From Arthrobacter sp. SO3 (GTDB lineage Bacteria; Actinomycetota; Actinomycetes; Actinomycetales; Micrococcaceae): 64,000 nt of DNA. Location of the stretch: NCBI RefSeq assembly GCF_020532825.1, contig NZ_MQTS01000021.1:1-64000 (forward strand), written 5' to 3'. The notes under the pieces are model-generated. The model was not told the origin of the DNA. It worked only from the letters and a program-made list of their open reading frames with translations, and did not search any database. Numbering within the stretch: the first letter of the stretch is position 1; the number at the start of each line of letters is the position of its first letter. Made by a program: the position numbers and the translations under genes. Below, one piece after another: positions 1-64,000 of this stretch.

Positions 1-116
1 TGACCCACCTCCGCGTGGCCCACCCTGCCCTGACCACAAATCTGCCTTGTCAATTTCGCCAACTACATTGGCAAGCCACATTGCACTCCGGAGTCCTGCG
101 GGTTTTTCCCTCGCCT

Positions 117-749
117 CTACCCATGGGCTCGAGCCTGGCGGCCCAGCGCCCGGTTCACGGCCGGGATGTCCAGGAAGGCGGGGTCGAAAGGTTCATCCGA
201 ACCCGTTATCTCGGCCACGCACAGGGAGTATTCGGCGTGCTCCGGATGCGACGAGTCCGCCAACGCGTCCATGATCTCCTCGTAGCCGGGAAATCCTCCG
301 GAGTCTTCCAGCGGGCCGCGCCGGGCACCGTCGACCAGCCACGCCGGCGGAGGATCTTCGTCCGCAGGACGCCGGGAAACCAGTTCGAGCCGGTGGAGCC
401 AGCTGTCGCCAAAGTCGTATTCATAGAACGCTGCGCCTAAACCCAGCGCGAGCAGCTGCTCCAGCGAGCAATCCTCCTCAGGCCTGTCCGCGGGCTCTTC
501 GCAGTCCCGCCGTGGAAGCCACTGCGGGACTTCCGGGATTTCGCCACAGATTGGCCGCAGCGGTACGAAGGGATCATCCGTTGTGAACCTGTGCAGGTGC
601 GCGTCCTCCCAGCCGAAAGCCTCCTGCACGACCAGGTGCACCTGGTTCAGTGCCAGTGATCCAGGGATTTCGAACCGGCGCCAGATTTCAGGCTCGCTGT
701 CGACCAAGCCCACGCGGACCTCCAGCATCGGCTCTGATTCGCCGCTCAT
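117..749 (-). CDS. PRiA4_ORF3 (IS1096 TnpR-like) family protein
   Basis: A 210-residue protein resembling the plasmid pRiA4b ORF-3 family, also annotated as IS1096 passenger TnpR-like. Recognisable features are an early W-R-R-F segment (EIWRRFEIPGSLAL), the block LNQVHLVVQEAFGWEDAHLHRF, a central YEYDFGDSWLHRLEL motif and a C-terminal FPGYEEIMDAL stretch. These are typical of the family, whose biochemical role is unknown. The reading frame stays open further upstream, but that part has unusual composition (Cys-rich, no homology), so the ATG giving MSGESEP was chosen; MDKLGAG at 770 and MACMDK at 779 are alternatives. No transposase lies next to it, so the mobile-element name is only historical. 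Family call fairly sure, function unknown. Confidence 0.75.
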   Translation of the reverse strand: MSGESEPMLEVRVGLVDSEPEIWRRFEIPGSLALNQVHLVVQEAFGWEDAHLHRFTTDDPFVPLRPICGEIPEVPQWLPRRDCEEPADRPEEDCSLEQLLALGLGAAFYEYDFGDSWLHRLELVSRRPADEDPPPAWLVDGARRGPLEDSGGFPGYEEIMDALADSSHPEHAEYSLCVAEITGSDEPFDPAFLDIPAVNRALGRQARAHG

Positions 750-1559
750 CCCGGCCCCGAGCTTATCCATGCAAGCCATTCTTTCAGCCCCACCGCCTGC
801 CAGCGGTCGTGACCTTCTCCCCGGACTACAACGCCTCTTGACGAAATCACAATTACCGGCGTTCAAGTAGGACGAGTAGAAGCAGCAGCCTACTCGGGCA
901 GACAGCCGCAAAAGGAACTCAACCGTTAAAATCTTGACTTGACCACAACAGGAATTAGGAGCAGGGACAACTAAATGGGGGCTTACCGGCCGGCGGTTGC
1001 GCGCCGCAGCGTTCCATTCCGCGACAGCGGAAGCAGGCAGTTTTCTCCTAGGAAGGTCGTCGCGATCCATCGCGGCAGCTTCGAGGGCGCACCGTGCTCA
1101 TGCCCGCCTGCGGAAACAGTTCTAGCGCGCTCGTTCCTTTTCTGACGTGGTGGGCTCAACTTTTCGCCTTGTCGACAGATCGCGCCTCGCTGTTCCGTTG
1201 GAAAGTATGCTCAGCAAAGCTTTGGAAGCTGTGCCAAGTCAGATTCATGCGACTCTCACCAATACTGCCTGGTCACACTGCTAAGCCGTGCAGTCGGAGA
1301 TGGCAAAATAGTCAAAGTCCATTTCTGGCGCGCACTTTAAGCAGTCCTTTTGTCGTCGCGCGTATTCGGCTGCTGCGCGATCTCCCTGCGCGCTGACAAC
1401 GGCACCCCCTGACCCATCCATGGTGGTCCCAGCAGCGCCCGGAGCGGGACCTGTTTTGCGAGCATTTCCCCAATGAGGCACGCACGCCATTTCGCGGGCA
1501 CGATTCGTGAGTCGCATCGGCCTGTTGTGGAACCGGGCGCGAGCGTCCAAAATGACCTC
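750..1559. other. Gene-free, relatively AT-rich stretch
   Basis: About 800 bases between two genes that point away from each other. The composition around 840-1380 is lower in GC than the flanking genes. Open frames here (for example 1094-1396 on the plus strand) give Cys/Trp/Arg-rich translations without domain features and no ribosome binding site, so none is called. Promoters for both flanking genes must lie here, but no convincing -35/-10 pair could be fixed by eye. Confidence 0.5.
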
Positions 1560-2924
1560 ATGCCTGCCGATTCCTCCTCCGCACCGGTTCGCGAAGAGTT
1601 GCCGTTGAGCCGTGCCGATGCGTATGCCCGCGGCCGCCAACTGCGCGGGGCCACGCCGCGTAGTGCACTGGCCGAGCGGAGCACGGCACAGCGTGACGCC
1701 GTCGCGCATATCCACGAACAGAACGAAGACCGTGACCAGGACCTGGTGCCCCTGCGCATGGAGCGCATGCTCGAGAACCCCTTCGCGTTCTACCGGGGGA
1801 CGGCCGGACTGATGGCCATGGACCTCGCCCGCGACCCGCACTCGGGGATCGTGGTCGCGGCATGCGGCGACGCGCACATCAGCAACTTCGGCTTCTATGC
1901 CTCCCCGGAACGCAAACTCGTCTTCGACCTCAACGACTTCGACGAGGCCGGCGCAGCCCCGTGGGACTGGGACCTCAAACGGCTCGTCACGAGCGTGGTG
2001 GTCGGCGGCATTCACGCCGAGTACACCGAACGCGAGGTGCGCAAGGCAGCACGACGCGCCGTCAGGGCGTACCGCAGCGCACTGACCACGATGCTGGAAC
2101 GAAACCCGTACGAGCGCTACTACATGCATAGCAACATCAAATTTGCCCGCAGCCTCCTGAGCGCGGACGCCCAGAAGGTGCTGCACCACGCGATCAGAGA
2201 TGCCAGGAAGCGCACCGGCCAGCGGGCCGTGCGTCGCACCACGCAGATGGACCACGACGGTCGCCTGCGTTTCGTTGAACAGCCTCCGGCAATGACGACT
2301 GCGCCCGTGCAGAACACGGACGTGGTACCGCGCCTGTTCGCCGAATATCGCCGCACGGTCAGTCTCGACGTCCGCACCGTTCTGGCCCAGTACACCCCCA
2401 CCGATCTGGCCCGCCGTGTGGTCGGCGTCGGGAGCGTCGGGACCCGTTGCTTCCTGCAGTTGCTGCAGTCCCCCGATGGGGATGCGCTGCTGCTCCAGGT
2501 GAAGGAGGCCGGGCAGTCAGTGCTGGAACGCTACGGCGGCATCACGCAGCCGAGGAGCAGCGCACAGGATGTGGCAGAGCATGGTCAGGGCACCCGCGTG
2601 GTCCAGCTCCAACGGGTGCTGCAGGCAGTATCGGATCCGTTCCTGGGCCATCTGCAGAACAACGATCGCGACTACTACGTACGCCAGTTCCATGACATGA
2701 AAGGATCGATCGACCTGGCGGGACTCGACTATGTCCCGTTCTTCGACTACGTCCGCACGTGCGCACTCCTGCTCGCACGCGCCCACGCGCAAAGCCCCGC
2801 GGCAGGCCAGATCCTCGGTTACCTGGGTAAATCGGAGGCCGGCACCGAAGCTGTTGTCGACTGGTCGTTCAGCTACGCCCGGCAATCGCTGCTCGACTAT
2901 GAGGCCCTTCGCGCAGCGCCATGA
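1560..2924 (+). CDS. DUF2252 domain-containing protein
   Basis: A 454-residue protein of the DUF2252 family, which has a kinase-like (aminoglycoside phosphotransferase-type) fold according to family knowledge; no substrate is established. The N-terminal LSRADAYARGRQLR segment, the SPFAFYRG-like ENPFAFYRGTAG block, CGDAHISNFG (about residues 102-111) and DLNDFDEAG (about 123-131) are the family signatures and look like the catalytic and metal-binding loops of the kinase fold. The C-terminal part contains DYYVRQFHDMKGSID, also typical. The frame is open from an ATG at 1473, which would add 29 residues without homology; neither ATG has a clear Shine-Dalgarno sequence, so the start is uncertain. 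It is monocistronic. Confidence 0.8.
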   Translation: MPADSSSAPVREELPLSRADAYARGRQLRGATPRSALAERSTAQRDAVAHIHEQNEDRDQDLVPLRMERMLENPFAFYRGTAGLMAMDLARDPHSGIVVAACGDAHISNFGFYASPERKLVFDLNDFDEAGAAPWDWDLKRLVTSVVVGGIHAEYTEREVRKAARRAVRAYRSALTTMLERNPYERYYMHSNIKFARSLLSADAQKVLHHAIRDARKRTGQRAVRRTTQMDHDGRLRFVEQPPAMTTAPVQNTDVVPRLFAEYRRTVSLDVRTVLAQYTPTDLARRVVGVGSVGTRCFLQLLQSPDGDALLLQVKEAGQSVLERYGGITQPRSSAQDVAEHGQGTRVVQLQRVLQAVSDPFLGHLQNNDRDYYVRQFHDMKGSIDLAGLDYVPFFDYVRTCALLLARAHAQSPAAGQILGYLGKSEAGTEAVVDWSFSYARQSLLDYEALRAAP

Positions 2925-3014
2925 CCGTCAGGTGCGAACACTGACCTGCCGGCCGGTCTCGATTTTTCCCTCAGCAAAAGCAAACTCGGGTGGGCAGCGT
3001 CGTCGCTGCGGAAG

Positions 3015-3164
3015 TTAGTGGTCCAGCGGGGATTTCTCCCGGGAGAAATAGACGGCGGAGGATCCCTGCTTCAGGGTCAGCATGGAGAGCTCCCGTATGT
3101 CCTGGGCGTGGGTGACCCCGGCGGGTGCGGCGTCCTCGTCCGTGAGGATGAAGTCGTGGCTCAT
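3015..3164 (-). CDS. Possible 49-residue hypothetical protein
   Basis: A short open frame starting MSHDFILTDEDAAP with a purine-rich GGGGG stretch about 7 nt before the ATG. It ends SREKSPLDH. No family is recognised. It sits directly beside the IS-like palindrome, so it may be a truncated gene remnant or not a gene at all. Composition is not unlike coding sequence, but there is no further support. Confidence 0.25.
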   Translation of the reverse strand: MSHDFILTDEDAAPAGVTHAQDIRELSMLTLKQGSSAVYFSREKSPLDH

Positions 3165-3180
3165 CGTGCTGCCCCCTGAC

Positions 3181-3242
3181 GTGAACTGCTCCCCGGACGT
3201 CGGAACTGAATTTCCCAGTCCAACATCCGGGGAGCAGTTCAC
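3181..3242. repeat. 62-bp inverted repeat resembling two joined IS3-type termini
   Basis: The arms GTGAACTGCTCCCCGGA (3181-3197) and its exact reverse complement (3226-3242) enclose about 28 bases. Extending inwards, 21 of 23 positions match starting from TGAACTGC. Sequences beginning TGAACTGC followed by a C-rich run are typical ends of IS3-family elements (family knowledge), so this looks like a MITE or an element deleted down to its two ends. No target duplication is visible. It could instead act as a transcription terminator hairpin. Confidence 0.55.
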
Positions 3243-3280
3243 CGGTTCACACCGGCCGGGCCCCTTCTCCGTGGCTGGGA

Positions 3281-4324
3281 CTAGGCCAGCGTGGAGGTGT
3301 CGACCACGAAGCGGTACCGCACGTCGGAGGCGAGCACGCGCTCGTAGGCGTCGTTGATCTTCTCGGCCGGGATGACCTCGATCTCGGCGCCGAGCTTGTG
3401 CTCGGCACAGAAATCCAGCATTTCCTGGGTCTCCCGGATGCCGCCGATCATGGATCCGGCGAAGGACCGGCGTCCCGCGATCAGGGCGAACGCGTTCACG
3501 GGCAGCGGTTCCGCCGGGGCGCCCACGTTCACCATGGCGCCGTCGAGGCTCAGCAACTGCAGGTAGGAGCTGATGTCGATCTTCGCGCTGACGGTGTTGA
3601 TGATCAGGTCGAAAGAGCCTGCCAGATCCGTGAAGGTGTTTTCATCGCTGGTGGCGAAGTAGTGGTCCGCGCCCAGCTTCAGCCCGTCCTCCTGCTTCTT
3701 CAGCGACTGTGAAAGCACGGTCACCTCGGCGCCCATGGCGTGGGCAAGCTTGACGGCCATGTGTCCGAGGCCGCCGAGTCCCACGACCGCCACCTTTTTG
3801 CCGGGTCCGGCACCCCAGTGACGCAGCGGGGAGTAGGTAGTGACGCCGGCGCAGAGCAGCGGCGCGGCGACGTCGAGTTCGATGCCCTCCGGGATCCGCA
3901 CGACGAAGTCCTCGGTCACCACCACATGGGTGGAGTAGCCGCCCTGGGTGATCGTGCCGTCGCGGTCCACGGCACCGTAGGTGCCCGTGTTCCCGGCGAG
4001 GCAGTACTGTTCCTCGCCGGCCCGGCAGTTGACGCACTCGCGGCAGGAGTTGACCATGCAGCCGACGCCGACCCGGTCGCCCACGTTGTGCTTGGTGACG
4101 GCCGAGCCGACCTCGGTGACGATGCCGGCAATTTCGTGGCCCGGTGCCAGCGGGAACTGCTGCGGGCCCCAGTCACCGCGGACGGTGTGGATGTCGGAGT
4201 GGCAGATGCCGGCGAACTTGATGTCGATCAGGACGTCGTGCGGTCCAACGTCCCGGCGCTCGATGGTGGTCGGCGCGAGGGGTTCGGTCGCCGAGGGGGC
4301 GGCGTAAGCGTTAACGGTAAGCAT
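3281..4324 (-). CDS. Zinc-dependent NAD(P) alcohol dehydrogenase
   Basis: A 347-residue medium-chain dehydrogenase of the cinnamyl-alcohol/YahK-like branch, interconverting aldehydes and alcohols in the cytoplasm. Catalytic zinc ligands are visible as C41 (GICHSDIH), H63-E64 (GHE) and C158; the structural zinc site is C94, C97, C100 and C108. The nucleotide-binding loop is GLGGLG at 182-187. The start at MLTVNAY is preceded by AGGAG at good spacing; the frame is open further upstream but without homology. It is divergent from an XRE/MmyB regulator across 192 bp, so that regulator probably controls it. The exact substrate is not predictable. Confidence 0.9.
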
Positions 4325-4447
4325 GGATCTCCTGCTTGTGGAAGGTTTTGGGGGGGTGCCCCGGCGTCCCGCACCGGATAGGCGCGGCATTTCGGCCCGG
4401 ACGTCATCGGGGGCACTCTCTATCAAACACCACTGAGCTGCCGGTGA

Positions 4448-4485
4448 GGGAGGCCCTGCTGTGAGGGGTCCTGGCAGGGACTCCC
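4448..4485. promoter_or_regulatory. Candidate operator, imperfect inverted repeat
   Basis: GGGAGGCCCTGC (4448-4459) and GCAGGGACTCCC (4474-4485) pair at 11 of 12 positions with a 14-nt spacer. It lies between the divergent dehydrogenase and XRE-regulator genes, about 30 bp before the regulator ATG, where an autoregulatory site would be expected. Assignment is inferred from position only. Confidence 0.35.
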
Positions 4486-4516
4486 TTACGGCGCCGCACC
4501 CTCTAACGTTGAAGGT

Positions 4517-5452
4517 ATGGACAACCAGAGCGAGACCCGGGACTTCCTGGCCACCCGGCGGGCGAAAATCACCCCGGAACAGGCGGGTCTACCCGTCTCC
4601 GGCGGCAACCGCCGGGTCCCCGGACTGCGCCGCGGCGAGGTTGCCCTCCTGGCCGGGGTCAGTGTCGAGTATTACACCCGGCTGGAACGCGGAAACCTCT
4701 CCGGAGTCTCCGAGGGAGTCCTGGAAGCCTTGGCGCGGGCTCTGCAGCTGGATGAGGCCGAGCAGGCGCACCTGTTCGACCTGGCCCGGGCGGCGAGCAC
4801 CAGCCGCAAACCGCAGCGCCGCCGACCCACCACCCAGCCGGTCCGTGCGAGCGTGCAACTCATGCTCGACGCGATCAGCAACGCCCCGGCGTTCGTGCGC
4901 AACGGGCGCCTGGACATCCTCGCTGCCAACCAGCTCGGCTACGCGCTGTATTCCGAGATGTACGCCAGCCCGGTCCGGCCGGCCAACCATGCCCGGTTCA
5001 TTTTCCTGGACAACCGTTCCTACGGTTTCTACCCGGACTGGGACCGCGCCGCGAATGACACGGTGGCAATCCTGCGCACCGAGGCCGGCCGTAACCCCTA
5101 CGACCGCGGCCTGACCGACCTGGTGGGGGAACTCTCCACGCGCAGTGAGGAGTTCCGCACCCGGTGGGCGGCCCACAATGTCCGCCTGCACCACTCCGGG
5201 ATCAAGCACCTCCGCCACCCCGTAGTCGGCGACCTCCACCTCCTGTACGAGTCCCTGGATCTGTCCGCCGACGCCGGGCTGTCGCTGCTCGCCTACACGG
5301 CTGAGCCCCGTTCAACCACCGGGGACGCCTTGCGGCTGCTCGCCAGCTGGGCCGCGACGCAGAAGTCGGAGGCGCTGCAGGCCGAGACGCCGCCGGACCC
5401 GGCGCAGCAATCCGCCGCTACCCAATCAGGGCAAGCACCGCTCCAGCAGTAA
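4517..5452 (+). CDS. XRE-family transcriptional regulator with MmyB-like ligand domain
   Basis: A 311-residue regulator. The N-terminal part (about 10-85) is a helix-turn-helix of the type [28 protein letters not shown]. From about residue 105 to 275 it matches the MmyB-like ligand-binding domain ([22 protein letters not shown]-like and HLLYESLDL motifs), a fatty-acid-binding PAS-like fold in characterised relatives. Actinobacterial members often sit divergently beside an oxidoreductase and control it, as here. Its 3-prime end overlaps the 3-prime end of the convergent biotin carboxylase gene by 35 bp. Confidence 0.88.
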
Positions 5453-7178
5453 CGACGCCGCCGGCCTCCGCGCGGACGCCCGTGACGGTCCCGCCGCGGT
5501 GGGCGGCGACCTGGGTTTCCATCTTCATCGCTTCCAGCACCACCACGGGATCCCCTGCCGAGACTTCGGCGCCCGGTGCGACGAGCCACTTCACCACGGT
5601 GCCGGCCATGTCGGCGCGCAGCTCCCCGGGATCAGCGCCGACAGCTCCGGCGTCGGACGCTCCGTCCACGGAAACTCCCGCAGGAAGTGGGCCGCCCGAG
5701 CGGGCCCAGCCGTCCAGCAGGTCCGCCGGCAGCCCGACGGCCATCCGGCGGCCGTCCACCTCGACTGTGATGGTGCGGCGTTCGCCGTCGGGCGCTGTGG
5801 TGCTGAAGCCTGAATCGGCGGGAATGGAGCTACTGTCTGCGAAGTCGGTTTCGATCCAGCGGGTGTGGATGCCGAGGCCGGTCTCGGACGTGAAGTCCGG
5901 GGATTCGAGCACGGCGCGGTGGAACGGCAGCACGGTGGCCACCCCGGTGATGCTGATTTCGGCGAGGGCCCGGCGGGCGCGGCGCAGTGCCTGCTGCCGG
6001 TCGACGCCGGTGACGATCAGTTTCGCCAGCAGCGAGTCGAACTGCGGCGGCACGAACGAGCCGGAGCGGACGCCGGTGTCGAGCCGGATGCCGGGGCCGG
6101 TGGGGCCGTGGAACTCCTCGACGGTGCCGGGTGAGGGCAGGAAGCCGCGCCCGACGTCCTCGGCGTTGAGCCGGAATTCGAAGGAGTGCCCGCGCGGTGC
6201 CGGGTCCTCGGTGATGCGCAGCGGTTCCCCGGCGGCGATGCGGAACTGCTCCTGGACGAGGTCGATGCCGGTAGTTTCCTCGGTGATGGGGTGCTCCACC
6301 TGGAGCCTGGTGTTCACCTCAAGGAACGCAACGGTGCCGTCGGCTGCGACCAGGAATTCCACGGTGCCGGCGCCGGAGTAGCCGGCTTCGCGGCAGACGG
6401 CCTTGGCGGCGTCGTAGATCTGGCGGGTCTGCTCGTCGCTCAGGAATGGCGCGGGGGCCTCCTCGACGAGCTTCTGGTGCCGGCGCTGGAGCGAGCAGTC
6501 GCGGGTTCCGACGACGACGACGTTGCCGTGGGTGTCCGCGAGGACCTGCGCCTCGACGTGCCGCGGACGGTCGAGGTAGCGCTCCACGAAGCATTCGCCG
6601 CGGCCGAAGGCGGCGACGGCCTCGCGGACGGCGGAGTCGAAGGCTTCCTCGACCTCGTCGAGGGAGCGGACCACCTTCATGCCGCGGCCTCCGCCGCCGA
6701 AGGCCGCCTTGATAGCCATCGGCAGGCCGTGCTGTTCGGCGAAGGCGCGGGCCTCCGCGGCGGTTTCCACCGGGCCGTCGCTGCCGGCGACGAGCGGTGC
6801 GCCGGCGCGGACGGCGGCTTCGCGGGCGGTGATCTTGTTGCCGAGCAGGCGGATGGCGTCCGGGGTGGGGCCGATCCAGGTGAGGCCGGCGTCGAGGACG
6901 GCCTGGGCGAATTCGGCGTTCTCAGACAGGAAGCCATAGCCGGGGTGGAGGGCGTCGGCGCCGGATTCGGCCGCGGCTGCGAGCAGCTTGGGGATGTTGA
7001 GGTAGGTGTCCGCGGGCGAATTGCCACCCAGGGCGTAGGCCTCGTCCGCGGCCGAGACGTGCAGGGCGTCGGCGTCGATGTCCGCATAGACAGCAACGGA
7101 GGCCAGCTGGGCGTCGTCGCAGGCCCGGGCGATCCGGACGGCGATTTCACCGCGGTTGGCGATCAGGACCTTGCGCAT
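5418..7178 (-). CDS. Biotin carboxylase fused to biotin carboxyl carrier domain
   Basis: A 586-residue AccC/AccA3-like protein. It starts with the biotin carboxylase N-domain ([17 protein letters not shown]), then the ATP-grasp with [10 protein letters not shown] and [18 protein letters not shown], and ends with a biotinyl domain whose attachment Lys is K552 in [10 protein letters not shown]. It carboxylates its own biotin using ATP and bicarbonate. No classical acyl-CoA carboxyltransferase is nearby. Its start overlaps the stop of the fused pxpB-pxpC gene (TGATG), so it belongs to the 5-oxoproline cluster. KipI/KipA proteins are homologous to the carboxyltransferase part of urea carboxylase, so the pair could form a split biotin-dependent enzyme. 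That is inference; generic annotation would be acetyl/propionyl-CoA carboxylase alpha subunit. Confidence 0.88.
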
Positions 7179-8839
7179 CAGTTACTCGCTTCTTGTTCGG
7201 GGGTGGCGTTCTCGGTAATGGGGTTTTCGGCCCAGCGGAAGCGGATCTTGCCGCCGATCGGGACCTGGGCGGCGCGGTCCAGCTGGGAGTCGACCACCAC
7301 GGCGATCACGGGGTAGCCGCCGGTCATCGGGTGGTCGGCCAGGAAGAGTACGGGCAGCCCTTCCGGCGGGACCTGCAGGGCTCCGGCGACGGTGCCCTCG
7401 CTGGCGAGTTCACCCTGCCGGGCGCGCTGCAGCGGAGTTCCCTGCAGGCGCATGCCCACCCGGTTGGACTGCGGTTTCACCTCCCAGTCCTGCCCGCAGA
7501 AGGACGCCAGCGCGGGGGCGTCGAACCAGTCGGCGCGGGGGCCGGGGACGACGTCAAGCACGGTGACACCGCTGCCCGGGAATTCCGGCTGCAGTTCGGG
7601 GTGCCCGACGACGCCGGATTCGGCCTCCCCGCCGGAGGCGAGGAGCTGGCCGGCGGCCAGCGGGGCCGGGCCGATCCCGGACATGGTGTCGGTCGAGCGG
7701 CTGCCGAGCACCGGGGCGGTGTCCGCGCCGCCGCGGACGGCGAGGTAGCTGCGGAAGCCGGTCTGCAGGGCGCCGATGGTCAGGGTTTCGCCGTCGAGAA
7801 GTGCGAAAGGGGTGGCCATCGGGACGGTCCGCCAGAAGGGCCCGGCGTCGTCAGAATCGATGTCGGACGGCGTCCCGACGGTCAGCTCCGCGGGCGCTCC
7901 GGTGACGGCGAGGACCTGGTCCCCGACGGCCTGCACCGACAGTCCGCTGGCGACGGTCTCGACCGCAGCGGCCGACGGCGCGTTCCCGACCAGGCGGTTG
8001 GCCCGGCGCAGGGAGGCCCGGTCCAGCGCGCCGGCCGCGGAGACGCCCAGGCCAGAGTGGCCGTAGCGGCCGAGGTCCTGGATCAGGCTCTGCAGGCCCG
8101 GTGAGACGATCCGCAGGCCGGACGTCACCTGCGGGGCGGTTGCCGTGGCCGGGTGTTCCGGCGCCAGCGTCACGACCTCCCGGACCGCGCGGAACTGGAC
8201 GCGGTGGCCGGGGACGGCCAGGGCGGGCTGCTCCCGGTCCAGGTCCCACATCCTGGCGCCGGTCCGGCCGATCAGCTGCCAGCCGCCGGGCGAGCGGCGC
8301 GGATACACGGCCGAATAGTTCCCGGCCAGCGCCACCGAGCCGGCCGGGACGGCGGTGCGCGGGGAGCTGCGCCGCGGCACTTCGAGCACCTGGTTCTCCC
8401 CCACCATGTAGCCGAAGCCGGGGGCGAAGCCGGCGAAAGCCACGGTCCAGATCTGCCCGGTGTGGGCTGCGATCACGCCGTCGGCCCCGAGGCCGGTCAG
8501 TTCCCCGGCTTCGGCGAGGTCCTCGCCGTCGTACACGGTGTCGATGAGCACCAGTTCGCCGTCCCGCTGCACGGGCGCGGTGAGGTCAAGCTGGAGCAGC
8601 CGCGCGGCGATCCGCCGGGCCGCAACCGGTGAGTCGGCCGTGACCAGGACCGTCTCGGCCGCAGCCAGGACGTCCAGCTGGCCCGGCAGCGGCTTCTCGA
8701 GGAGCAGCGCCTGCAGGGCCAGCACGTCCTGGGTTCCGGAGAGCTCGGCAAGTACCGCGCGGGTTCCCACCGCCCGCACGGAGCGGACCTTTTGTACTGC
8801 CGCCTTTTGTACTGCCAGGGTTTCCATAGCTGCCTTCAT
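7178..8839 (-). CDS. pxpB-pxpC fusion: Fused 5-oxoprolinase subunits B and C (KipI-KipA)
   Basis: A 553-residue fusion. Residues about 20-230 are PxpB/KipI (allophanate hydrolase subunit 1-like; [10 protein letters not shown] and [19 protein letters not shown] motifs). Residues about 245-545 are PxpC/KipA (subunit 2-like; [31 protein letters not shown] and [19 protein letters not shown] motifs). With PxpA it forms the ATP-dependent 5-oxoprolinase that opens 5-oxo-L-proline to glutamate. In many bacteria B and C are separate genes. The N-terminus has a small direct repeat (AVQKAAVQK). It is 33 bp after pxpA and directly coupled to the biotin carboxylase gene. Confidence 0.92.
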
Positions 8840-8872
8840 CGTTGCCGGTGCCTTGATCTGGATCCGCGCCGC

Positions 8873-9637
8873 TTAGGCGTGCACGAATGCGGCCGTGCTG
8901 ATACCGGCGGCGGTCAGGGCCGCACGGACTGCGGCGGCCATGGTGACGGCTCCCGGGGAGTCGCCGTGCACGCAGATGCTCTCCGCGCGGATCTTCAGGA
9001 TGGAGCCGTCAATGGTGCGGACGGCGGAATCGGAGGCCATCCGGAGGACATGCTCAGTGACCTCCGCGTGGTCGTGCAGGACGGCTCCGGGCAGCGTGCG
9101 GGACACAAGGGTGCCGTCCGGGTTGTAGGCCCGGTCCGCGAAGGCTTCGGTCACGGCACGGAGGCCGGCGGCCTCGGCCAAGCGGAGCACTTCGGAGCCC
9201 GGAAGGCCCAGGATGGGCAGGTTCGGGTCGACGGATTTGACGGCGTCGACGACGGCTTTCGCCTGCGCGGTGTGTGCCACGATCGCGTTGTACAGGCCGC
9301 CGTGCGGCTTGACGTAGGTGACTCTGCCGCCTTCCGCGGCGGCCAGTGCCTGCAGCGCGCCGATCTGGTAGACGACGTCGTCCGCAAGTTCGATCGGGTC
9401 GATGTCCAGGAAACGCCGGCCGAAACCTGCGAGGTCGCGGTAGCCGACGTGGGCGCCGATCACGACGCCGGCGGCCACCGCCTCGCGGCAGGTCTTCCGG
9501 ATCACGCTGGGGTCCCCGGCATGGAACCCGCAGGCCACGTTCGCGCTGGAAACCGAACGGAACATCGCCGTATCGTCACCCAGGCTCCAGCGTCCGTAGG
9601 ATTCGCCGACGTCGCTGTTCAGGTCAATGGTTGCCAT
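8873..9637 (-). CDS. pxpA: 5-oxoprolinase subunit A (LamB/YcsF family)
   Basis: A 254-residue PxpA protein beginning [17 protein letters not shown], the usual family N-terminus, followed by [14 protein letters not shown] and [10 protein letters not shown], the conserved metal/substrate-binding segments. It is the hydrolytic subunit of ATP-dependent 5-oxoprolinase, acting with the fused B-C protein encoded next. The start was chosen because GAGG lies 7 nt upstream and homologs begin here; an in-frame ATG at 9655 adds six residues. First gene of the minus-strand arm of the cluster; a GntR-type palindrome lies 52 bp upstream. Confidence 0.93.
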
Positions 9638-9688
9638 CTGTGATCCTCGTCTCATGGGGTTCCTTTATCTAGGATGCACTACATCCCC

Positions 9689-9705
9689 GAATTGTTCAAC
9701 AATTC
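9689..9705. promoter_or_regulatory. GntR operator copy 1
   Basis: GAATTGTTCAACAATTC is a perfect 17-bp palindrome in the divergent region between pxpA and the GntR gene. The core ATTGTT-s-AACAAT recurs twice before the NRAMP-like gene on the other side of the regulator. A GntR/FadR-type homodimer would be expected to bind such a site. Binding is inferred. Confidence 0.7.
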
Positions 9706-9744
9706 TTCGATTCTACGATGTGGCGATCGTGTAGATTCGCATCT

Positions 9745-10488
9745 ATGACGAGCGCCGAATCAGGACTCCCGGGCAGTTCCGGCCCCACCGCCGCGGGAAG
9801 CAATCCGGCCTCCGGCCTGGCGGCCGCGGCGCCGGGGTCGGCGGCCCGCCTGCGGCTGGCCGTCCCCTCCGTGGCAGACCGGGTGGCGGCCGAGCTGCGG
9901 TTGCAGCTGGCGGAGGGGCTGCTGCTGCCGGGCCAGCGACTGACCGAGTCGACCATTTCGGCCGAGCTGGGCGTTTCCCGCAACACCATCCGAGAGGCCT
10001 TTGCCGAGCTCGCGGCCGAACGGCTGGTGGTCCGGCACCCGAACCGGGGCGTGTTCGTCGCGACCCTGGGGCCGGGCGAGATCCATGACGTCTACACCGT
10101 GCGCCGGTTCATCGAAGTGAGCGCGATCCGCGGCGGAGGAAGCCCGGAGAGGGTGGCCGCGGTCCGCGCGGCAGTGGAGGAAGGCAGAGCCGCGGCCGCG
10201 GCCGATGACGAGGAGGCCCTCGGCAGCGCGAACCAGCATTTCCACGGCGCCATCGTGGCGCTGGCCGGGAGCCGGCGCCTCAATACGATCATGGCCCAGA
10301 TTCTGGCCGAAATGCGGCTGTTCTTTCACAAGGCCACCGTGGACGCGCACTTCTACCGCAGCTACCTCGACGACAACGAGAAAATCTGCCAGGCACTGGA
10401 GGCCGGCCGACTGGACCGTGCCGGTGACCTGCTGCTGGCCTACCTGAATATCTCGGAGGAGAAGCAGCGCGCGGTCCACGGCGACTGA
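9745..10488 (+). CDS. GntR-family regulator (FCD/FadR type) of the 5-oxoproline cluster
   Basis: A 247-residue regulator. A Ala/Gly-rich N-terminus of about 30 residues precedes a winged helix (about 35-100; PGQRLTESTISAELGVSRNTIREAFAEL, then VVRHPNRGVFVA). A FCD ligand-binding domain (about 110-235) follows, with the helix containing NQHFHGAIVALAGS. FCD proteins bind small organic acids, often through a metal held by Asp/His. It lies between the two arms of the pxp cluster and is flanked by three copies of one palindrome, so it is very probably their local repressor, with 5-oxoproline or a related acid as possible inducer (inference). Confidence 0.9.
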   Translation: MTSAESGLPGSSGPTAAGSNPASGLAAAAPGSAARLRLAVPSVADRVAAELRLQLAEGLLLPGQRLTESTISAELGVSRNTIREAFAELAAERLVVRHPNRGVFVATLGPGEIHDVYTVRRFIEVSAIRGGGSPERVAAVRAAVEEGRAAAAADDEEALGSANQHFHGAIVALAGSRRLNTIMAQILAEMRLFFHKATVDAHFYRSYLDDNEKICQALEAGRLDRAGDLLLAYLNISEEKQRAVHGD

Positions 10489-10546
10489 GCGACTACTGAC
10501 CCACCGGGGCCCCGGCGGTCCACCGGGATCGGACCATCGAGCTAAA

Positions 10547-10585
10547 AATTGTTGAACAATTCCTTGCGCGGATTGTTCAACAGTC
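10547..10585. promoter_or_regulatory. GntR operator copies 2 and 3
   Basis: AATTGTTGAACAATT (10547-10561) is a perfect palindrome; GATTGTTCAACAGTC (10571-10585) is a second, slightly imperfect copy whose centre is 24 bp further on, about two helical turns. Both share the core seen before pxpA. They lie 60-95 bp upstream of the NRAMP-like gene, where binding would block transcription of the plus-strand arm. Confidence 0.7.
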
Positions 10586-10643
10586 TGTAGAGTTGCGGGA
10601 GACATTCGTTGTGACGCCAGTCACCTAACTGTTTGGGACCCCC

Positions 10644-11861
10644 ATGGAAACCACCACCGTTAAGGCCGCCCTCAAGCCGGCCGCCCGGCGTTCCGCCCTG
10701 CTGGGCGCCATGTTCCTCATGGCCACCAGTGCCATCGGCCCGGGGTTCATCACCCAGACCACAGCCTTCACCGTCCAACTCGGCGCCGCCTTCGCCTTCG
10801 CGATCCTGGTCTCCATCCTGGTCGACATCGCCGTGCAGGCCAACGTCTGGCGGATCATCGGCGTCTCCGGCCTGCGGGCCCAGGAGCTCGGCAACAAGGT
10901 CCTCCCCGGCGTCGGCTGGTTCCTCGCTGCACTTGTCTTCCTGGGTGGCATAGTCTTCAACATCGGCAATATCGCCGGAACCGGACTCGGCACCAACGCC
11001 ATGATGGGGCTGGACCCCAAAATCGGCGGGGCGGTGTCAGCCGTCCTGGCCATCCTGATCTTCCTCAGCAAGCGGGCCGGGGTGGCCCTCGACCGGATCG
11101 TGGTGATCCTCGGTGCCCTGATGATCCTGATGACCCTGTACGTGGCAGTGGTTTCCGCCCCGCCGCTGGGTGAGGCCCTCAAGAACACTGTGATGCCCGA
11201 GAAGATCGACTTCCTGGTCATCACCACCCTCATTGGCGGAACGATCGGCGGCTACATCACCTACGCGGGTGCCCACCGCATGCTGGACACCGGCGTCACC
11301 GGCGTTGAAAACGTCAAGCAGATCACGCAGAGCTCGATCGTAGGGATCCTGGTCACCTGCGTCATGCGCATCCTGCTCTTCCTGGCCATCTTTGGTGTAG
11401 TCGCCGGCGGCGTGGCCCTGACCGGCAGCAACCTGGCCGCCTCCGCTTTCCAGGCCGCAGCAGGAGATATCGGCATGCGCGTCTTCGGTGTCATCCTGTG
11501 GGCAGCCTCCGTCACCTCCGTAATCGGTGCGGCATACACCTCGGTCTCCTTCGTGACGAAGTCCAGCACCAAGGACCGCACCCGCAACCTGATCACGGTC
11601 GGCTTCATCGGTTTCTGCACCGTGGCCTACCTGCTGATTGGCCAGGCCCCGCAGCAGCTTCTGATCTTCGCCGGTGCCTTCAACGGCCTCATTCTCCCCG
11701 TCGGGTTCGGAGTCCTGCTCTGGGTGGCCTGGCGCCGCCGGGACCTCATGCAGGGCTACGTCTACCCCAAGGGCCTGCTCGTCATCGGCGTGGTCGCCTG
11801 GCTGCTGACCCTGTTCCTCGGCTACAGCTCACTTTACAGCCTGGCCAAACTGTGGGCCTAG
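10644..11861 (+). CDS. NRAMP-like transporter of the 5-oxoproline cluster (YcsG type)
   Basis: A 405-residue, very hydrophobic protein with about 11 membrane segments and NRAMP-like order. It matches the position of ycsG in the Bacillus subtilis ycsF-ycsG-ycsI-kip operon. The canonical DPGN metal motif of the first helix is replaced by GPGF (residues 32-35), and the helix-6 region reads TYAGAHRML in place of the MPH motif, so the manganese/iron ligands are missing. Transport of a non-metal substrate, possibly 5-oxoproline itself, is inferred from context. The ATG follows the double GntR operator. Confidence 0.8.
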
Positions 11862-11887
11862 AACCAATGTCTCTTCCGGAGGTGACC

Positions 11888-12694
11888 GTGCCGTCCCCCA
11901 TCGCGCATCCCAAGAACCCGGCAGGGCTGCACCCGGCCGAGGCCAGGTCCCTGTTCCGCGCCGGTCTCGTGACGCCCACCTCCGGCTGGAGCAGCGGCTA
12001 CGCGCAGGCCAACCTGATCATCGTGCCCAAGGCGCAGGCCTTCGACGTTCTGCTGTTCGCGCAGCGCAACCCCAAGCCTTGCCCTATCCTGGGCGTGCTG
12101 GACGCCGGCGCGACCTCCAGTGTGCTGCTGGCCGGAGGGGATATCCGCACCGACGTGCCCAAGTACGTGGTGTACCGGGACGGCCGGAAGGTCGACGAAC
12201 CAGCCGACATCACAGAGCACTGGCGCGATGACCTCGTGACGTTCATTGTGGGCTGCAGCTTCACCTTCGAATCCGCCCTCCAGGACAACGGCATCCGGGT
12301 TGCCCATATCGACCAGGGAGTGAACGTGCCCATGTACCGCACGTCCGTCCGCTGCGAACCGGCCGGACAAATGGCCGGACCTATGGTGGTCTCCATGCGT
12401 CCTATTCCGGCCTCCCAGGTGGCCGACGCCGTCCGCATCACTTCCCGCTATCCGGCCGTGCACGGCGCCCCGGTCCATGTGGGAAACCCCGCCGAACTGG
12501 GCATCACGGATCTGGGCCGGCCGGACTTCGGTGATCCGGTCCGGATCCCGGACGGGCACATCCCGGTCTTCTGGGCGTGCGGGGTGACTCCGCAGGCGGC
12601 CGTCATGGAGTCAAGGCCGGCACTGGCCATCGGCCACGCCCCGGGGCACATGCTCATTACGGACGCTCGCGACACCTCCTACCAGGTCCCTTAG
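11888..12694 (+). CDS. YcsI/D-glutamate cyclase family putative hydro-lyase (DUF1445)
   Basis: A 268-residue protein of the DUF1445 family ([20 protein letters not shown] near the start, [13 protein letters not shown], and [13 protein letters not shown] motifs, ending [12 protein letters not shown] and APGHMLITD). The mammalian relative interconverts D-glutamate and 5-oxo-D-proline, which fits the neighbouring 5-oxoprolinase genes; it could bring D-configured or free glutamate derivatives into the pathway (inference). GTG was chosen as start because GGAGG lies five bases upstream; the in-frame ATG at 11867 has no such site. It is 26 bp behind the NRAMP-like gene, thus in one operon. Confidence 0.85.
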
Positions 12695-12725
12695 GCGAGG
12701 CGCCCGGAACGCCCTGTCCCGGTCA

Positions 12726-12764
12726 CAGCAGCCCGCCGGACCTGACTGGTCCGGCGGGCTGCTG
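12726..12764. terminator. Strong hairpin between convergent genes
   Basis: A 17-bp perfect stem (12726-12742 with 12748-12764, arms CAGCAGCCCGCCGGACC and its complement) with a 5-nt loop. It lies 31 bp after the ycsI-like gene and 16 bp beyond the stop of the opposing GntR gene. There is no T run, but the position suggests a shared two-way terminator. Confidence 0.7.
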
Positions 12765-12780
12765 GTGTCCGCGGTCAACA

Positions 12781-13497
12781 TTACGAATCACCCGCACCGG
12801 GGCTCAAATCCTGCGGAAGGGCTCCAATATGCGCCAGGAGCTCGTGCTCGGCCGCGTCCAAGTACCGGCGCAACTCGGCCGCGGCCTCTTGCCGGCGACC
12901 GGTCCGCAGCAGCGCCACCAGGGCGGCGTTGCGTTCCACGTAGTGGCTGTGGAAGTCTGCCGTGGTAGCCATGGCGTGGAAGACCAGCCGCATCTGGGCC
13001 AGGACCTTGTCCATGAGCTCAGCCACTGACGCACTCCCGGAGAGCGCTACCAAAGCTTTGTGCAGGTCCTGGTTGGCATCGGCCATATCCGTCACGGCCC
13101 CCGCCCGGAGGGCGTCGCGGGCCCGGTCGATGATGGCGTCCAGCGCATCCAGGGTCTCTGCCCGGTAGTCCCCCCACAGCACGGCCGCCGGCTCGATCAG
13201 CCGGCGGACCCGGTAGATTTCACGGACATCCTCTGCCTGGGGCGCGGACACGAACACGCCTCGATTGGGTATGCGCCGCACCACGGACTCACCGGCGAGG
13301 ACAGTGAAAGCCTCCCGCAGCGTGTTCCGTGAGACGCCCAGGACCTCGGAAAGTTTCTGCTCGGACAGTTTCGTCCCAGGGGCGAGCTGGCCTGCCGAGA
13401 TGCGCGAACGAAGCACAGCGGCCACCCACGATCCGGTGTGGGCGTGGGTGGCCTGGACCTCGTCGGAGATCCCTTCTAGCGCTGCAGTCATCGGCAT
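12781..13497 (-). CDS. GntR-family regulator (FCD type)
   Basis: A 238-residue regulator with a winged helix at about 25-90 (PGTKLSEQKLSEVLGVSRNTLREAF and VRRIPNRGVFV) and an FCD domain at about 95-225 (VRRLIEPAAVL, NQDLHKALVALSGSAS). It is a paralogue-like relative of the regulator at 9745. The flanking flavin reductase does not share a clear operon with it, so its target is unknown. The palindrome repeated around the pxp genes was not found next to this gene. Start ATG at 13497; a second ATG two codons later is possible. Confidence 0.85.
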   Translation of the reverse strand: MPMTAALEGISDEVQATHAHTGSWVAAVLRSRISAGQLAPGTKLSEQKLSEVLGVSRNTLREAFTVLAGESVVRRIPNRGVFVSAPQAEDVREIYRVRRLIEPAAVLWGDYRAETLDALDAIIDRARDALRAGAVTDMADANQDLHKALVALSGSASVAELMDKVLAQMRLVFHAMATTADFHSHYVERNAALVALLRTGRRQEAAAELRRYLDAAEHELLAHIGALPQDLSPGAGDS

Positions 13498-13878
13498 AGA
13501 CCCAATCTACCGAAGTTGCGGTGCACTCCCCGCGCCGCGTCCGCCGCGTCCCGGTGGCAAATAGGGGACTTGGTGGATGAGCTGGCAGCCACTCTCATCG
13601 GACGACGCGTGGGCGTCGGCAGAACCAAGAACGCGGCGAGCCCAGCTCGCACCTCCGACGCGCTTTCTGGACTGCGTGGCGGCGAATTCCTGGCGCTACC
13701 GAATTCCGGTGGCGGCAGCGTTTCCGTGCGTCGAGGAGAACTCTCCGCGTCGTGGTCGCGGACCGGCCAGCGTGAGTGCGGCCCGACCATTTCGGACCAG
13801 TAGGCATCCCAGCATTCCGTTCACCAGCAGTGCGGGCCAGCATTCAGTTCAGGCCAGTGCGGGACGGCCCGGATCAGG
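13498..13878. other. Gene-free stretch with possible element remnant
   Basis: 381 bases without a convincing gene. Open frames here are Arg/Ser/Pro-rich and match nothing recognisable. The right end holds tandem repeats (see separate entry), an arrangement that recalls the repeated ends of IS21-family elements, but no transposase fragment could be identified. Confidence 0.4.
13809..13863. repeat. Two adjoining 27/28-bp direct repeats
   Basis: Copies at 13809-13836 and 13837-13863 both begin CCAGCATTC and end AGTGCGGG, with a few substitutions and one indel between them. A shorter related segment (CCAGCGTGAGTGCGG) lies just upstream near 13770. They abut the 3-prime end of the flavin reductase gene. 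Confidence 0.55.
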
Positions 13879-14511
13879 TCAGTCCTTGGACCGGCGTGTC
13901 GGCCGGAATTCCCCGGGCCAGTCGGCCGTCCGGATCCGCTTGAGCTCGCTGACCGGACCCGTGGCACCCCATTCATCGAGGCCCAGCCGCGAGAGTGGGT
14001 CCAGTTTGTTGATCGTGGGATGGGATCCCTGCAGAGCCTCTGAGGCGACCGCGGCGTGCGTCACCTCGCCGAAGACCAGGACGCAGTCGCCCATCTCCAG
14101 CGTGCTGTGGAGCTTGCACTCCAGCGCCACCGGCGATTCCGCGACCCGGGGGACCTGCACTGTGCGGCCTGCTTCACGGGTCAGGCCGGCGGCATCGAAC
14201 TCGCTCACCTCGGGCGGGAAATTCGTGCCGGTGGCGTTGACCTCGGCGATGAGGTCCGCCGGAGCCAGGTTCACGATGAACTCCCCCGTTGCGACGATGT
14301 TGCGCAGGGAGTCCTTCTTACCGACCGAGGTGAACTGAATGATGGGCGGTGTCACCGAGGCCACCGTGAAGAACGAATGCGGGGCAAGGTTGTCCACCCC
14401 GTCGGCGGACGTACTCGAAACCCAAGCGATGGGCCGGGGAACGATCACCGCCGTCAGCAGGCGGTAGAAGTCCCCGGAGGGAAGTTCGTCAGGGCTGAAG
14501 TCCGTGCGCAT
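13879..14511 (-). CDS. Flavin reductase family protein (FMN-binding split barrel)
   Basis: A 210-residue protein of the flavin reductase-like/DUF447-related split-barrel family: PRPIAWVSSTSADGVDNLAPHSFFTVAS near the N-terminus and FIVNLAP plus GDCVLVFGEVTHAAV further on. Members bind FMN and use NAD(P)H, or are of unknown specificity. The ATG has a good site (AAGGTGGAG) two bases upstream. It begins 9 bp after the stop of the decayed nickel-permease gene, on the same strand, so it may be transcribed with the tail of the urease operon although no functional link is evident. Confidence 0.85.
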   Translation of the reverse strand: MRTDFSPDELPSGDFYRLLTAVIVPRPIAWVSSTSADGVDNLAPHSFFTVASVTPPIIQFTSVGKKDSLRNIVATGEFIVNLAPADLIAEVNATGTNFPPEVSEFDAAGLTREAGRTVQVPRVAESPVALECKLHSTLEMGDCVLVFGEVTHAAVASEALQGSHPTINKLDPLSRLGLDEWGATGPVSELKRIRTADWPGEFRPTRRSKD

Positions 14512-14520
14512 GGCTCCACC

Positions 14521-15466
14521 TTACGACCATGCTCCCGGGCTCCGGGCCGGCTGGCCGCCCGGATGTGAGGCAAGCAGCCGCCCGCCGCAGGATGCGGCGC
14601 CCCAGACCGTCAGCAGGCCCGCGACCAGCAGCAGCCCCGCGTCGCCCAGATCGATCTCCCCCAGCCAGGTGGTCACCGGATCCTCCAGCCCGAATGCGGC
14701 GTGGAAGAACCCGCCCAGGGTGATGGCTGAAATGACCAGGGCCGATACGGCGGATATGCCAGTGATCAGCGCGTTGAAGCCGAGTTTCCGTTGCGGGCGG
14801 TGGATGGCGGAGCGGTACATGCGCATCATGGCCACCCCGTTGGTGGTGTCGCATAGCGTCATGGCCGCGGTGAAGGCCAGCGGAAGCGCCAGAAGCGCCA
14901 GCGGGGACGCTCCGGCCAGGGACGCCGCCGTCGCCATCACCAGCAGGCCGATCGTGGTGGCGGTGTCGAAACCCAGCCCGAAAAGGAAGCCGATGACGTA
15001 GATGCTCCGCGGCCGCTGGACCCCGGAGAGAGGTTTCGCCAGCAGCCGGGCCACCAAGCCCGTGGCCGCAAGATCCTCGTCCCGCACCGTCCTACATGAG
15101 CTCCCCCACCATCGCGGCACCGCCCACGACGAGCACCCCGGCCAAAATCACCACCGAGCTGTGGCCCAGGCTGAACGCGAACCCGACGCTCACCGGATCC
15201 TTCCGCTGGGCCACGAACCTGCGGGTTGAATTGTCGATGGCGGCAAGGTGGTCCCAGTCGAAGCTGTGTTTGATGCCTGCGTCGTAGGCGGTCAGCACCA
15301 GGCCAAGTGCCAGCGGCTCTCCAGCCGTCGCCGAACCTGCAAGGACAAGCCCGACGGCGGCGGCGTGCAGGGCCACCACGGCTCCGAAGGTGACACCAAG
15401 CCGGGTCCCGAATGGGAGCTGGTCGCGGTGTCGATACATGGCAACGAATTCGGTCAGCGTGGCCAT
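14521..15466 (-). pseudogene. Nickel permease (HoxN/NixA, NicO type), internally deleted and frameshifted
   Basis: Two out-of-frame pieces of one HoxN/NixA permease. The first (15466 down to about 15092) holds GIKHSFDWDHLAAIDNSTRR, including the H-x4-D-H nickel motif. It ends abruptly at a stop after VGELM. The second piece resumes at about 15080 in another frame with DEDLAATGLVARLLAKPL and the second signature GFLFGLGFDTATTIGLL, then AAMTLCDTTNGVAMMRMY. Compared with intact relatives, some 45-60 residues (a loop and a membrane segment) are missing between the pieces, so this is more than a single-base sequencing slip. Start codon overlaps the ureD stop (TGATG), so it was the last urease-operon gene, supplying nickel. 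Two separately translated halves cannot be ruled out. Confidence 0.8.
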
Positions 15467-16434
15467 CAATATTTCCTGAGGTTCAGCGGCGCCGTGCCAT
15501 GCCACCGCTGACGCAGGAGGGCGCTGCAGGTGCCCAGCAGCCTGTTGAGTTCCCCGGTGCTGTTTGAGAGCGACCGGAGCACAAGTCCGCTGATGCCATC
15601 CACCGTGGCAGTCAACGAGACCCCTGTGTAGGCATCATGGCCACCAGCCAGAGCGTGCAGTTCGTCCGCGAGTTCCTGGTCAACGCGCCCATCGACCGCG
15701 ATCAGGGACCCCACGTGACTGAAGCCGTCCATGAACCCCATCCCGGTGACGTAGTGCTGCGGCGGCCGGATCAGCAGGTTGTCGAGGGCCAGCAGTCCAC
15801 TGTTGCCCCCGGATTCAACATGGATTTCGGTCCGGAGCCGCAGTTCCTCGTACCGGAACGAGGCGCCGTCCGGCGACCAGCCCGGCGTGATGACCTCGGA
15901 CATGACCAGGCTCGACGTTGGGTGCACGGTGATGTGCGTGTTCTGCCGGTAACTGGCCTCCCGGTAGGCGATCACCTGGTCCGGGGCCAGCTCCAGCTGC
16001 GACCGCTCCCCCAGCCGCAGCCGCATCCGCTGCTCGGCAAACGACCCCGGCGTCCGGTAGATTTTCGTGGCCGACTGGGTGGTCAGCAGCAGCTTCGCTC
16101 CGTCCGCCACCTCCACGTCCATGACATAGAGATCAGCCCCCAAATAGGCCCCGCCAGGATTCACCACGACATAACAAACCTGCCCGGAGTCATCCAGGTA
16201 ATGCGGCCGCAATATTCTCAAAGCGCCCTGATGAAACTGATGCACGGCCACGGACCGTCCACCCCTGTCGGCGACCAGAAGTTCAAGGCGGCCCCTCACG
16301 GGCCCCCCAGCGGACGCGGGTGAAGGGGGCCGCGGCGTGGCGGGCACCGCGGAGCGGGCACGGCCCCCTTCACCCGCGGGCGCCGGCCCGGGTAAGGCAA
16401 CCACGGGAGGATCAAGAGCCGCCGGCGTGCTCAT
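15466..16434 (-). CDS. ureD: Urease accessory protein UreD
   Basis: A 322-residue UreD/UreH, which binds the urease apoprotein and with UreF and UreG delivers nickel. The core begins near residue 44 ([33 protein letters not shown]) and includes [13 protein letters not shown] and [17 protein letters not shown], all typical. The first 43 residues are Pro/Ala/Gly-rich and not conserved; their DNA contains a perfect 18-bp inverted repeat. Start ATG overlaps the ureG stop by 4 nt; a longer frame upstream is the ureG tail region. The stop overlaps the permease start. Confidence 0.93.
16315..16378. repeat. 18-bp perfect inverted repeat inside the 5-prime end of ureD
   Basis: CGCGGGTGAAGGGGGCCG (16315-16332) is the exact reverse complement of 16361-16378, separated by 28 bases. 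It encodes part of the non-conserved N-terminal arm of UreD (about residues 19-40). Such a long stem within a coding region suggests an inserted palindromic element or an mRNA structure that limits ureD translation. Confidence 0.7.
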
Positions 16435-17048
16435 GGTGCGAGGTCGAGCATCAGGACATCGCGCCGCATCCATTCGATGACGCGCTCCAGTCCTTCGTCG
16501 GTCTTGAGGTTGGTGAAGCAGAACGGCTTCTCGCCGCGGAACTCCTTGGAGTCGCGTTCCATCACGGCCAGGTCGGCCCCGACGTGCGGTGCGAGGTCGG
16601 TCTTGTTGATGATGAAGAGGTCTGACTTGATCATGCCCTGGCCGGCTTTGCGGGGGATCTTCTCGCCTTGGGCCACGTCGATGATGTAGATGGAGAAGTC
16701 CACCAGCTCGGGGCTGAACGTCGCGGAGAGGTTGTCCCCGCCGGACTCCACAAAGATCACCTGCAGATCCGGGTGCCGCTTCTTGAGCTCCTCGATGGCG
16801 GCCGTGTTCATGGAGGTGTCTTCGCGGATGGCGGTGTGCGGGCAGCCGCCGGTCTCGACGCCAATGATCCTGTCGATCGGGAGGATGCCGTTGGCCGCCA
16901 GGATCTTGGCATCCTCGATCGTGTAGATGTCGTTGGTGATGGCAGCCATGGAGATGTCCCGGCTCATGTGGCGGGTGAGGCGCTCCACGAGCTGGGTCTT
17001 GCCGGCACCGACCGGGCCGCCGATGCCGATTTTGATGGGCTCAGACAT
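16431..17048 (-). CDS. ureG: Urease accessory GTPase UreG
   Basis: A 205-residue UreG with the P-loop [10 protein letters not shown] at about residues 11-20, [15 protein letters not shown], the CPH-like metal motif in [13 protein letters not shown], and [13 protein letters not shown]. It couples GTP hydrolysis to nickel insertion into urease. Length and motifs are standard. Upstream GGAG sits about 8 nt before the ATG. It follows ureF by 34 bp and overlaps ureD by 4 nt. Confidence 0.97.
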
Positions 17049-17082
17049 ATTCTTCTCCAGACATATTTCTCATGCGGTTCGG

Positions 17083-17772
17083 TTAGCTCATGAACATTCG
17101 GGCACGCTGTCGCTCGTGCCGCATCTGCGAAATTTCGAGTCCCGGACTGACGGCCCCAAAGTCGGACCGGTCCAGCTGGCCGGCGCGGCAGGCTGCGGCA
17201 GCGACGTCGTCGGCCGCTTTCCGGAGCAGCCGCTGGCCGGCGTTCTGCCCCAGCGGGATGGCCCGGACGGCGTTCTGCGTCAAGGATGTGACCGCCGCGA
17301 ACAGGTAGGCGGCTAGAGTCTCGGCCAGGGGGACGCCCAGGGAGCGCGCAACGACGGCGAACGCCAGCGGCTGGTGGCCGGCGGCGCGGCCGGAACTCAC
17401 CAGCTCCCGGTACGCCGCCAGGTCTGGGGACGGAAAGATCTCGGCAGCGATCTCAAGGAGCCGGCCGCCCATCTTGATGCTGGCCTCGCGCAGCTGCCGT
17501 GGCAGGAGCTGGGCGCTCAGCAGCGAGTCCAGCTCGGGCAGCGCGTCGCCCTCGTAGAGGAACCGGATGGCCAGGGCGTCCGAATACGTCAGCTGCTGCC
17601 CCACAAAGGCGGACAGCCACACGCCGAAGGACTGCTCGTCGCGCACCAGCCCGCGGTCGATGTAGCTCTCGAACCCCAGCGAGTGCGCGAAGGCACCGGT
17701 GGGCAGCGCGGAATCGCACAGCTGCTGCAGGGCGAGCTGGTAGGGCGCGGGGCTAGTGGGAGTGTTCGGCAT
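17083..17772 (-). CDS. ureF: Urease accessory protein UreF
   Basis: A 229-residue UreF, the helical accessory protein that gates UreG GTPase activity in the urease pre-activation complex. Family motifs visible are LCDSALPTGAFAHSLGFESYI near the N-terminus, and VPLAETLAAYLFAAVTSLTQNAVRAIPLGQNAGQRLL in the C-terminal half. Its first codons overlap the 3-prime end of ureE by 20 nt, indicating translational coupling. Confidence 0.96.
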   Translation of the reverse strand: MPNTPTSPAPYQLALQQLCDSALPTGAFAHSLGFESYIDRGLVRDEQSFGVWLSAFVGQQLTYSDALAIRFLYEGDALPELDSLLSAQLLPRQLREASIKMGGRLLEIAAEIFPSPDLAAYRELVSSGRAAGHQPLAFAVVARSLGVPLAETLAAYLFAAVTSLTQNAVRAIPLGQNAGQRLLRKAADDVAAAACRAGQLDRSDFGAVSPGLEISQMRHERQRARMFMS

Positions 17773-18235
17773 GGCGGAAGGGAACGGGCATCACGCGCTC
17801 CTGGCGGACGTAGGGCGCTCCGACGTGTTTGAGGTAATCCTCCACCGTGTGGTCGTACTGGCAGACCATGACCTCGGACCGGTACTCCGAGGAGGCATCG
17901 AAGAACTGTGCCTGCAGGTGCCGGTTGCCGAGGGAATGCGCCACCACCCCCATCTCGTGGATGGAGCGCGGCGCAATGACGAGGACATCGGTGGGCAGCA
18001 CCGACACCACGATCATGTTGGTCTCTGCAACGTGCAAGATGTCGCCGTCGCGCAGGTCCCCGGAACCGGTGGGGAGGCGGATGCCGAGTTCCTTGCCGTG
18101 GTCGGTGGTGACGCGCTGGACGCGTTTGACCAGCTGGGCGCTGGGGAGCACCACCTTTTCCCGGTGCAGCCCGGCATAGGGGTCCGGTCCGGGAGGAAGG
18201 TCGTGCGTGTTGCCGAGGACCTTTTCGATGATCAT
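17753..18235 (-). CDS. ureE: Urease accessory nickel metallochaperone UreE
   Basis: A 160-residue UreE. It has the N-terminal peptide-binding domain (KVVLPSAQLVKRVQRVTTDHGKELGIRLP) and the C-terminal metal-binding domain with HSLGNRHLQAQF. The tail ends RHAEHSH, a short His-containing nickel site rather than the long poly-His tail of some relatives. It donates nickel to UreG. It lies 19 bp after ureC. Confidence 0.96.
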   Translation of the reverse strand: MIIEKVLGNTHDLPPGPDPYAGLHREKVVLPSAQLVKRVQRVTTDHGKELGIRLPTGSGDLRDGDILHVAETNMIVVSVLPTDVLVIAPRSIHEMGVVAHSLGNRHLQAQFFDASSEYRSEVMVCQYDHTVEDYLKHVGAPYVRQERVMPVPFRHAEHSH

Positions 18236-18254
18236 GCCTGTCTCCTCCGGAAGC

Positions 18255-20011
<1,757 letters not shown>

Positions 20012-20015
<4 letters not shown>

Positions 20016-20329
20016 TTCCGTCCCTCCAGACTGCCGTTGACTGCGTTGCTGAGGCCGTAGACCTCACGCCGGCCGGCGAGTTCGATCAGCCGGACGGTCT
20101 TGCTGTCCCCCGGTTCGAAGCGTGCCGCCGTGCCCGCCGGAATGTCCAGGCGCCGTCCGTATGCGGCCCGCCGGTTGAACGCCAGGGCGGCGTTTGCTTC
20201 GGCAAAGTGGAAGTGCGAGCCCACCTGCACGGGACGGTCGCCGGTGTTGGTCACCACGACGTCGATCGCCTCGCGGCCGGCGTTGACCAGCACAGGATCG
20301 GGGCTGAGAACGTATTCTCCGGGAATCAT
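20012..20329 (-). CDS. ureB: Urease beta subunit
   Basis: A 105-residue beta subunit with the typical [20 protein letters not shown] start, [21 protein letters not shown] and [25 protein letters not shown]. It is part of the (alpha-beta-gamma)3 urease. Encoded 9 bp after ureA and overlapping ureC by 4 nt. Confidence 0.97.
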
Positions 20330-20338
20330 CGCAGCTCC

Positions 20339-20641
20339 CTAACGGATCGGATCGTGGACGGTGACGAGCTTGGTGCCGTCGGGGAAGGTCGCTTCGACCT
20401 GGACGTCGTGGATCATTTCCGGCACGCCCTCCATGACGTCCTCGCGGCGGAGCAGGGTGGTGCCGTAGCTCATCAGGTCCGCCACGCTCCTGCCGTCCCG
20501 GGCGCCCTCGATCAGCTCGTAGCTGATGATGGCGACGGCCTCCGGAAAGTTCAGCTTCAGTCCGCGCGCCTGGCGGCGCCGGGCGAGGTCGGCCGCGACC
20601 ACGATCATGAGCTTTTCCTGCTCACGGGGCAGAAGATGCAT
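20339..20641 (-). CDS. ureA: Urease gamma subunit
   Basis: A 100-residue gamma subunit: [13 protein letters not shown] start, [31 protein letters not shown], and C-terminal [15 protein letters not shown]. First gene of the urease operon ureABCEFGD plus a nickel-permease remnant. A GlnR-like site lies about 75 bp upstream. Confidence 0.97.
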
Positions 20642-20712
20642 GACGGAATCCCTTCGTCACCGGCGGTCACGGGCCTGGCGGCGCCACGGTGTTGCCAGCG
20701 TAGACGGAAAAC

Positions 20713-20728
20713 GTTTCGTTTAGGTTTC
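20713..20728 (-). promoter_or_regulatory. Candidate GlnR box before ureA
   Basis: On the minus strand GAAAC-n6-GAAAC (GAAACCTAAACGAAAC) fits the actinobacterial GlnR pattern gTnAC-n6-GaAAC in its second half exactly and its first half partly. It lies about 72-87 bp upstream of ureA. Nitrogen control of urease by GlnR is known in other actinobacteria; here it is inferred from the motif. Confidence 0.4.
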
Positions 20729-20857
20729 CGGCGACACAAAACGGGAGGCAGCGGACACCGACGGGTCGCCGGACCTCCTGGCCGCCGGACGGCCGGGAAG
20801 CCTGCGGCGGCCCTACCGCGGCCAGCCTCCGGTCAGCCCGCTTGTTAGGGTGGATGA

Positions 20858-21193
20858 ATGAAACTTCGCCTCGCCGCCCTTGCCGCTGCAACCCTCACGA
20901 TCGCGCTGACGGGGTGCGGCCAGGTGCAGGACGCCGCGAACAAGGCCGTCAGCGACGGCGCATCCCAGGTCGCGACGGCGGCCGGCAGTGAAGTGAAGAA
21001 GCAGGCCTGCACGCTCGTGAAGGACGGCCTGGTCAGTGTCAAGGACAAGGAAGCGCTCGGCGGCCTGGTCGCCGGAGCCGAAACCGCAGGGGTTCCCGCC
21101 GAGATCACCACCCCGCTGCGCCAGATCGCCGACTCCGGCGACCAGGCTCCGGCCGAATCCGTCAAGGCCCTGCAGGACGCCTGCGCCAAGTAG
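20858..21193 (+). CDS. Small secreted lipoprotein
   Basis: A 111-residue protein with a clear lipoprotein signal: MKLRLAALAAATLTIALTGC, where the lipobox is LTGC and the lipidated residue C20. The mature part is about 90 residues, Ala/Lys-rich and helical-looking (VQDAANKAVSDGASQVATAAGSEVKK), with one further Cys pair (CTLVKD and DACAK). No family is recognised. It is divergent from ureA with about 215 bp between, and there is nothing to link it to urease. Confidence 0.75.
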   Translation: MKLRLAALAAATLTIALTGCGQVQDAANKAVSDGASQVATAAGSEVKKQACTLVKDGLVSVKDKEALGGLVAGAETAGVPAEITTPLRQIADSGDQAPAESVKALQDACAK

Positions 21194-21216
21194 CGCCCGG
21201 TCAGTTCCGGCAGCGC

Positions 21217-21957
21217 CTAGCGCTTCCCTTTCTTCCGTGACCCCTTGCCCCGTCCCTTGTCAGGGTTCGGCGCGTAGCGCTGCGCCACCTTGGGCTTCTT
21301 GACGGCCGGTCCCCGCCGGTCCGGCTTCGGTTCCTTCTTGGGCCTTTCCTGCTGGGCGGAGGGCTGGCGGGAGCTCGCGGCAGTGCGGCCGCGGACGATC
21401 CCGATGAACTCCTCGATGACCTCGTCCGTGGTGCCGCTGGGCCATGCCAGGGCGATCTCGGTGGTGGGCGCCCCGGTGAGTTTCCGCGCCACGGTGTCCT
21501 TGACGTTGAAGTGGCGGGCCACGGACATCGGCAGGATGACCAGGCCGGCCCCGGTGGCCACGACCTGCAGTGCCATCTCCGGTCCGCCAAGTCCGGCCAC
21601 GTCCAGGAACGTCTCCCGGGCGAGGTCGGCCAGGGCCACCTCCTCGAACAGCGAGATCTCGTGTCCCTTGGGCGCCACCACCACGGGCTGTTCCTCGTAC
21701 AGCGGGATGACGTTCAGGCCCTCGCGCTCCACGGGCAGCCGGACGAAGCTCAGCTCCGCGGACCCGTCGCGCAGAACCGTGAGCTGCGCGCCGTCGTCGG
21801 ACATAAAGGAGTGCAGCGGAACATCAGGCATCCGCTCTTCCCAGCGCCTGGTCCACTTTCCCGGCGTCACGCCGGCGACGTAGGCAAAACGCAACTCCCG
21901 CACAACTGGCACAGGGGTTTCGTCGGGGGACTGGGATGCTTCTTCTGCTGCGGACAC
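21217..21957 (-). CDS. LysR substrate-binding-domain protein without DNA-binding domain
   Basis: A 246-residue protein. Residues about 15-195 match the LysR effector-binding fold (LRFAYVAGVTPGKWTRRWEERMPDVPL, then LPVEREGLNVIPLYEEQPVVVAPKGHEIS, and ATGAGLVILPMSVARHF). The usual N-terminal helix-turn-helix is missing; upstream in-frame sequence lacks one. The last 50 residues are strongly basic (Lys/Arg/Pro), possibly nucleic-acid binding. GTG at 21957 was chosen because sequence before it shows no homology. Divergent from the DUF5997 gene, a pairing known in Actinobacteria. Confidence 0.75.
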   Translation of the reverse strand: MSAAEEASQSPDETPVPVVRELRFAYVAGVTPGKWTRRWEERMPDVPLHSFMSDDGAQLTVLRDGSAELSFVRLPVEREGLNVIPLYEEQPVVVAPKGHEISLFEEVALADLARETFLDVAGLGGPEMALQVVATGAGLVILPMSVARHFNVKDTVARKLTGAPTTEIALAWPSGTTDEVIEEFIGIVRGRTAASSRQPSAQQERPKKEPKPDRRGPAVKKPKVAQRYAPNPDKGRGKGSRKKGKR

Positions 21958-22046
21958 ATGTTCACAGTACCGCCCGGGCTGGCGTAGGCTTCCGCCCGGC
22001 CGGCCGTTTGGTGCTGGTTTGGTGCCCCGCCGGATACCCTTGAAGC

Positions 22047-22451
22047 ATGACCTCTGCAAACTCCCAGTCCATGAAGCCGGCCACCGTAGCCAAGAAGCTT
22101 GGCATCTACCTGCCCGCAACACCCCAGGAGTTCCAGGATTCGGTCATCAGCCGCGCCGATTTCGCCGAGCTCCAGGCCAACCCGCCGGAGTGGCTCGCGG
22201 AACTGCGGCGCAACGGCCCGCACCCCCGCCCGGTGGTCGCGCAGAAGCTGAACGTCTCCATCAGCGGGCTGGCCCGCGGCGGGGTTGAGGAAGCGCTGAC
22301 GACGGCGGAAATCACCGCGCTGCTGCAGGCTCCCCCGGCATGGCTGGTCGCCGAGCGCTCCACCCACGCTGCCGTGCGCGCCGAGGCCCAGCGGGTCAAG
22401 GACGAGGCTGCGAAGAAGGACGCCAGGAAGGAACGCACCGCCGCCGAGTAG
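22047..22451 (+). CDS. DUF5997 family protein
   Basis: A 134-residue protein with the DUF5997 pattern: MKPATVAKKLGIYLPATPQEFQDSVISR near the N-terminus, then NPPEWLAELRRNGPHPRPVVAQKLNVSISGLARGG and a charged, Lys/Glu-rich tail. Function unknown; the middle could be a small helical DNA- or protein-binding fold. It faces the LysR-like effector-domain gene across 89 bp, so the two may be co-regulated or interact (inference). The ATG at 22071 is an alternative start. Confidence 0.8.
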   Translation: MTSANSQSMKPATVAKKLGIYLPATPQEFQDSVISRADFAELQANPPEWLAELRRNGPHPRPVVAQKLNVSISGLARGGVEEALTTAEITALLQAPPAWLVAERSTHAAVRAEAQRVKDEAAKKDARKERTAAE

Positions 22452-22483
22452 CTGCTCTGGCCGGCGGGCCCGCCGGTCCCGGC

Positions 22484-22867
22484 TCAGTCCTGATGGAGCT
22501 GCACGAAGTTCCCGCACCCGTCGTCGAACACCGCCGTCGTCCCCCCGGGACCGACGGAGGGCTCACCCTGGAACATCACGTCCTTGGCGGTGAGCCGCTT
22601 GAACTCGGCCCGGACATCGGTCACCCCGAAGACGATCGCGGGCAGCCCCGCGTCGTGGCATCCGTTCATGTAGGCCGCCCCGATCGGGTTATCGCTGGGC
22701 TCCAGCAGGAGCCCGACCGATCCGCCGCCGGACCCGGCCGGATCCTTCACGATGTACAGGTTGTGCTCCGGGATGGCCATGAGGCTCTCGAAGCCCAGGA
22801 TTCCGGTGTAGAACTCGAATGCCGCGGCGGGGTCCTTGACGTGGATACTGCACATTTTCAGTCGCAT
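22484..22867 (-). CDS. VOC family (glyoxalase-like) protein
   Basis: A 127-residue vicinal-oxygen-chelate protein made of two beta-alpha-beta-beta-beta modules (MCSIHVKDPAAAFEFYTGILGFES; IVFGVTDVRAEFKRLTAKDV). It ends with the usual DDGCGNFVQLHQD. The metal ligands would come from His8-like, Glu and the terminal region; the substrate cannot be predicted. It is convergent with DUF5997 and stands alone. Confidence 0.85.
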   Translation of the reverse strand: MRLKMCSIHVKDPAAAFEFYTGILGFESLMAIPEHNLYIVKDPAGSGGGSVGLLLEPSDNPIGAAYMNGCHDAGLPAIVFGVTDVRAEFKRLTAKDVMFQGEPSVGPGGTTAVFDDGCGNFVQLHQD

Positions 22868-23012
22868 GCGGCCTAGGCTACGCCGGGACGGGCCCGGGTG
22901 GGAACCGGACCCCCGGCAACGGCCGAAGGACCATTGACGGCCCGCCCTCGATGGATTCCAATGGAATCAGGGAACCGCGCCCGCCCCGGACCGGATCCCT
23001 GGAGGTATTGGA

Positions 23013-23642
23013 ATGCCGTCTCTGTTCGAGCCCGCCCCCTTTGCGCTCTGGCAACTACTCGCCCTGGCCTGCCTTGTCGTGTGCGCTGCGGGAGCCTCGG
23101 TCTATTTGCTCCGGAAGCATCTGGCCGACGACGACGGCCTGCCGGATGCCGTCTTCTGGGACGGTTTCGCCGGACTCGCCATCGTTGCGCCGGCCGTGAT
23201 CCTCCCCGCCCTGGTGGCGCCGTGGTCCGGCCTGCTGCTCGGAGTCATCGCCGCGGCCGCGGCAGCCGCCGCCTACCTCTGGACTCCCAGGATCTTCAGC
23301 CGGCAGGCGGAGCGGCGCTCCGCCCGGGACACGGCAGCCAGCAACGAGGCGGCCGCGGCCCGGCACCGCAGCGCCCTGGCCAGATGGCAGCGCTACGAAC
23401 TGGACCCCGCGCACAGCATCGACTACCCCGCCATGTGTGACCCGCGGCAGCCGGAGACGGCCGCCCTGATCCGTGCGATGAAGGCCGCGGATCAGCTCCG
23501 CAGCGGGACGGACGCCGGCTATGCCCGGGCGGTCGAGCGGCTGGAGGAAGCCCTCGCCGAGGCCGAAAGGGCCGCAGGCGTCGGACGCGACGCACCGACC
23601 CGCCACGCCGGATCCCCGGCAGCGGATCCGGCGCTCGGCTGA
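23013..23642 (+). CDS. Hypothetical membrane protein
   Basis: A 209-residue protein with no recognised family. Three hydrophobic segments lie at about residues 12-32, 50-68 and 70-90. The rest is a soluble, mostly helical, Ala/Arg/Glu-rich C-terminal part (about 95-209) that includes WQRYELDPAHSIDYPAMCDPRQPETAALIRAMKAAD, a stretch seen in actinobacterial hypothetical proteins. GGAGG is placed 10 nt before the ATG, supporting expression. Probably inner-membrane with a cytoplasmic tail. Confidence 0.7.
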   Translation: MPSLFEPAPFALWQLLALACLVVCAAGASVYLLRKHLADDDGLPDAVFWDGFAGLAIVAPAVILPALVAPWSGLLLGVIAAAAAAAAYLWTPRIFSRQAERRSARDTAASNEAAAARHRSALARWQRYELDPAHSIDYPAMCDPRQPETAALIRAMKAADQLRSGTDAGYARAVERLEEALAEAERAAGVGRDAPTRHAGSPAADPALG

Positions 23643-23709
23643 CATGTCTTACAGCTCACCTGCCTAGCTTTGTCCCTGCGTTCCAGCGTCATCCTTGGAA
23701 GGAAGCACC

Positions 23710-24348
23710 ATGACAGACATCACCATCATCGGCAGCGGCAACATGGCACGGGCGATCGGCACCCGCGCCGTGGCAGCCGGACGCTCACTCCAAATCCTGG
23801 ACCGCGCCCCGGAGCACGCGGCCAAACTGGCTGCCGAGCTGGGCGGCGGTACGACGTCCGGTGGACTGGGCGATATCCCGGAAGGCGACATCGTGGTGCT
23901 GGCCCTGTACTTCGGACCGGCCAAGGAAGTGGCAACGCACTACGGTGACACCCTCAGCGGAAAGACCGTGGTGGAGATCAGCAACCCGATCAACGTGGAC
24001 ACCTTCGATTCCCTGACGGTGGACCCGGGGTCCTCAGCCGCCGAGGAAATCGCCGCCCTGCTGCCGGGGGCAGCAGTCGTCAAGGCGTTCAACACCACGT
24101 TCGCCGGCCCGCTGACGGCCGGCGCGACGGGCGGGATGCCCCTGGATGTCTTCATCGCCACAGACTCGGAGGAAGCCGGCAACCAAGTCGCCTCGTTCGC
24201 CGCAGCAGCCGGTCTCCGGCCACTGCGGGTCGGCGGGCTGCGGCATGCCCGGGAACTGGAAGCATTCCAGCTGCTCGTGATGGCGCTGCAGGCTAACCCC
24301 GCCTACGCGGCCTTCAACTGGGGCACAGGGCTGAAGATCATCGACTAG
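23710..24348 (+). CDS. NADP oxidoreductase, coenzyme F420-dependent-like (NAD-binding)
   Basis: A 212-residue Rossmann protein of the F420H2:NADP oxidoreductase-like family (NADP_Rossmann/F420_oxidored). The loop GSGNMARAIGTRA near residues 8-20 binds the dinucleotide; VVEISNPINV and VVKAFNTTFAGPL are typical. The C-terminus reads LRHARELEAFQLLVMALQ. Whether the cofactor partner is F420 or only NADP cannot be seen. AAGGAAG lies 6 nt before the ATG. Monocistronic. Confidence 0.82.
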   Translation: MTDITIIGSGNMARAIGTRAVAAGRSLQILDRAPEHAAKLAAELGGGTTSGGLGDIPEGDIVVLALYFGPAKEVATHYGDTLSGKTVVEISNPINVDTFDSLTVDPGSSAAEEIAALLPGAAVVKAFNTTFAGPLTAGATGGMPLDVFIATDSEEAGNQVASFAAAAGLRPLRVGGLRHARELEAFQLLVMALQANPAYAAFNWGTGLKIID

Positions 24349-24364
24349 GCAGTCGCCGGCGCGC

Positions 24365-24388
24365 GCGGCGGGTCCGTTGACCCGCCGC
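24365..24388. terminator. Hairpin between convergent genes
   Basis: GCGGCGGGTC, four loop bases, then its exact complement: a 10-bp GC-only-rich stem 16 bp after the oxidoreductase stop. No T run on either strand, so termination strength is uncertain. Confidence 0.5.
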
Positions 24389-24390
24389 GG

Positions 24391-24428
24391 CGCAGGACAG
24401 CGCTGGTCGACGCAGGACGGCGCTGGTC
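24391..24428. repeat. Tandem 18-bp direct repeat
   Basis: CGCAGGACAGCGCTGGTC and CGCAGGACGGCGCTGGTC follow each other with a 20-bp period and one substitution, ending exactly at the stop codon of the minus-strand PPOX-like gene. Confidence 0.6.
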
Positions 24429-24911
24429 TTAGAGTTCCACCGTGCCGCTGTCGCCCACACTCATCCGGCTGTGCATGACCTTGGATTTGACCCACTGGAG
24501 CACCGACGCGGCGGTGCCGCCCGGGCTGGTCCAGTACTCGGCGGAGTCGGAGTCGACGTGCAGCAGCACCACTTCCGGGGTGTCCGGGCCGTCCGGGAAC
24601 CAGGCTTCGACCATCTGGTTCCAGAGCTCGTGGATCTTCTGGCGGTCGGTGACAACTTCTGCCGTCCCGGCCACCGATACCCATTCCGTTCCTTTGCCGA
24701 AGGAGACGTTGACGCCCGGGTGCGCCCGGACGTGGGCTACCTGGGAGGTGGTGGCGGACGTGAAAAACCACATGTCGCCGTCGTCCAACACGTCCTGGAC
24801 GGCCAGCGGGCGGCTGACCAGCGCGCCCTCTTCATTGACGGTGGTGAACATCCCGATCCGCGAATCGTTGATGATGTCCGTAACTTTGCTGATGTTTGCT
24901 GCGTCCGACAT
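24429..24911 (-). CDS. Pyridoxamine 5-phosphate oxidase-like (general stress protein 26 type)
   Basis: A 160-residue split-barrel flavin-binding protein: IGMFTTVNEEGALVSRPLAVQ and WFFTSATTSQVAHVRAHPGVNVSF match the GSP26/PNPOx-like family; later TAEVVTDRQKIHELW is also typical. Such proteins bind FMN or F420; the role is not known. ATG giving MSDAANISK was chosen over an in-frame upstream codon, because the family begins here. Confidence 0.85.
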   Translation of the reverse strand: MSDAANISKVTDIINDSRIGMFTTVNEEGALVSRPLAVQDVLDDGDMWFFTSATTSQVAHVRAHPGVNVSFGKGTEWVSVAGTAEVVTDRQKIHELWNQMVEAWFPDGPDTPEVVLLHVDSDSAEYWTSPGGTAASVLQWVKSKVMHSRMSVGDSGTVEL

Positions 24912-25036
24912 GCTGTCACCTCGTTCTGGTTCCACACAGGGGAAGGTCCCCCTCCCGCCAGCCTATTGGTAAGTGTGCTTACTTTCCAATGGCTGCCGGA
25001 AGAAGGACCTTCCCGGAACTCCCGCGGGCCGGCGAC

Positions 25037-26575
25037 TCAGTTTCCGCGGGCCAGCACCTCGCCCTTGAAGAACTCGGGCCGGAGCTTCGCCATGATCAGC
25101 ATGAGCACCACCCCCAGCAGGATGACTCCCGTGCCGAGGATGAAGACCAGGCCCAGACCACCGATCGAGGAGCCCGAACCGTACGCCGGATCCATGGAGT
25201 CATAGGCGGTCTTGAAGAACATGACCAGCAGGATGACCCCGCCCAGGAGGGGTGAGAGGAACTTGAAGAAGAACGCCTGCGCTCCGCTGAACGCCTCGGC
25301 CCGGAAAAACCAGACACAGGCCAGCGCCGTGATGCCGTAATAGAAGCAGATCATCATGCCCAGAGCAGTGATGGTGTCCCACAGCGCATTCTCCGACGTG
25401 GTGCGGGTGATGACGTAGAACGCAGCGGCAGCCACCGCCGAGGCGATCGTGGCGTAGCTCGGTGACTTGTGTGTGGGGCTGATCCTGCTGAACTTCTTCG
25501 GCAGGGCTTTGTAGTGGCCCATCGACAGCAGCGTCCGCGCCGGCGAGACGAACGTGGACTGCAGCGACGCCGCCGAGCTGCTCAGGATGGCCAGGGACAT
25601 CAGGATAGCGAAGGGTCCCATCACCGGACCGGCGAGCACGGCGAAGATGCTGGCCTGGTTCTCCGGGTTTCCGGCACCCAGACCTTCCGTACCGATTCCG
25701 GCGAAGGACAACGTGGCCAGGGCAACGGTCATGTAGATGATCACGATGACCAGTACGGTGACGGTGGCGGCACGGCCCGGGGTCTTTTCCGGGTTCTTGG
25801 TCTCCTCATTCATGGTCAGCGTGACGTCCCACCCCCAGTAAATGAAGATGGACAGCGAAACACCGGCGGCAAAGGCGGTGAAAGATTCCACCGCGAAGGG
25901 ATTGAACCAGTCCGGTGAAATGGCTGTGGCGTCAAAGGCGGTGCCGTTGGCGACGTGGCTGAACGCGGCCACCGCGAACCAGCCGAGCACCAGTAGCTGG
26001 AATCCCACGAGCACATACTGGACCGTCTTGGTGGTTTCCATGCCGCGGTAGGAGATCCAGCACGCGAGGGCGATGAACACCAATGTGGTGGCAATGTTCA
26101 GCGGCAGGTTTTTGGTGAGATCAGCGAGGTCGGGGTTACCGAAAATTTGCGACAGCATCAGGTAGAAGAAATCCACCGCGACAGCGGCCAGATTCGAGAG
26201 CACGATGATTGTCGCCGCAATGAGCCCCCAGCCTCCCATCCACCCGAGCCACGGGCCAAAGGCTTTCGAGGCCCAGGTGAAGGACGTGCCGGCGTCGGGC
26301 ATGGCGTTGTTCAGCTCGCGGTAGCCGAACGCCACCAGCAACATCGGGACAAAGCCGACCAGGAAAATCGCAGGCAGGTGTACGCCGACTTCAGCCACGG
26401 TGGGGCCCAGTGCCGCAGTCAAAGTGTAGGCCGGGGCGATACAGGAAACGCCGATGACGACAGCGCCAATCAGCCCCACAGACCCTGCCTTCAGGCCCTT
26501 CTCGCTCAGTCCGTGCTGGTCTTCGGTGTACTGTCCGGTGTGCGAGGCCTTGGCCATCGCGTGTTCCGCGCTCAT
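25037..26575 (-). CDS. APC-family amino-acid/polyamine permease
   Basis: A 512-residue permease of the APC superfamily with about 12 membrane segments. The first helix has the family glycine-rich unwound motif in VGLIGAVVIGVSCIAPAYTL, and YRELNNAMPDAGTSFTWASKAFGPWLGWMGGW is the typical second-third helix region. The start overlaps the universal-stress gene stop by 4 nt, and the operon begins with putrescine oxidase, so a putrescine or related amine importer is likely (inference from context). Confidence 0.88.
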   Translation of the reverse strand: MSAEHAMAKASHTGQYTEDQHGLSEKGLKAGSVGLIGAVVIGVSCIAPAYTLTAALGPTVAEVGVHLPAIFLVGFVPMLLVAFGYRELNNAMPDAGTSFTWASKAFGPWLGWMGGWGLIAATIIVLSNLAAVAVDFFYLMLSQIFGNPDLADLTKNLPLNIATTLVFIALACWISYRGMETTKTVQYVLVGFQLLVLGWFAVAAFSHVANGTAFDATAISPDWFNPFAVESFTAFAAGVSLSIFIYWGWDVTLTMNEETKNPEKTPGRAATVTVLVIVIIYMTVALATLSFAGIGTEGLGAGNPENQASIFAVLAGPVMGPFAILMSLAILSSSAASLQSTFVSPARTLLSMGHYKALPKKFSRISPTHKSPSYATIASAVAAAAFYVITRTTSENALWDTITALGMMICFYYGITALACVWFFRAEAFSGAQAFFFKFLSPLLGGVILLVMFFKTAYDSMDPAYGSGSSIGGLGLVFILGTGVILLGVVLMLIMAKLRPEFFKGEVLARGN

Positions 26576-27495
26576 TTTTGTGCCTCTCGGGTGAAGTCAT
26601 GCGACGCTGGCTGGTTGGGGTTTTTGAGCTCATAGTCACTCGGGACCACAATCATCGGCACCGGCAGGGCACGCAGAATGCGGTTGGCCGTGCTGCCCAG
26701 GAAGATGGACCGGCTCGTGGCAAGCCTGCTCGATCCGATCAGCAGGACCTCGCCGTCTTCCCAATCCAGACGGTCCACCGCTTCCTCGACGGTGCGGCCC
26801 TGTGCGATGACAACTTCCGCCTTCGCCTCCTCCCGTACCCCCTGCCCGCCGCCCGGCAGGGCTGCGGCAAGATGCTTCGCCGCGTACGCCCGAGCCGCTT
26901 CGGCGGCTTCCGCGGCAGCGGCCGCGTCGCCGCCGTCGATCGCCAGAAGCGACACCACGCGCAGCGGCACTTCGCGGCTGGCCGCCATCCCAAGGGCGAA
27001 ATCGAGCAGCTTCTCAGCGCCCGTCCGGTTTCCGAGCCCGCAACTGATCCGGGTCACGGCCTCCTGGCGATGGTAGCCATGCGGTGCCAATGCCACGGGA
27101 ACGGTCGAAGCGTGGAGCAGTGCGCTGGCCACCGACCCGATAGTGAACCGCTTGAAGATCCCGTTGCTTGTTGCGCCGATGATGAGCATGTCCGCCCCGA
27201 ACTCCTCAGCGGCCTGGATCAGTGCGTGGGCGTCGGAATCACCGCTGCGGACGTGGGCCCGGGCCGGGACACCGGGCGGAATCAACGCCAGCGCCTGGTC
27301 AAGCCACTCCTGTGCCTGCTCATTGAGCAGGTGCTCGAAGCCGGCCCTGGGTGCGTGGGCGGCCCCGAACTGCTGCACTTCGGGGACCACCAGCACAAGG
27401 TCCAGGCTGGCTCCGCGCCCGAGCGCCAGTGATACGGCCAGGTTTACGGCATCGTGCCCTCTGGCATTGGCTGAATACCCCACTACGTAACGCAT
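26572..27495 (-). CDS. Universal stress protein, two Usp domains
   Basis: A 307-residue protein with two tandem UspA domains (about 1-145 and 150-300). Domain 1 has the ATP-binding loop pattern GATSNGIFKRFTIGSVASALL; domain 2 GSSRLATSRSIFLGSTANRILR. Start MRYVVGYSANARG was chosen because sequence before it in frame is not conserved. It is translationally coupled to the permease gene after it and lies 49 bp after the oxidase gene, so it belongs to the amine operon, perhaps as a nucleotide sensor of the permease; this fusion-by-operon is inference. Confidence 0.9.
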   Translation of the reverse strand: MRYVVGYSANARGHDAVNLAVSLALGRGASLDLVLVVPEVQQFGAAHAPRAGFEHLLNEQAQEWLDQALALIPPGVPARAHVRSGDSDAHALIQAAEEFGADMLIIGATSNGIFKRFTIGSVASALLHASTVPVALAPHGYHRQEAVTRISCGLGNRTGAEKLLDFALGMAASREVPLRVVSLLAIDGGDAAAAAEAAEAARAYAAKHLAAALPGGGQGVREEAKAEVVIAQGRTVEEAVDRLDWEDGEVLLIGSSRLATSRSIFLGSTANRILRALPVPMIVVPSDYELKNPNQPASHDFTREAQK

Positions 27496-27544
27496 CTGGC
27501 CGATCCTTTCTGAACTGTTGGGCGGGTTACGTGGCAGGGACGGA

Positions 27545-28936
27545 TTAGTTGGTGGCGACGGAGGCACGGTCTGCCGCTGCGACGATCCGGGCTGCCGTGT
27601 GGCGTCCCATTCGAACGGCGCCGTCGACGTGCTGGTAGCCCTCGGCAGCGAGATCGGAGGAGGACCAGTAGATCGGGCCGACCGGCGCGTGCTGGTCCTT
27701 GCCATAGCGGTGCAGTCCGCCGAGGTCGTAGCTGGAGGCATAGGCGCCGCGGGTCCACTCCTCAGAGCCCCAGTCCGACTCGTAATAGACCTCCGGCTCG
27801 AGGGCCTTGTCACCGAGGAATCCGGCGATCGATTCGAGGATGGCGCGGCGGCGTTCCTCGGCGCTGAGCTCGAACATGGCATCGGCCTTCTCGTCCGAAA
27901 CGAAGCCGACCAGGGTGCCGCGGGGGTCCTCGTGGTTTGTGTTGTCGTAGACCTCCTGGACCAGTGCGCCGGCACCGAAGCAGGTCCCGGAGAGGCCGTC
28001 CTCGCGCCAGAACGGGGTGCTGTAGACGGCGTGCACCTTGATGACCAGGCCCAGGGACTGGTGCTGGTGCATCTGGTGCTGGCGTCGCGGCAGCGGCGGG
28101 TTGAAGGAGACCCGGGAGTAGAGGTTCGGCGGCACGGCCATGATCACGAAGCGCGCGTTCACGGTGGCGCGTTCCGAAACAGCGGTCACGCGGTGGTTCC
28201 CGCCGGCGTCCACACCCCAGCTGATGGTGCGCACCGGGCTGTCAAGGACGACGTCGTCACCCAGTTCGGCGGCGAGCAGCAGGGAGACCCGCTGCATTCC
28301 GCCGACGACGCGCTTGTCGAGGATGAAGTCCTCGTCGGTGAGGTGGCTGAAGGATCCGGCGGAGGCAGCCATCAGCACTGCCTGCAGGGCGGAGAAGGCG
28401 TGGGCGGGCTTGGTCAGCATTCCGCCGGCAATAAAGAGGCCGATGTTGTTGCAGGCTTCCTCGTCCGTGGAGTTCTCCCGCAGCCAGTGGTGGAAGGAGA
28501 TGGTGTCCAGCTCGCGGGCCTTGGGGTGCGCCCATGGTTCGGTGGGGCCGATCTCGGCGGCGAGGGTATCCAGCAGAGCGGTGAGTTTGTCCATCTCGGC
28601 GGCGGTGGTTTCGCTGACCGGGAAGGTGTCGCCTGTATAAAGGGTGCGCTTGCCGTCGGAACCGATGTAGACGGAGTCGCCCTCGCGATAGCGGGAGTAG
28701 GTTTCCAGGGCGAGCTCGTCGAGGAGCGCCAGCAGTTCGGTCTGGTCCGGGGAGACCCACTGGCCGCCGATTTCCAGCATGGCGCCGTCAATCGTGTCGG
28801 TCCAGGTGCGGCCGCCAACCCGGTCGCGCGCCTCCAGGACGGCCACGCTCAGGCCGGCTTTCTTCAGTTCCCTGGCTGCGGTCAGCCCGGCGGGGCCTGC
28901 TCCGACGATAACGACGTCGCGGTCAAGTTCCAGCAT
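27545..28936 (-). CDS. puo: Putrescine oxidase (flavin monoamine oxidase family)
   Basis: A 463-residue FAD-dependent amine oxidase. FAD is bound by VVIVGAGPAGLTAARELKKA near the N-terminus and ARDRVGGRTWTDT; EIGGQWVSPDQTELLALLDEL and the C-terminal GAVRMGRHTAARIV complete the fold. The closely placed block YRYGDSVYIGSDGKRT-like REGDSVYIGSDGKRTLYTG is typical of Kocuria and Rhodococcus putrescine oxidases, which oxidise putrescine to 4-aminobutanal, peroxide and ammonia. First gene of an operon with a stress protein and a permease, and divergent from a TetR gene with a palindrome between. Confidence 0.88.
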   Translation of the reverse strand: MLELDRDVVIVGAGPAGLTAARELKKAGLSVAVLEARDRVGGRTWTDTIDGAMLEIGGQWVSPDQTELLALLDELALETYSRYREGDSVYIGSDGKRTLYTGDTFPVSETTAAEMDKLTALLDTLAAEIGPTEPWAHPKARELDTISFHHWLRENSTDEEACNNIGLFIAGGMLTKPAHAFSALQAVLMAASAGSFSHLTDEDFILDKRVVGGMQRVSLLLAAELGDDVVLDSPVRTISWGVDAGGNHRVTAVSERATVNARFVIMAVPPNLYSRVSFNPPLPRRQHQMHQHQSLGLVIKVHAVYSTPFWREDGLSGTCFGAGALVQEVYDNTNHEDPRGTLVGFVSDEKADAMFELSAEERRRAILESIAGFLGDKALEPEVYYESDWGSEEWTRGAYASSYDLGGLHRYGKDQHAPVGPIYWSSSDLAAEGYQHVDGAVRMGRHTAARIVAAADRASVATN

Positions 28937-28973
28937 GATGTCCTCTCTCTGGCCGCTGAAGTGATGCGGCCCA

Positions 28974-28996
28974 CTAAATGAATGTCATTCATTTAG
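28974..28996. promoter_or_regulatory. Perfect 23-bp palindrome, TetR operator candidate
   Basis: Arms CTAAATGAATG (28974-28984) and CATTCATTTAG (28986-28996) are exact complements around a central T. It lies 38 bp upstream of the putrescine oxidase gene and about 120 bp before the TetR gene, a standard position for the operator of a divergent TetR regulator. Confidence 0.75.
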
Positions 28997-29112
28997 GATC
29001 GACTATAGACCCTTCCGGTGTGCCAGGGAAGACCTCCTGCCGAAGAAATTCCGCCGGTAAAGTGGGGGCACAATGGGAGCACCCAGGGACACCGACAGCA
29101 GAAAGGCCAGGA

Positions 29113-29799
29113 ATGCCGGCACCAACCAGAGCCCCAGCAGATCCACTCCACGACGCGAAACCGCGCCGCCGGGTGGGCAGGCCTGCTGCCGCCGTCCTCG
29201 ACCAGGACGGCATCACCGCTGCGGCGCTGCAGCTCATCGGGAAGAGCGGGTACGACGGCTTCACCATGGCGGCCCTGGCCCGGACGCTGAACGTGGCGCC
29301 GTCGGCCTTGTACAACCACGTCTCATCCAAACGCGACGTGCTGGTCCTGGTTCAGGACCACCTGACGTCTTTTGTTGATGTGTCCGCCTTCGGGTCCGGA
29401 CCGTGGGACCAGGCCGTGCGCAGCTGGGCCTGGAGCTACCGCGACGTGTTCTCCAAGCACACGCCGCTGATCCCGGTGATCGCCGTGCTCCCGGTGACTG
29501 ACGCGCCCAAGACCCTGGCCATGTATGAGGCCGTCAGCGCCGGTTTCAGCCATGCTGGATTCCCGCAGGAGCGGATCATTTCGGCGATCGTGGCCCTGGA
29601 ATCCTTCATCTTTGGCTCAGCGTATGACGTCACGGCCCCGGCGGATATTTTTGACTCCGGAAGCATGGCTCACTCGACGCCGAACTTCACCGCAGCAGTC
29701 AAGCAGCAGGACCTGGAAGGCTACGAAAAGCCCGCCGACGTCGCATTTAACCTGGGCCTTGAGGCGATGATCGCTCGCTTCGGGGCGCTCCGCGGTTGA
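29113..29799 (+). CDS. TetR/AcrR-family regulator of the putrescine operon
   Basis: A 228-residue regulator. After a short basic arm (KPRRRVGRPAAAVLDQDGITAAALQLIG) there is the TetR helix-turn-helix (YDGFTMAALARTLNVAPSALYNHVSSKRDVL, about residues 40-75) and a helical ligand-binding C-terminal domain (WAWSYRDVFSKHTPLIPVIAVLP). ATG at 29113 was chosen since AGAAAGG precedes it; the frame extends upstream without homology. It should repress the facing oxidase-stress protein-permease operon through the 23-bp palindrome (inference). Confidence 0.88.
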   Translation: MPAPTRAPADPLHDAKPRRRVGRPAAAVLDQDGITAAALQLIGKSGYDGFTMAALARTLNVAPSALYNHVSSKRDVLVLVQDHLTSFVDVSAFGSGPWDQAVRSWAWSYRDVFSKHTPLIPVIAVLPVTDAPKTLAMYEAVSAGFSHAGFPQERIISAIVALESFIFGSAYDVTAPADIFDSGSMAHSTPNFTAAVKQQDLEGYEKPADVAFNLGLEAMIARFGALRG

Positions 29800-29825
29800 C
29801 CGCGGAGCATGCCCTCGGATCAAAC

Positions 29826-29888
29826 CAACGCGGGGTCACTTAGCGCCCAAGCCGCGCCTCGGGATGGGCGCGAAGTGACCCCGCGTTG
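29826..29888. repeat. REP-like 24-bp inverted repeat
   Basis: 29826-29849 and 29865-29888 are reverse complements at 23 of 24 positions, with arm CAACGCGGGGTCACTT and a 15-nt loop. It lies 26 bp beyond the TetR stop, so it may act as terminator. The arm sequence looks like a dispersed palindromic repeat, but only one copy was noticed in this window. Confidence 0.6.
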
Positions 29889-29971
29889 TTGGGTTCGGGG
29901 CGCCCGCCGGAGGCCTGGCGCAGAACGCGCCGGGAAGGGGGGCCGCCTGAGCAGGCACCGCCCGGTTTAAC

Positions 29972-30007
29972 AAAAAAGAACCCCGGTCCGAAGACCAGGG
30001 TTCTTTT
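29972..30007 (-). terminator. Rho-independent terminator after tRNA-Leu
   Basis: Read on the minus strand: AAAAGAACCCTGGTC, the UUCG loop, then its complement with one G-U-type change, ending in a T run. Starts 10 nt beyond the tRNA end. Confidence 0.85.
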
Positions 30008-30016
30008 ACATTTGCG

Positions 30017-30099
30017 TGCGCGAGGGGGGATTTGAACCCCCACGCCCTTTCGGACACTGGCACCTGAAGCCAGCGCGTCTGCCGTTCCGCCACTCGCGC
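30017..30099 (-). tRNA. tRNA-Leu (anticodon CAG)
   Basis: The 83-nt sequence folds as a class II tRNA: acceptor arms GCGCGAG and CTCGCGC, anticodon arm CTGGC-TTCAGGT-GCCAG with anticodon CAG, a short variable arm, and T arm GGGGG-TTCAAAT-CCCCC. Discriminator base A; CCA is not encoded. Confidence 0.95.
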
Positions 30100-30519
30100 G
30101 CAACTTCTTCCACACAATTTTTGGCCCGGAATCCGGACCGCCAACCTCGTAAAAGCAGCGAGATCAAGCATAACGGACAACTGCGGGAAAACACCAATCG
30201 CCTCCCGCGGCGGCCGTTCAGGGCACTCCGGAGGTGAGGGCACAGGTGTCCCGCAGCGGCCCGCATCGGGGCCCTCCCCGCTACATGAAGTCCCTCCCCG
30301 CGGGTCGCTTGGGGCAACGTCGGAGCAATGTCAGGGCAGGTCAGGGCCGGTCCGCCGCCATTTCCCGGCACGGAGTGGCGACGCGCATTAAGGCCATTCC
30401 CAGACTCGCCCAGTAGTATCTGGTGTAGGAGTGCCCGTTACCTGCGGGCTCCCGCAAGTTTGGGAAACCGAGTTCCGGAACGAACGCTGTCCTGCAGCCG
30501 TCACGAAAGGAGAAGGACC
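30100..30519. other. Leader region of the fhaA-pknB operon
   Basis: 420 bases between the tRNA-Leu gene and fhaA. No gene seen; the only open frames are shadows. TAGTAT near 30412 could be a -10 element about 100 bp before fhaA. The fhaA start has a strong AGGAGAAGG site. Confidence 0.4.
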
Positions 30520-31269
30520 ATGGGATTGCTGGACAAAGTCGAGCGCGGCATCGAAAAGGCCGTCCGCGGAGTCTTCTCCACCGGTTCCCGCGCCCAGGTC
30601 GAGCCGGTCGAGATCGCCAGCCACCTCCGCCGCGAGGTGGACAACAAGGCCATCACCATCGCCGCAGGACGGACCCTCGCCCCCAACGTCTTCGACGTCC
30701 TCCTCAGCGACGACGATTTCCAGCGGGCCCAGGAATGGGGCACCCCGCTCGCGGAAGAACTGTGCGACGTCGTCATCAACCACGTGCGCAGCCAGGGCTA
30801 CACCCTCCAGGGCCCGGTGCGGATCAGTTTCCGCCGGGACGAGGGCCGCCGCGCCGGGGACTTTGAAATCAAGTCCCGGACCGAAAAGTCGTCTTCCCCC
30901 TCCGCGCCCGCCCAGCCTGCGCCGCACGCCGGCATGCCTGCCGCACCGACACGACAGCCGGCCCGGATGCAGCCCGTCCTCGATATCGACGGCCAGCGGT
31001 ACTCCCTGAACGCGGCCTCAATCATCCTGGGGCGCTCATCCGAAGCGGACATCCTGATTGACGACACCGGCGTTTCCCGCCGCCATCTCGAAATCCGCAC
31101 GGGGCCGGGCACCGCCCAGGCCGTGGATCTGGGCTCCACGAACGGCAGCTACGTCAACGGCCACAAGATCGCCGGCTCCTCAGACCTCACCGACGGCGCC
31201 ACGATCACTATGGGACGGACCAAGATTATCTTCCGCCTTTTGCCCGCCAACCCTGGCGGCCGCCAGTGA
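30520..31269 (+). CDS. fhaA: FHA domain protein FhaA (DUF3662)
   Basis: A 249-residue protein. Residues about 1-120 form the DUF3662/FhaA N-terminal domain (MGLLDKVERGIEKAVRGVFS, EPVEIASHLRREVDNKAI); then a Ser/Ala/Pro-rich linker; then a FHA domain at about 150-240 with IILGRSSEADILIDD, SRRHLEI and GSTNGSYVNG. FHA domains bind phosphothreonine; in Mycobacterium FhaA binds phosphorylated PknB and MviN and tunes cell-wall synthesis. First gene of a tightly coupled operon, overlapping fhaB by 4 nt. Confidence 0.95.
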   Translation: MGLLDKVERGIEKAVRGVFSTGSRAQVEPVEIASHLRREVDNKAITIAAGRTLAPNVFDVLLSDDDFQRAQEWGTPLAEELCDVVINHVRSQGYTLQGPVRISFRRDEGRRAGDFEIKSRTEKSSSPSAPAQPAPHAGMPAAPTRQPARMQPVLDIDGQRYSLNAASIILGRSSEADILIDDTGVSRRHLEIRTGPGTAQAVDLGSTNGSYVNGHKIAGSSDLTDGATITMGRTKIIFRLLPANPGGRQ

Positions 31270-31745
31270 GCGAACTGACCATCACCGCCCTGCGGTTCGG
31301 CTTCCTGCTGCTCCTGTGGGTCCTGATCTTCAGCATCGTTGCCGCCATGCGCCGCGACCTTATGATCGGCCGCAAGGCAGCGGCGGGAGCCCCGACGGCA
31401 CGGCAGGTGCGTAAGAACCCTGCGCTGGCCGAACCGGCCGCCCCGGTCAAGCAACAGCCGCGCCACCTGGTGGTGACCGAAGGTCCCCTCAAGGGCACCA
31501 CGATTCCGCTGGCAGCGAGCCCCATCCTGCTTGGCCGCGCCCAGGAAGCCACCCTGGTGCTGGAAGATGACTATGCCTCCGGCCGCCATGCCCGCCTGTT
31601 TCCGCAGGGCAGCCGGTGGTTCATCGAGGATCTTGGCTCGACCAACGGCACCTACCTGGCCGACCAGCAGCTCACCCGGGCCCTGCCCGTTGAGCTGGGT
31701 GTCCCCGTGAGAATCGGCAAGACGGTCATCGAATTGAGGCCGTAG
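31266..31745 (+). CDS. fhaB: FHA domain protein FhaB (FipA)
   Basis: A 159-residue protein: an N-terminal membrane helix at about residues 8-28 (FGFLLLLWVLIFSIVAAMRR), linker, then FHA domain (about 65-155) with ILLGRAQEATLVLEDDYASGRHARL and LGSTNGTYLADQQL. It is likely membrane-anchored and binds phosphothreonine on kinase partners; in Mycobacterium the homolog links to FtsZ/FtsQ. GTG start overlaps the fhaA stop (GTGA). Confidence 0.93.
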   Translation: MSELTITALRFGFLLLLWVLIFSIVAAMRRDLMIGRKAAAGAPTARQVRKNPALAEPAAPVKQQPRHLVVTEGPLKGTTIPLAASPILLGRAQEATLVLEDDYASGRHARLFPQGSRWFIEDLGSTNGTYLADQQLTRALPVELGVPVRIGKTVIELRP

Positions 31746-31747
31746 CC

Positions 31748-33454
31748 GTGGCTGTCCCGGATCGCCCCGCTGAAAGGGCCGAAGGCAAAACACCTGCACC
31801 GTCGCGGCCGCTCATCATGCGCTACGCCGCACGGTCCGACGTGGGCCGTGTGCGGGCGAAGAACGACGACTCCGCGTATGTTGGCCGCCACCTCGCCGTC
31901 GTCGCCGATGGCATGGGCGGACACGCCGGCGGCGATGTTGCCTCTGCCGCCACCGTGCTGGACATGATCCATCTCGACAAGGACGACTACGACGGTGACG
32001 CCGGCACCGTCCTGGCAGACGAGATCCAGACGGCCAACTCACTGCTCTCCGAGCTCGTCCACATGAATCCCAAGCTGGCCGGTATGGGCACCACCGTCAC
32101 GGCCCTCCTGCTGGCCGAAGGCAAACTGCACTTCGCCCACATTGGCGACTCCCGCGCCTACCGGCTCCGGAACGGCGAATTCGAACAGGTCAGCGTGGAC
32201 CACACCTTCGTGCAGCGCCTCATCGACGAAGGCCGGCTCCGACCCGAAGAGGCGGAAACCCATCCGCACAAGAATGTCCTCATGCGCGTCCTCGGTGACG
32301 TCGATGCCAGCCCGGAACTGGACCTGGATACGCTTGACGTCGAACCGGGCGAACGCTGGCTGCTCTGTTCCGACGGTCTGAATTATGTGGCCGGCCATGT
32401 TGTGGAACGCACCGTCCGGGAGACCCCGAACCTGCGCGAATGCGCGGAATTACTGGTCGACCTCACCCTCGAGGCAGGGGCTCCGGACAACGTCACCGTG
32501 GTGATGCTGGAAATCGCCGAACAGACGAGCGACGACGTGCGGACCGCCGCCGTCGAAATTGTTCCGGCCGCGTCACCTTCCACAGTGACCGCCACTGCGT
32601 CCGAAAGCCCTGTCCTGCTGCCCGGAAGCACCGTTGGTGCCGCACAGACTGCCGAAACGACGCCGAACACCAATGACGTCGGCGCGGCGGACGTCACGCC
32701 GGACGACAGTGCGGCCGAAAAGGCAGAGCCTGAGACCTCGACCGATCCGCACCTTGGCGAGCACCTTTCCGCCGAGGTGCTCCGCGAGGACCTGGCCGGC
32801 CGCCCCCACGAACTCGTGGGTGCAGCCGCCACTGCCGCGGAGACCGGTTCCATCCCGACCATCGCGGGGCGCACCCTGGCCCGCCGCGCGGCGACCGTGC
32901 TGACCCACAAGTCTGAACAGTCGAGGGAAGAGGCCGACGACGACAAGGCCGCCCGCCCGCCGCGCCGCTGGCTGACTGTCGCCATCGCTGCGGCCATCGT
33001 CGCACTTCTCGCCCTGGGCCTGTGGCTGGGCTATGCCTGGACCCAGACCCGGTACTACATCGGGGAACAGGACCAGCACGTCGCCATCTTCAACGGGGTC
33101 TCACAGCGCCTGGGACCCATCCAGCTTTCCACCCTCGAAACGGTGACCGATATCCGGATGTCAGATCTCCCCGATTTCTCCCAGCAGCGGGTGCGCCAGA
33201 CCGTGCCGGCCCGGGACCTCTATGACGCCCAGCGGATCGTCAAAAACCTGGAACGCACCGGTACCACGGCCCCCGCGGACGAATGCATCACACCGTCACC
33301 GACCCCGGCAACCCCGGGCGCGACCGAAACCCCGGGCACGTCAGCGAGTCCGGGGGCTACAGCAGTCCCCGGCGAAACCGCGGGTCCCGGCGCAGCCGTG
33401 ACCGGAGCACCGACGCCGGCGGCCACGGCTCCCGTCTGCGAGGTCGGCAAATGA
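31748..33454 (+). CDS. pstP: PP2C-type Ser/Thr protein phosphatase PstP
   Basis: A 568-residue membrane phosphatase. PP2C domain about 25-260: YAARSDVGRVRAKNDDSAY, VADGMGGHAGGDVAS and GDSRAYRLRNGEFEQVSVDHTFVQ, with metal-binding Asp residues in DGMGG and DNVT. A Thr/Ala-rich region of about 150 residues follows, then a membrane helix (about 410-432, WLTVAIAAAIVALLALGLWL), then an extracytoplasmic domain, and a Pro/Thr/Ala-rich tail. It removes phosphates from PknA, PknB and their targets. The GTG start lies 2 bp after fhaB; the stop overlaps rodA (ATGA). The long linkers exceed those of the mycobacterial protein. Confidence 0.95.
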   Translation: MAVPDRPAERAEGKTPAPSRPLIMRYAARSDVGRVRAKNDDSAYVGRHLAVVADGMGGHAGGDVASAATVLDMIHLDKDDYDGDAGTVLADEIQTANSLLSELVHMNPKLAGMGTTVTALLLAEGKLHFAHIGDSRAYRLRNGEFEQVSVDHTFVQRLIDEGRLRPEEAETHPHKNVLMRVLGDVDASPELDLDTLDVEPGERWLLCSDGLNYVAGHVVERTVRETPNLRECAELLVDLTLEAGAPDNVTVVMLEIAEQTSDDVRTAAVEIVPAASPSTVTATASESPVLLPGSTVGAAQTAETTPNTNDVGAADVTPDDSAAEKAEPETSTDPHLGEHLSAEVLREDLAGRPHELVGAAATAAETGSIPTIAGRTLARRAATVLTHKSEQSREEADDDKAARPPRRWLTVAIAAAIVALLALGLWLGYAWTQTRYYIGEQDQHVAIFNGVSQRLGPIQLSTLETVTDIRMSDLPDFSQQRVRQTVPARDLYDAQRIVKNLERTGTTAPADECITPSPTPATPGATETPGTSASPGATAVPGETAGPGAAVTGAPTPAATAPVCEVGK

Positions 33455-34902
33455 CACCCATCGATCCCACGCCCAAACCGCGGCGGAATGTTGAGCTTGT
33501 GCTGCTGGTGCTGGCCCTCGCCGTCGGCATCGGCGCCCAGGCCCTCGTCGGAGTGGACCAACAGAAGGCTTTCGACACCGATTTCTGGTTCCAGTCGAGC
33601 CTGCTTGCCGCGGCTGCCCTCGCGTTCCACATTGTGCTCCGCATTCGGGCTAAATATGCCGATCCCGTAATGCTTCCACTGGTGGTGGCCCTCAACGGAC
33701 TCGGCCTCGCCATGATCCACCGGCTGGACCGGGTCGGAGAAGACACGGGCAACAACCAGCTTCGCTGGACCGTCGTCGCCATGGCCGTGTCCATCGCCGT
33801 GATCTGGTTCCTCAAGGACCACCGCATCCTCCGCCGCTTCACCTACATCTCCCTGGCAGTCAGTGCCATGCTGCTGATTCTGCCGCTGGTTCCCGGCATC
33901 TCCGCGGGTGAAATCCTGGGCGCGAAGGTCTGGATCAAGGTCGGGCCGATGACCTTCCAGCCCGGCGAAATCGCCAAGATCACGCTCGCTATATTCTTTG
34001 CCGGGTATCTTTCATCCAACCGGGACCTCATCCTGCTGGCCGGCCGGAAAGTCGGGCCCATCCAGTTCCCGCGCTTCAAGGACATGGGCCCCATGATCGC
34101 CGCCTGGCTTGTCAGCATCGGCGTGCTGATCTTCCAGCGGGATCTGGGCTCCTCAATCCTGTTCTTCGGTCTCTTCCTCGTCATGATTTACGTGGCCACG
34201 AGCCGCATCAGCTGGGTGATCATCGGCGTAGGCCTCATGGCCGCCGGCGGCTTCGTAGCGTCCCGCGCCTTCTCCCACGTAGCGCTGCGGATCGACGGCT
34301 GGGTCAACGCCTTCACCCCCGAGGTCTACGGACGGGAATTCGGCGGCAGCCTGCAGATCGTCGAAGGTCTCTTCGGCATGGCCAACGGTGGCCTGGTGGG
34401 CACCGGCTTCGGCCAGGGACGCCCCAATCTGGTCCCCTTCGCCAACAGCGACATGATCATCGCCTCCTTCGGTGAGGAACTGGGGCTGATAGGCCTCTTC
34501 GCGATCGTCCTGATGTACCTGCTGCTGTTCACCCGGGGCTTCCGGGCGGCGCTCGGCACCCGGGACGCGTTCGGAAAACTGCTCGCCACCGGGCTTTCCT
34601 TCGCCATTGCGCTGCAGTGCTTCGTCGTCATCGGCGGCGTCACCAGGCTCATTCCGCTCACCGGTCTCACCACCCCGTTCCTGGCGGCGGGCGGCTCCTC
34701 GCTGCTGGCCAACTGGATCATCGTTGGGCTCCTGCTCATGATCTCGCACACGGCACGCGGCCCGGTGGACACAACACCGCTGGCCCCCGGCGACGAACCC
34801 GACCCACAGAAGGTAACTCCTGCCATGCCCTCGAAGCCGGCCGCCGTGCCCGGCACCGGACGGAACAGTCCGGACGCCCCCACCGAGGCGGTGAAGCTGT
34901 GA
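33451..34902 (+). CDS. rodA: Peptidoglycan glycosyltransferase RodA/FtsW-type
   Basis: A 483-residue SEDS protein with about 11-12 membrane helices. It has FQPGEIAKI (about 166-174), the invariant SEDS region, and later GGSLQIVEGLFGMANGGLVGTGFGQG and SFGEELGLIG, with the conserved Asp/Glu residues. It polymerises lipid II at the lateral wall or septum with its partner penicillin-binding protein encoded next. C-terminal Pro-rich cytoplasmic tail. ATG overlaps the pstP stop; stop overlaps pbpA GTG. Confidence 0.95.
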   Translation: MTPIDPTPKPRRNVELVLLVLALAVGIGAQALVGVDQQKAFDTDFWFQSSLLAAAALAFHIVLRIRAKYADPVMLPLVVALNGLGLAMIHRLDRVGEDTGNNQLRWTVVAMAVSIAVIWFLKDHRILRRFTYISLAVSAMLLILPLVPGISAGEILGAKVWIKVGPMTFQPGEIAKITLAIFFAGYLSSNRDLILLAGRKVGPIQFPRFKDMGPMIAAWLVSIGVLIFQRDLGSSILFFGLFLVMIYVATSRISWVIIGVGLMAAGGFVASRAFSHVALRIDGWVNAFTPEVYGREFGGSLQIVEGLFGMANGGLVGTGFGQGRPNLVPFANSDMIIASFGEELGLIGLFAIVLMYLLLFTRGFRAALGTRDAFGKLLATGLSFAIALQCFVVIGGVTRLIPLTGLTTPFLAAGGSSLLANWIIVGLLLMISHTARGPVDTTPLAPGDEPDPQKVTPAMPSKPAAVPGTGRNSPDAPTEAVKL

Positions 34903-36356
34903 ACCAAGCCATTCGCAACGCCTGGATCGCCGCTATCGCCATGTTCGTGCTGATCTTCGGGGCCCTCAGCTACGTTCAGGTGATCGGCGCGGACGAGCTG
35001 GAGGCAAATGCGTGGAACAAACGCACCCTTTTACAGAACTACTGCAACGACCGCGGCGCGATCATCGTCGGCGGCACCCCCGTGGCCGAGTCCGTGGCTG
35101 CGGATGAAAGCTGCGCGTTTCAGCGCACCTACACCCAGCCGGAGCCGTACGCCGGGATCACCGGCTATTTCTCCAGGAGCTACGGGGTGACCGGGCTGGA
35201 GAAGACCATGAACAAAGAGCTCGCGGGCAGCTCGGACCAGCAGTTCCTGGACCGTGTCGGCCAGCTCTTCCTGGGCAACCAGCCCAAGGGCGCGTCGGTG
35301 GAGCTCACGCTCGATCCGAAAATCCAGAAACTCGCGTACGACCTCATCCCGGATGGCCGGCGCGGATCGATTGTGGTGACCAATCCGAAAACCGGCGCGA
35401 TCATTGCCATGGTGTCCAAACCCTCCTACGACCCCAATCTGATCGCCACTCAGGATCCGGCGGCCGAAGCCGCCAACTTCGCCGAGCTGAACAAGGTCCC
35501 GGGGATCAACCTGAACCAGAACGTCAGCGGACCCACCGGCGCGCTGCTGGCACCCGGCTCGGTCTTCAAGCTCATTGACACGGCCGCTGCCCTCAACTCG
35601 GGCAAATACAACAAGGACAGCACTCTGCCCAACCCCGCGGAAATGTCCTTCCCCGGCATCCAGTACAAACTGCCCAACTACGCCGGCGGCAACTGCTACA
35701 CCCGCGACACCGCGACTTTTGCCTTTGCCCTGCAGCAGTCCTGCAACACGCCGTTCGCCAGTATCGCCTTGGATCTGGGACAGAAGGCCATCGCAGACCA
35801 GGCCGGGAAATTCGGTTTCGGGCAGGACTTTGGCGACCAGCTGAAGCTGGACTCCGCCGCGAGTTTCTTCCCGAGCGAGCCGCTGGATGACGCCAGCCTG
35901 GCGCAGTCCTCAATTGGCCAGCGGGACGTCCGGGCCACCCCGCTCCAGATCAACCAGATGACCGCCGCGATCGCCAACGGCGGAGTGCAGATGCAGCCGA
36001 ACCTGATCAAGGCCGTACGCTCCCCGGACCTGCGGCCGATCAGTGAGCCGAAGCCCCAGGTGCTGCAGACCTCCACCACGCCGGAGATCGCCCGGCAGAT
36101 CAACGAGTGGATGGTCAGTGTGGTCAGCGACGGCATCGCCCGCGGGGCGGCCGTACCCGGTGTCAAAGTGGCCGGCAAGACCGGTACCGCGGAACTCGGC
36201 AACGGCCTGAACAACTCATGGTTTACCGGGTTTGCCCCGGCGAATGACCCGCAGGTGGCTGTCACTATCGTCATGGAAAGCGTAGACATCACCACCGGCG
36301 CACAGCTAACCAGTCCGAACGCGAAGAAGATTTTTGAGGCGGTGTTGAATAAGTGA
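34899..36356 (+). CDS. pbpA: Penicillin-binding protein PbpA
   Basis: A 485-residue class B transpeptidase with an N-terminal membrane anchor (residues about 8-27). Catalytic motifs: SVFK with nucleophile S221 ([11 protein letters not shown]), SCN ([11 protein letters not shown]), and KTG at 427-429 (AGKTGTAEL). It crosslinks peptidoglycan and is the usual partner of the adjacent RodA. GTG start overlaps the rodA stop (GTGA), and its stop overlaps the pknA GTG. Periplasmic in location. Confidence 0.95.
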
Positions 36357-38167
36357 GGCCTTCATCAGGAATCACCCTCGGCGGCAGGTTCCAGCTGACC
36401 ACACGTATAGCGATCGGCGGCATGGGGGAAGTCTGGAAAGCCAAAGACCTGATCCTTGGCCGCATCGTCGCCATCAAGGTGCTCAAGGAGGAGTACACGG
36501 GCGATCCCGGGTTCCTCCAGCGGTTCCGCGCCGAGGCCCGCCATACCGCCCTGCTGAACCACGTGGGCATCGCCAACGTCTTTGACTACGGCGAGGAAGA
36601 AGGCTCCGCCTACCTCGTCATGGAGTTGGTCCCCGGCCAGCCATTGAGCAGCATCATCGAACACGAACAGGTGCTCTCCCCGGACCGCACGCTGTCCATG
36701 ATCGCCCAGACGGCCCGGGCCCTCTCGGTCGCCCATGCCCAGGGCCTGGTCCACCGGGACATCAAGCCGGGCAACCTGCTGATCACCCCGGATGGCCGCG
36801 TCAAGGTGACCGACTTCGGCATCGCCCGGCTGGCGGACCAGGTACCGCTCACCCAGACCGGACAGGTGATGGGAACCGCCCAGTACCTGGCTCCGGAACA
36901 GGCCACGGGCCAGTTGGCTACCGGCGCTTCGGACATCTATGCCCTCGGCGTGATCGGCTATGAGTGCCTCACCGGGCACCGCCCGTTTTCGGGCGAATCG
37001 CAGATTGCCATCGCGCTGGCCCAGGTCAATGATGCCCCGCCGCCGCTGCCAGAAACCCTGCCGAAGCCGGTCCGGGCCCTGCTGATGTCCATGCTGGCCA
37101 AGGACCCCAAGAACCGCCCGGCCGACGCCCTCAAACTCTCCGTGGCCGCCGAAGCCATCCGCAACGGCGATATCGCCGCAGCGCACGCCGCCGTTCCGGG
37201 CATGCTCCTCTTCGAGGCAGCCACCGGACCCATCACGGCACCGGTGGACATCCCCACCGCCGCAACCGGTGTCATCGGTGCGGCTGACCGTTCGACGTCG
37301 GCCACCTCGGCGTTGCCTGTCGTCGGCGCCGCCGGCGCGGGTGCCGCTGCAGGGCTGGCCGCCGGGGCCGCGGCCGCCAGCGCGTACGGCGCCCGCAACA
37401 CACTCTCGCGCGCCGACGCCCTCGCGGCGGAACGCAATTGGGTCCAGGAGGACGACGACTACGACGACGAGCCCGTCAACCAGCCCGAACGCCGCGGCCG
37501 CAGTCCCTGGACCTGGCCGCTGATTGCCCTGATCCTGCTGGTGCTGTTCGCCCTGGTGGGGATCATGCTGACCCAAGCCGGCATTCTGTTCCCGCAAACG
37601 CCCGCGAGCAGCAGCGCCGTCAACACCACCAGCGCTGCGCCGACCACCACCAGCGCCTCCCCGACCACCACGAGCCCCAGCCCCACCAGCAGCTCCGCGA
37701 CACCTACCCAGTCCACGCCGGCTGCCATCAATCTGATTCCGGAGAGCTACCTGGGCCGCCCCTTCAACGAGGTCCGCAGCGAACTGATCGGTCTGGGGCT
37801 TGTCGTCACCGGAGTCGAGGTGTTTGACGACTCCACCCCCGGAACGGTGGTCCAAATCGACCCCGCCGGGCGGGTCCAGCCCGGCACAACAATCAAGGTG
37901 TCGTACTCCAAGGGCCCGGAAGCCGTAACGGTGCCCACCCTGCAGTCCGGTGCCAGCGAAGCGGCTGTCCAGCAGGCCATCGAGAACGCCGGCCTCCGCT
38001 GGGCCAAAGGCGATCCCGTCAGCCCCACCGGGAAGAAGGAACAGCCCGGCACCTTCGTCAGCTCCGAGCCTGCCTCCGGCAGCAAGGTGCCCGCCGGTTC
38101 GCTCGTGACCTACCACCTGGCCAAGGCCGCGGCCACGCAGTCAACCCCGAGCCCAACGGGAACGTAG
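36353..38167 (+). CDS. pknA: PknA-like Ser/Thr protein kinase with PASTA domains
   Basis: A 604-residue transmembrane kinase. Kinase domain about 8-275: glycine loop [11 protein letters not shown], catalytic Lys K42 (VAIKVLK), HRDIKPGN with D136, DFG 154-156, and [10 protein letters not shown]. Ala/Gly-rich juxtamembrane segment, membrane helix about 385-407, then a Ser/Thr/Pro-rich spacer and two PASTA repeats (about 460-595). In Mycobacterium PknA lacks PASTA repeats, so this PknA is a fuller receptor. GTG start overlaps pbpA. Regulates growth and division with PknB. Confidence 0.92.
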
Positions 38168-38221
38168 GCCACTATGCCCAATTCACCCCGCACCCCATCG
38201 CACCGGGAGGACCGCGGCCCC

Positions 38222-40123
38222 GTGAACACGCAGCGCGTCCTCAGCGGGCGCTATGAGCTGGGTGAGCTGATCGGCCGCGGCGGCATGGCCGACGTCTTCC
38301 GCGGCGTCGACACCCGGCTGGGACGCACCGTCGCCGTCAAACTCCTGCGCCCGGACCTGGCCCGGGACCCCCAGTTCCAGGCCAGGTTCAAGCGCGAGGC
38401 GCAGGCGGTGGCCGCCCTGAACCACCCCACGATCGTTGCCATCTACGACACCGGTGACCACGCGGTCCCCGGCGACCACGAGGACACCGTCCGGGTGCCG
38501 TACATCGTGATGGAGTTCGTCTCCGGCAGGACGATCCGCGATCTGATCCGGGCCAAGGAAGTCAGCATCGACCAGGCGATCGATTTCACGCTCGGGGTGC
38601 TCGCTGCCCTGGACTACAGTCATAAGGCCGGGATCGTGCACCGCGACATCAAACCGGCCAATGTGATGTTCTGCCCGGAGAACAACAGCGTGAAAGTCAT
38701 GGACTTCGGGATTGCCCGCGCCATGGCCGACTCCGCAGCGACCATGACCCAGACCCAGGCCGTGGTGGGCACCGCCCAGTACCTTTCACCGGAGCAGGCC
38801 CGCGGCGAGACGGTGGACGCCCGCAGCGACCTCTACTCCGCCGGCTGTCTCCTGTATGAGATGCTGACCGGCCGCCCGCCTTTCATCGGCGACAGCCCCG
38901 TTTCCGTCGCCTACCAGCATGTGCGTGAGATCCCCGGACTGGCCAGCAGCTTGAACCCTGACGTCTCCGAGGCGCTGGACAGCGTGCTGATGAAGGCACT
39001 CCAGAAGAACCGAGCGGACCGCTTCCAGGATGCTGCAGCCTTCCGCCGCGCCCTTCGGGCAGCCCGCAGTGGCGTGGGCGTCGCCGCGCCGGCCGCCAGC
39101 GAAGCTCCCACCGATCCCCATGACACGATCCCCACGCCGGACAGCGCAGCGACCGCCGCCTTCTCGGTGACCGGCGCGAAGTTCCTCGACGAGACCCCCA
39201 CAGGCAGGCTCAGGCCGGTGCCGGAGGCCTCGGCCGATGATGAAAACGCTCTGCTGGCACAAGGGGTTGCCTATGGCGCCGAAGACACCGACAGCCTGCC
39301 GCTGGTGCTGCCGCTCGAACGCGAGCACACCGCGCGGCAGCGGTCGCGACGCCGGACATGGATCTCCGCCCTGGTGATCGTCACCGTCCTGGTATTGGCG
39401 GGAGGCGGCCTGTGGCTTTACAACATGATGAACCAGGCGCCGCCGCCCGTAGCCAAGGTCCTGGTCCCGTCGGTGACGTCGCTGACCGAGACGGAGGCCC
39501 TCCAGAAGCTCTACAACGCCGGGCTTAAGCCCCAGCTCAGCCGGATGCAGCACGAGACGATCGCCAAGGGCATCGCCGTCGGCACCGTTCCCACGACGGG
39601 GACCTCGCTGGAGCCCGACTCGGCCATCACGCTAAACATCTCCGAAGGCCCCAGCGTCATCACCATCCCCGCGGACCTGCCCGGGCGGACGGAGGCCGCC
39701 GCCCGGGATGTCCTGCGCCAGAAGGGCCTCGCCGGAGCACCGGGCACCACCATGGCCAACAGTCCGACGGTCCCGGCCGGCATTGTGATCACGACCAACC
39801 CTGCCCCGGGCCAGAACGTGGCCGCAGGCAGCACGGTGGAAATCATTGTCTCGACCGGCAAGGTGGCGGTTCCCCAGCTCATTGGGCTTCCGCAGGCCGA
39901 GGCTGAGGCCGCCCTGAAGGCTGTTGGCCTCGGCATCAACGCTACGGAAGTCGAAAACTCCCAGGTGGAGCCGGGAAAGGTGACCGGGCAGGCCGACGCC
40001 GCCGAGGCCCTGGTGGAACAGGGCAAGACGGTCACCGTCACTGTGGCCAAGGCTCCGCCGCCACCGCCGGCCCCGAGCCCCAGCGCCACGCCGACCCCGA
40101 CGCCCACCAAGAGCTCGAAGTAA
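38222..40123 (+). CDS. pknB: Ser/Thr protein kinase PknB with three PASTA domains
   Basis: A 633-residue receptor kinase. Kinase domain: IGRGGMADVFRG glycine loop, K40, HRDIKPAN with D142, DFG 161-163, activation loop ending GTAQYLSPEQ. After a long linker comes a membrane helix (about 379-400) and three PASTA repeats (about 408-605) that bind peptidoglycan fragments or lipid II, then a Pro/Thr-rich tail. Mycobacterial PknB has four repeats. The GTG giving MNTQRVLSGRYELG matches homolog starts; an in-frame ATG at 38174 adds 16 residues. Last gene of the operon, convergent with pabA. Confidence 0.95.
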   Translation: MNTQRVLSGRYELGELIGRGGMADVFRGVDTRLGRTVAVKLLRPDLARDPQFQARFKREAQAVAALNHPTIVAIYDTGDHAVPGDHEDTVRVPYIVMEFVSGRTIRDLIRAKEVSIDQAIDFTLGVLAALDYSHKAGIVHRDIKPANVMFCPENNSVKVMDFGIARAMADSAATMTQTQAVVGTAQYLSPEQARGETVDARSDLYSAGCLLYEMLTGRPPFIGDSPVSVAYQHVREIPGLASSLNPDVSEALDSVLMKALQKNRADRFQDAAAFRRALRAARSGVGVAAPAASEAPTDPHDTIPTPDSAATAAFSVTGAKFLDETPTGRLRPVPEASADDENALLAQGVAYGAEDTDSLPLVLPLEREHTARQRSRRRTWISALVIVTVLVLAGGGLWLYNMMNQAPPPVAKVLVPSVTSLTETEALQKLYNAGLKPQLSRMQHETIAKGIAVGTVPTTGTSLEPDSAITLNISEGPSVITIPADLPGRTEAAARDVLRQKGLAGAPGTTMANSPTVPAGIVITTNPAPGQNVAAGSTVEIIVSTGKVAVPQLIGLPQAEAEAALKAVGLGINATEVENSQVEPGKVTGQADAAEALVEQGKTVTVTVAKAPPPPPAPSPSATPTPTPTKSSK

Positions 40124-40150
40124 GTCGAAGCTGACCGGGCGGGCTTTCGG

Positions 40151-40792
40151 CTAGTGCTTGATGAGCGGGCTGAGCCCGGCCGCGCGCTGGCCCGCTCCGG
40201 CCATGCCGAGCGATTCCAGCCAGTTCCCGAGCATCTGGTAGCCGCCTTCGGTCAGGACGGACTCCGGGTGGAACTGCACCCCGCAGAGGGGCGCGGTTCG
40301 ATGCTGCAGCCCCATCACCACACCGGTACCCGTCTCCGCGGTGATCTCCAGGACGTCCGGGATACTCTCCCGGACGGCAGCGAGGGAATGGTAGCGGGTC
40401 GCCGTGAAGGGCGACGGCAGCCCGTCGAACACACTGCCGCCGTGGTGCTCCACAAGGGACGTCTTGCCGTGCATCAACTCGGGCGCGTGGGTGACGGTTC
40501 CCCCGTAGGCCTCGGCCAGTGCCTGGTGGCCCAGGCAGACCCCCAGCATCGGTTTGTTATGGCTGCCGCACCACTTGATCAACTCAATGCAGACCCCTGC
40601 GCCCGCGGGGTTTCCGGGGCCGGGCGAGATGAGGACGCCGTCGCGCGCTTCCGCCAGGTCAATGGCCTCGGCCAGGCTAACGTCGTCGTTGCGGACGACG
40701 GTGGTCTCTGCGCCCAGTTCCTGGAGATACCCCACCAGGGTGTACACAAAGCTGTCGTAGTTGTCGACGACGAGGATCTTGGTTGTGCTCAT
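40151..40792 (-). CDS. Aminodeoxychorismate/anthranilate synthase component II
   Basis: A 213-residue class I glutamine amidotransferase. Catalytic triad: C86 in GVCLGHQALAEAYGG, H175 and E177 in FHPESV; oxyanion area LISPGPGNP. It supplies ammonia from glutamine to a PabB or TrpE partner; none is nearby, so folate versus tryptophan use is open (pabA or trpG). Same position as trpG next to pknB in Mycobacterium. The nearest start has no clear alternative. Confidence 0.92.
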   Translation of the reverse strand: MSTTKILVVDNYDSFVYTLVGYLQELGAETTVVRNDDVSLAEAIDLAEARDGVLISPGPGNPAGAGVCIELIKWCGSHNKPMLGVCLGHQALAEAYGGTVTHAPELMHGKTSLVEHHGGSVFDGLPSPFTATRYHSLAAVRESIPDVLEITAETGTGVVMGLQHRTAPLCGVQFHPESVLTEGGYQMLGNWLESLGMAGAGQRAAGLSPLIKH

Positions 40793-41016
40793 GGGTGCCT
40801 TGCTGAACCAATCGTTGAATCAGTGAACTGGGTGGATTGTGCCATCCAGGAAAGCCGGACGTTCGCGGCGGACGCCCCGGCGGCCTGAACAACAGCTAGA
40901 ATTGGCTCCGAACAAGAACTCAAACGTGACCAGGAGCGCGTTGACCGCCGGTGTATTCCTTCTTGCAGGATATCAAGCCAGGTCCCGCTCCTGTTCCCAG
41001 CCGCCCAGGAGGACCC

Positions 41017-41271
41017 GTGCCCGAGTCAAAGCGCCGCAAAAGGACCATTCCCGCCACGACGCAGACTTCCACCGCGCACGCGCACAAGCCGAACCCGGTC
41101 TGGTTCAAGCCGGTGATGTTCGGCCTGATGATCATCGGCCTCCTCTGGATCATCACCTTCTACATCAGCCAAGGCGCCTTCCCCGTCGCCGCCTGGGGAT
41201 CCGCGAACATCATCGCCGGCTTCGGCATCGCCATCATCGGCTTCCTGATGACCACCCGCTGGCGTTCCTGA
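41017..41271 (+). CDS. crgA: Cell division protein CrgA
   Basis: An 84-residue protein: a basic, soluble N-terminus (SKRRKRTIP) followed by NPVWFKPVMFGLMIIGLLWIITFYI and a second helix NIIAGFGIAIIGFLMTTRWRS, i.e. two membrane segments with a short loop. CrgA coordinates FtsZ-ring/septum proteins, including FtsQ, FtsI and PbpA, in actinobacteria. GTG start was chosen since AGGAGG lies 4 nt upstream; a longer frame from 40951 lacks support. Near the pbpA-pknB cluster, as in Mycobacterium. Confidence 0.92.
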   Translation: MPESKRRKRTIPATTQTSTAHAHKPNPVWFKPVMFGLMIIGLLWIITFYISQGAFPVAAWGSANIIAGFGIAIIGFLMTTRWRS

Positions 41272-41290
41272 GCCCCGCTGCAAGTGACGG

Positions 41291-41319
41291 AAGACCGGTA
41301 CACCGTGTGTGCCGGTCTT
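41291..41319 (+). terminator. Terminator hairpin after crgA
   Basis: AAGACCGGTACA and TGTGCCGGTCTT pair with one G-U across a 5-nt loop; a short T run follows. About 20 bp after the crgA stop. Confidence 0.7.
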
Positions 41320-41391
41320 TCGCGTTAACGCCGGGGCCCCGAATCGGCCGATAATGCTGTCAAGAAGAATCGGGCAAGCGAAGGAATCACA

Positions 41392-41997
41392 ATGGCCCCG
41401 GCAGTATCCGGCTCGGTCCTCGGCGACGACGGCCTTGCCCGGCCCCCGTGGGCGGCCGTGGACCCGTTGCTGCGCGCATACTACGACACAGAGTGGGGGC
41501 TCCCGGTACGGGACGAGCAGGGCCTCTTCGAGCGCATCAGCCTCGAGGCGTTCCAGGCCGGGCTGTCCTGGGCCACGATCCTCCGGAAGAGGCCGGCATT
41601 CCGGACCGCCTTCCACGACTTCCATCCCGAGACGGTCGCCGCTTTCACTGAAACGGATGTCGAGCGTCTGCTCCTCGATACCGGAATCGTCCGCAACCGG
41701 CTCAAGATCCGGGCCGCCATCACCAACGCCCAGTCCACCATTGCTTTGAGGGACGACGGCGGACTGGTGGACTTCGTGTGGTCCTTCCAGCCGGAGTCCA
41801 CGCCGGAACCGGTCTCCCCTGCGGACATCCCAACCACCTCGGCCGAGTCGGTTGCCCTGTCCAAGGCGTTGCGGAAGCGGGGTTTCGCTTTCGTCGGACC
41901 CACCACGATGTACGCCCTGATGGAAGCGATCGGCATGATCGACACCCATCTCCTGGACAGCCACCGCCGGGGCAGCTCAGGCGTCTGGCCCCGCTGA
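41392..41997 (+). CDS. tag: DNA-3-methyladenine glycosylase I-like protein
   Basis: A 201-residue Tag-family base-excision enzyme, removing 3-methyladenine from DNA. It contains the family core AYYDTEWGLPVRDEQGLFERISLEAFQAGLSWATILRKR with the catalytic Glu in LEAFQ, then GFAFVGPTTMYALMEAIGMIDTH. The N-terminal Cys and the His, plus the C-terminal His/Cys that form the zinc snap in Escherichia coli Tag, are not visible: RPPW replaces RCxW, Y31 replaces His, and the C-terminus ends DSHRRGSSGVWPR. So the zinc site is probably lost, or partially lost. It directly precedes the DnaA-box array. Confidence 0.88.
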   Translation: MAPAVSGSVLGDDGLARPPWAAVDPLLRAYYDTEWGLPVRDEQGLFERISLEAFQAGLSWATILRKRPAFRTAFHDFHPETVAAFTETDVERLLLDTGIVRNRLKIRAAITNAQSTIALRDDGGLVDFVWSFQPESTPEPVSPADIPTTSAESVALSKALRKRGFAFVGPTTMYALMEAIGMIDTHLLDSHRRGSSGVWPR

Positions 41998-42008
41998 CGC
42001 AGCAGCGC

Positions 42009-42694
42009 TGTGCACAACTCCGGCCAAAGTTATCCACAATGTTGATAACTTTCCAGCGGCTCTGGCCGGTCCGGATGGCGTCCCCGCCGGTGCTGGCCCC
42101 AGGAAGCCCTTCCGTCGAACGAGAACCGGAGCCTATCGGGTCCGTGAGTTATTAACAGTGTGGATTCCCTGTGGATAAGTTCACAGGGCTCAGGGCCGCG
42201 CCCGGCTTGGCAGCCGTGGCACGCGATGTCCGCACCATCTCAGGCCAGCGTGCGGCCCGGGGAAAGTTATCCACTTAACAACAACTCAGTACCCACAACT
42301 TATCCACAGCTGGGGATAACCCGGCCAGACGAGGGGATTCCGCCGGTTTCTGGCGCCATACGGCGCCAATTCCATCCGGGATACTTGGAGCGACAAGTTA
42401 TTAACATTGTGAATAACCCTGTTGAAATCTGATTTGTGCCGGGAGTGGCCCGGTGGGGACAGCGCAGCGTCGCCGCCCTCCCGCGCCTGATACCCACCGG
42501 AAGCCGGCTTGCGGAGCTTTTCCCCGGCGGCGTTGTCCACTTAACCACAGGCCCGCCCACAGGAGTTATCCACAATTGTGGAGATCGGGAAGTGCCGCGG
42601 AACAAAATCGCCCGGTGTGGCCCTCAGATCCGCACCGCCCGCACGAACTACAGCCGTGTAAGTTACCAACAGTGTGGATAACCCCTGTGGACAA
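42009..42694. other. Array of DnaA-box modules in the tag-rhomboid intergenic region
   Basis: The gene-free stretch 41998-42891 holds five exact copies of TTATCCACA or its complement (42030, 42170, 42300, 42566, 42673) and one TTGTCCACA complement (42686), plus one-mismatch copies at 42267, 42311, 42408 and 42533. They fall into six modules starting near 42029, 42147, 42267, 42396, 42533 and 42661, that is every 118-137 bp. Modules 2, 4 and 6 resemble each other (AGTTATTAACAGTGTGGATT-like), as do 3 and 5 (TTATCCACTTAAC-like). No open frame of note. DnaA binding is inferred. Confidence 0.75.
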
Positions 42695-42778
42695 CCCCCG
42701 AGAGGACGGTGGATCCTGGCCTGCACCGGCCGCGGTGAGGGCCGCGGTGGGGGCCTCGGCCAGGCGGCAGCACCCGCC

Positions 42779-42806
42779 AAAAAAAGCGCGTCCGTCAGGA
42801 CGCGCT
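42779..42806 (-). terminator. Rho-independent terminator of the ppiA-rhomboid genes
   Basis: On the minus strand AGCGCGTCC, TGAC loop, then GGACGCGCT followed by seven T. Perfect 9-bp stem. It lies 86 bp after the rhomboid stop. Confidence 0.85.
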
Positions 42807-42891
42807 GTGGAAAATCAAGACACGCTGTGGGAAACCCTCAGGCAGGGCGGGCAGGGCGGAGTGGGGCAGAGTGGGGAACGGGCGGCGCGGT

Positions 42892-43773
42892 CTAGGCGCC
42901 GGCGACTCGGAGGGCGGAGACGGCGACGAGCAGGGCCAGTACCGCCACCAGGCCGCAGGCCTGCAACAGCCCCTGTCGCGGACCGCGGGGCGTGTACACA
43001 ATAACGGCCGCACACAGGGCACCTGTGACTGCACCACCAAGGTGCGCCTGCCAGGCAATCGAGGGGACCACAAACCCGATGACGCCGTTGATGATGATCA
43101 ACACCCAGAGTTGCCGGGTGTCGCCGCCGCGGCGGCGCTGGACCACCAGCATGGCGCCGAAGAGGCCGAAAATGGCGCCGGAAGCGCCCACGACTCCGGT
43201 GAGGGGCTGGCCCGGAACATACCCCGGCGTCAGCAGGAGGAAGCCCGCCGATCCGCCGAAGGCGGACAACAAATAGACCGCCAGGAACCGGATGCGGCCC
43301 AGGAGCGGCTCGAGTGCCTGGCCAAACACCCACAGCATGTACATGTTGAGCACAATGTGGAGGATGAAGCCCTGGGAATGGAGAAAGGCCGACGTCACCA
43401 TCCGCCACGGTTCGAACACCCCGTATTCCGGGGAGGCATAGACGGTGGCGAATGCCAGGTTCTGATAGATCAGGTCGCCGGGGACCAGCCACTGGAGCGC
43501 AAAGACCGCGGCGCAGAGCCCGATGATGAAGTAGGTGACCAGCGGTTTGCCGGTGGCCACGGCGCCGCCGTAGACGGTCCTGACGTCCGGCGTCGTGCGT
43601 TTTGTTTCGTTGACACAGTCAACGCACTGGAATCCGACGGCGGCCGCCCGCTGGCAGTCGGGGCACGCAGGGCGCCCGCAGCGCTGGCAGCGCACATAGG
43701 CGGGCCGGTCCGGGTGCCGGGGGCACACCGGAATCTGCGCGGACGGCTCTGCCGCCGGAATTCCGTAGCTCAT
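42892..43773 (-). CDS. Rhomboid-family intramembrane serine protease with zinc-ribbon N-terminus
   Basis: A 293-residue membrane protease. Residues 17-53 hold seven Cys in CxxC-like spacing (B-box/zinc-ribbon; C17, C29, C32, C37, C40, C50, C53). Then six or more membrane helices: N143 in HIVLNMYML, nucleophile S198 in GASGAIFG, and H244 in AHLGG form the catalytic residues. It cleaves membrane segments of unknown targets. Follows the cyclophilin gene by 9 bp on the same strand, so it is in one transcript. Confidence 0.93.
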   Translation of the reverse strand: MSYGIPAAEPSAQIPVCPRHPDRPAYVRCQRCGRPACPDCQRAAAVGFQCVDCVNETKRTTPDVRTVYGGAVATGKPLVTYFIIGLCAAVFALQWLVPGDLIYQNLAFATVYASPEYGVFEPWRMVTSAFLHSQGFILHIVLNMYMLWVFGQALEPLLGRIRFLAVYLLSAFGGSAGFLLLTPGYVPGQPLTGVVGASGAIFGLFGAMLVVQRRRGGDTRQLWVLIIINGVIGFVVPSIAWQAHLGGAVTGALCAAVIVYTPRGPRQGLLQACGLVAVLALLVAVSALRVAGA

Positions 43774-43782
43774 GCGCTGGGC

Positions 43783-44328
43783 TTAGAGTTTTTCGACGTC
43801 AATGCTGTTGATGGTGACGTCCTCGACCGGGCGGTCGCCCATCCCGGTGCGGACGCCCTCGATGGCGTCAACGACCTTCTTGGAGTCCTCGTCGGCCACC
43901 TCGCCGAAGATGCTGTGCTTGCCCTGCAGCCAGCCGGTGGGGATGGTGGTGATAAAGAACTGGGAGCCGTTGGTGCCGCGGCCCATCTGGATCCCGGCGT
44001 TCGCCATGGCCAGCTTGTAGGGCTCGTTGAAGGTCAGCTCCGGGTGGATTTCATCATCGAACTTGTATCCCGGGCCGCCGACACCGCGGCCCAGGGGGTC
44101 GCCCGCCTGGATCATGAAGTCCTTGATGATGCGGTGGAAGATGGTGCCGTCATACAGCGGCGTCCCCGTCTTGTCCTCGCCGGACTCCGGGTGGGTCCAG
44201 GCCTTCTCGCCGGTGGCCAGTCCGACGAAATTCTCGACGGTCTTGGGGGCGTGGTTGCCGAAGAGGCTGACGACAATGTCGCCCATGCTCGTGTGGATGG
44301 TTGCTTTTGCAGTTGCGATGGCAGTCAT
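43783..44328 (-). CDS. ppiA: Peptidyl-prolyl cis-trans isomerase (cyclophilin)
   Basis: A 181-residue cyclophilin: FHRIIKDFMIQAGDP catalytic Arg/Phe/Gln, GTNGSQFFITTIPTGWLQGKHSIFG, including the Trp that contacts cyclosporin in sensitive forms. No signal peptide, so cytoplasmic. Start at MTAIATAKATIHTSMGDIVV; the upstream extension is unlike the family. Neighbouring gyrA-ppiA-crgA order resembles Mycobacterium. Confidence 0.94.
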   Translation of the reverse strand: MTAIATAKATIHTSMGDIVVSLFGNHAPKTVENFVGLATGEKAWTHPESGEDKTGTPLYDGTIFHRIIKDFMIQAGDPLGRGVGGPGYKFDDEIHPELTFNEPYKLAMANAGIQMGRGTNGSQFFITTIPTGWLQGKHSIFGEVADEDSKKVVDAIEGVRTGMGDRPVEDVTINSIDVEKL

Positions 44329-44483
44329 AGGCCCTATTCTTCCATGAGAGGCCACTACACGCCGGGCCGGTCCGACAGTTCCGCGCTGGGTGAAATCCGG
44401 CCCAAATCGGCCTGAAGAATAGCCGGTGAGGTCTGGGACACGTAGGCTAACTGCAGAACCGTCACATTAATCGGGAGGTAGTT

Positions 44484-45455
44484 GTGAAGAAAACGGATCG
44501 TATTGCCCGGGAGCTGGAGCAGTCCGTCAGCACCGGAGTAGAGAACGCCAGGGAATGGGCTACCCCGCGGGTTGAAGCAGCAGTCAGCTGGGCAGTGCCG
44601 CGCCTGCAGCAGGGCCTGGATACCGCTTCTCCCAAGATCCAGGAAGGTCTCAAGTCGGCGGCCTACAACCTCGCCGACGGTGTTGCAACGGTAACCCCGC
44701 GCATCCAGGACAGCCTGGCCCATTTGGCACCGAGGATCCACGACGCCGTTGAGGGCGCGACCCCGCGCCTGCATGAGGCCCTGGACAAGGCGACGCCGGT
44801 CATCGCCAACGCGCGCGACCGGGTTGTCGTCGACTATCTGCCGAAGCTCTCGGACCAGATCGGCCAGGCCTCCGAAGCTGTGCACCGGACCCTCGAAAGC
44901 GCCCCGGCCCATGTGGATGCGGTCGCCCAGAAGCTCGGCGACGTGGGGATCATCCACACCGTCCAGGAGCAGGCAAAGACGGCCGGAAGCCGCGCCAAGG
45001 CCGCTGCGAGCCACGCCAGCAAGGCCGTCAGCGGCAAGCCGCAGAAGCCCAGGCACCGCGGATGGCTGGTCTTCGGCATCATTGCCGCGGCCGTGGCCGC
45101 CGGTGTTGCCGCCTGGAAGGCTTCCCAGCCGGTCGAAGATCCGTGGACGACACCGGCCCCGGTGACGCCCGCCCCCGTGCCGGCCACTACCGTCAACGAG
45201 GTCAAGGATTCCGTCAAGGACGCCGCTGACAAGGCCGGCGAAGCAACGGTCGCAGCCGCGGATACCGCAGCGGACGCTTCGGCTGATGTTGCCGAATCCG
45301 CCGACGACGCCGCAGACAAGGCCAAGCACGCCGCAGAGGACGCTGTCGAGGACATCAAGGACGCTTCCGCCAAGGTTGCCACCGATGCCAAGACTGCGGT
45401 CCGGAACATCGCCGCCAGCCGCAACAACGGCGCGGACAAGAACACCGGCCTCTAA
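44484..45455 (+). CDS. Membrane protein with 11-residue repeats and LEA-like tail
   Basis: A 323-residue protein of no recognised family. Residues about 25-125 carry an 11-residue repeat with a P-(R/K/V)-(I/L/V) core: Pro at 28, 39, 50, 72, 83, 94 and 105 (one unit lost at 61), which would form long amphipathic helices. A membrane helix lies at about 193-211 (WLVFGIIAAAVAAGVAAW). A Pro/Thr hinge (DPWTTPAPVTPAPVPATT) and a strongly charged Ala/Asp/Lys-rich tail (VKDAADKAGEATVAAADTAADAS) follow. GTG has GGGAGG upstream. Possibly membrane- or wall-associated scaffold. Confidence 0.8.
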   Translation: MKKTDRIARELEQSVSTGVENAREWATPRVEAAVSWAVPRLQQGLDTASPKIQEGLKSAAYNLADGVATVTPRIQDSLAHLAPRIHDAVEGATPRLHEALDKATPVIANARDRVVVDYLPKLSDQIGQASEAVHRTLESAPAHVDAVAQKLGDVGIIHTVQEQAKTAGSRAKAAASHASKAVSGKPQKPRHRGWLVFGIIAAAVAAGVAAWKASQPVEDPWTTPAPVTPAPVPATTVNEVKDSVKDAADKAGEATVAAADTAADASADVAESADDAADKAKHAAEDAVEDIKDASAKVATDAKTAVRNIAASRNNGADKNTGL

Positions 45456-45489
45456 AACGGCTGGCGGGCTGCCCGATTGCAGCCACTGA

Positions 45490-45527
45490 GGGAGGGATTC
45501 CGCCATCGGCGGGATTCCTCCCTTTTT
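45490..45527 (+). terminator. Rho-independent terminator
   Basis: A 15-bp stem (45490-45504 with 45508-45522; two G-U pairs in RNA), 3-nt loop, then TTTTT. It lies 35 bp after the repeat-protein stop. Confidence 0.9.
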
Positions 45528-45608
45528 CGCGCGATGTTTACCAGTTCGTAGCCGGGGCAATGCCCGGCTGCGGGCCGGAAAAATGTCACGGGTGCTAAAT
45601 TTAGGGGA

Positions 45609-46484
45609 ATGTCACCCGAAAAATCCTCTGAGGATGCCTTACACGATGCTGTGCACACACCAGATGTGTCCATTGTCATCCCGGCCTTCAACGAGGAAAG
45701 CGTCATCCGGCAGTGCCTCATTGCTGCCGTGTACCAGTCCGTCCCGGCCCACGAGATCATCGTGGTCGACAACATGTCGAAGGACCGCACAGCCGATATC
45801 GTCCGGCAGATGCAGTCGGAATATCCGGAGAGCCCCATCATCCTGCTCAGCCAGGACCGGCACCAGGGTCTGATCCCCACCCGCAACTTCGGCCTGGACC
45901 ATGCCTCCGGGGACATCCTCGGGCGGATCGACGCCGATTCCGTGCTGGAGCCCGACTGGGTCGAAGAAGTGCAGAAGGCCTTCCTGGACCAGTCCGTGCA
46001 CGCCGCGACCGGACCGGTGGTCTACTACGATATGCCGATGCGGCGCTTTGGCCTGAAGGCCGACGACAAGATGCGCCAGCTGATGCTTAAGCTCGCCAAG
46101 CACCAGTACCACTTCCTCTTCGGGTCCAATATGGCCCTCCGCCGCTCAGCGTGGGAAATCATCCGGACCGAGACCTGCCGGGATGAAAAGGACGAGATGC
46201 ACGAGGACATCGACCTGTCCCTGCACCTGGCGGACCACGAGCTCCGGATCCAGTACTGGCCGCAGATGGTCTCCGGAATGTCCGCGCGCCGCCTCGAAGA
46301 CTCTCCCCGCGACTACCGCTACTACGTGACGCGCTTCGACCGCACGTACAAGGCGCACAACGTCAAGAAGATGGCGCTCAAGGCCCCTATGGTCGTCTTC
46401 TTCTCCGTCTACTTCCCGGCCAAGCTGCTCCGGGCGATCCACACGGTCAATACGGCCCAGCCCGCCCGCCGCGGCGGCCAGTAG
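45609..46484 (+). CDS. Family 2 glycosyltransferase
   Basis: A 291-residue GT-A glycosyltransferase: VSIVIPAFNEESVIRQCL, EIIVVDNMSKDRTADIV, GLDHASGDILGRIDADSVLEPDW with the DXD-type motif IDADS, and ED-type catalytic region EDIDLSLHL. The C-terminal half contains a hydrophobic stretch (MALKAPMVVFFSVYFPAKLL), perhaps a membrane-near anchor. Sugar and acceptor unknown; polysaccharide or glycolipid work at the membrane is likely. Monocistronic. Confidence 0.88.
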   Translation: MSPEKSSEDALHDAVHTPDVSIVIPAFNEESVIRQCLIAAVYQSVPAHEIIVVDNMSKDRTADIVRQMQSEYPESPIILLSQDRHQGLIPTRNFGLDHASGDILGRIDADSVLEPDWVEEVQKAFLDQSVHAATGPVVYYDMPMRRFGLKADDKMRQLMLKLAKHQYHFLFGSNMALRRSAWEIIRTETCRDEKDEMHEDIDLSLHLADHELRIQYWPQMVSGMSARRLEDSPRDYRYYVTRFDRTYKAHNVKKMALKAPMVVFFSVYFPAKLLRAIHTVNTAQPARRGGQ

Positions 46485-46506
46485 CGCTGGCGGCAGCCGG
46501 CCGCCG

Positions 46507-47421
46507 TCAGTCTGTCCCCAGCTCCGCCAGCGGGGCTGCACTGCGCCGCCCAGGACGGGAACCCCGCTGGCCCACGACGACGACGGCGAGCCCCACCAGG
46601 ATCAGCACGAGACCGGCGTAGGTTCCGGCCGGCAGGGTCTCGGACAGGAACGCGGCAGCGAGCAGCGCGGCACCGGGAATCTCCAGCAGGATGATCATGG
46701 ACACCAGCAGCGGACTCATCGTGGCGAGCAGGTGGTTGAAGGCCGTGTGGCCGATCAGCTGCGCGCATACCGTAATCGCCAGGATGCCGAACCAGCCGGC
46801 GGCTTCGAATCCTGCCAGCGGCTGCTGTGAGAACAGTGCCAGAAGCGCGACGACGGCAGCGCACATGCCGTAGCAGAGGGTAGTGTAGACACCCGTCCCC
46901 ATGGTCTGGCGCGCCTTGCCGCCGGCAAGGGTATAGACGCCTGCGAGGGCACCGCCCGCTACTGCCAGAAGGTCGCCAAGCAGCGCCTTCGGCGAGCCCC
47001 CCATGTCGAAGCCGGTAATCACAACAACGCCGCTGAAGGCGATACCCAGCCCCGCCAGGACCGGCCAGCGGTGCCTCACGCCCCGGAACAGCTGGAAGAT
47101 TGCGATCCAGCCGGACTGGAGGCAGACGAGAGCGGTGGCCGCCGCGACGGAGGTCAGCTGCAACGAGGTGATGAAGCAGGCAAAGTGCAGCGCCAGCGCG
47201 ACGGCAGCCGCCAGCGACCAGCCAAACTCCCTGCCGGTAACCCGGCCGAACTGGCGGGGGTTGCGGACCAGCACGGGCCCGGCCATGACGACCGACCCGA
47301 TCGCGTTGCGCCAAAAGGCGATCGCCAGGGCACTGACCGAGGTGGCCCCCAGGGTAGCGGCAATGAGAGGCCCGGAGGAGGCCACTCCGAGGACGCCCAG
47401 GGCGGCAAGGAAGAAGTTCAC
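46507..47421 (-). CDS. EamA/DMT-family transporter
   Basis: A 304-residue protein with ten membrane helices made of two EamA halves; the conserved MLAKALF-like segment FWRNAIGSVVMAGPVL in half one, and AQLIGHTAFNHLLATMSPLLVSMIILLEIPGAALLAAAFLSE in half two. Drug/metabolite exporter of unknown substrate. GTG start. Convergent with the glycosyltransferase gene and divergent from the cupin gene. Confidence 0.9.
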   Translation of the reverse strand: MNFFLAALGVLGVASSGPLIAATLGATSVSALAIAFWRNAIGSVVMAGPVLVRNPRQFGRVTGREFGWSLAAAVALALHFACFITSLQLTSVAAATALVCLQSGWIAIFQLFRGVRHRWPVLAGLGIAFSGVVVITGFDMGGSPKALLGDLLAVAGGALAGVYTLAGGKARQTMGTGVYTTLCYGMCAAVVALLALFSQQPLAGFEAAGWFGILAITVCAQLIGHTAFNHLLATMSPLLVSMIILLEIPGAALLAAAFLSETLPAGTYAGLVLILVGLAVVVVGQRGSRPGRRSAAPLAELGTD

Positions 47422-47538
47422 GGTCCCACAGTAGTGGGGGCGGGGAGAGGGCCGCTGACGCCCGCATATCCTTGACCGCGGCAGGCGGCGGTGACAGTCT
47501 TAAATCCGGTCTCACCATCATCCACAAAGGAGACCATC

Positions 47539-47907
47539 ATGGCTGCGACCATCCGCAAGAGCCTGGACAATCCGGAGGAAACCCGCCCCGTCACAGACGG
47601 GATGGGCCACGTGGAACTCGTCAATCTCGACGCCGGCGCCGTGGCACGTGCGACGTTCCTGCCCGGCTGGAAGTGGTCCCAGCACGTCAAGCCGATCGCC
47701 CAGACGGACAGCTGCATGATTGCCCACAAGGGTTACACCGTTTCGGGCCGCCTCAAGGTCGTAATGGACGACGGCGAGGAGAACGAGTTCGGCCCAGGTG
47801 ACTTCGGCATCATCCCGCCGGGCCACGATGCCTGGGTCGTCGGCGACGAGCCCTACGTCTATATCGACTGGCAGGGCATGGACGACTACGCCAAGCCCAA
47901 GGAATGA
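47539..47907 (+). CDS. Cupin domain protein
   Basis: A 122-residue single cupin with motif 1 WKWSQHVKPIAQTDSCMIAHKGYTVSGRL and motif 2 DFGIIPPGHDAWVVGDEPYVYIDW. The metal-binding residues would be H49-like, Asp/Glu and the second-motif His. Small-molecule role unknown. AAAGGAGA lies about 10 nt before the ATG; a longer frame from 47491 is unlikely. Confidence 0.85.
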   Translation: MAATIRKSLDNPEETRPVTDGMGHVELVNLDAGAVARATFLPGWKWSQHVKPIAQTDSCMIAHKGYTVSGRLKVVMDDGEENEFGPGDFGIIPPGHDAWVVGDEPYVYIDWQGMDDYAKPKE

Positions 47908-47974
47908 CGCCCGCAGCTCCCTGCCTGGCGCCGGAACGGAGTCGGAACCGGGCCGGAAAGTTCCCGGGCATGCA

Positions 47975-48012
47975 AAAGGCCCCGGACCGCGTTTCCACGG
48001 TCCGGGGCCTTT
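47975..48012. terminator. Two-way terminator between cupin gene and tRNA-Ala
   Basis: AAAGGCCCCGGACCG and its exact complement (47975-47989, 47998-48012) with an 8-nt loop. On both strands the stem is followed by a short T run, so it can serve the cupin gene and the tRNA-Ala gene. Confidence 0.85.
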
Positions 48013-48016
48013 CCTA

Positions 48017-48092
48017 TGGTGGAGGCACGGGGACTCGAACCCCGAACCCCCTGCTTGCAAAGCAGGTGCGCTACCAATTGCGCCATGCCCCC
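48017..48092 (-). tRNA. tRNA-Ala (anticodon TGC)
   Basis: GGGGGCA and TGCCTCC acceptor arms, D arm GCGC-AATTGGTA-GCGC, anticodon arm CTGC-TTTGCAA-GCAG (TGC anticodon), T arm GGGG-TTCGAGT-CCCC. The 3-prime CCA is encoded. It is placed with tRNA-Ile as commonly seen near gyrA in Actinobacteria. Confidence 0.95.
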
Positions 48093-48164
48093 ATAAGAAG
48101 CAACCCGACAATCATACCCTAGTTCGGCGAGCCGTTTTCCAGCTCCCGAACCCGGGAATCCGGG

Positions 48165-48281
48165 CTAGTCAACTGTATCGGTTGATTCGCTCCAGACCGT
48201 CTTCCGGGCCTCGGATTCCTGCACTTTCCTGTAGAGCAGGACGCCTGCGATCGTAGCTGCAATAACGAGCAACTTCTTCAC
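48165..48281 (-). CDS. DLW-39 family microprotein
   Basis: A 38-residue protein read from GTG: MKKLLVIAATIAGVLLYR, then a charged tail KVQESEARKTVW ending STDTVD. One membrane helix of about 15 residues followed by a KW-type charged part; this pattern is that of the DLW-39 family known beside these tRNAs in Arthrobacter. Function unknown. It lies between tRNA-Ile and tRNA-Ala on the same strand. GTG is used because the ATG just upstream is followed at once by a stop. Confidence 0.82.
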   Translation of the reverse strand: MKKLLVIAATIAGVLLYRKVQESEARKTVWSESTDTVD

Positions 48282-48351
48282 ATGCACCCCGTTCCGGTTC
48301 GGCGATAAATAAATATTTACCGAACCTCCACTTGAATCTGTACAGATTCCG

Positions 48352-48426
48352 TGGGCGTACCAGGACTTGAACCTGGGACCTCTTCGTTATCAGCGAAGCG
48401 CTCTAACCGCCTGAGCTATACGCCCC
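48352..48426 (-). tRNA. tRNA-Ile (anticodon GAT)
   Basis: Acceptor GGGGCGT/ACGCCC, D arm GCTC-AGGCGGTTA-GAGC, anticodon arm TTCGC-TGATAAC-GAAG with GAT, T arm CCAGG-TTCAAGT-CCTGG. Encoded 3-prime end is A; CCA not encoded. It lies 97 bp beyond the DUF3566 stop. Confidence 0.95.
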
Positions 48427-48523
48427 GATGCCTCATCGGGCCGAGATATGACTGTACAGCACATCCCGGCCCGATCTCAAATCGAGGCATTTCCCCGGGA
48501 AAAGTCCGGGAGAACCGCGGGTT

Positions 48524-49170
48524 TTAGTCGTCCGTAAGGGTGACGCCGATGCCGCCCACGAGGGTGGCGGAGATGTTGTACAGCACCGCCGAGAGCATCG
48601 ACAGCGCCGTCAGCAGGACCACGTTGATGACGGCGATGATGGTGGCGAAGGATGCCACCTGTCCCAGCGAAGCGACCTTCTTCAATTCGAAGCCGCCACC
48701 TTCCGAGCCGGCCAGGGTTCCGAGCAGGCCATCGACCTGGTCGAAAATTCCGGTCAGGTCCAGGACCGTCCAGAGCACGATCGCTGCCACTACGGTCACG
48801 ATGCCCAGGGCTACGGAGAGCAGGAACGCCATCTTCAGCACGGACCAGGGGTCAACCTTGCTCACCAGCAGGCGGGCACGGCGCACCTTGGCCTTGGGTG
48901 CCGGCTTGATCAGCCCGGTAGCGTTCTGCCCAGAAGGGCCCTGGCCCGTCCGCTGACCCGGTGTCACCGGACGCTGTCCCGGTGCCGCCGGGCGGCCCTG
49001 TACGGGGCGCTGGCCCGGTGCCGGTGGCCGCTGGACCGATCCGTTGACGCTGCCGGGTACGCCGGGGCGCTGCTCGGGACGGGCCGGTGCGCTTACCCGC
49101 GGCGCGGAGGCAGGCTGCCGCACTCCGCCGGGAACGCCGCTGTTGGGCTTGGGATATGAGTCGGAATTAC

Positions 49171-49174
<4 letters not shown>
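48524..49174 (-). CDS. DUF3566 domain-containing membrane protein
   Basis: A 216-residue protein. The first 95 residues are Pro/Gly/Arg-rich repeats (variants of PGQRP). The DUF3566 domain follows with [35 protein letters not shown] (first helix) and [38 protein letters not shown] (second helix). Its role is unknown, and it is conserved after gyrA in Actinobacteria. Overlaps the gyrA stop by 4 nt. Confidence 0.9.
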
Positions 49175-51918
<2,744 letters not shown>

Positions 51919-51980
51919 AGTCTATATTTTCCGTTTCAGGTATATATCAGTCCGGGAATATTCAGGGCGCCTGGCGACCG

Positions 51981-54065
<2,085 letters not shown>

Positions 54066-54477
54066 AGGCGCTTTCGACTCCTCTTTTTCGCTAAAGGCCG
54101 GCCGTTGCACTTTCCCGGAGGAAACAGCTACTGCCGACGGGCACGTCACTGATGACACCGGATGTGCTGCTGGCTTGAGGATCCGTCCACCGCACGCGGA
54201 TATTGCGTCGGAAACGGACTCAGTCAACGTTTCACCGGCGCCCAGTTATCTACCACAATTCTAGCGTGCTATAGGGGCCAAACCCGCATCCCGTGGGCCC
54301 AAACGGGGAGTAAAGTGCCGCTGTGAGACCGCAGACTCCACCTGCAAGGCTCCAGGAGTACCGGGTTGGGGTGCCTATACGGCTCCCGGGCGGCTGAGCG
54401 CCCTACACGCCGTTTGCGGATTTTTCAAGAGTTTTGCAAGGAGTGCTTCAGATCTTGTGTTCCGGCAGGTGCGGGAA

Positions 54478-55041
54478 CTACCCGTAGGTGTCCCGCGGGC
54501 CGCGGCCGTTGACGGTCCGGCCACCCTTCCGCCAGCTCGGGGCCGCGGGTCCCAGAACCTGGATTTTGGTCACGACGCCGTCACCGAGTTCGGTGCGGAA
54601 TTTCTCCAGCAGGCTGATGCTCAACAACCGCAGTTGCGTCGCCCAGGCGGTGGAATCACATCGGACGTGGAGGGTGGTATCGGTAAAGCTCTCCGGGGTG
54701 CAGTGGGCGGAAATTTCCGGTCCCACGAGCGTCGCCCACTCGGCCATTACCGAGCCGACGGCCACGGGGGAGCTCCAGCCGCGCTCCGCCACGAGGCGGC
54801 CCACTACCTTGCCGAGGCCCATCGGATCCCGGCCGGTGCCGTGGAATTGTCCGAAGCCGCGGGTGGCCCCGGAACTGCGGCCTGTTCTTGACGGGGTGCT
54901 GCCGGGCCGCGGCGGGGCTTTGCGCCGGATTTCGCCGCGGGACGCAGCAGCCTCGCGCATCCTGTTCAGTGCCGACTGGGCAGCGTCGATGTCGTCCGGA
55001 TCGCGGCCTGGTTGCAGTCCGCCGTCGGTATCCTTATTCAT
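54478..55041 (-). CDS. dciA: DciA-like protein (DUF721)
   Basis: A 187-residue protein. After a basic, Arg/Pro-rich N-terminal half lies the DUF721 domain (GLGKVVGRLVAERGWSSPVAVGSVMAEWATLVGPEISAHCTPESF, LHVRCDSTAWATQLRLLS). DciA proteins load or aid the replicative helicase DnaB in bacteria without DnaC/DnaI. It overlaps recF by 4 nt, and its location between recF and gyrB is standard for Actinobacteria. Confidence 0.88.
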   Translation of the reverse strand: MNKDTDGGLQPGRDPDDIDAAQSALNRMREAAASRGEIRRKAPPRPGSTPSRTGRSSGATRGFGQFHGTGRDPMGLGKVVGRLVAERGWSSPVAVGSVMAEWATLVGPEISAHCTPESFTDTTLHVRCDSTAWATQLRLLSISLLEKFRTELGDGVVTKIQVLGPAAPSWRKGGRTVNGRGPRDTYG

Positions 55042-56255
55042 CGATTTTCCTGCTCATCGATTCCTCCCGGGATTACCTTCACCCGCCGCCCGGACAGTTC
55101 CGCCGGGATATCGTCCTCGACGGCGGCGGTCACGAGCACCTGCTCGGCGCTGGATACTATTGCGGCCAGTTTACGCCGCCGCTGGACGTCAAGTTCAGCA
55201 AAGACATCATCCAGGATCAGGATGGGGGCGGACCCGCCGGTGCGGGCGTCATCGAGCATGACATAGTACGAGGCCAGGCGCAGGGACAAGCACATGGACC
55301 AGGTTTCTCCGTGCGAGGCGTAGCCTTTCGCCGGGGCCGTGCCCAGGACGAGTTCGAGTTCGTCGCGGTGCGGACCGACGAGGGAGATCCCGCGGTCCAG
55401 CTCTTTGCGCCGCGACGCTGCGAAGGCCTGGACGTAGCGTTCGGTGAGTTCGTCGACGGACAGAAGACGCAAGTCCTCGGCCGGCCCGGTACTTTCCGCG
55501 CCGCGGGCGGAGATTGGGCCCGCAGCCGGGCTGGCGCCGTCGTCCTCCAAGGCGCCCTGCAGCGTGGAGCGGTAGATGGCGCCCGCATCTTTGGACCCGT
55601 CGGTGAGTTGCGCGTAGGCGTTTTTGAGGTGGGGCCGGAGCCGTTCCACCAGTTCAAGCCGCGCATGCAGGAGCTCGGCTCCGGCCCGGGCCATGTGCTG
55701 GTCCCAGACATCCAGGGTGGCCTCGTGGCCGCTGGAGAATTTGCCGGCGCGGGCGGATTTCAGCAGGGCGTTGCGTTGCTTCAACACCCTGTCGTAGTCA
55801 CTGCGGGTGGCAGCGTGCCGGGGGATGAGGCTGACCAGGAGCTCATCCAGGAAGCGACGCCGACTGGACGGATCGCCCTTGACCAGGGCCAGATCCTCCG
55901 GGGCGAACAGGACGGTCTGGCAGATGCCCAGGATGTCCCTGGCCCGGACCGGATTGCTGCGGTTGATCCGGGCGCGGTTGGCGCGGGAGCTGTTGATCTC
56001 GAGTTCGAGCACGGTGGACTGCTCACCGCGGACCAGTCTGGCGCGGATCATGGCCCGTTCGGTCCCGAAACGCAGCAGCGGGGCGTCCGAACTGACCCGG
56101 TGGGAGCTGAGCGTGGCCAGGTAGCCGATGGCTTCCATCAGGTTGGTTTTGCCGATGCCGTTCGAGCCGACCAGCACGGTGACACCGGGCTCAAGGCTCA
56201 GTTCCACCTGGGCGTAGCTACGGAAATCTGTAAGCGAGAGGTGTTCTAGGTACAC
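55038..56255 (-). CDS. recF: DNA replication/repair protein RecF
   Basis: A 405-residue SMC-like ATPase. Walker A is GSNGIGKT (30-37), followed by NLMEAIGYLATL; signature and Walker B lie in the later part (SLSL... and PILILDDVFAELD). It loads RecA at single-strand gaps via RecO/R. 26 bp downstream of gnd, overlapping the dciA ATG. Confidence 0.96.
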   Translation of the reverse strand: MYLEHLSLTDFRSYAQVELSLEPGVTVLVGSNGIGKTNLMEAIGYLATLSSHRVSSDAPLLRFGTERAMIRARLVRGEQSTVLELEINSSRANRARINRSNPVRARDILGICQTVLFAPEDLALVKGDPSSRRRFLDELLVSLIPRHAATRSDYDRVLKQRNALLKSARAGKFSSGHEATLDVWDQHMARAGAELLHARLELVERLRPHLKNAYAQLTDGSKDAGAIYRSTLQGALEDDGASPAAGPISARGAESTGPAEDLRLLSVDELTERYVQAFAASRRKELDRGISLVGPHRDELELVLGTAPAKGYASHGETWSMCLSLRLASYYVMLDDARTGGSAPILILDDVFAELDVQRRRKLAAIVSSAEQVLVTAAVEDDIPAELSGRRVKVIPGGIDEQENR

Positions 56256-56281
56256 GCCGGGATCAGGATTTCAGGGCAGGA

Positions 56282-57166
56282 CTATTTGGCCGGACGGGTC
56301 GCATGTCCGCCGAACTGGTTGCGCAGCGCGGAAACCATCTTCATCGCCGGCGAGTTGTCCTCGCGGGAGGAGAAGCGGGCAAACAGGGCTGCCGTGATGG
56401 CCGGGGCGGGTACGGCGTTGGCGATTGCCTCTTCCACGGTCCAGCGGCCTTCACCGGAATCCTCGACGTAGTCGTCAATCGATGCCAAACCGGGGTCCTC
56501 ATCGAGGGCCTTGACCATGAGGTCCAGCAGCCAGGAGCGCACGACGGTTCCCTTCTGCCAGGCGCGGAAGGTACCGGGAAGATCGGTGATGATGTCTTTG
56601 GCGGCAAGAAGTTCGTAACCCTCGGCATAGGCCTGCATCAGTCCGTATTCGATGCCGTTGTGGACCATCTTGGCGTAGTGGCCCGCGCCGATCCCACCCA
56701 CGTGGACGAAGCTGTCGGCGCGGTCACCCTCCGGCCGGAGTGCATCGAAGACCGGCATCGCATGGTCAATATCCGCGGCGTCGCCGCCGGCCATCAGGCC
56801 GTAGCCGTTCTGAAGGCCCCAGACCCCGCCGGAAACACCGCAGTCGGCGAAACGGATGCCTTTTTCAGCGAGCGAGGCCCCGTGTTTCTGGTCCTCGGTG
56901 TAGCGGGAGTTGCCGCCGTCGATCACGAGGTCGCCGGCGTCGAGCTTGTTGCCAAGTTCGGTGATCACGGCATCGGTGATCCCGCCGGACGGGACCATCA
57001 CCCAAAGCAGGCGCGGTACAGGCAGGGCGGCAATGAGGTCGTCCACACTCGCGACGTCGCTGACGTCCGGGTTGCGGTCAAAACCGGTGACTTCGATTCC
57101 GCCTTTGCGCAGCCGTTCGCGCATGTTGAAACCCATTTTTCCAAGGCCGATCAGTCCGATGTGCAC
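56282..57166 (-). CDS. gnd: 6-phosphogluconate dehydrogenase (decarboxylating), GntZ/short type
   Basis: A 294-residue enzyme oxidising 6-phosphogluconate to ribulose 5-phosphate with NAD(P). The N-terminal Rossmann loop is GLIGLGKMGFNM, and the central motif GVSGGVWGLQNGYGLMAGG, with active-site Lys in AGHYAKMVHNGIEYG. It is the short form (about 300 residues) typical of Actinobacteria between dnaN and recF. GTG start at 57166 chosen since homologs begin MHIGLIGLG. Confidence 0.95.
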   Translation of the reverse strand: MHIGLIGLGKMGFNMRERLRKGGIEVTGFDRNPDVSDVASVDDLIAALPVPRLLWVMVPSGGITDAVITELGNKLDAGDLVIDGGNSRYTEDQKHGASLAEKGIRFADCGVSGGVWGLQNGYGLMAGGDAADIDHAMPVFDALRPEGDRADSFVHVGGIGAGHYAKMVHNGIEYGLMQAYAEGYELLAAKDIITDLPGTFRAWQKGTVVRSWLLDLMVKALDEDPGLASIDDYVEDSGEGRWTVEEAIANAVPAPAITAALFARFSSREDNSPAMKMVSALRNQFGGHATRPAK

Positions 57167-57228
57167 GGTATGAACTCTCTTCTGCGATGGGGTGTTTCGG
57201 GTGATGGCGGCAGCCGCCTGGCTAGCGG

Positions 57229-57262
57229 TTGGTGTCGGTCGGAGCCCTCCGACCAGCACCAA
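57229..57262 (-). terminator. Hairpin between dnaN and gnd
   Basis: 57229-57243 and 57248-57262 pair at 13 of 15 positions with a 4-nt loop, just after the dnaN stop. A weak T run follows. Might limit read-through from dnaN into gnd. Confidence 0.45.
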
Positions 57263-57269
57263 CTGTCAG

Positions 57270-58394
57270 CTAGTTGGGCAGCCGGACGGGCATGACCAGG
57301 TAGCGGTAATCGCCCTGGTCCTCGCCGTCGGCGTCGTTCTGGGCCGTGATCATGGCCGGTTTGGGCGCACTGGTGAAGGAGAAGCGCACAAACTTGGTCT
57401 CGATGACGCTCAGTCCCTCGATCAGGTAATGCGGGTTGAACGCGACGGTGATGTCCTCGCCGGTGAGGTTGGCTTCCAGCTCTTCTGATGCCTGGGCATC
57501 CTCGCCGGTTCCGGCGTCGAGGTGCAACTGGCCCTGGGTGAAGGCGAGCCGGACGGGGGTGTTGCGTTCGGCCACCAGTGAGACGCGCCGTACAGCTTCG
57601 ACGAGTTCCGAGGTCTGGACGGTCGCGTGGATCGGGGTGGATTCAGGGAAGAGTGAGCGGATTTTGGGGTAGTCGCCATCCACCAGCAGCGAGGTGGTGG
57701 TGCGGCCGCCGCTTTCGAATCCAATGAGCCGGCTGTCGTCGTCGGCGAGGGCAAGGTGGATATCGCCGCTGCCGCCCAGGGTCTTGGCCACTTCGTTGAG
57801 CGTTTTTGCCTTCACCAGTGCGCTGGTGGAGATACCAGGAGTGACTGGCTTCCACGGCACTTCGCGCATGGCCAGGCGGTAGCGGTCGGTGGCCAGCAGG
57901 GTGATGAGGTCGTCCTCGATCTCCATCCGCACGCCGGTCAGGATCGGCAGGGTGTCGTCCTTGCTGGCCGCAATAATCACCTGGGAAACAGCTTGGGCGA
58001 ACGCGTCGCCAGGGACCGTGCCGCTGATCGGGGGCAGTGCCGGCAGCGGCGGGTATTCAGCTTCAGGCATGGTGGCCAGGTGGAAGCTGCTCCGACGGCA
58101 GCTGAGGGTGACTTTGTTGCCGTCGGTTTCGATGTCGACCGGTGCGGACGGCAGGCTGCGGCAGATGTCAGCAAGCAGGCGTCCCGACACCAGAATCGTG
58201 CCTTCGGTGGTGATGTCAGCGGGGATTTCGAGCCTGGCGGAGGTCTCGTAGTCAAAGCTCGAGAGGCTGACGGTACCGGCTTCAGCCTTGAGGAGCAGGC
58301 CGGAAAGTACGGGTACTGGCGGCCGCGGAGACAACGACCGGGCGGTCCAGGTCACGGCTTCTGCCAGGACGTCCCGTTCGACTCTGAACTTCAC
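57270..58394 (-). CDS. dnaN: DNA polymerase III sliding clamp beta
   Basis: A 374-residue clamp with three tandem domains. The N-terminus MKFRVERDVLAEAVTWTARSLSPRPPVPVLSGLLL and C-terminal PKPAMIT...YLVMPVRLPN are typical; hydrophobic cleft residues near the C-terminus hold partners. GTG start; homologs begin MKFRVER. It ends 103 bp before gnd. Confidence 0.97.
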   Translation of the reverse strand: MKFRVERDVLAEAVTWTARSLSPRPPVPVLSGLLLKAEAGTVSLSSFDYETSARLEIPADITTEGTILVSGRLLADICRSLPSAPVDIETDGNKVTLSCRRSSFHLATMPEAEYPPLPALPPISGTVPGDAFAQAVSQVIIAASKDDTLPILTGVRMEIEDDLITLLATDRYRLAMREVPWKPVTPGISTSALVKAKTLNEVAKTLGGSGDIHLALADDDSRLIGFESGGRTTTSLLVDGDYPKIRSLFPESTPIHATVQTSELVEAVRRVSLVAERNTPVRLAFTQGQLHLDAGTGEDAQASEELEANLTGEDITVAFNPHYLIEGLSVIETKFVRFSFTSAPKPAMITAQNDADGEDQGDYRYLVMPVRLPN

Positions 58395-58914
58395 GGAAGG
58401 GTGCCGCCTTTCATTGCTGCTGTCATCGCTGGTGGCCGGGCCACCGGCCCGGCAGGGAATCACAAAAGATGTCCAGGACGGACACACTGCAGACAGCTTA
58501 GCCGCAAGAAGTGTGATTCTCCCATCCCCGGGTTACATCCATGTGGTTCGGCCTGCCCGGCCTGGTGCCGGTTTCCGGCCAGGGTCCGGGACGGTCCTGG
58601 CGGCGTGTGGGGTCCGGAACGAAGTTGTTATTTGAGGGAATTTCATTTTCTAGGGATTAGTAGTGTTAATAACTGCTGTGGATACTGTGGATAACCCTGT
58701 TTGGCGGTGCGATCCCGGGGTTAAGCCCTGTTCATGGACTGTGGGTGGAACAGGTTTTAAACAGGGTGTGGATGGGGATAACATTTTTGGCCGCACCGTT
58801 GATCCACAGGCGCCTTAAGGGTTTTAAGCCCATTAACCGCGGTTGTCCCCTTAACTATCCACAGGCTTGTCCACAGGTGCCTGTTAATAAGGTAAGAGTG
58901 CGCGGACGGGCAGC
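58395..58914. other. oriC: oriC, dnaA-dnaN intergenic region with DnaA boxes
   Basis: 520 bp without a gene. DnaA boxes: exact TGTGGATAA at 58686-58694, exact TTGTCCACA at 58867-58875, and single-mismatch boxes at 58677, 58773, 58800 and 58855. Around 58640-58680 and 58750-58790 are AT-rich tracts (TTAATAACTG, TTTTAAACAGG). Typical of actinobacterial oriC. The side near dnaN (58395-58620) has no obvious boxes. Confidence 0.85.
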
Positions 58915-60339
58915 TCAGGAATTGCGCTGCTGCTGCTTGATCCGGTTGGTCAGCTCGGTCACCTGGTTGTAGATCACTCGGCGCTCGGCCATCAGCTCAC
59001 GGATCTTGCGGTCCGCGTGGATGACAGTGGTGTGGTCGCGGCCGCCGAGCTCCTGCCCGATCTTGGGAAGGGACATGTCCGTGAGTTCGCGGCACAGGTA
59101 CATGGCGATCTGCCTGGCGGTCACCAGTGTCCTGGTCCGTGACTTGCTGCAGAGCTCTTCCATGCTGAGCTTGAAGTAGTCGGCAGTCTGCGTGAGGATC
59201 TGCGCGGAAGTGATCTCCTGGGCTCCGTCATCGGTGATGAGGTCCTTGAGCACCATCTCAGCCAGGGCAACGTCGACCGGCTGGCGGTTGAGGCTGGCGA
59301 AGGCCGTGACGCGGATCAGGGCCCCCTCCAACTCGCGGATGTTGCTCGAGATCTTCGAAGCGATGTATTCCAGGGCATCGTCCGGAGCGGAGAGGCCCTC
59401 ACTGAGGGCCTTCTTCCGGAGGATCGCGATCCGGGTTTCGAGTTCCGGCGGCTGGATGTCCGTCAGCAGGCCCCACTCGAACCGCGACTTCATCCGGTCC
59501 TCAAATCCGGCAAGCAGCTTGGGCGGCTGATCTGAGGTGATGACCACCTGCTTGTTGTTGTTGTGCAGGGCGTTGAAAGTGTGGAAGAACTCCTCCAGCG
59601 TCCGGTCCTTGCCGGCCAGGAACTGGATGTCATCGATCAGCAGCACGTCCACGTTGCGGTAGGTCGTTTTGAAGCTGGTGCCTTCATCGTCACGGATGGA
59701 GTTGATGAAGTCGTTGGTGAATTCCTCGGAGTTCACGTATCGGACCCGGATCCCGCTGTAGAGCCGGCGGGCGTAGTGGCCGATCGCATGGAGCAGGTGG
59801 GTCTTGCCCAGCCCCGAGTCTCCGTAGATGAAGAGCGGGTTGTAGGCCTTCGCCGGCGCTTCAGCCACCGCGACGGCGGCGGCGTGGGCAAAGCGGTTGG
59901 AGGACCCGATCACGAAGGTGTCGAAGACATACTTCGGATTGAGGCGGCCAAATTCGTGGGAGGTGCTTGGCAGCATCGGCTGCGGCTTCAGTTCCACCGA
60001 GGGATCGGACACGAGGGACAGCTCGACGGCGGGTTCCGGCTCGGTGTGGAGCGGCACCAGATCGGTGTCGACGTCGATTGCGCAACGGATTTCGTCGGAG
60101 AAGACGTTCCGGAGGGCGTCGTCGAGGGCGTCCTTCACCTGCGTTTGCAGTACTTCGCGGGTGAGCTCATTGGGAACGGCCACCAGCAGGGTGGACCCGA
60201 TGAGGCCCTGCGCCTGGGCGAGGATGACAAAGCCGCGCTGCCGGGGTGTTACACGGTGGTCGTTCTCCAGGAGGCTCACGACCCGCCGCCAGGAACTTCC
60301 GACAGTGTTGGCTTGGTTGGCTTCGTCTACTGTCATCAA
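58915..60339 (-). CDS. dnaA: Chromosomal replication initiator DnaA
   Basis: A 474-residue AAA+ initiator. Domain I about 1-85; linker; domain III with Walker A GDSGLGKT (173-180), Walker [10 protein letters not shown] (231-239), sensor parts TSDQPPKLL; domain IV with the DnaA signature [15 protein letters not shown] near the C-terminus binds DnaA boxes. Two consecutive ATGs open the gene; either may be used. Confidence 0.97.
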
Positions 60340-60800
60340 TCAGTTCCTCAAACTTGCTTGCCTTCATTACCTGCAGCCGCACGGGTCGATCCAGCGTGCT
60401 GGACCCCGGATAATCCACAGGGTTATGCACAGTCCGTGGATAATGGGCTACTGAGCCACTGTAGGGGATCAAAAGGCTAGAAGATAGCTGGGTTCTCTCC
60501 TGTGGATAATTACATCGTTGTGGTTCTCAAACAGGGCCTGTGACCCGCTTCATCCACAGGCTGGGGGGGCAGTTAGCCACAGCTGGGGAAAGCCTGTGAA
60601 GCAACCCCCGGTTTGACTCGGGAGGGCGGCAAGCCCTAACGTTGTGAAGTCCCATGTGTACGCTTTTCGCCTCATTTGAATCTCTCCCGACGTTCCGCGT
60701 CTTGCGAGTCGAGGGAAGCGGCACATACAAAACTTAAGCGTCGACCAGTTCTTCCCCTTGATCGGGTGGGCGCACCTTTGATCCCACTGGAGTAACTAAC
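60340..60800. other. dnaA-rpmH intergenic region with further DnaA boxes
   Basis: 461 bp between divergent genes. Boxes: exact TGTGGATAA at 60501-60509, TTATGCACA at 60423-60431, and near matches at 60411, 60435, 60550 and 60573. So boxes lie on both sides of dnaA. No gene is seen; promoters of dnaA and rpmH must lie here. Confidence 0.75.
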
Positions 60801-60938
60801 GTGAGCAAGCGGACTTTTCAGCCGAATAACCGCCGTCGAGCCAAGAAGCACGGCTTCCGCCTTCGTATGCGTACCCGTGCCGGCCGTGCCATCCTGGCAG
60901 CCCGTCGTGGCAAGGGTCGCACCGAGCTGTCGGCCTAA
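60801..60938 (+). CDS. rpmH: 50S ribosomal protein L34
   Basis: The 45-residue protein starts at [21 protein letters not shown] and continues [22 protein letters not shown], ending TELSA. It is the basic L34 of the large subunit. Length and sequence are standard. Confidence 0.98.
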
Positions 60939-60979
60939 ATAACTGACTCGTCGGTCCACATCCCTGTGCGAGTGTAAAG

Positions 60980-61390
60980 GTGCTAGCCACCCGCAACCGT
61001 CTGAGGACAGCAACCGATTTTTCAACAACTGTACGTTCCGGTGTCCGCAATGGACGCCGGAACGTAGTGTTATATACGGCAGCCCTCGCTGCCGATGAAC
61101 CAAGCCGGATCGGATTCATCGTTTCCAAGAGTGTCGGGAACGCTGTTGTCAGGAACCTCGTTAAGAGGAGACTGAGAGAAGTCGGCGCCATGTCGTTGCA
61201 GAAATACGGCAGCGGGTTCGCGATCGTGGTTCGGGCCCTGCCTGCCGCGGCGGGTGCCAGCTGGGACCAGCTGCGTTCGGACTATGAAGCCGCCTTGGAA
61301 AACAATATGAAACGGCTGGGCAGCCGCCTTCCGAAGGCTGCTTCTTCAGTTTCTTACGAGACAACACAGGAAGGGACCCCGCGTGCGTAA
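60980..61390 (+). CDS. rnpA: Ribonuclease P protein component
   Basis: A 136-residue Rnp[37 protein letters not shown] (the RNR motif region), [15 protein letters not shown]. It helps the RNase P RNA process tRNA 5-prime ends. GTG start. Overlaps yidD by 8 nt. Confidence 0.96.
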
Positions 61391-61778
61391 CTCAACTGCC
61401 GCCGTCGTCCCTCCTGCAAGAACCGCAGCTGGATGGCTGGGCCGGGCAGTCTGGAATTTGCCCCGCAATATCCTCATCCTGTTGCTCCTGGCATACCGCA
61501 AGGTGATCTCACCGCTCTACGGCCAGGTTTGCCGCTTCTTCCCGAGCTGCTCGGCCTATGCCCTTGAGGCGATCACGGTGCACGGCGCGGTGAAAGGGAG
61601 CTGGCTGGCGGTCAAGCGCCTGTTGCGCTGCCACCCCTGGAATGCCGGCGGTGTGGACCACGTCCCCGCCGGTAAATGCGAGTGGCCCTCAAACCGCACC
61701 CCCACAATTGTTGTGCTGAACAATCCGGACAAGTACCTGGCTGCTCAGACTGATGGAGAAGGCCGTTCTGCGGCCTGA
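61383..61778 (+). CDS. yidD: Membrane protein insertion efficiency factor YidD
   Basis: A 131-residue protein with [31 protein letters not shown] (the Cys pair typical of YidD) and [16 protein letters not shown]. An N-terminal membrane-near helix is seen. It aids YidC. GTG start overlaps rnpA; about 30 residues longer at the C-terminus than minimal forms. Confidence 0.94.
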
Positions 61779-61794
61779 CGAATAGGGATATCGT

Positions 61795-62775
61795 ATGGAC
61801 TTCTTTGGAACAATCATGTTTCCGTTCAAGTGGCTTGTGTCCGCCATCATGGTGGTCTTCCACGATGGCCTGAGCGCCATCGGCATGCCCGCCGCCAGTG
61901 GCTGGACGTGGACGCTGTCCATCATTGGGCTGGTGCTGGTGATCCGTGCCGCCCTGATTCCCGTCTTCGTCAAGCAGATCAAGGCACAGCGCGGCATGCA
62001 GCTGCTGCAGCCGGACCTGAAGAAGCTGCAGGACAAGTACAAGGGCAAGACTGACCAGCTCTCCCGCCAGGCCATGGCCCAGGAGCAGATGGCCATGTAC
62101 AAGAAGCACGGCACCAATCCGTTCTCGGCCTGCCTTCCCATGCTGATTCAAATGCCGTTCTTCTTTGCCCTCTTCCAGGTCCTCTCGGGGATTACGAACG
62201 CAGCCACCAGCGGCAGCAGCATCGGGGCGATGAGCCACGAACAGGTCGTGCAGTTCGATCAGTCGAGCATCTTCGGAGCCCCGCTCTCCGCCACCCTGCT
62301 GCACGGCACGCCCGAGGGCGGCAACGTGATTGCGGTGTGGATCCTCTCAATTGTGATGATCCTGGCCATGACGGCCTCGCAGTTCATAACGCAGAAACAG
62401 ATCATGGCCAAGAACATGTCCGAAGAAGCCATGGCCAGCCCGTTCATGAAGCAGCAGAAGATGATGCTTTACGTTCTGCCGGTCGTCTTCGGTGTGGGCG
62501 GTATCAACTTCCCCATCGGTGTCCTGATCTACTGGACCACGACCAACCTCTGGACGATGGCGCAGCAGTTCTTCGTTATCCGCCGTATGCCGACGCCGGG
62601 ATCCCCGGCCGCCAAGGCCCTGGCCGAGCGCCGGGCTGCCAAGGGTCTGCCGGCCCTGCCGCTCTCGGGTGCCAAGAAGGCCGAGGCCGCGGAGGCCGAA
62701 GCTGCAGCTGCTGCAGCCTTGGTGGCCAAGAACCAGCGCGTCCAGCCACAACGTAAGAACAGGAAGAGGAAGTAA
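61795..62775 (+). CDS. yidC: Membrane protein insertase YidC
   Basis: A 326-residue Oxa1/YidC: SIIGLVLVIRAALIPVFVKQIKAQRGMQLLQPDLKKLQDKYKGK; CLPMLIQMPFFFALFQVLSGITN; and late helices INFPIGVLIYWTTTNLWTMAQQF. It inserts membrane proteins. A basic, Ala-rich tail (AAAAALVAKNQRVQPQRKNRKRK) binds ribosome. TAATG overlap with jag. Confidence 0.96.
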   Translation: MDFFGTIMFPFKWLVSAIMVVFHDGLSAIGMPAASGWTWTLSIIGLVLVIRAALIPVFVKQIKAQRGMQLLQPDLKKLQDKYKGKTDQLSRQAMAQEQMAMYKKHGTNPFSACLPMLIQMPFFFALFQVLSGITNAATSGSSIGAMSHEQVVQFDQSSIFGAPLSATLLHGTPEGGNVIAVWILSIVMILAMTASQFITQKQIMAKNMSEEAMASPFMKQQKMMLYVLPVVFGVGGINFPIGVLIYWTTTNLWTMAQQFFVIRRMPTPGSPAAKALAERRAAKGLPALPLSGAKKAEAAEAEAAAAAALVAKNQRVQPQRKNRKRK

Positions 62776-63377
62776 TGTCCGCCGAGAGCACCGAACACGC
62801 TATTTCCACTGAAGCCATCGAAGACCAGGATGACGTCTTGAGCGAAGTCCAGGATGCCGGGCAGGACACTGACGAAGGCGCAGACGGGTCCGAGGACAGG
62901 GGTAGCTCCGCCAGTCGTCTGGAAGAAGAGGGTGACGTCGCTGCGGACTATCTCGAGGAACTGCTGGACATCGCCGACATCGACGGCGACATCGACATCG
63001 AAGTCCGAAACGGCCGCACCTACATCTCGATCGTTGCTGAGGAAGAAGCAGCCGGTCTGGAGAACCTGGTGGGGAAGGACGGCGAGGTCCTTGAAGCTCT
63101 TCAGGAGCTGACCCGGCTGGCTGTGCTGTCCGCAACGGAAAGCCGGTCCCGTCTGGTCCTGGACATCAATGGCTACCGCTCAGAGCGCGCCGGTGAGCTG
63201 CAGAAGCTTGCCGAAGACGCCGTCGGGTCCGTGAAAACGTCCGGCGAAGCCGTGGCGCTGGCGCCCATGAGCGCCTACGAGCGGAAGATTGTGCACGACG
63301 CCGTCGCCGAACTGGGCCTCGTCAGCGAGTCTGAAGGCGAAGGCGCCGACCGCCACATCGTCGTCTCGGCTGACTGA
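62775..63377 (+). CDS. jag: RNA-binding protein Jag (KhpB), R3H/KH
   Basis: A 200-residue protein. An acidic N-terminal region (about 1-55), a KH-like domain (AADYLEELLDIADIDGDIDIEVRNGRTYISI, GLENLVGKDGEVLEALQELTRLAV), and an R3H domain (SERAGELQKLAEDAVG, APMSAYERKIVHDAVAELG). It binds RNA and affects cell division and wall. ATG overlaps the yidC stop. Confidence 0.93.
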   Translation: MSAESTEHAISTEAIEDQDDVLSEVQDAGQDTDEGADGSEDRGSSASRLEEEGDVAADYLEELLDIADIDGDIDIEVRNGRTYISIVAEEEAAGLENLVGKDGEVLEALQELTRLAVLSATESRSRLVLDINGYRSERAGELQKLAEDAVGSVKTSGEAVALAPMSAYERKIVHDAVAELGLVSESEGEGADRHIVVSAD

Positions 63378-63394
63378 AGCCTGCGGATAGCTTG

Positions 63395-64000
63395 ATGGTT
63401 GAAATTACAGCTGCCGAATTGAAGGCTGCTCAGACGATCTTTGGGGACCGGCTGGAGCTGGCTAAACGCTATGTGGAGCACCTGGCCACGTCCGGGACGG
63501 AGCGGGGACTGATTGGTCCCCGCGAAATCCCCCGGCTCTGGAGCCGGCACGTGCTCAATTGCGCCGTGATCGAGAGCCAGATTGCCAAGGGAAGCCACGT
63601 CGCTGATGTCGGAAGCGGCGCCGGGCTCCCGGGCCTTTGCCTGGCAATTGCCCGTCCCGACCTCGAGCTCACCCTGATCGAACCCCTCGAACGCCGCGTC
63701 ATCTGGCTGCAGGAAGTCGTTGATGACCTCGGTCTCGACAACGTCACGATCATGCGGACCCGCGCGGAACTCGCCGTTGGTATGGTGAACGCCGATGTGG
63801 TCACGGCTCGGGCCGTGTCAGCGCTGTCGAATCTCGCCGGACTGACCATTCCGCTGTTGGCGGGAAAGGGTGAAGTTGTCGCGATTAAGGGACGCAGCGC
63901 CGGCGAGGAAATTGAAAAAGCCGCCAAGGTGATCCGCAAGCTGGGCGGTACCCAGACGTCCGTCGTGCTGGTGGGTGAAGACCTGCTCGAAGAACCCACA
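63395..64000 (+). CDS. rsmG: 16S rRNA m7G527 methyltransferase RsmG, cut by window end
   Basis: 202 codons of RsmG/GidB, incomplete at the right edge. From ATG: MVEITAAELKAAQTIFGDRL, then the SAM motif HVADVGSGAGLPGLCLAIARP, and later RRVIWLQEVVDDLG, GEVVAIKGRS. It methylates G527 of 16S rRNA. It begins 17 bp after jag; the operon likely continues with parA/parB beyond the window (expectation). Confidence 0.95.
   Translation, partial: MVEITAAELKAAQTIFGDRLELAKRYVEHLATSGTERGLIGPREIPRLWSRHVLNCAVIESQIAKGSHVADVGSGAGLPGLCLAIARPDLELTLIEPLERRVIWLQEVVDDLGLDNVTIMRTRAELAVGMVNADVVTARAVSALSNLAGLTIPLLAGKGEVVAIKGRSAGEEIEKAAKVIRKLGGTQTSVVLVGEDLLEEPT

What the first reader, a model, noticed from the sequence alone, without database searches (positions are those of the whole stretch)
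42009..42694. Quasi-periodic array of DnaA-box modules 16-18 kb from dnaA
Five exact TTATCCACA boxes, one exact TTGTCCACA box and several one-mismatch boxes fall into six modules near 42029, 42147, 42267, 42396, 42533 and 42661, with spacings of 118, 120, 129, 137 and 128 bp. Alternate modules resemble each other (AGTTATTAACAGTGTGGATT-type at 42147, 42396, 42661; TTATCCACTTAAC-type at 42267, 42533). The stretch is gene-free and GC-rich between modules, so the regular AT-rich modules stand out. Two-sided boxes at dnaA (58.4-60.8 kb) already give a normal oriC, so this may be a DnaA titration site, a regulator of replication timing (datA/DARS-like), or an ancestral/second origin region. It is a structured array not explained by any annotated feature.
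Basis: partly seen in the sequence, partly recalled or inferred. Interest (0 to 1): 0.85.

Follow-up and report, generated by a model that had tools for sequence, protein, structure and literature searches.

The report
Conserved DnaA-binding control array near oriC
Beside the replication origin of this Arthrobacter-like bacterium lies a landing strip for the replication starter protein DnaA; it looks like an enlarged version of a small DNA element found at the same place in many actinobacteria, including mycobacteria where DnaA is known to bind it, and probably helps control how often the chromosome is copied.

Summary
The 894-bp tag-rhomboid gap holds 6 exact and 8 one-mismatch DnaA boxes, mostly in six modules. 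All 77 assessable relatives have such a cluster. In 17 aligned arrays box columns are 93% and spacers 51% identical to the window.

The array contains a 49-bp element: three DnaA boxes in fixed order plus a 16-bp palindrome (T). The element recurs at the crgA 3' end or beside rhomboid in much of the class, and beyond it in the phylum. Of 60 inspected T matches, 39 lie at this locus, 16 at dnaA, 4 at contig ends that fit dnaA, and 1 elsewhere.

A mycobacterial member is known: DnaA binds Rv0010c-Rv0011c, and variants there phenocopy dnaA variants (PMC7738170). The best reading is therefore an origin-proximal DnaA control site, working like DnaA-box clusters or datA/DARS. A second origin is not supported. 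My searches found no report of the phylum-wide composite, the paired T sites or the array. The T-binding factor and the direction of control are unknown.

The parts
42646..42694 (-). Core composite element: DnaA box, 4 bp, DnaA box, 1 bp, inverted box, 1 bp, 16-bp palindrome T
   Evidence: R1 profile hit 51.2 bits, E 7e-15; this copy is one of the 27 in the training alignment A3
42646..42661 (-). Palindrome T (TTACACGGCTGTAGTT)
42673..42681 (-). Exact DnaA box TTATCCACA of the core
42686..42694 (-). Exact DnaA box TTGTCCACA of the core
42028..42051 (+). Module 1: head-to-head boxes TTATCCACA-A-TGTTGATAA (type A)
   Evidence: R1 17.6 bits
42144..42178 (-). Module 2 (type A): three boxes, like the core but without a clear T
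   Evidence: R1 21.2 bits
42267..42319 (+). Module 3 (type B): TTATCCACTTAAC...TTATCCACA..TGGGGATAA
   Evidence: R1 13.8 bits
42395..42422 (-). Module 4 (type A)
   Evidence: R1 15.1 bits
42533..42583 (+). Module 5 (type B): TTGTCCACTTAACCACA...TTATCCACA
   Evidence: R1 20.9 bits
42806..42814 (-). Further weak box TTTTCCACA beside the terminator-like site; L009, L010 and L013 have an exact TTATCCACA in the corresponding stretch
41392..41997 (+). tag (methyladenine glycosylase), 3' end at the array
   Evidence: Pfam Adenine_glyco
42892..43773 (-). rhomboid gene, convergent with tag
   Evidence: Pfam Rhomboid
41017..41271 (+). crgA (start inferred within the ORF 40951-41271)
   Evidence: Pfam CrgA
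60501..60525 (+). DnaA box abutting a T palindrome upstream of dnaA
58533..58548 (+). Third T-like palindrome, in the dnaA-dnaN gap (oriC)

Best explanation
The array is an origin-proximal DnaA control site: a DNA scaffold, not a gene and not an origin. Its core (three DnaA boxes in fixed order and spacing plus palindrome T) is old in Actinomycetota; in the Arthrobacter group it stands in a larger tag-rhomboid array of type A and type B box modules. Proposed working: DnaA assembles on the boxes next to a factor held at T, and the same factor also sits with DnaA at the box-T pair about 190 bp upstream of dnaA. Lying 16 kb from oriC, the array is copied soon after initiation, so the number of sites doubles early. 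I think it most likely lowers free or active DnaA and so limits re-initiation. Shown here: boxes, geometry, conservation, and the placement of T. Shown by others in mycobacteria: DnaA binding and dnaA-like phenotypes of variants. Inferred: DnaA binding in Arthrobacter, existence of a T factor, growth of the array from the core, and the direction of the effect.
For: Relatives: 77 of 77 assessable loci have 3-9 exact boxes in the gap; 3 of 80 fetched loci lacked tag on the contig, and two organisms supplied two loci each (list). Box columns 93%, spacer columns 51% identical to the window over 17 arrays picked by me. Class: 64 of 80 picked stretches keep the convergent order; leaving out six of the window's genus, 58 gaps hold 78 exact + 112 one-mismatch boxes against 2 + 15 for the reversed motif, and 55 of 58 have at least one. 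Five stretches with rhomboid at another locus have none. crgA flanks of 10 mycobacteria-like genomes: 9 with an exact box. The 30 best phylum-wide profile hits, 9 of them from genomes used for training, all lie at this locus. Of 20 out-of-class genomes picked mainly for having a hit, 18 have crgA, and in 16 the hit lies 2-402 bp from its 3' end. T: 31 of 40 mycobacteria-like genomes have the strict palindrome, each at one place, 0 control; 29 of 30 inspected lie beside crgA. 40 of 41 genomes of the window's genus have T, 78 matches against 1 control; of 30 inspected, one per genome, 10 lie at this locus, 15 upstream of dnaA, 1 in dnaA-dnaN and 4 at contig ends that fit dnaA upstream. DnaA binding and variant phenotypes at the mycobacterial counterpart: PMC7738170. 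Clusters near oriC that restrain initiation in B. subtilis and S. coelicolor: passages of PMC4585315 and PMC5295017.
Against: No binding or phenotype data were found for Arthrobacter. Hicks et al. liken their phenotypes to those of dnaA variants with decreased activity in other bacteria, which could mean that the site normally supports DnaA (DARS-like). PMC5295017 says the B. subtilis clusters play no significant role, as opposed to the E. coli loci, although removing six of them caused early initiation. In G444 the crgA-linked hit, a weak one (19.6 bits), is 337 kb from dnaA; in G522 the hit is not at crgA. Three of 58 syntenic gaps have no box at 0-1 mismatch and four have one. 9 of 40 mycobacteria-like genomes lack the strict T. 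T is degenerate or displaced in Streptomyces-like loci. T was found at dnaA or oriC in only 4 of 18 genomes across the class. 146 of 298 phylum genomes gave no profile match at E 0.1.
Confidence: 0.66

Rival explanations
1. DARS-like reactivation site: the three-box core arranges ADP-DnaA so that it releases ADP, raising active DnaA before the next round; T holds the architectural partner.
For: Same order of box orientations as the E. coli DARS core: one box facing two tandem boxes (read by me from the sequence). Fixed geometry and a partner palindrome are more than titration needs. Site variants in mycobacteria phenocopy dnaA variants (PMC7738170).
Against: Box offsets differ: 10 and 13 here against 14 and 12 in DARS1. 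The E. coli DARS sites lie far from oriC (positions in PMC5295017). The array here looks like capacity rather than catalysis.
Confidence: 0.22
2. Second, ancestral or part-time replication origin.
For: More exact boxes than oriC itself (6 against 2 in dnaA-dnaN and 1 upstream of dnaA). The cumulative GC-skew minimum of the window (49-50 kb) lies between the two sites.
Against: The most AT-rich 50-mer is 66% here against 72% in dnaA-dnaN; mean AT is 37% against 45%. gyrA, gyrB, recF, dnaN and dnaA would be head-on to a fork from here. The homologous locus coexists with a box-rich dnaA-dnaN gap in Streptomyces-like genomes. Kocuria rhizophila has a putative oriC between dnaA and dnaN (PMC12500396).
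Confidence: 0.03
3. DnaA acts here as a transcription regulator or roadblock for the flanking genes (crgA, tag, rhomboid), linking replication to division through CrgA.
For: In 16 of 18 out-of-class genomes with crgA the element is beside crgA, and in the three whose surroundings I read the other neighbours differ. Pfam names CrgA a cell division protein.
Against: It lies between convergent 3' ends, with no promoter-like site in the window. Where crgA lies elsewhere in the stretch (L099, L103, L127) the element stays at rhomboid. Neither Rv0010c nor Rv0011c expression is altered in mycobacterial dnaA mutants (PMC7738170).
Confidence: 0.08

Closest known systems
DnaA interaction site Rv0010c-Rv0011c of Mycobacterium (Hicks et al. 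2020, PMC7738170; abstract, passages and section 10 seen)
   Same: Same place (3' end of crgA = Rv0011c, an equivalence that I recall); the mycobacteria-like crgA flanks read here carry the same composite
   Different: One core copy there, a module array here; the parts of the paper that I saw do not describe conservation outside mycobacteria or a T pair at dnaA
DnaA-box clusters of Bacillus subtilis and Streptomyces coelicolor (Okumura 2012; Smulczyk-Krawczyszyn 2006; seen only through passages of PMC4585315 and PMC5295017)
   Same: Box clusters outside oriC; said to lie near oriC and repress untimely initiation
   Different: No fixed composite or palindrome is mentioned in what I saw; whether one S. 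coelicolor cluster is this very locus I could not check (PMC1595370 not held)
datA of E. coli
   Same: Non-coding DnaA-box locus regulating initiation
   Different: Other locus and neighbours (tRNA-Gly genes, queG); IHF-dependent; T was not looked for there
DARS1 and DARS2 of E. coli
   Same: Three-box core; same order of orientations as I read it
   Different: Offsets 14 and 12 against 10 and 13; far from oriC; IHF and Fis act at DARS2

Membership tests
Mycobacterial crgA-linked DnaA site (Rv0010c-Rv0011c) | Lies at the 3' end of crgA near dnaA | tested here: met
   in the window tag stands between crgA and the array
Mycobacterial crgA-linked DnaA site (Rv0010c-Rv0011c) | Shares the three-box plus palindrome composite | tested here: met
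   alignment A3 and R1 hit 42646-42694; compared with unnamed mycobacteria-like genomes, not knowingly with M. tuberculosis
Mycobacterial crgA-linked DnaA site (Rv0010c-Rv0011c) | Bound by DnaA in vitro and in vivo | not testable with these tools
   known for mycobacteria (PMC7738170), not for Arthrobacter
oriC-proximal DnaA-box cluster (B. subtilis / Streptomyces type) | Dense DnaA boxes outside but near oriC | tested here: met
   16 kb from dnaA
oriC-proximal DnaA-box cluster (B. subtilis / Streptomyces type) | Loss causes early or excess initiation | not testable with these tools
   needs a deletion strain
datA | Same locus (glyV-X-Y / queG) by synteny | tested here: not met
datA | IHF-dependent stimulation of DnaA-ATP hydrolysis | not testable with these tools
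   biochemical
DARS | Three-box core with DARS spacing | tested here: not met
   order of orientations equal, offsets 10 and 13 against 14 and 12
DARS | Promotes ADP release from DnaA | not testable with these tools
   biochemical
oriC | AT-rich unwinding segment beside the boxes | tested here: not met
   best 50-mer 66% AT, itself largely module sequence, against 72% in dnaA-dnaN; melting was not modelled
oriC | Replication starts there | not testable with these tools
   window GC skew is inconclusive

The most novel reading that the evidence does not exclude
Actinomycetota possess an initiation-control locus of their own kind: DnaA and a dedicated, still unidentified dimeric protein that reads palindrome T form one composite complex at the crgA-linked element and, in Arthrobacter-type bacteria, a second one at the dnaA upstream region, making a two-site circuit that sets DnaA supply and activity; the Arthrobacter group amplified the first site into an array.
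Probability: 0.4. Interest if true: 0.9.

Novelty: new variant of a known kind. Interest (0 to 1): 0.77.

Why it matters
Homologues of the main E. coli DnaA regulators (SeqA, Hda, DiaA) are, as I recall, absent from actinobacteria, and how these bacteria limit initiation is poorly known. This locus recurs across the class and beyond, has a mycobacterial member with phenotypes in the dnaA pathway, and in Arthrobacter is large enough to delete or transplant cleanly. The palindrome gives a bait for an unknown partner of DnaA that may act in many important actinobacteria.

Tried and rejected
Second origin: rejected on AT content, gene orientation and coexistence with a box-rich dnaA-dnaN gap. GC skew was set aside: the cumulative minimum (49-50 kb) lies between the two sites; I attribute the sign changes to gene strand, which I did not test.

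Structured RNA in the gap: no Rfam match reached its gathering score; two weak matches at E 0.15 and 0.66. No promoter-like site.

Single period or strict helical phasing: not kept. Distances are module-specific; phase was judged by eye and not tested.

Membership in DARS: topology alike, spacing not. The idea that the element belongs to crgA alone was dropped, since it stays with rhomboid where crgA lies elsewhere (L099, L103, L127) or was not found in the stretch (L100, L101, L108, L126).

Known regulators for T: BldD-type and CRP-type sites were compared from memory only and do not fit. HigA2 of M. tuberculosis binds in vitro an oligonucleotide of Rv0010c, and its authors say the site coincides with the DnaA site (passages of PMC11205783). 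I think it too narrowly distributed to be the general T factor; its distribution was not tested.

T at dnaA or oriC as a class-wide rule: not supported, 4 of 18 genomes; in four (G293, G289, G199, G397) the stretch ended close upstream of dnaA, and three further stretches (G122, G240, L103) lacked a dnaA match.

Literature: ten searches. No listing showed a crgA-linked DnaA element outside mycobacteria. The library holds only open-licence papers, and most listed papers were seen only as listings.

Full report
What is there. The gap between tag (41392-41997, +) and rhomboid (42892-43773, -) is 894 bp; gene names are borne out by Pfam. It holds 6 exact and 8 one-mismatch DnaA boxes; simulations of the same stretch give a mean of 0.01 exact and 0.25 one-mismatch. 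Both flanking genes end into the gap; a terminator-like site for rhomboid is at 42785-42806. dnaA (58915-60339, -) is 16 kb away. The own genome has 64 exact TTRTCCACA in 4.75 Mb.

Conservation among relatives. A scan with the rhomboid protein gave 80 loci (402 relatives were found, the best 80 kept) of Arthrobacter, Pseudarthrobacter and Paenarthrobacter. In 79 of 80 the densest 900-bp box window of the locus holds its boxes at or downstream of the end of the rhomboid match, nearly always in the gap; L031 ends there. In the 77 loci with both genes on the contig the gap holds 3-9 exact and 2-10 one-mismatch boxes (L014, L031 and L042 lacked tag). In 17 arrays picked for alignment the box columns are 93% and the other columns 51% identical to the window. 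The four middle module distances are the same to 1 bp in the window, L009, L010, L013 and L024; the outer ones, and other clades, vary.

Beyond the genus. 187 of 198 genomes of the order and 240 of 246 of the class have a rhomboid hit. From them I picked 80 stretches. 64 keep rhomboid and crgA (or tag) convergent. Their gaps (36.8 kb) hold 111 exact and 167 one-mismatch boxes against 2 and 24 for the reversed motif. Leaving out six of the window's genus, 58 gaps hold 78 and 112 against 2 and 15. L105, L122 and L159 have none, and L106, L117, L118 and L167 have one. All eight Streptomyces-like stretches (L129-L136) have 3 exact. Five mycobacteria-like stretches in which rhomboid lies elsewhere have no box downstream. 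The crgA loci of ten genomes of that family, fetched with PF06781, carry boxes at the crgA 3' end, 9 of 10 with an exact one.

The core element. Printing the short gaps showed a composite. Read from rhomboid to crgA it is TTATCCACA, 4 bp, TTATCCACA, 1 bp, an inverted box, 0-1 bp, and a palindrome close to TTACACNNGTGTAATT (T). A scoring script, whose matrices were retrained on the same gaps, found it in diverse families (window 68.5, best of one shuffle per gap 17.4; low-scoring rows, among them most Streptomyces-like loci where T is displaced or degenerate, are not convincing). 27 copies were aligned (A3) and made into a sequence-only profile (R1). In the window the full-length hit is 42646-42694 (51.2 bits). 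Modules 1-5 score 13.8-21.2 bits as partial copies; this is consistent with, but does not prove, growth of the array from the core.

Reach. Over 298 genomes of the phylum, 152 have an R1 match at E up to 0.1, many of them weak and box-only, and 146 have none. The 30 best loci, 9 of them from genomes used in training, all lie at this place: 28 with crgA, L185 with rhomboid and tag, L208 with rhomboid. I then took 20 genomes outside the class, mostly because they had a hit. 18 have crgA, and in 16 of these the hit lies 2-402 bp from the crgA 3' end; in the three whose surroundings I read, the other neighbours differ. The distance to dnaA is 11-41 kb in the five with both on one contig, and 337 kb in G444, whose hit is weak. 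In G522 the hit is not at crgA. Of 69 in-class loci searched, 41 have an R1 hit at E up to 1e-3, 40 of them at the locus by my reading (L122 is not). 29 loci have a hit that reaches through T, and 16 of the 29 were not in training (my count). Where crgA lies elsewhere in the stretch (L099, L103, L127) the element stays with rhomboid, so it behaves as an independent locus.

The palindrome. ATCACANNNGTGTGAT occurs in 31 of 40 mycobacteria-like genomes, each at one place, with 0 control matches; 9 lack it. Of 30 inspected, 29 lie beside crgA and one (L245) elsewhere. In 41 genomes of the window's genus, TTACAYNNNTGTRGTT gives 78 matches against 1 control; 40 have at least one, G725 none. One locus from each of 30 genomes was inspected: 10 lie at the crgA-rhomboid locus, 15 upstream of dnaA, 1 in dnaA-dnaN (L311), and 4 at the end of a contig, 75-174 bp from its last base, which fits the dnaA upstream site. 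In 14 of the 15 the dnaA match begins 188-192 bp from T. In 18 of 19 printed dnaA-side cases T abuts an exact TTATCCACA, as in the window. The remaining matches were not inspected; many lie about 17 kb from the first, but a few (for example G705:C6, G735:C1:313210) lie on other contigs or far away. In a class-wide sample T-like sites above 15 bits at dnaA or oriC were seen in 4 of 18 genomes, none of them mycobacteria- or Streptomyces-like.

What is known. Hicks et al. 2020 (PMC7738170; abstract, passages and section 10 seen) mapped DnaA of M. tuberculosis in vitro and DnaA of M. smegmatis by ChIP-seq. [quoted passage not shown] Variants at Rv0010c-Rv0011c reproduce dnaA-variant phenotypes, expression of neither neighbour is altered in dnaA mutants, and the authors leave open titration or nucleotide exchange. 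That Rv0011c is crgA is recalled. The own genome here has box clusters at counterparts of four of the five: oriC and dnaA upstream, dnaB upstream and this array. PMC11205783 (passages) reports in vitro binding of HigA2 at the same intergenic site. Clusters near oriC are said to restrain initiation in B. subtilis and S. coelicolor (passage of PMC4585315); PMC5295017 (passages) reports early initiation after removal of six B. subtilis clusters but calls their role not significant. Olivi et al. 2025 (PMC12371093; abstract and section 6) found DnaA boxes of E. coli accumulated near oriC and argue for titration. DARS has a three-box core (passages of PMC4245941); I read the DARS1 core from the E. 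coli genome as offsets 14 and 12, against 10 and 13 here.

How it most likely works. DnaA binding is shown for the mycobacterial member and inferred here. The fixed three-box geometry and the T partner suggest an ordered complex rather than a mere sink; the array adds capacity. Being 16 kb from oriC, it is copied early in each round (inference), so negative feedback on DnaA is the simplest role; DARS-like reactivation remains open because the mycobacterial variants may mimic reduced DnaA activity. The shared T next to a box upstream of dnaA suggests that the same partner also acts there.

Verdict. A mycobacterial member was known. What my ten literature searches did not show is the phylum-wide composite element, the paired T sites and the Arthrobacter array.

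Noticed in passing
G000 contig C104, 43319-43773 (L281 2820-3274): Two exact and five one-mismatch DnaA boxes just upstream of dnaB (Pfam DnaB); DnaA also binds upstream of dnaB in mycobacteria (PMC7738170).
   Followed up: partly
G000 contig C104, 91469-91902 (L282 1970-2403): Two exact and four one-mismatch DnaA boxes in a stretch with five parS sites at 0-1 mismatch; probably the parAB side of the origin next to the window's right end.
   Followed up: partly
window 58533-58548: T-like palindrome in the dnaA-dnaN gap close to the dnaN start, a third T site in this genome.
   Followed up: partly
L098 10473-10518 and 14752-14800: Two near-complete copies of the core element about 4.3 kb apart in one genome of the same family.
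   Followed up: no
L051, L073, L077 (rhomboid-tag gap 4.3-4.7 kb), L047, L076, L019 (2.2-3.0 kb): The rhomboid-tag gap is enlarged in some relatives; content of the extra DNA not examined.
   Followed up: no
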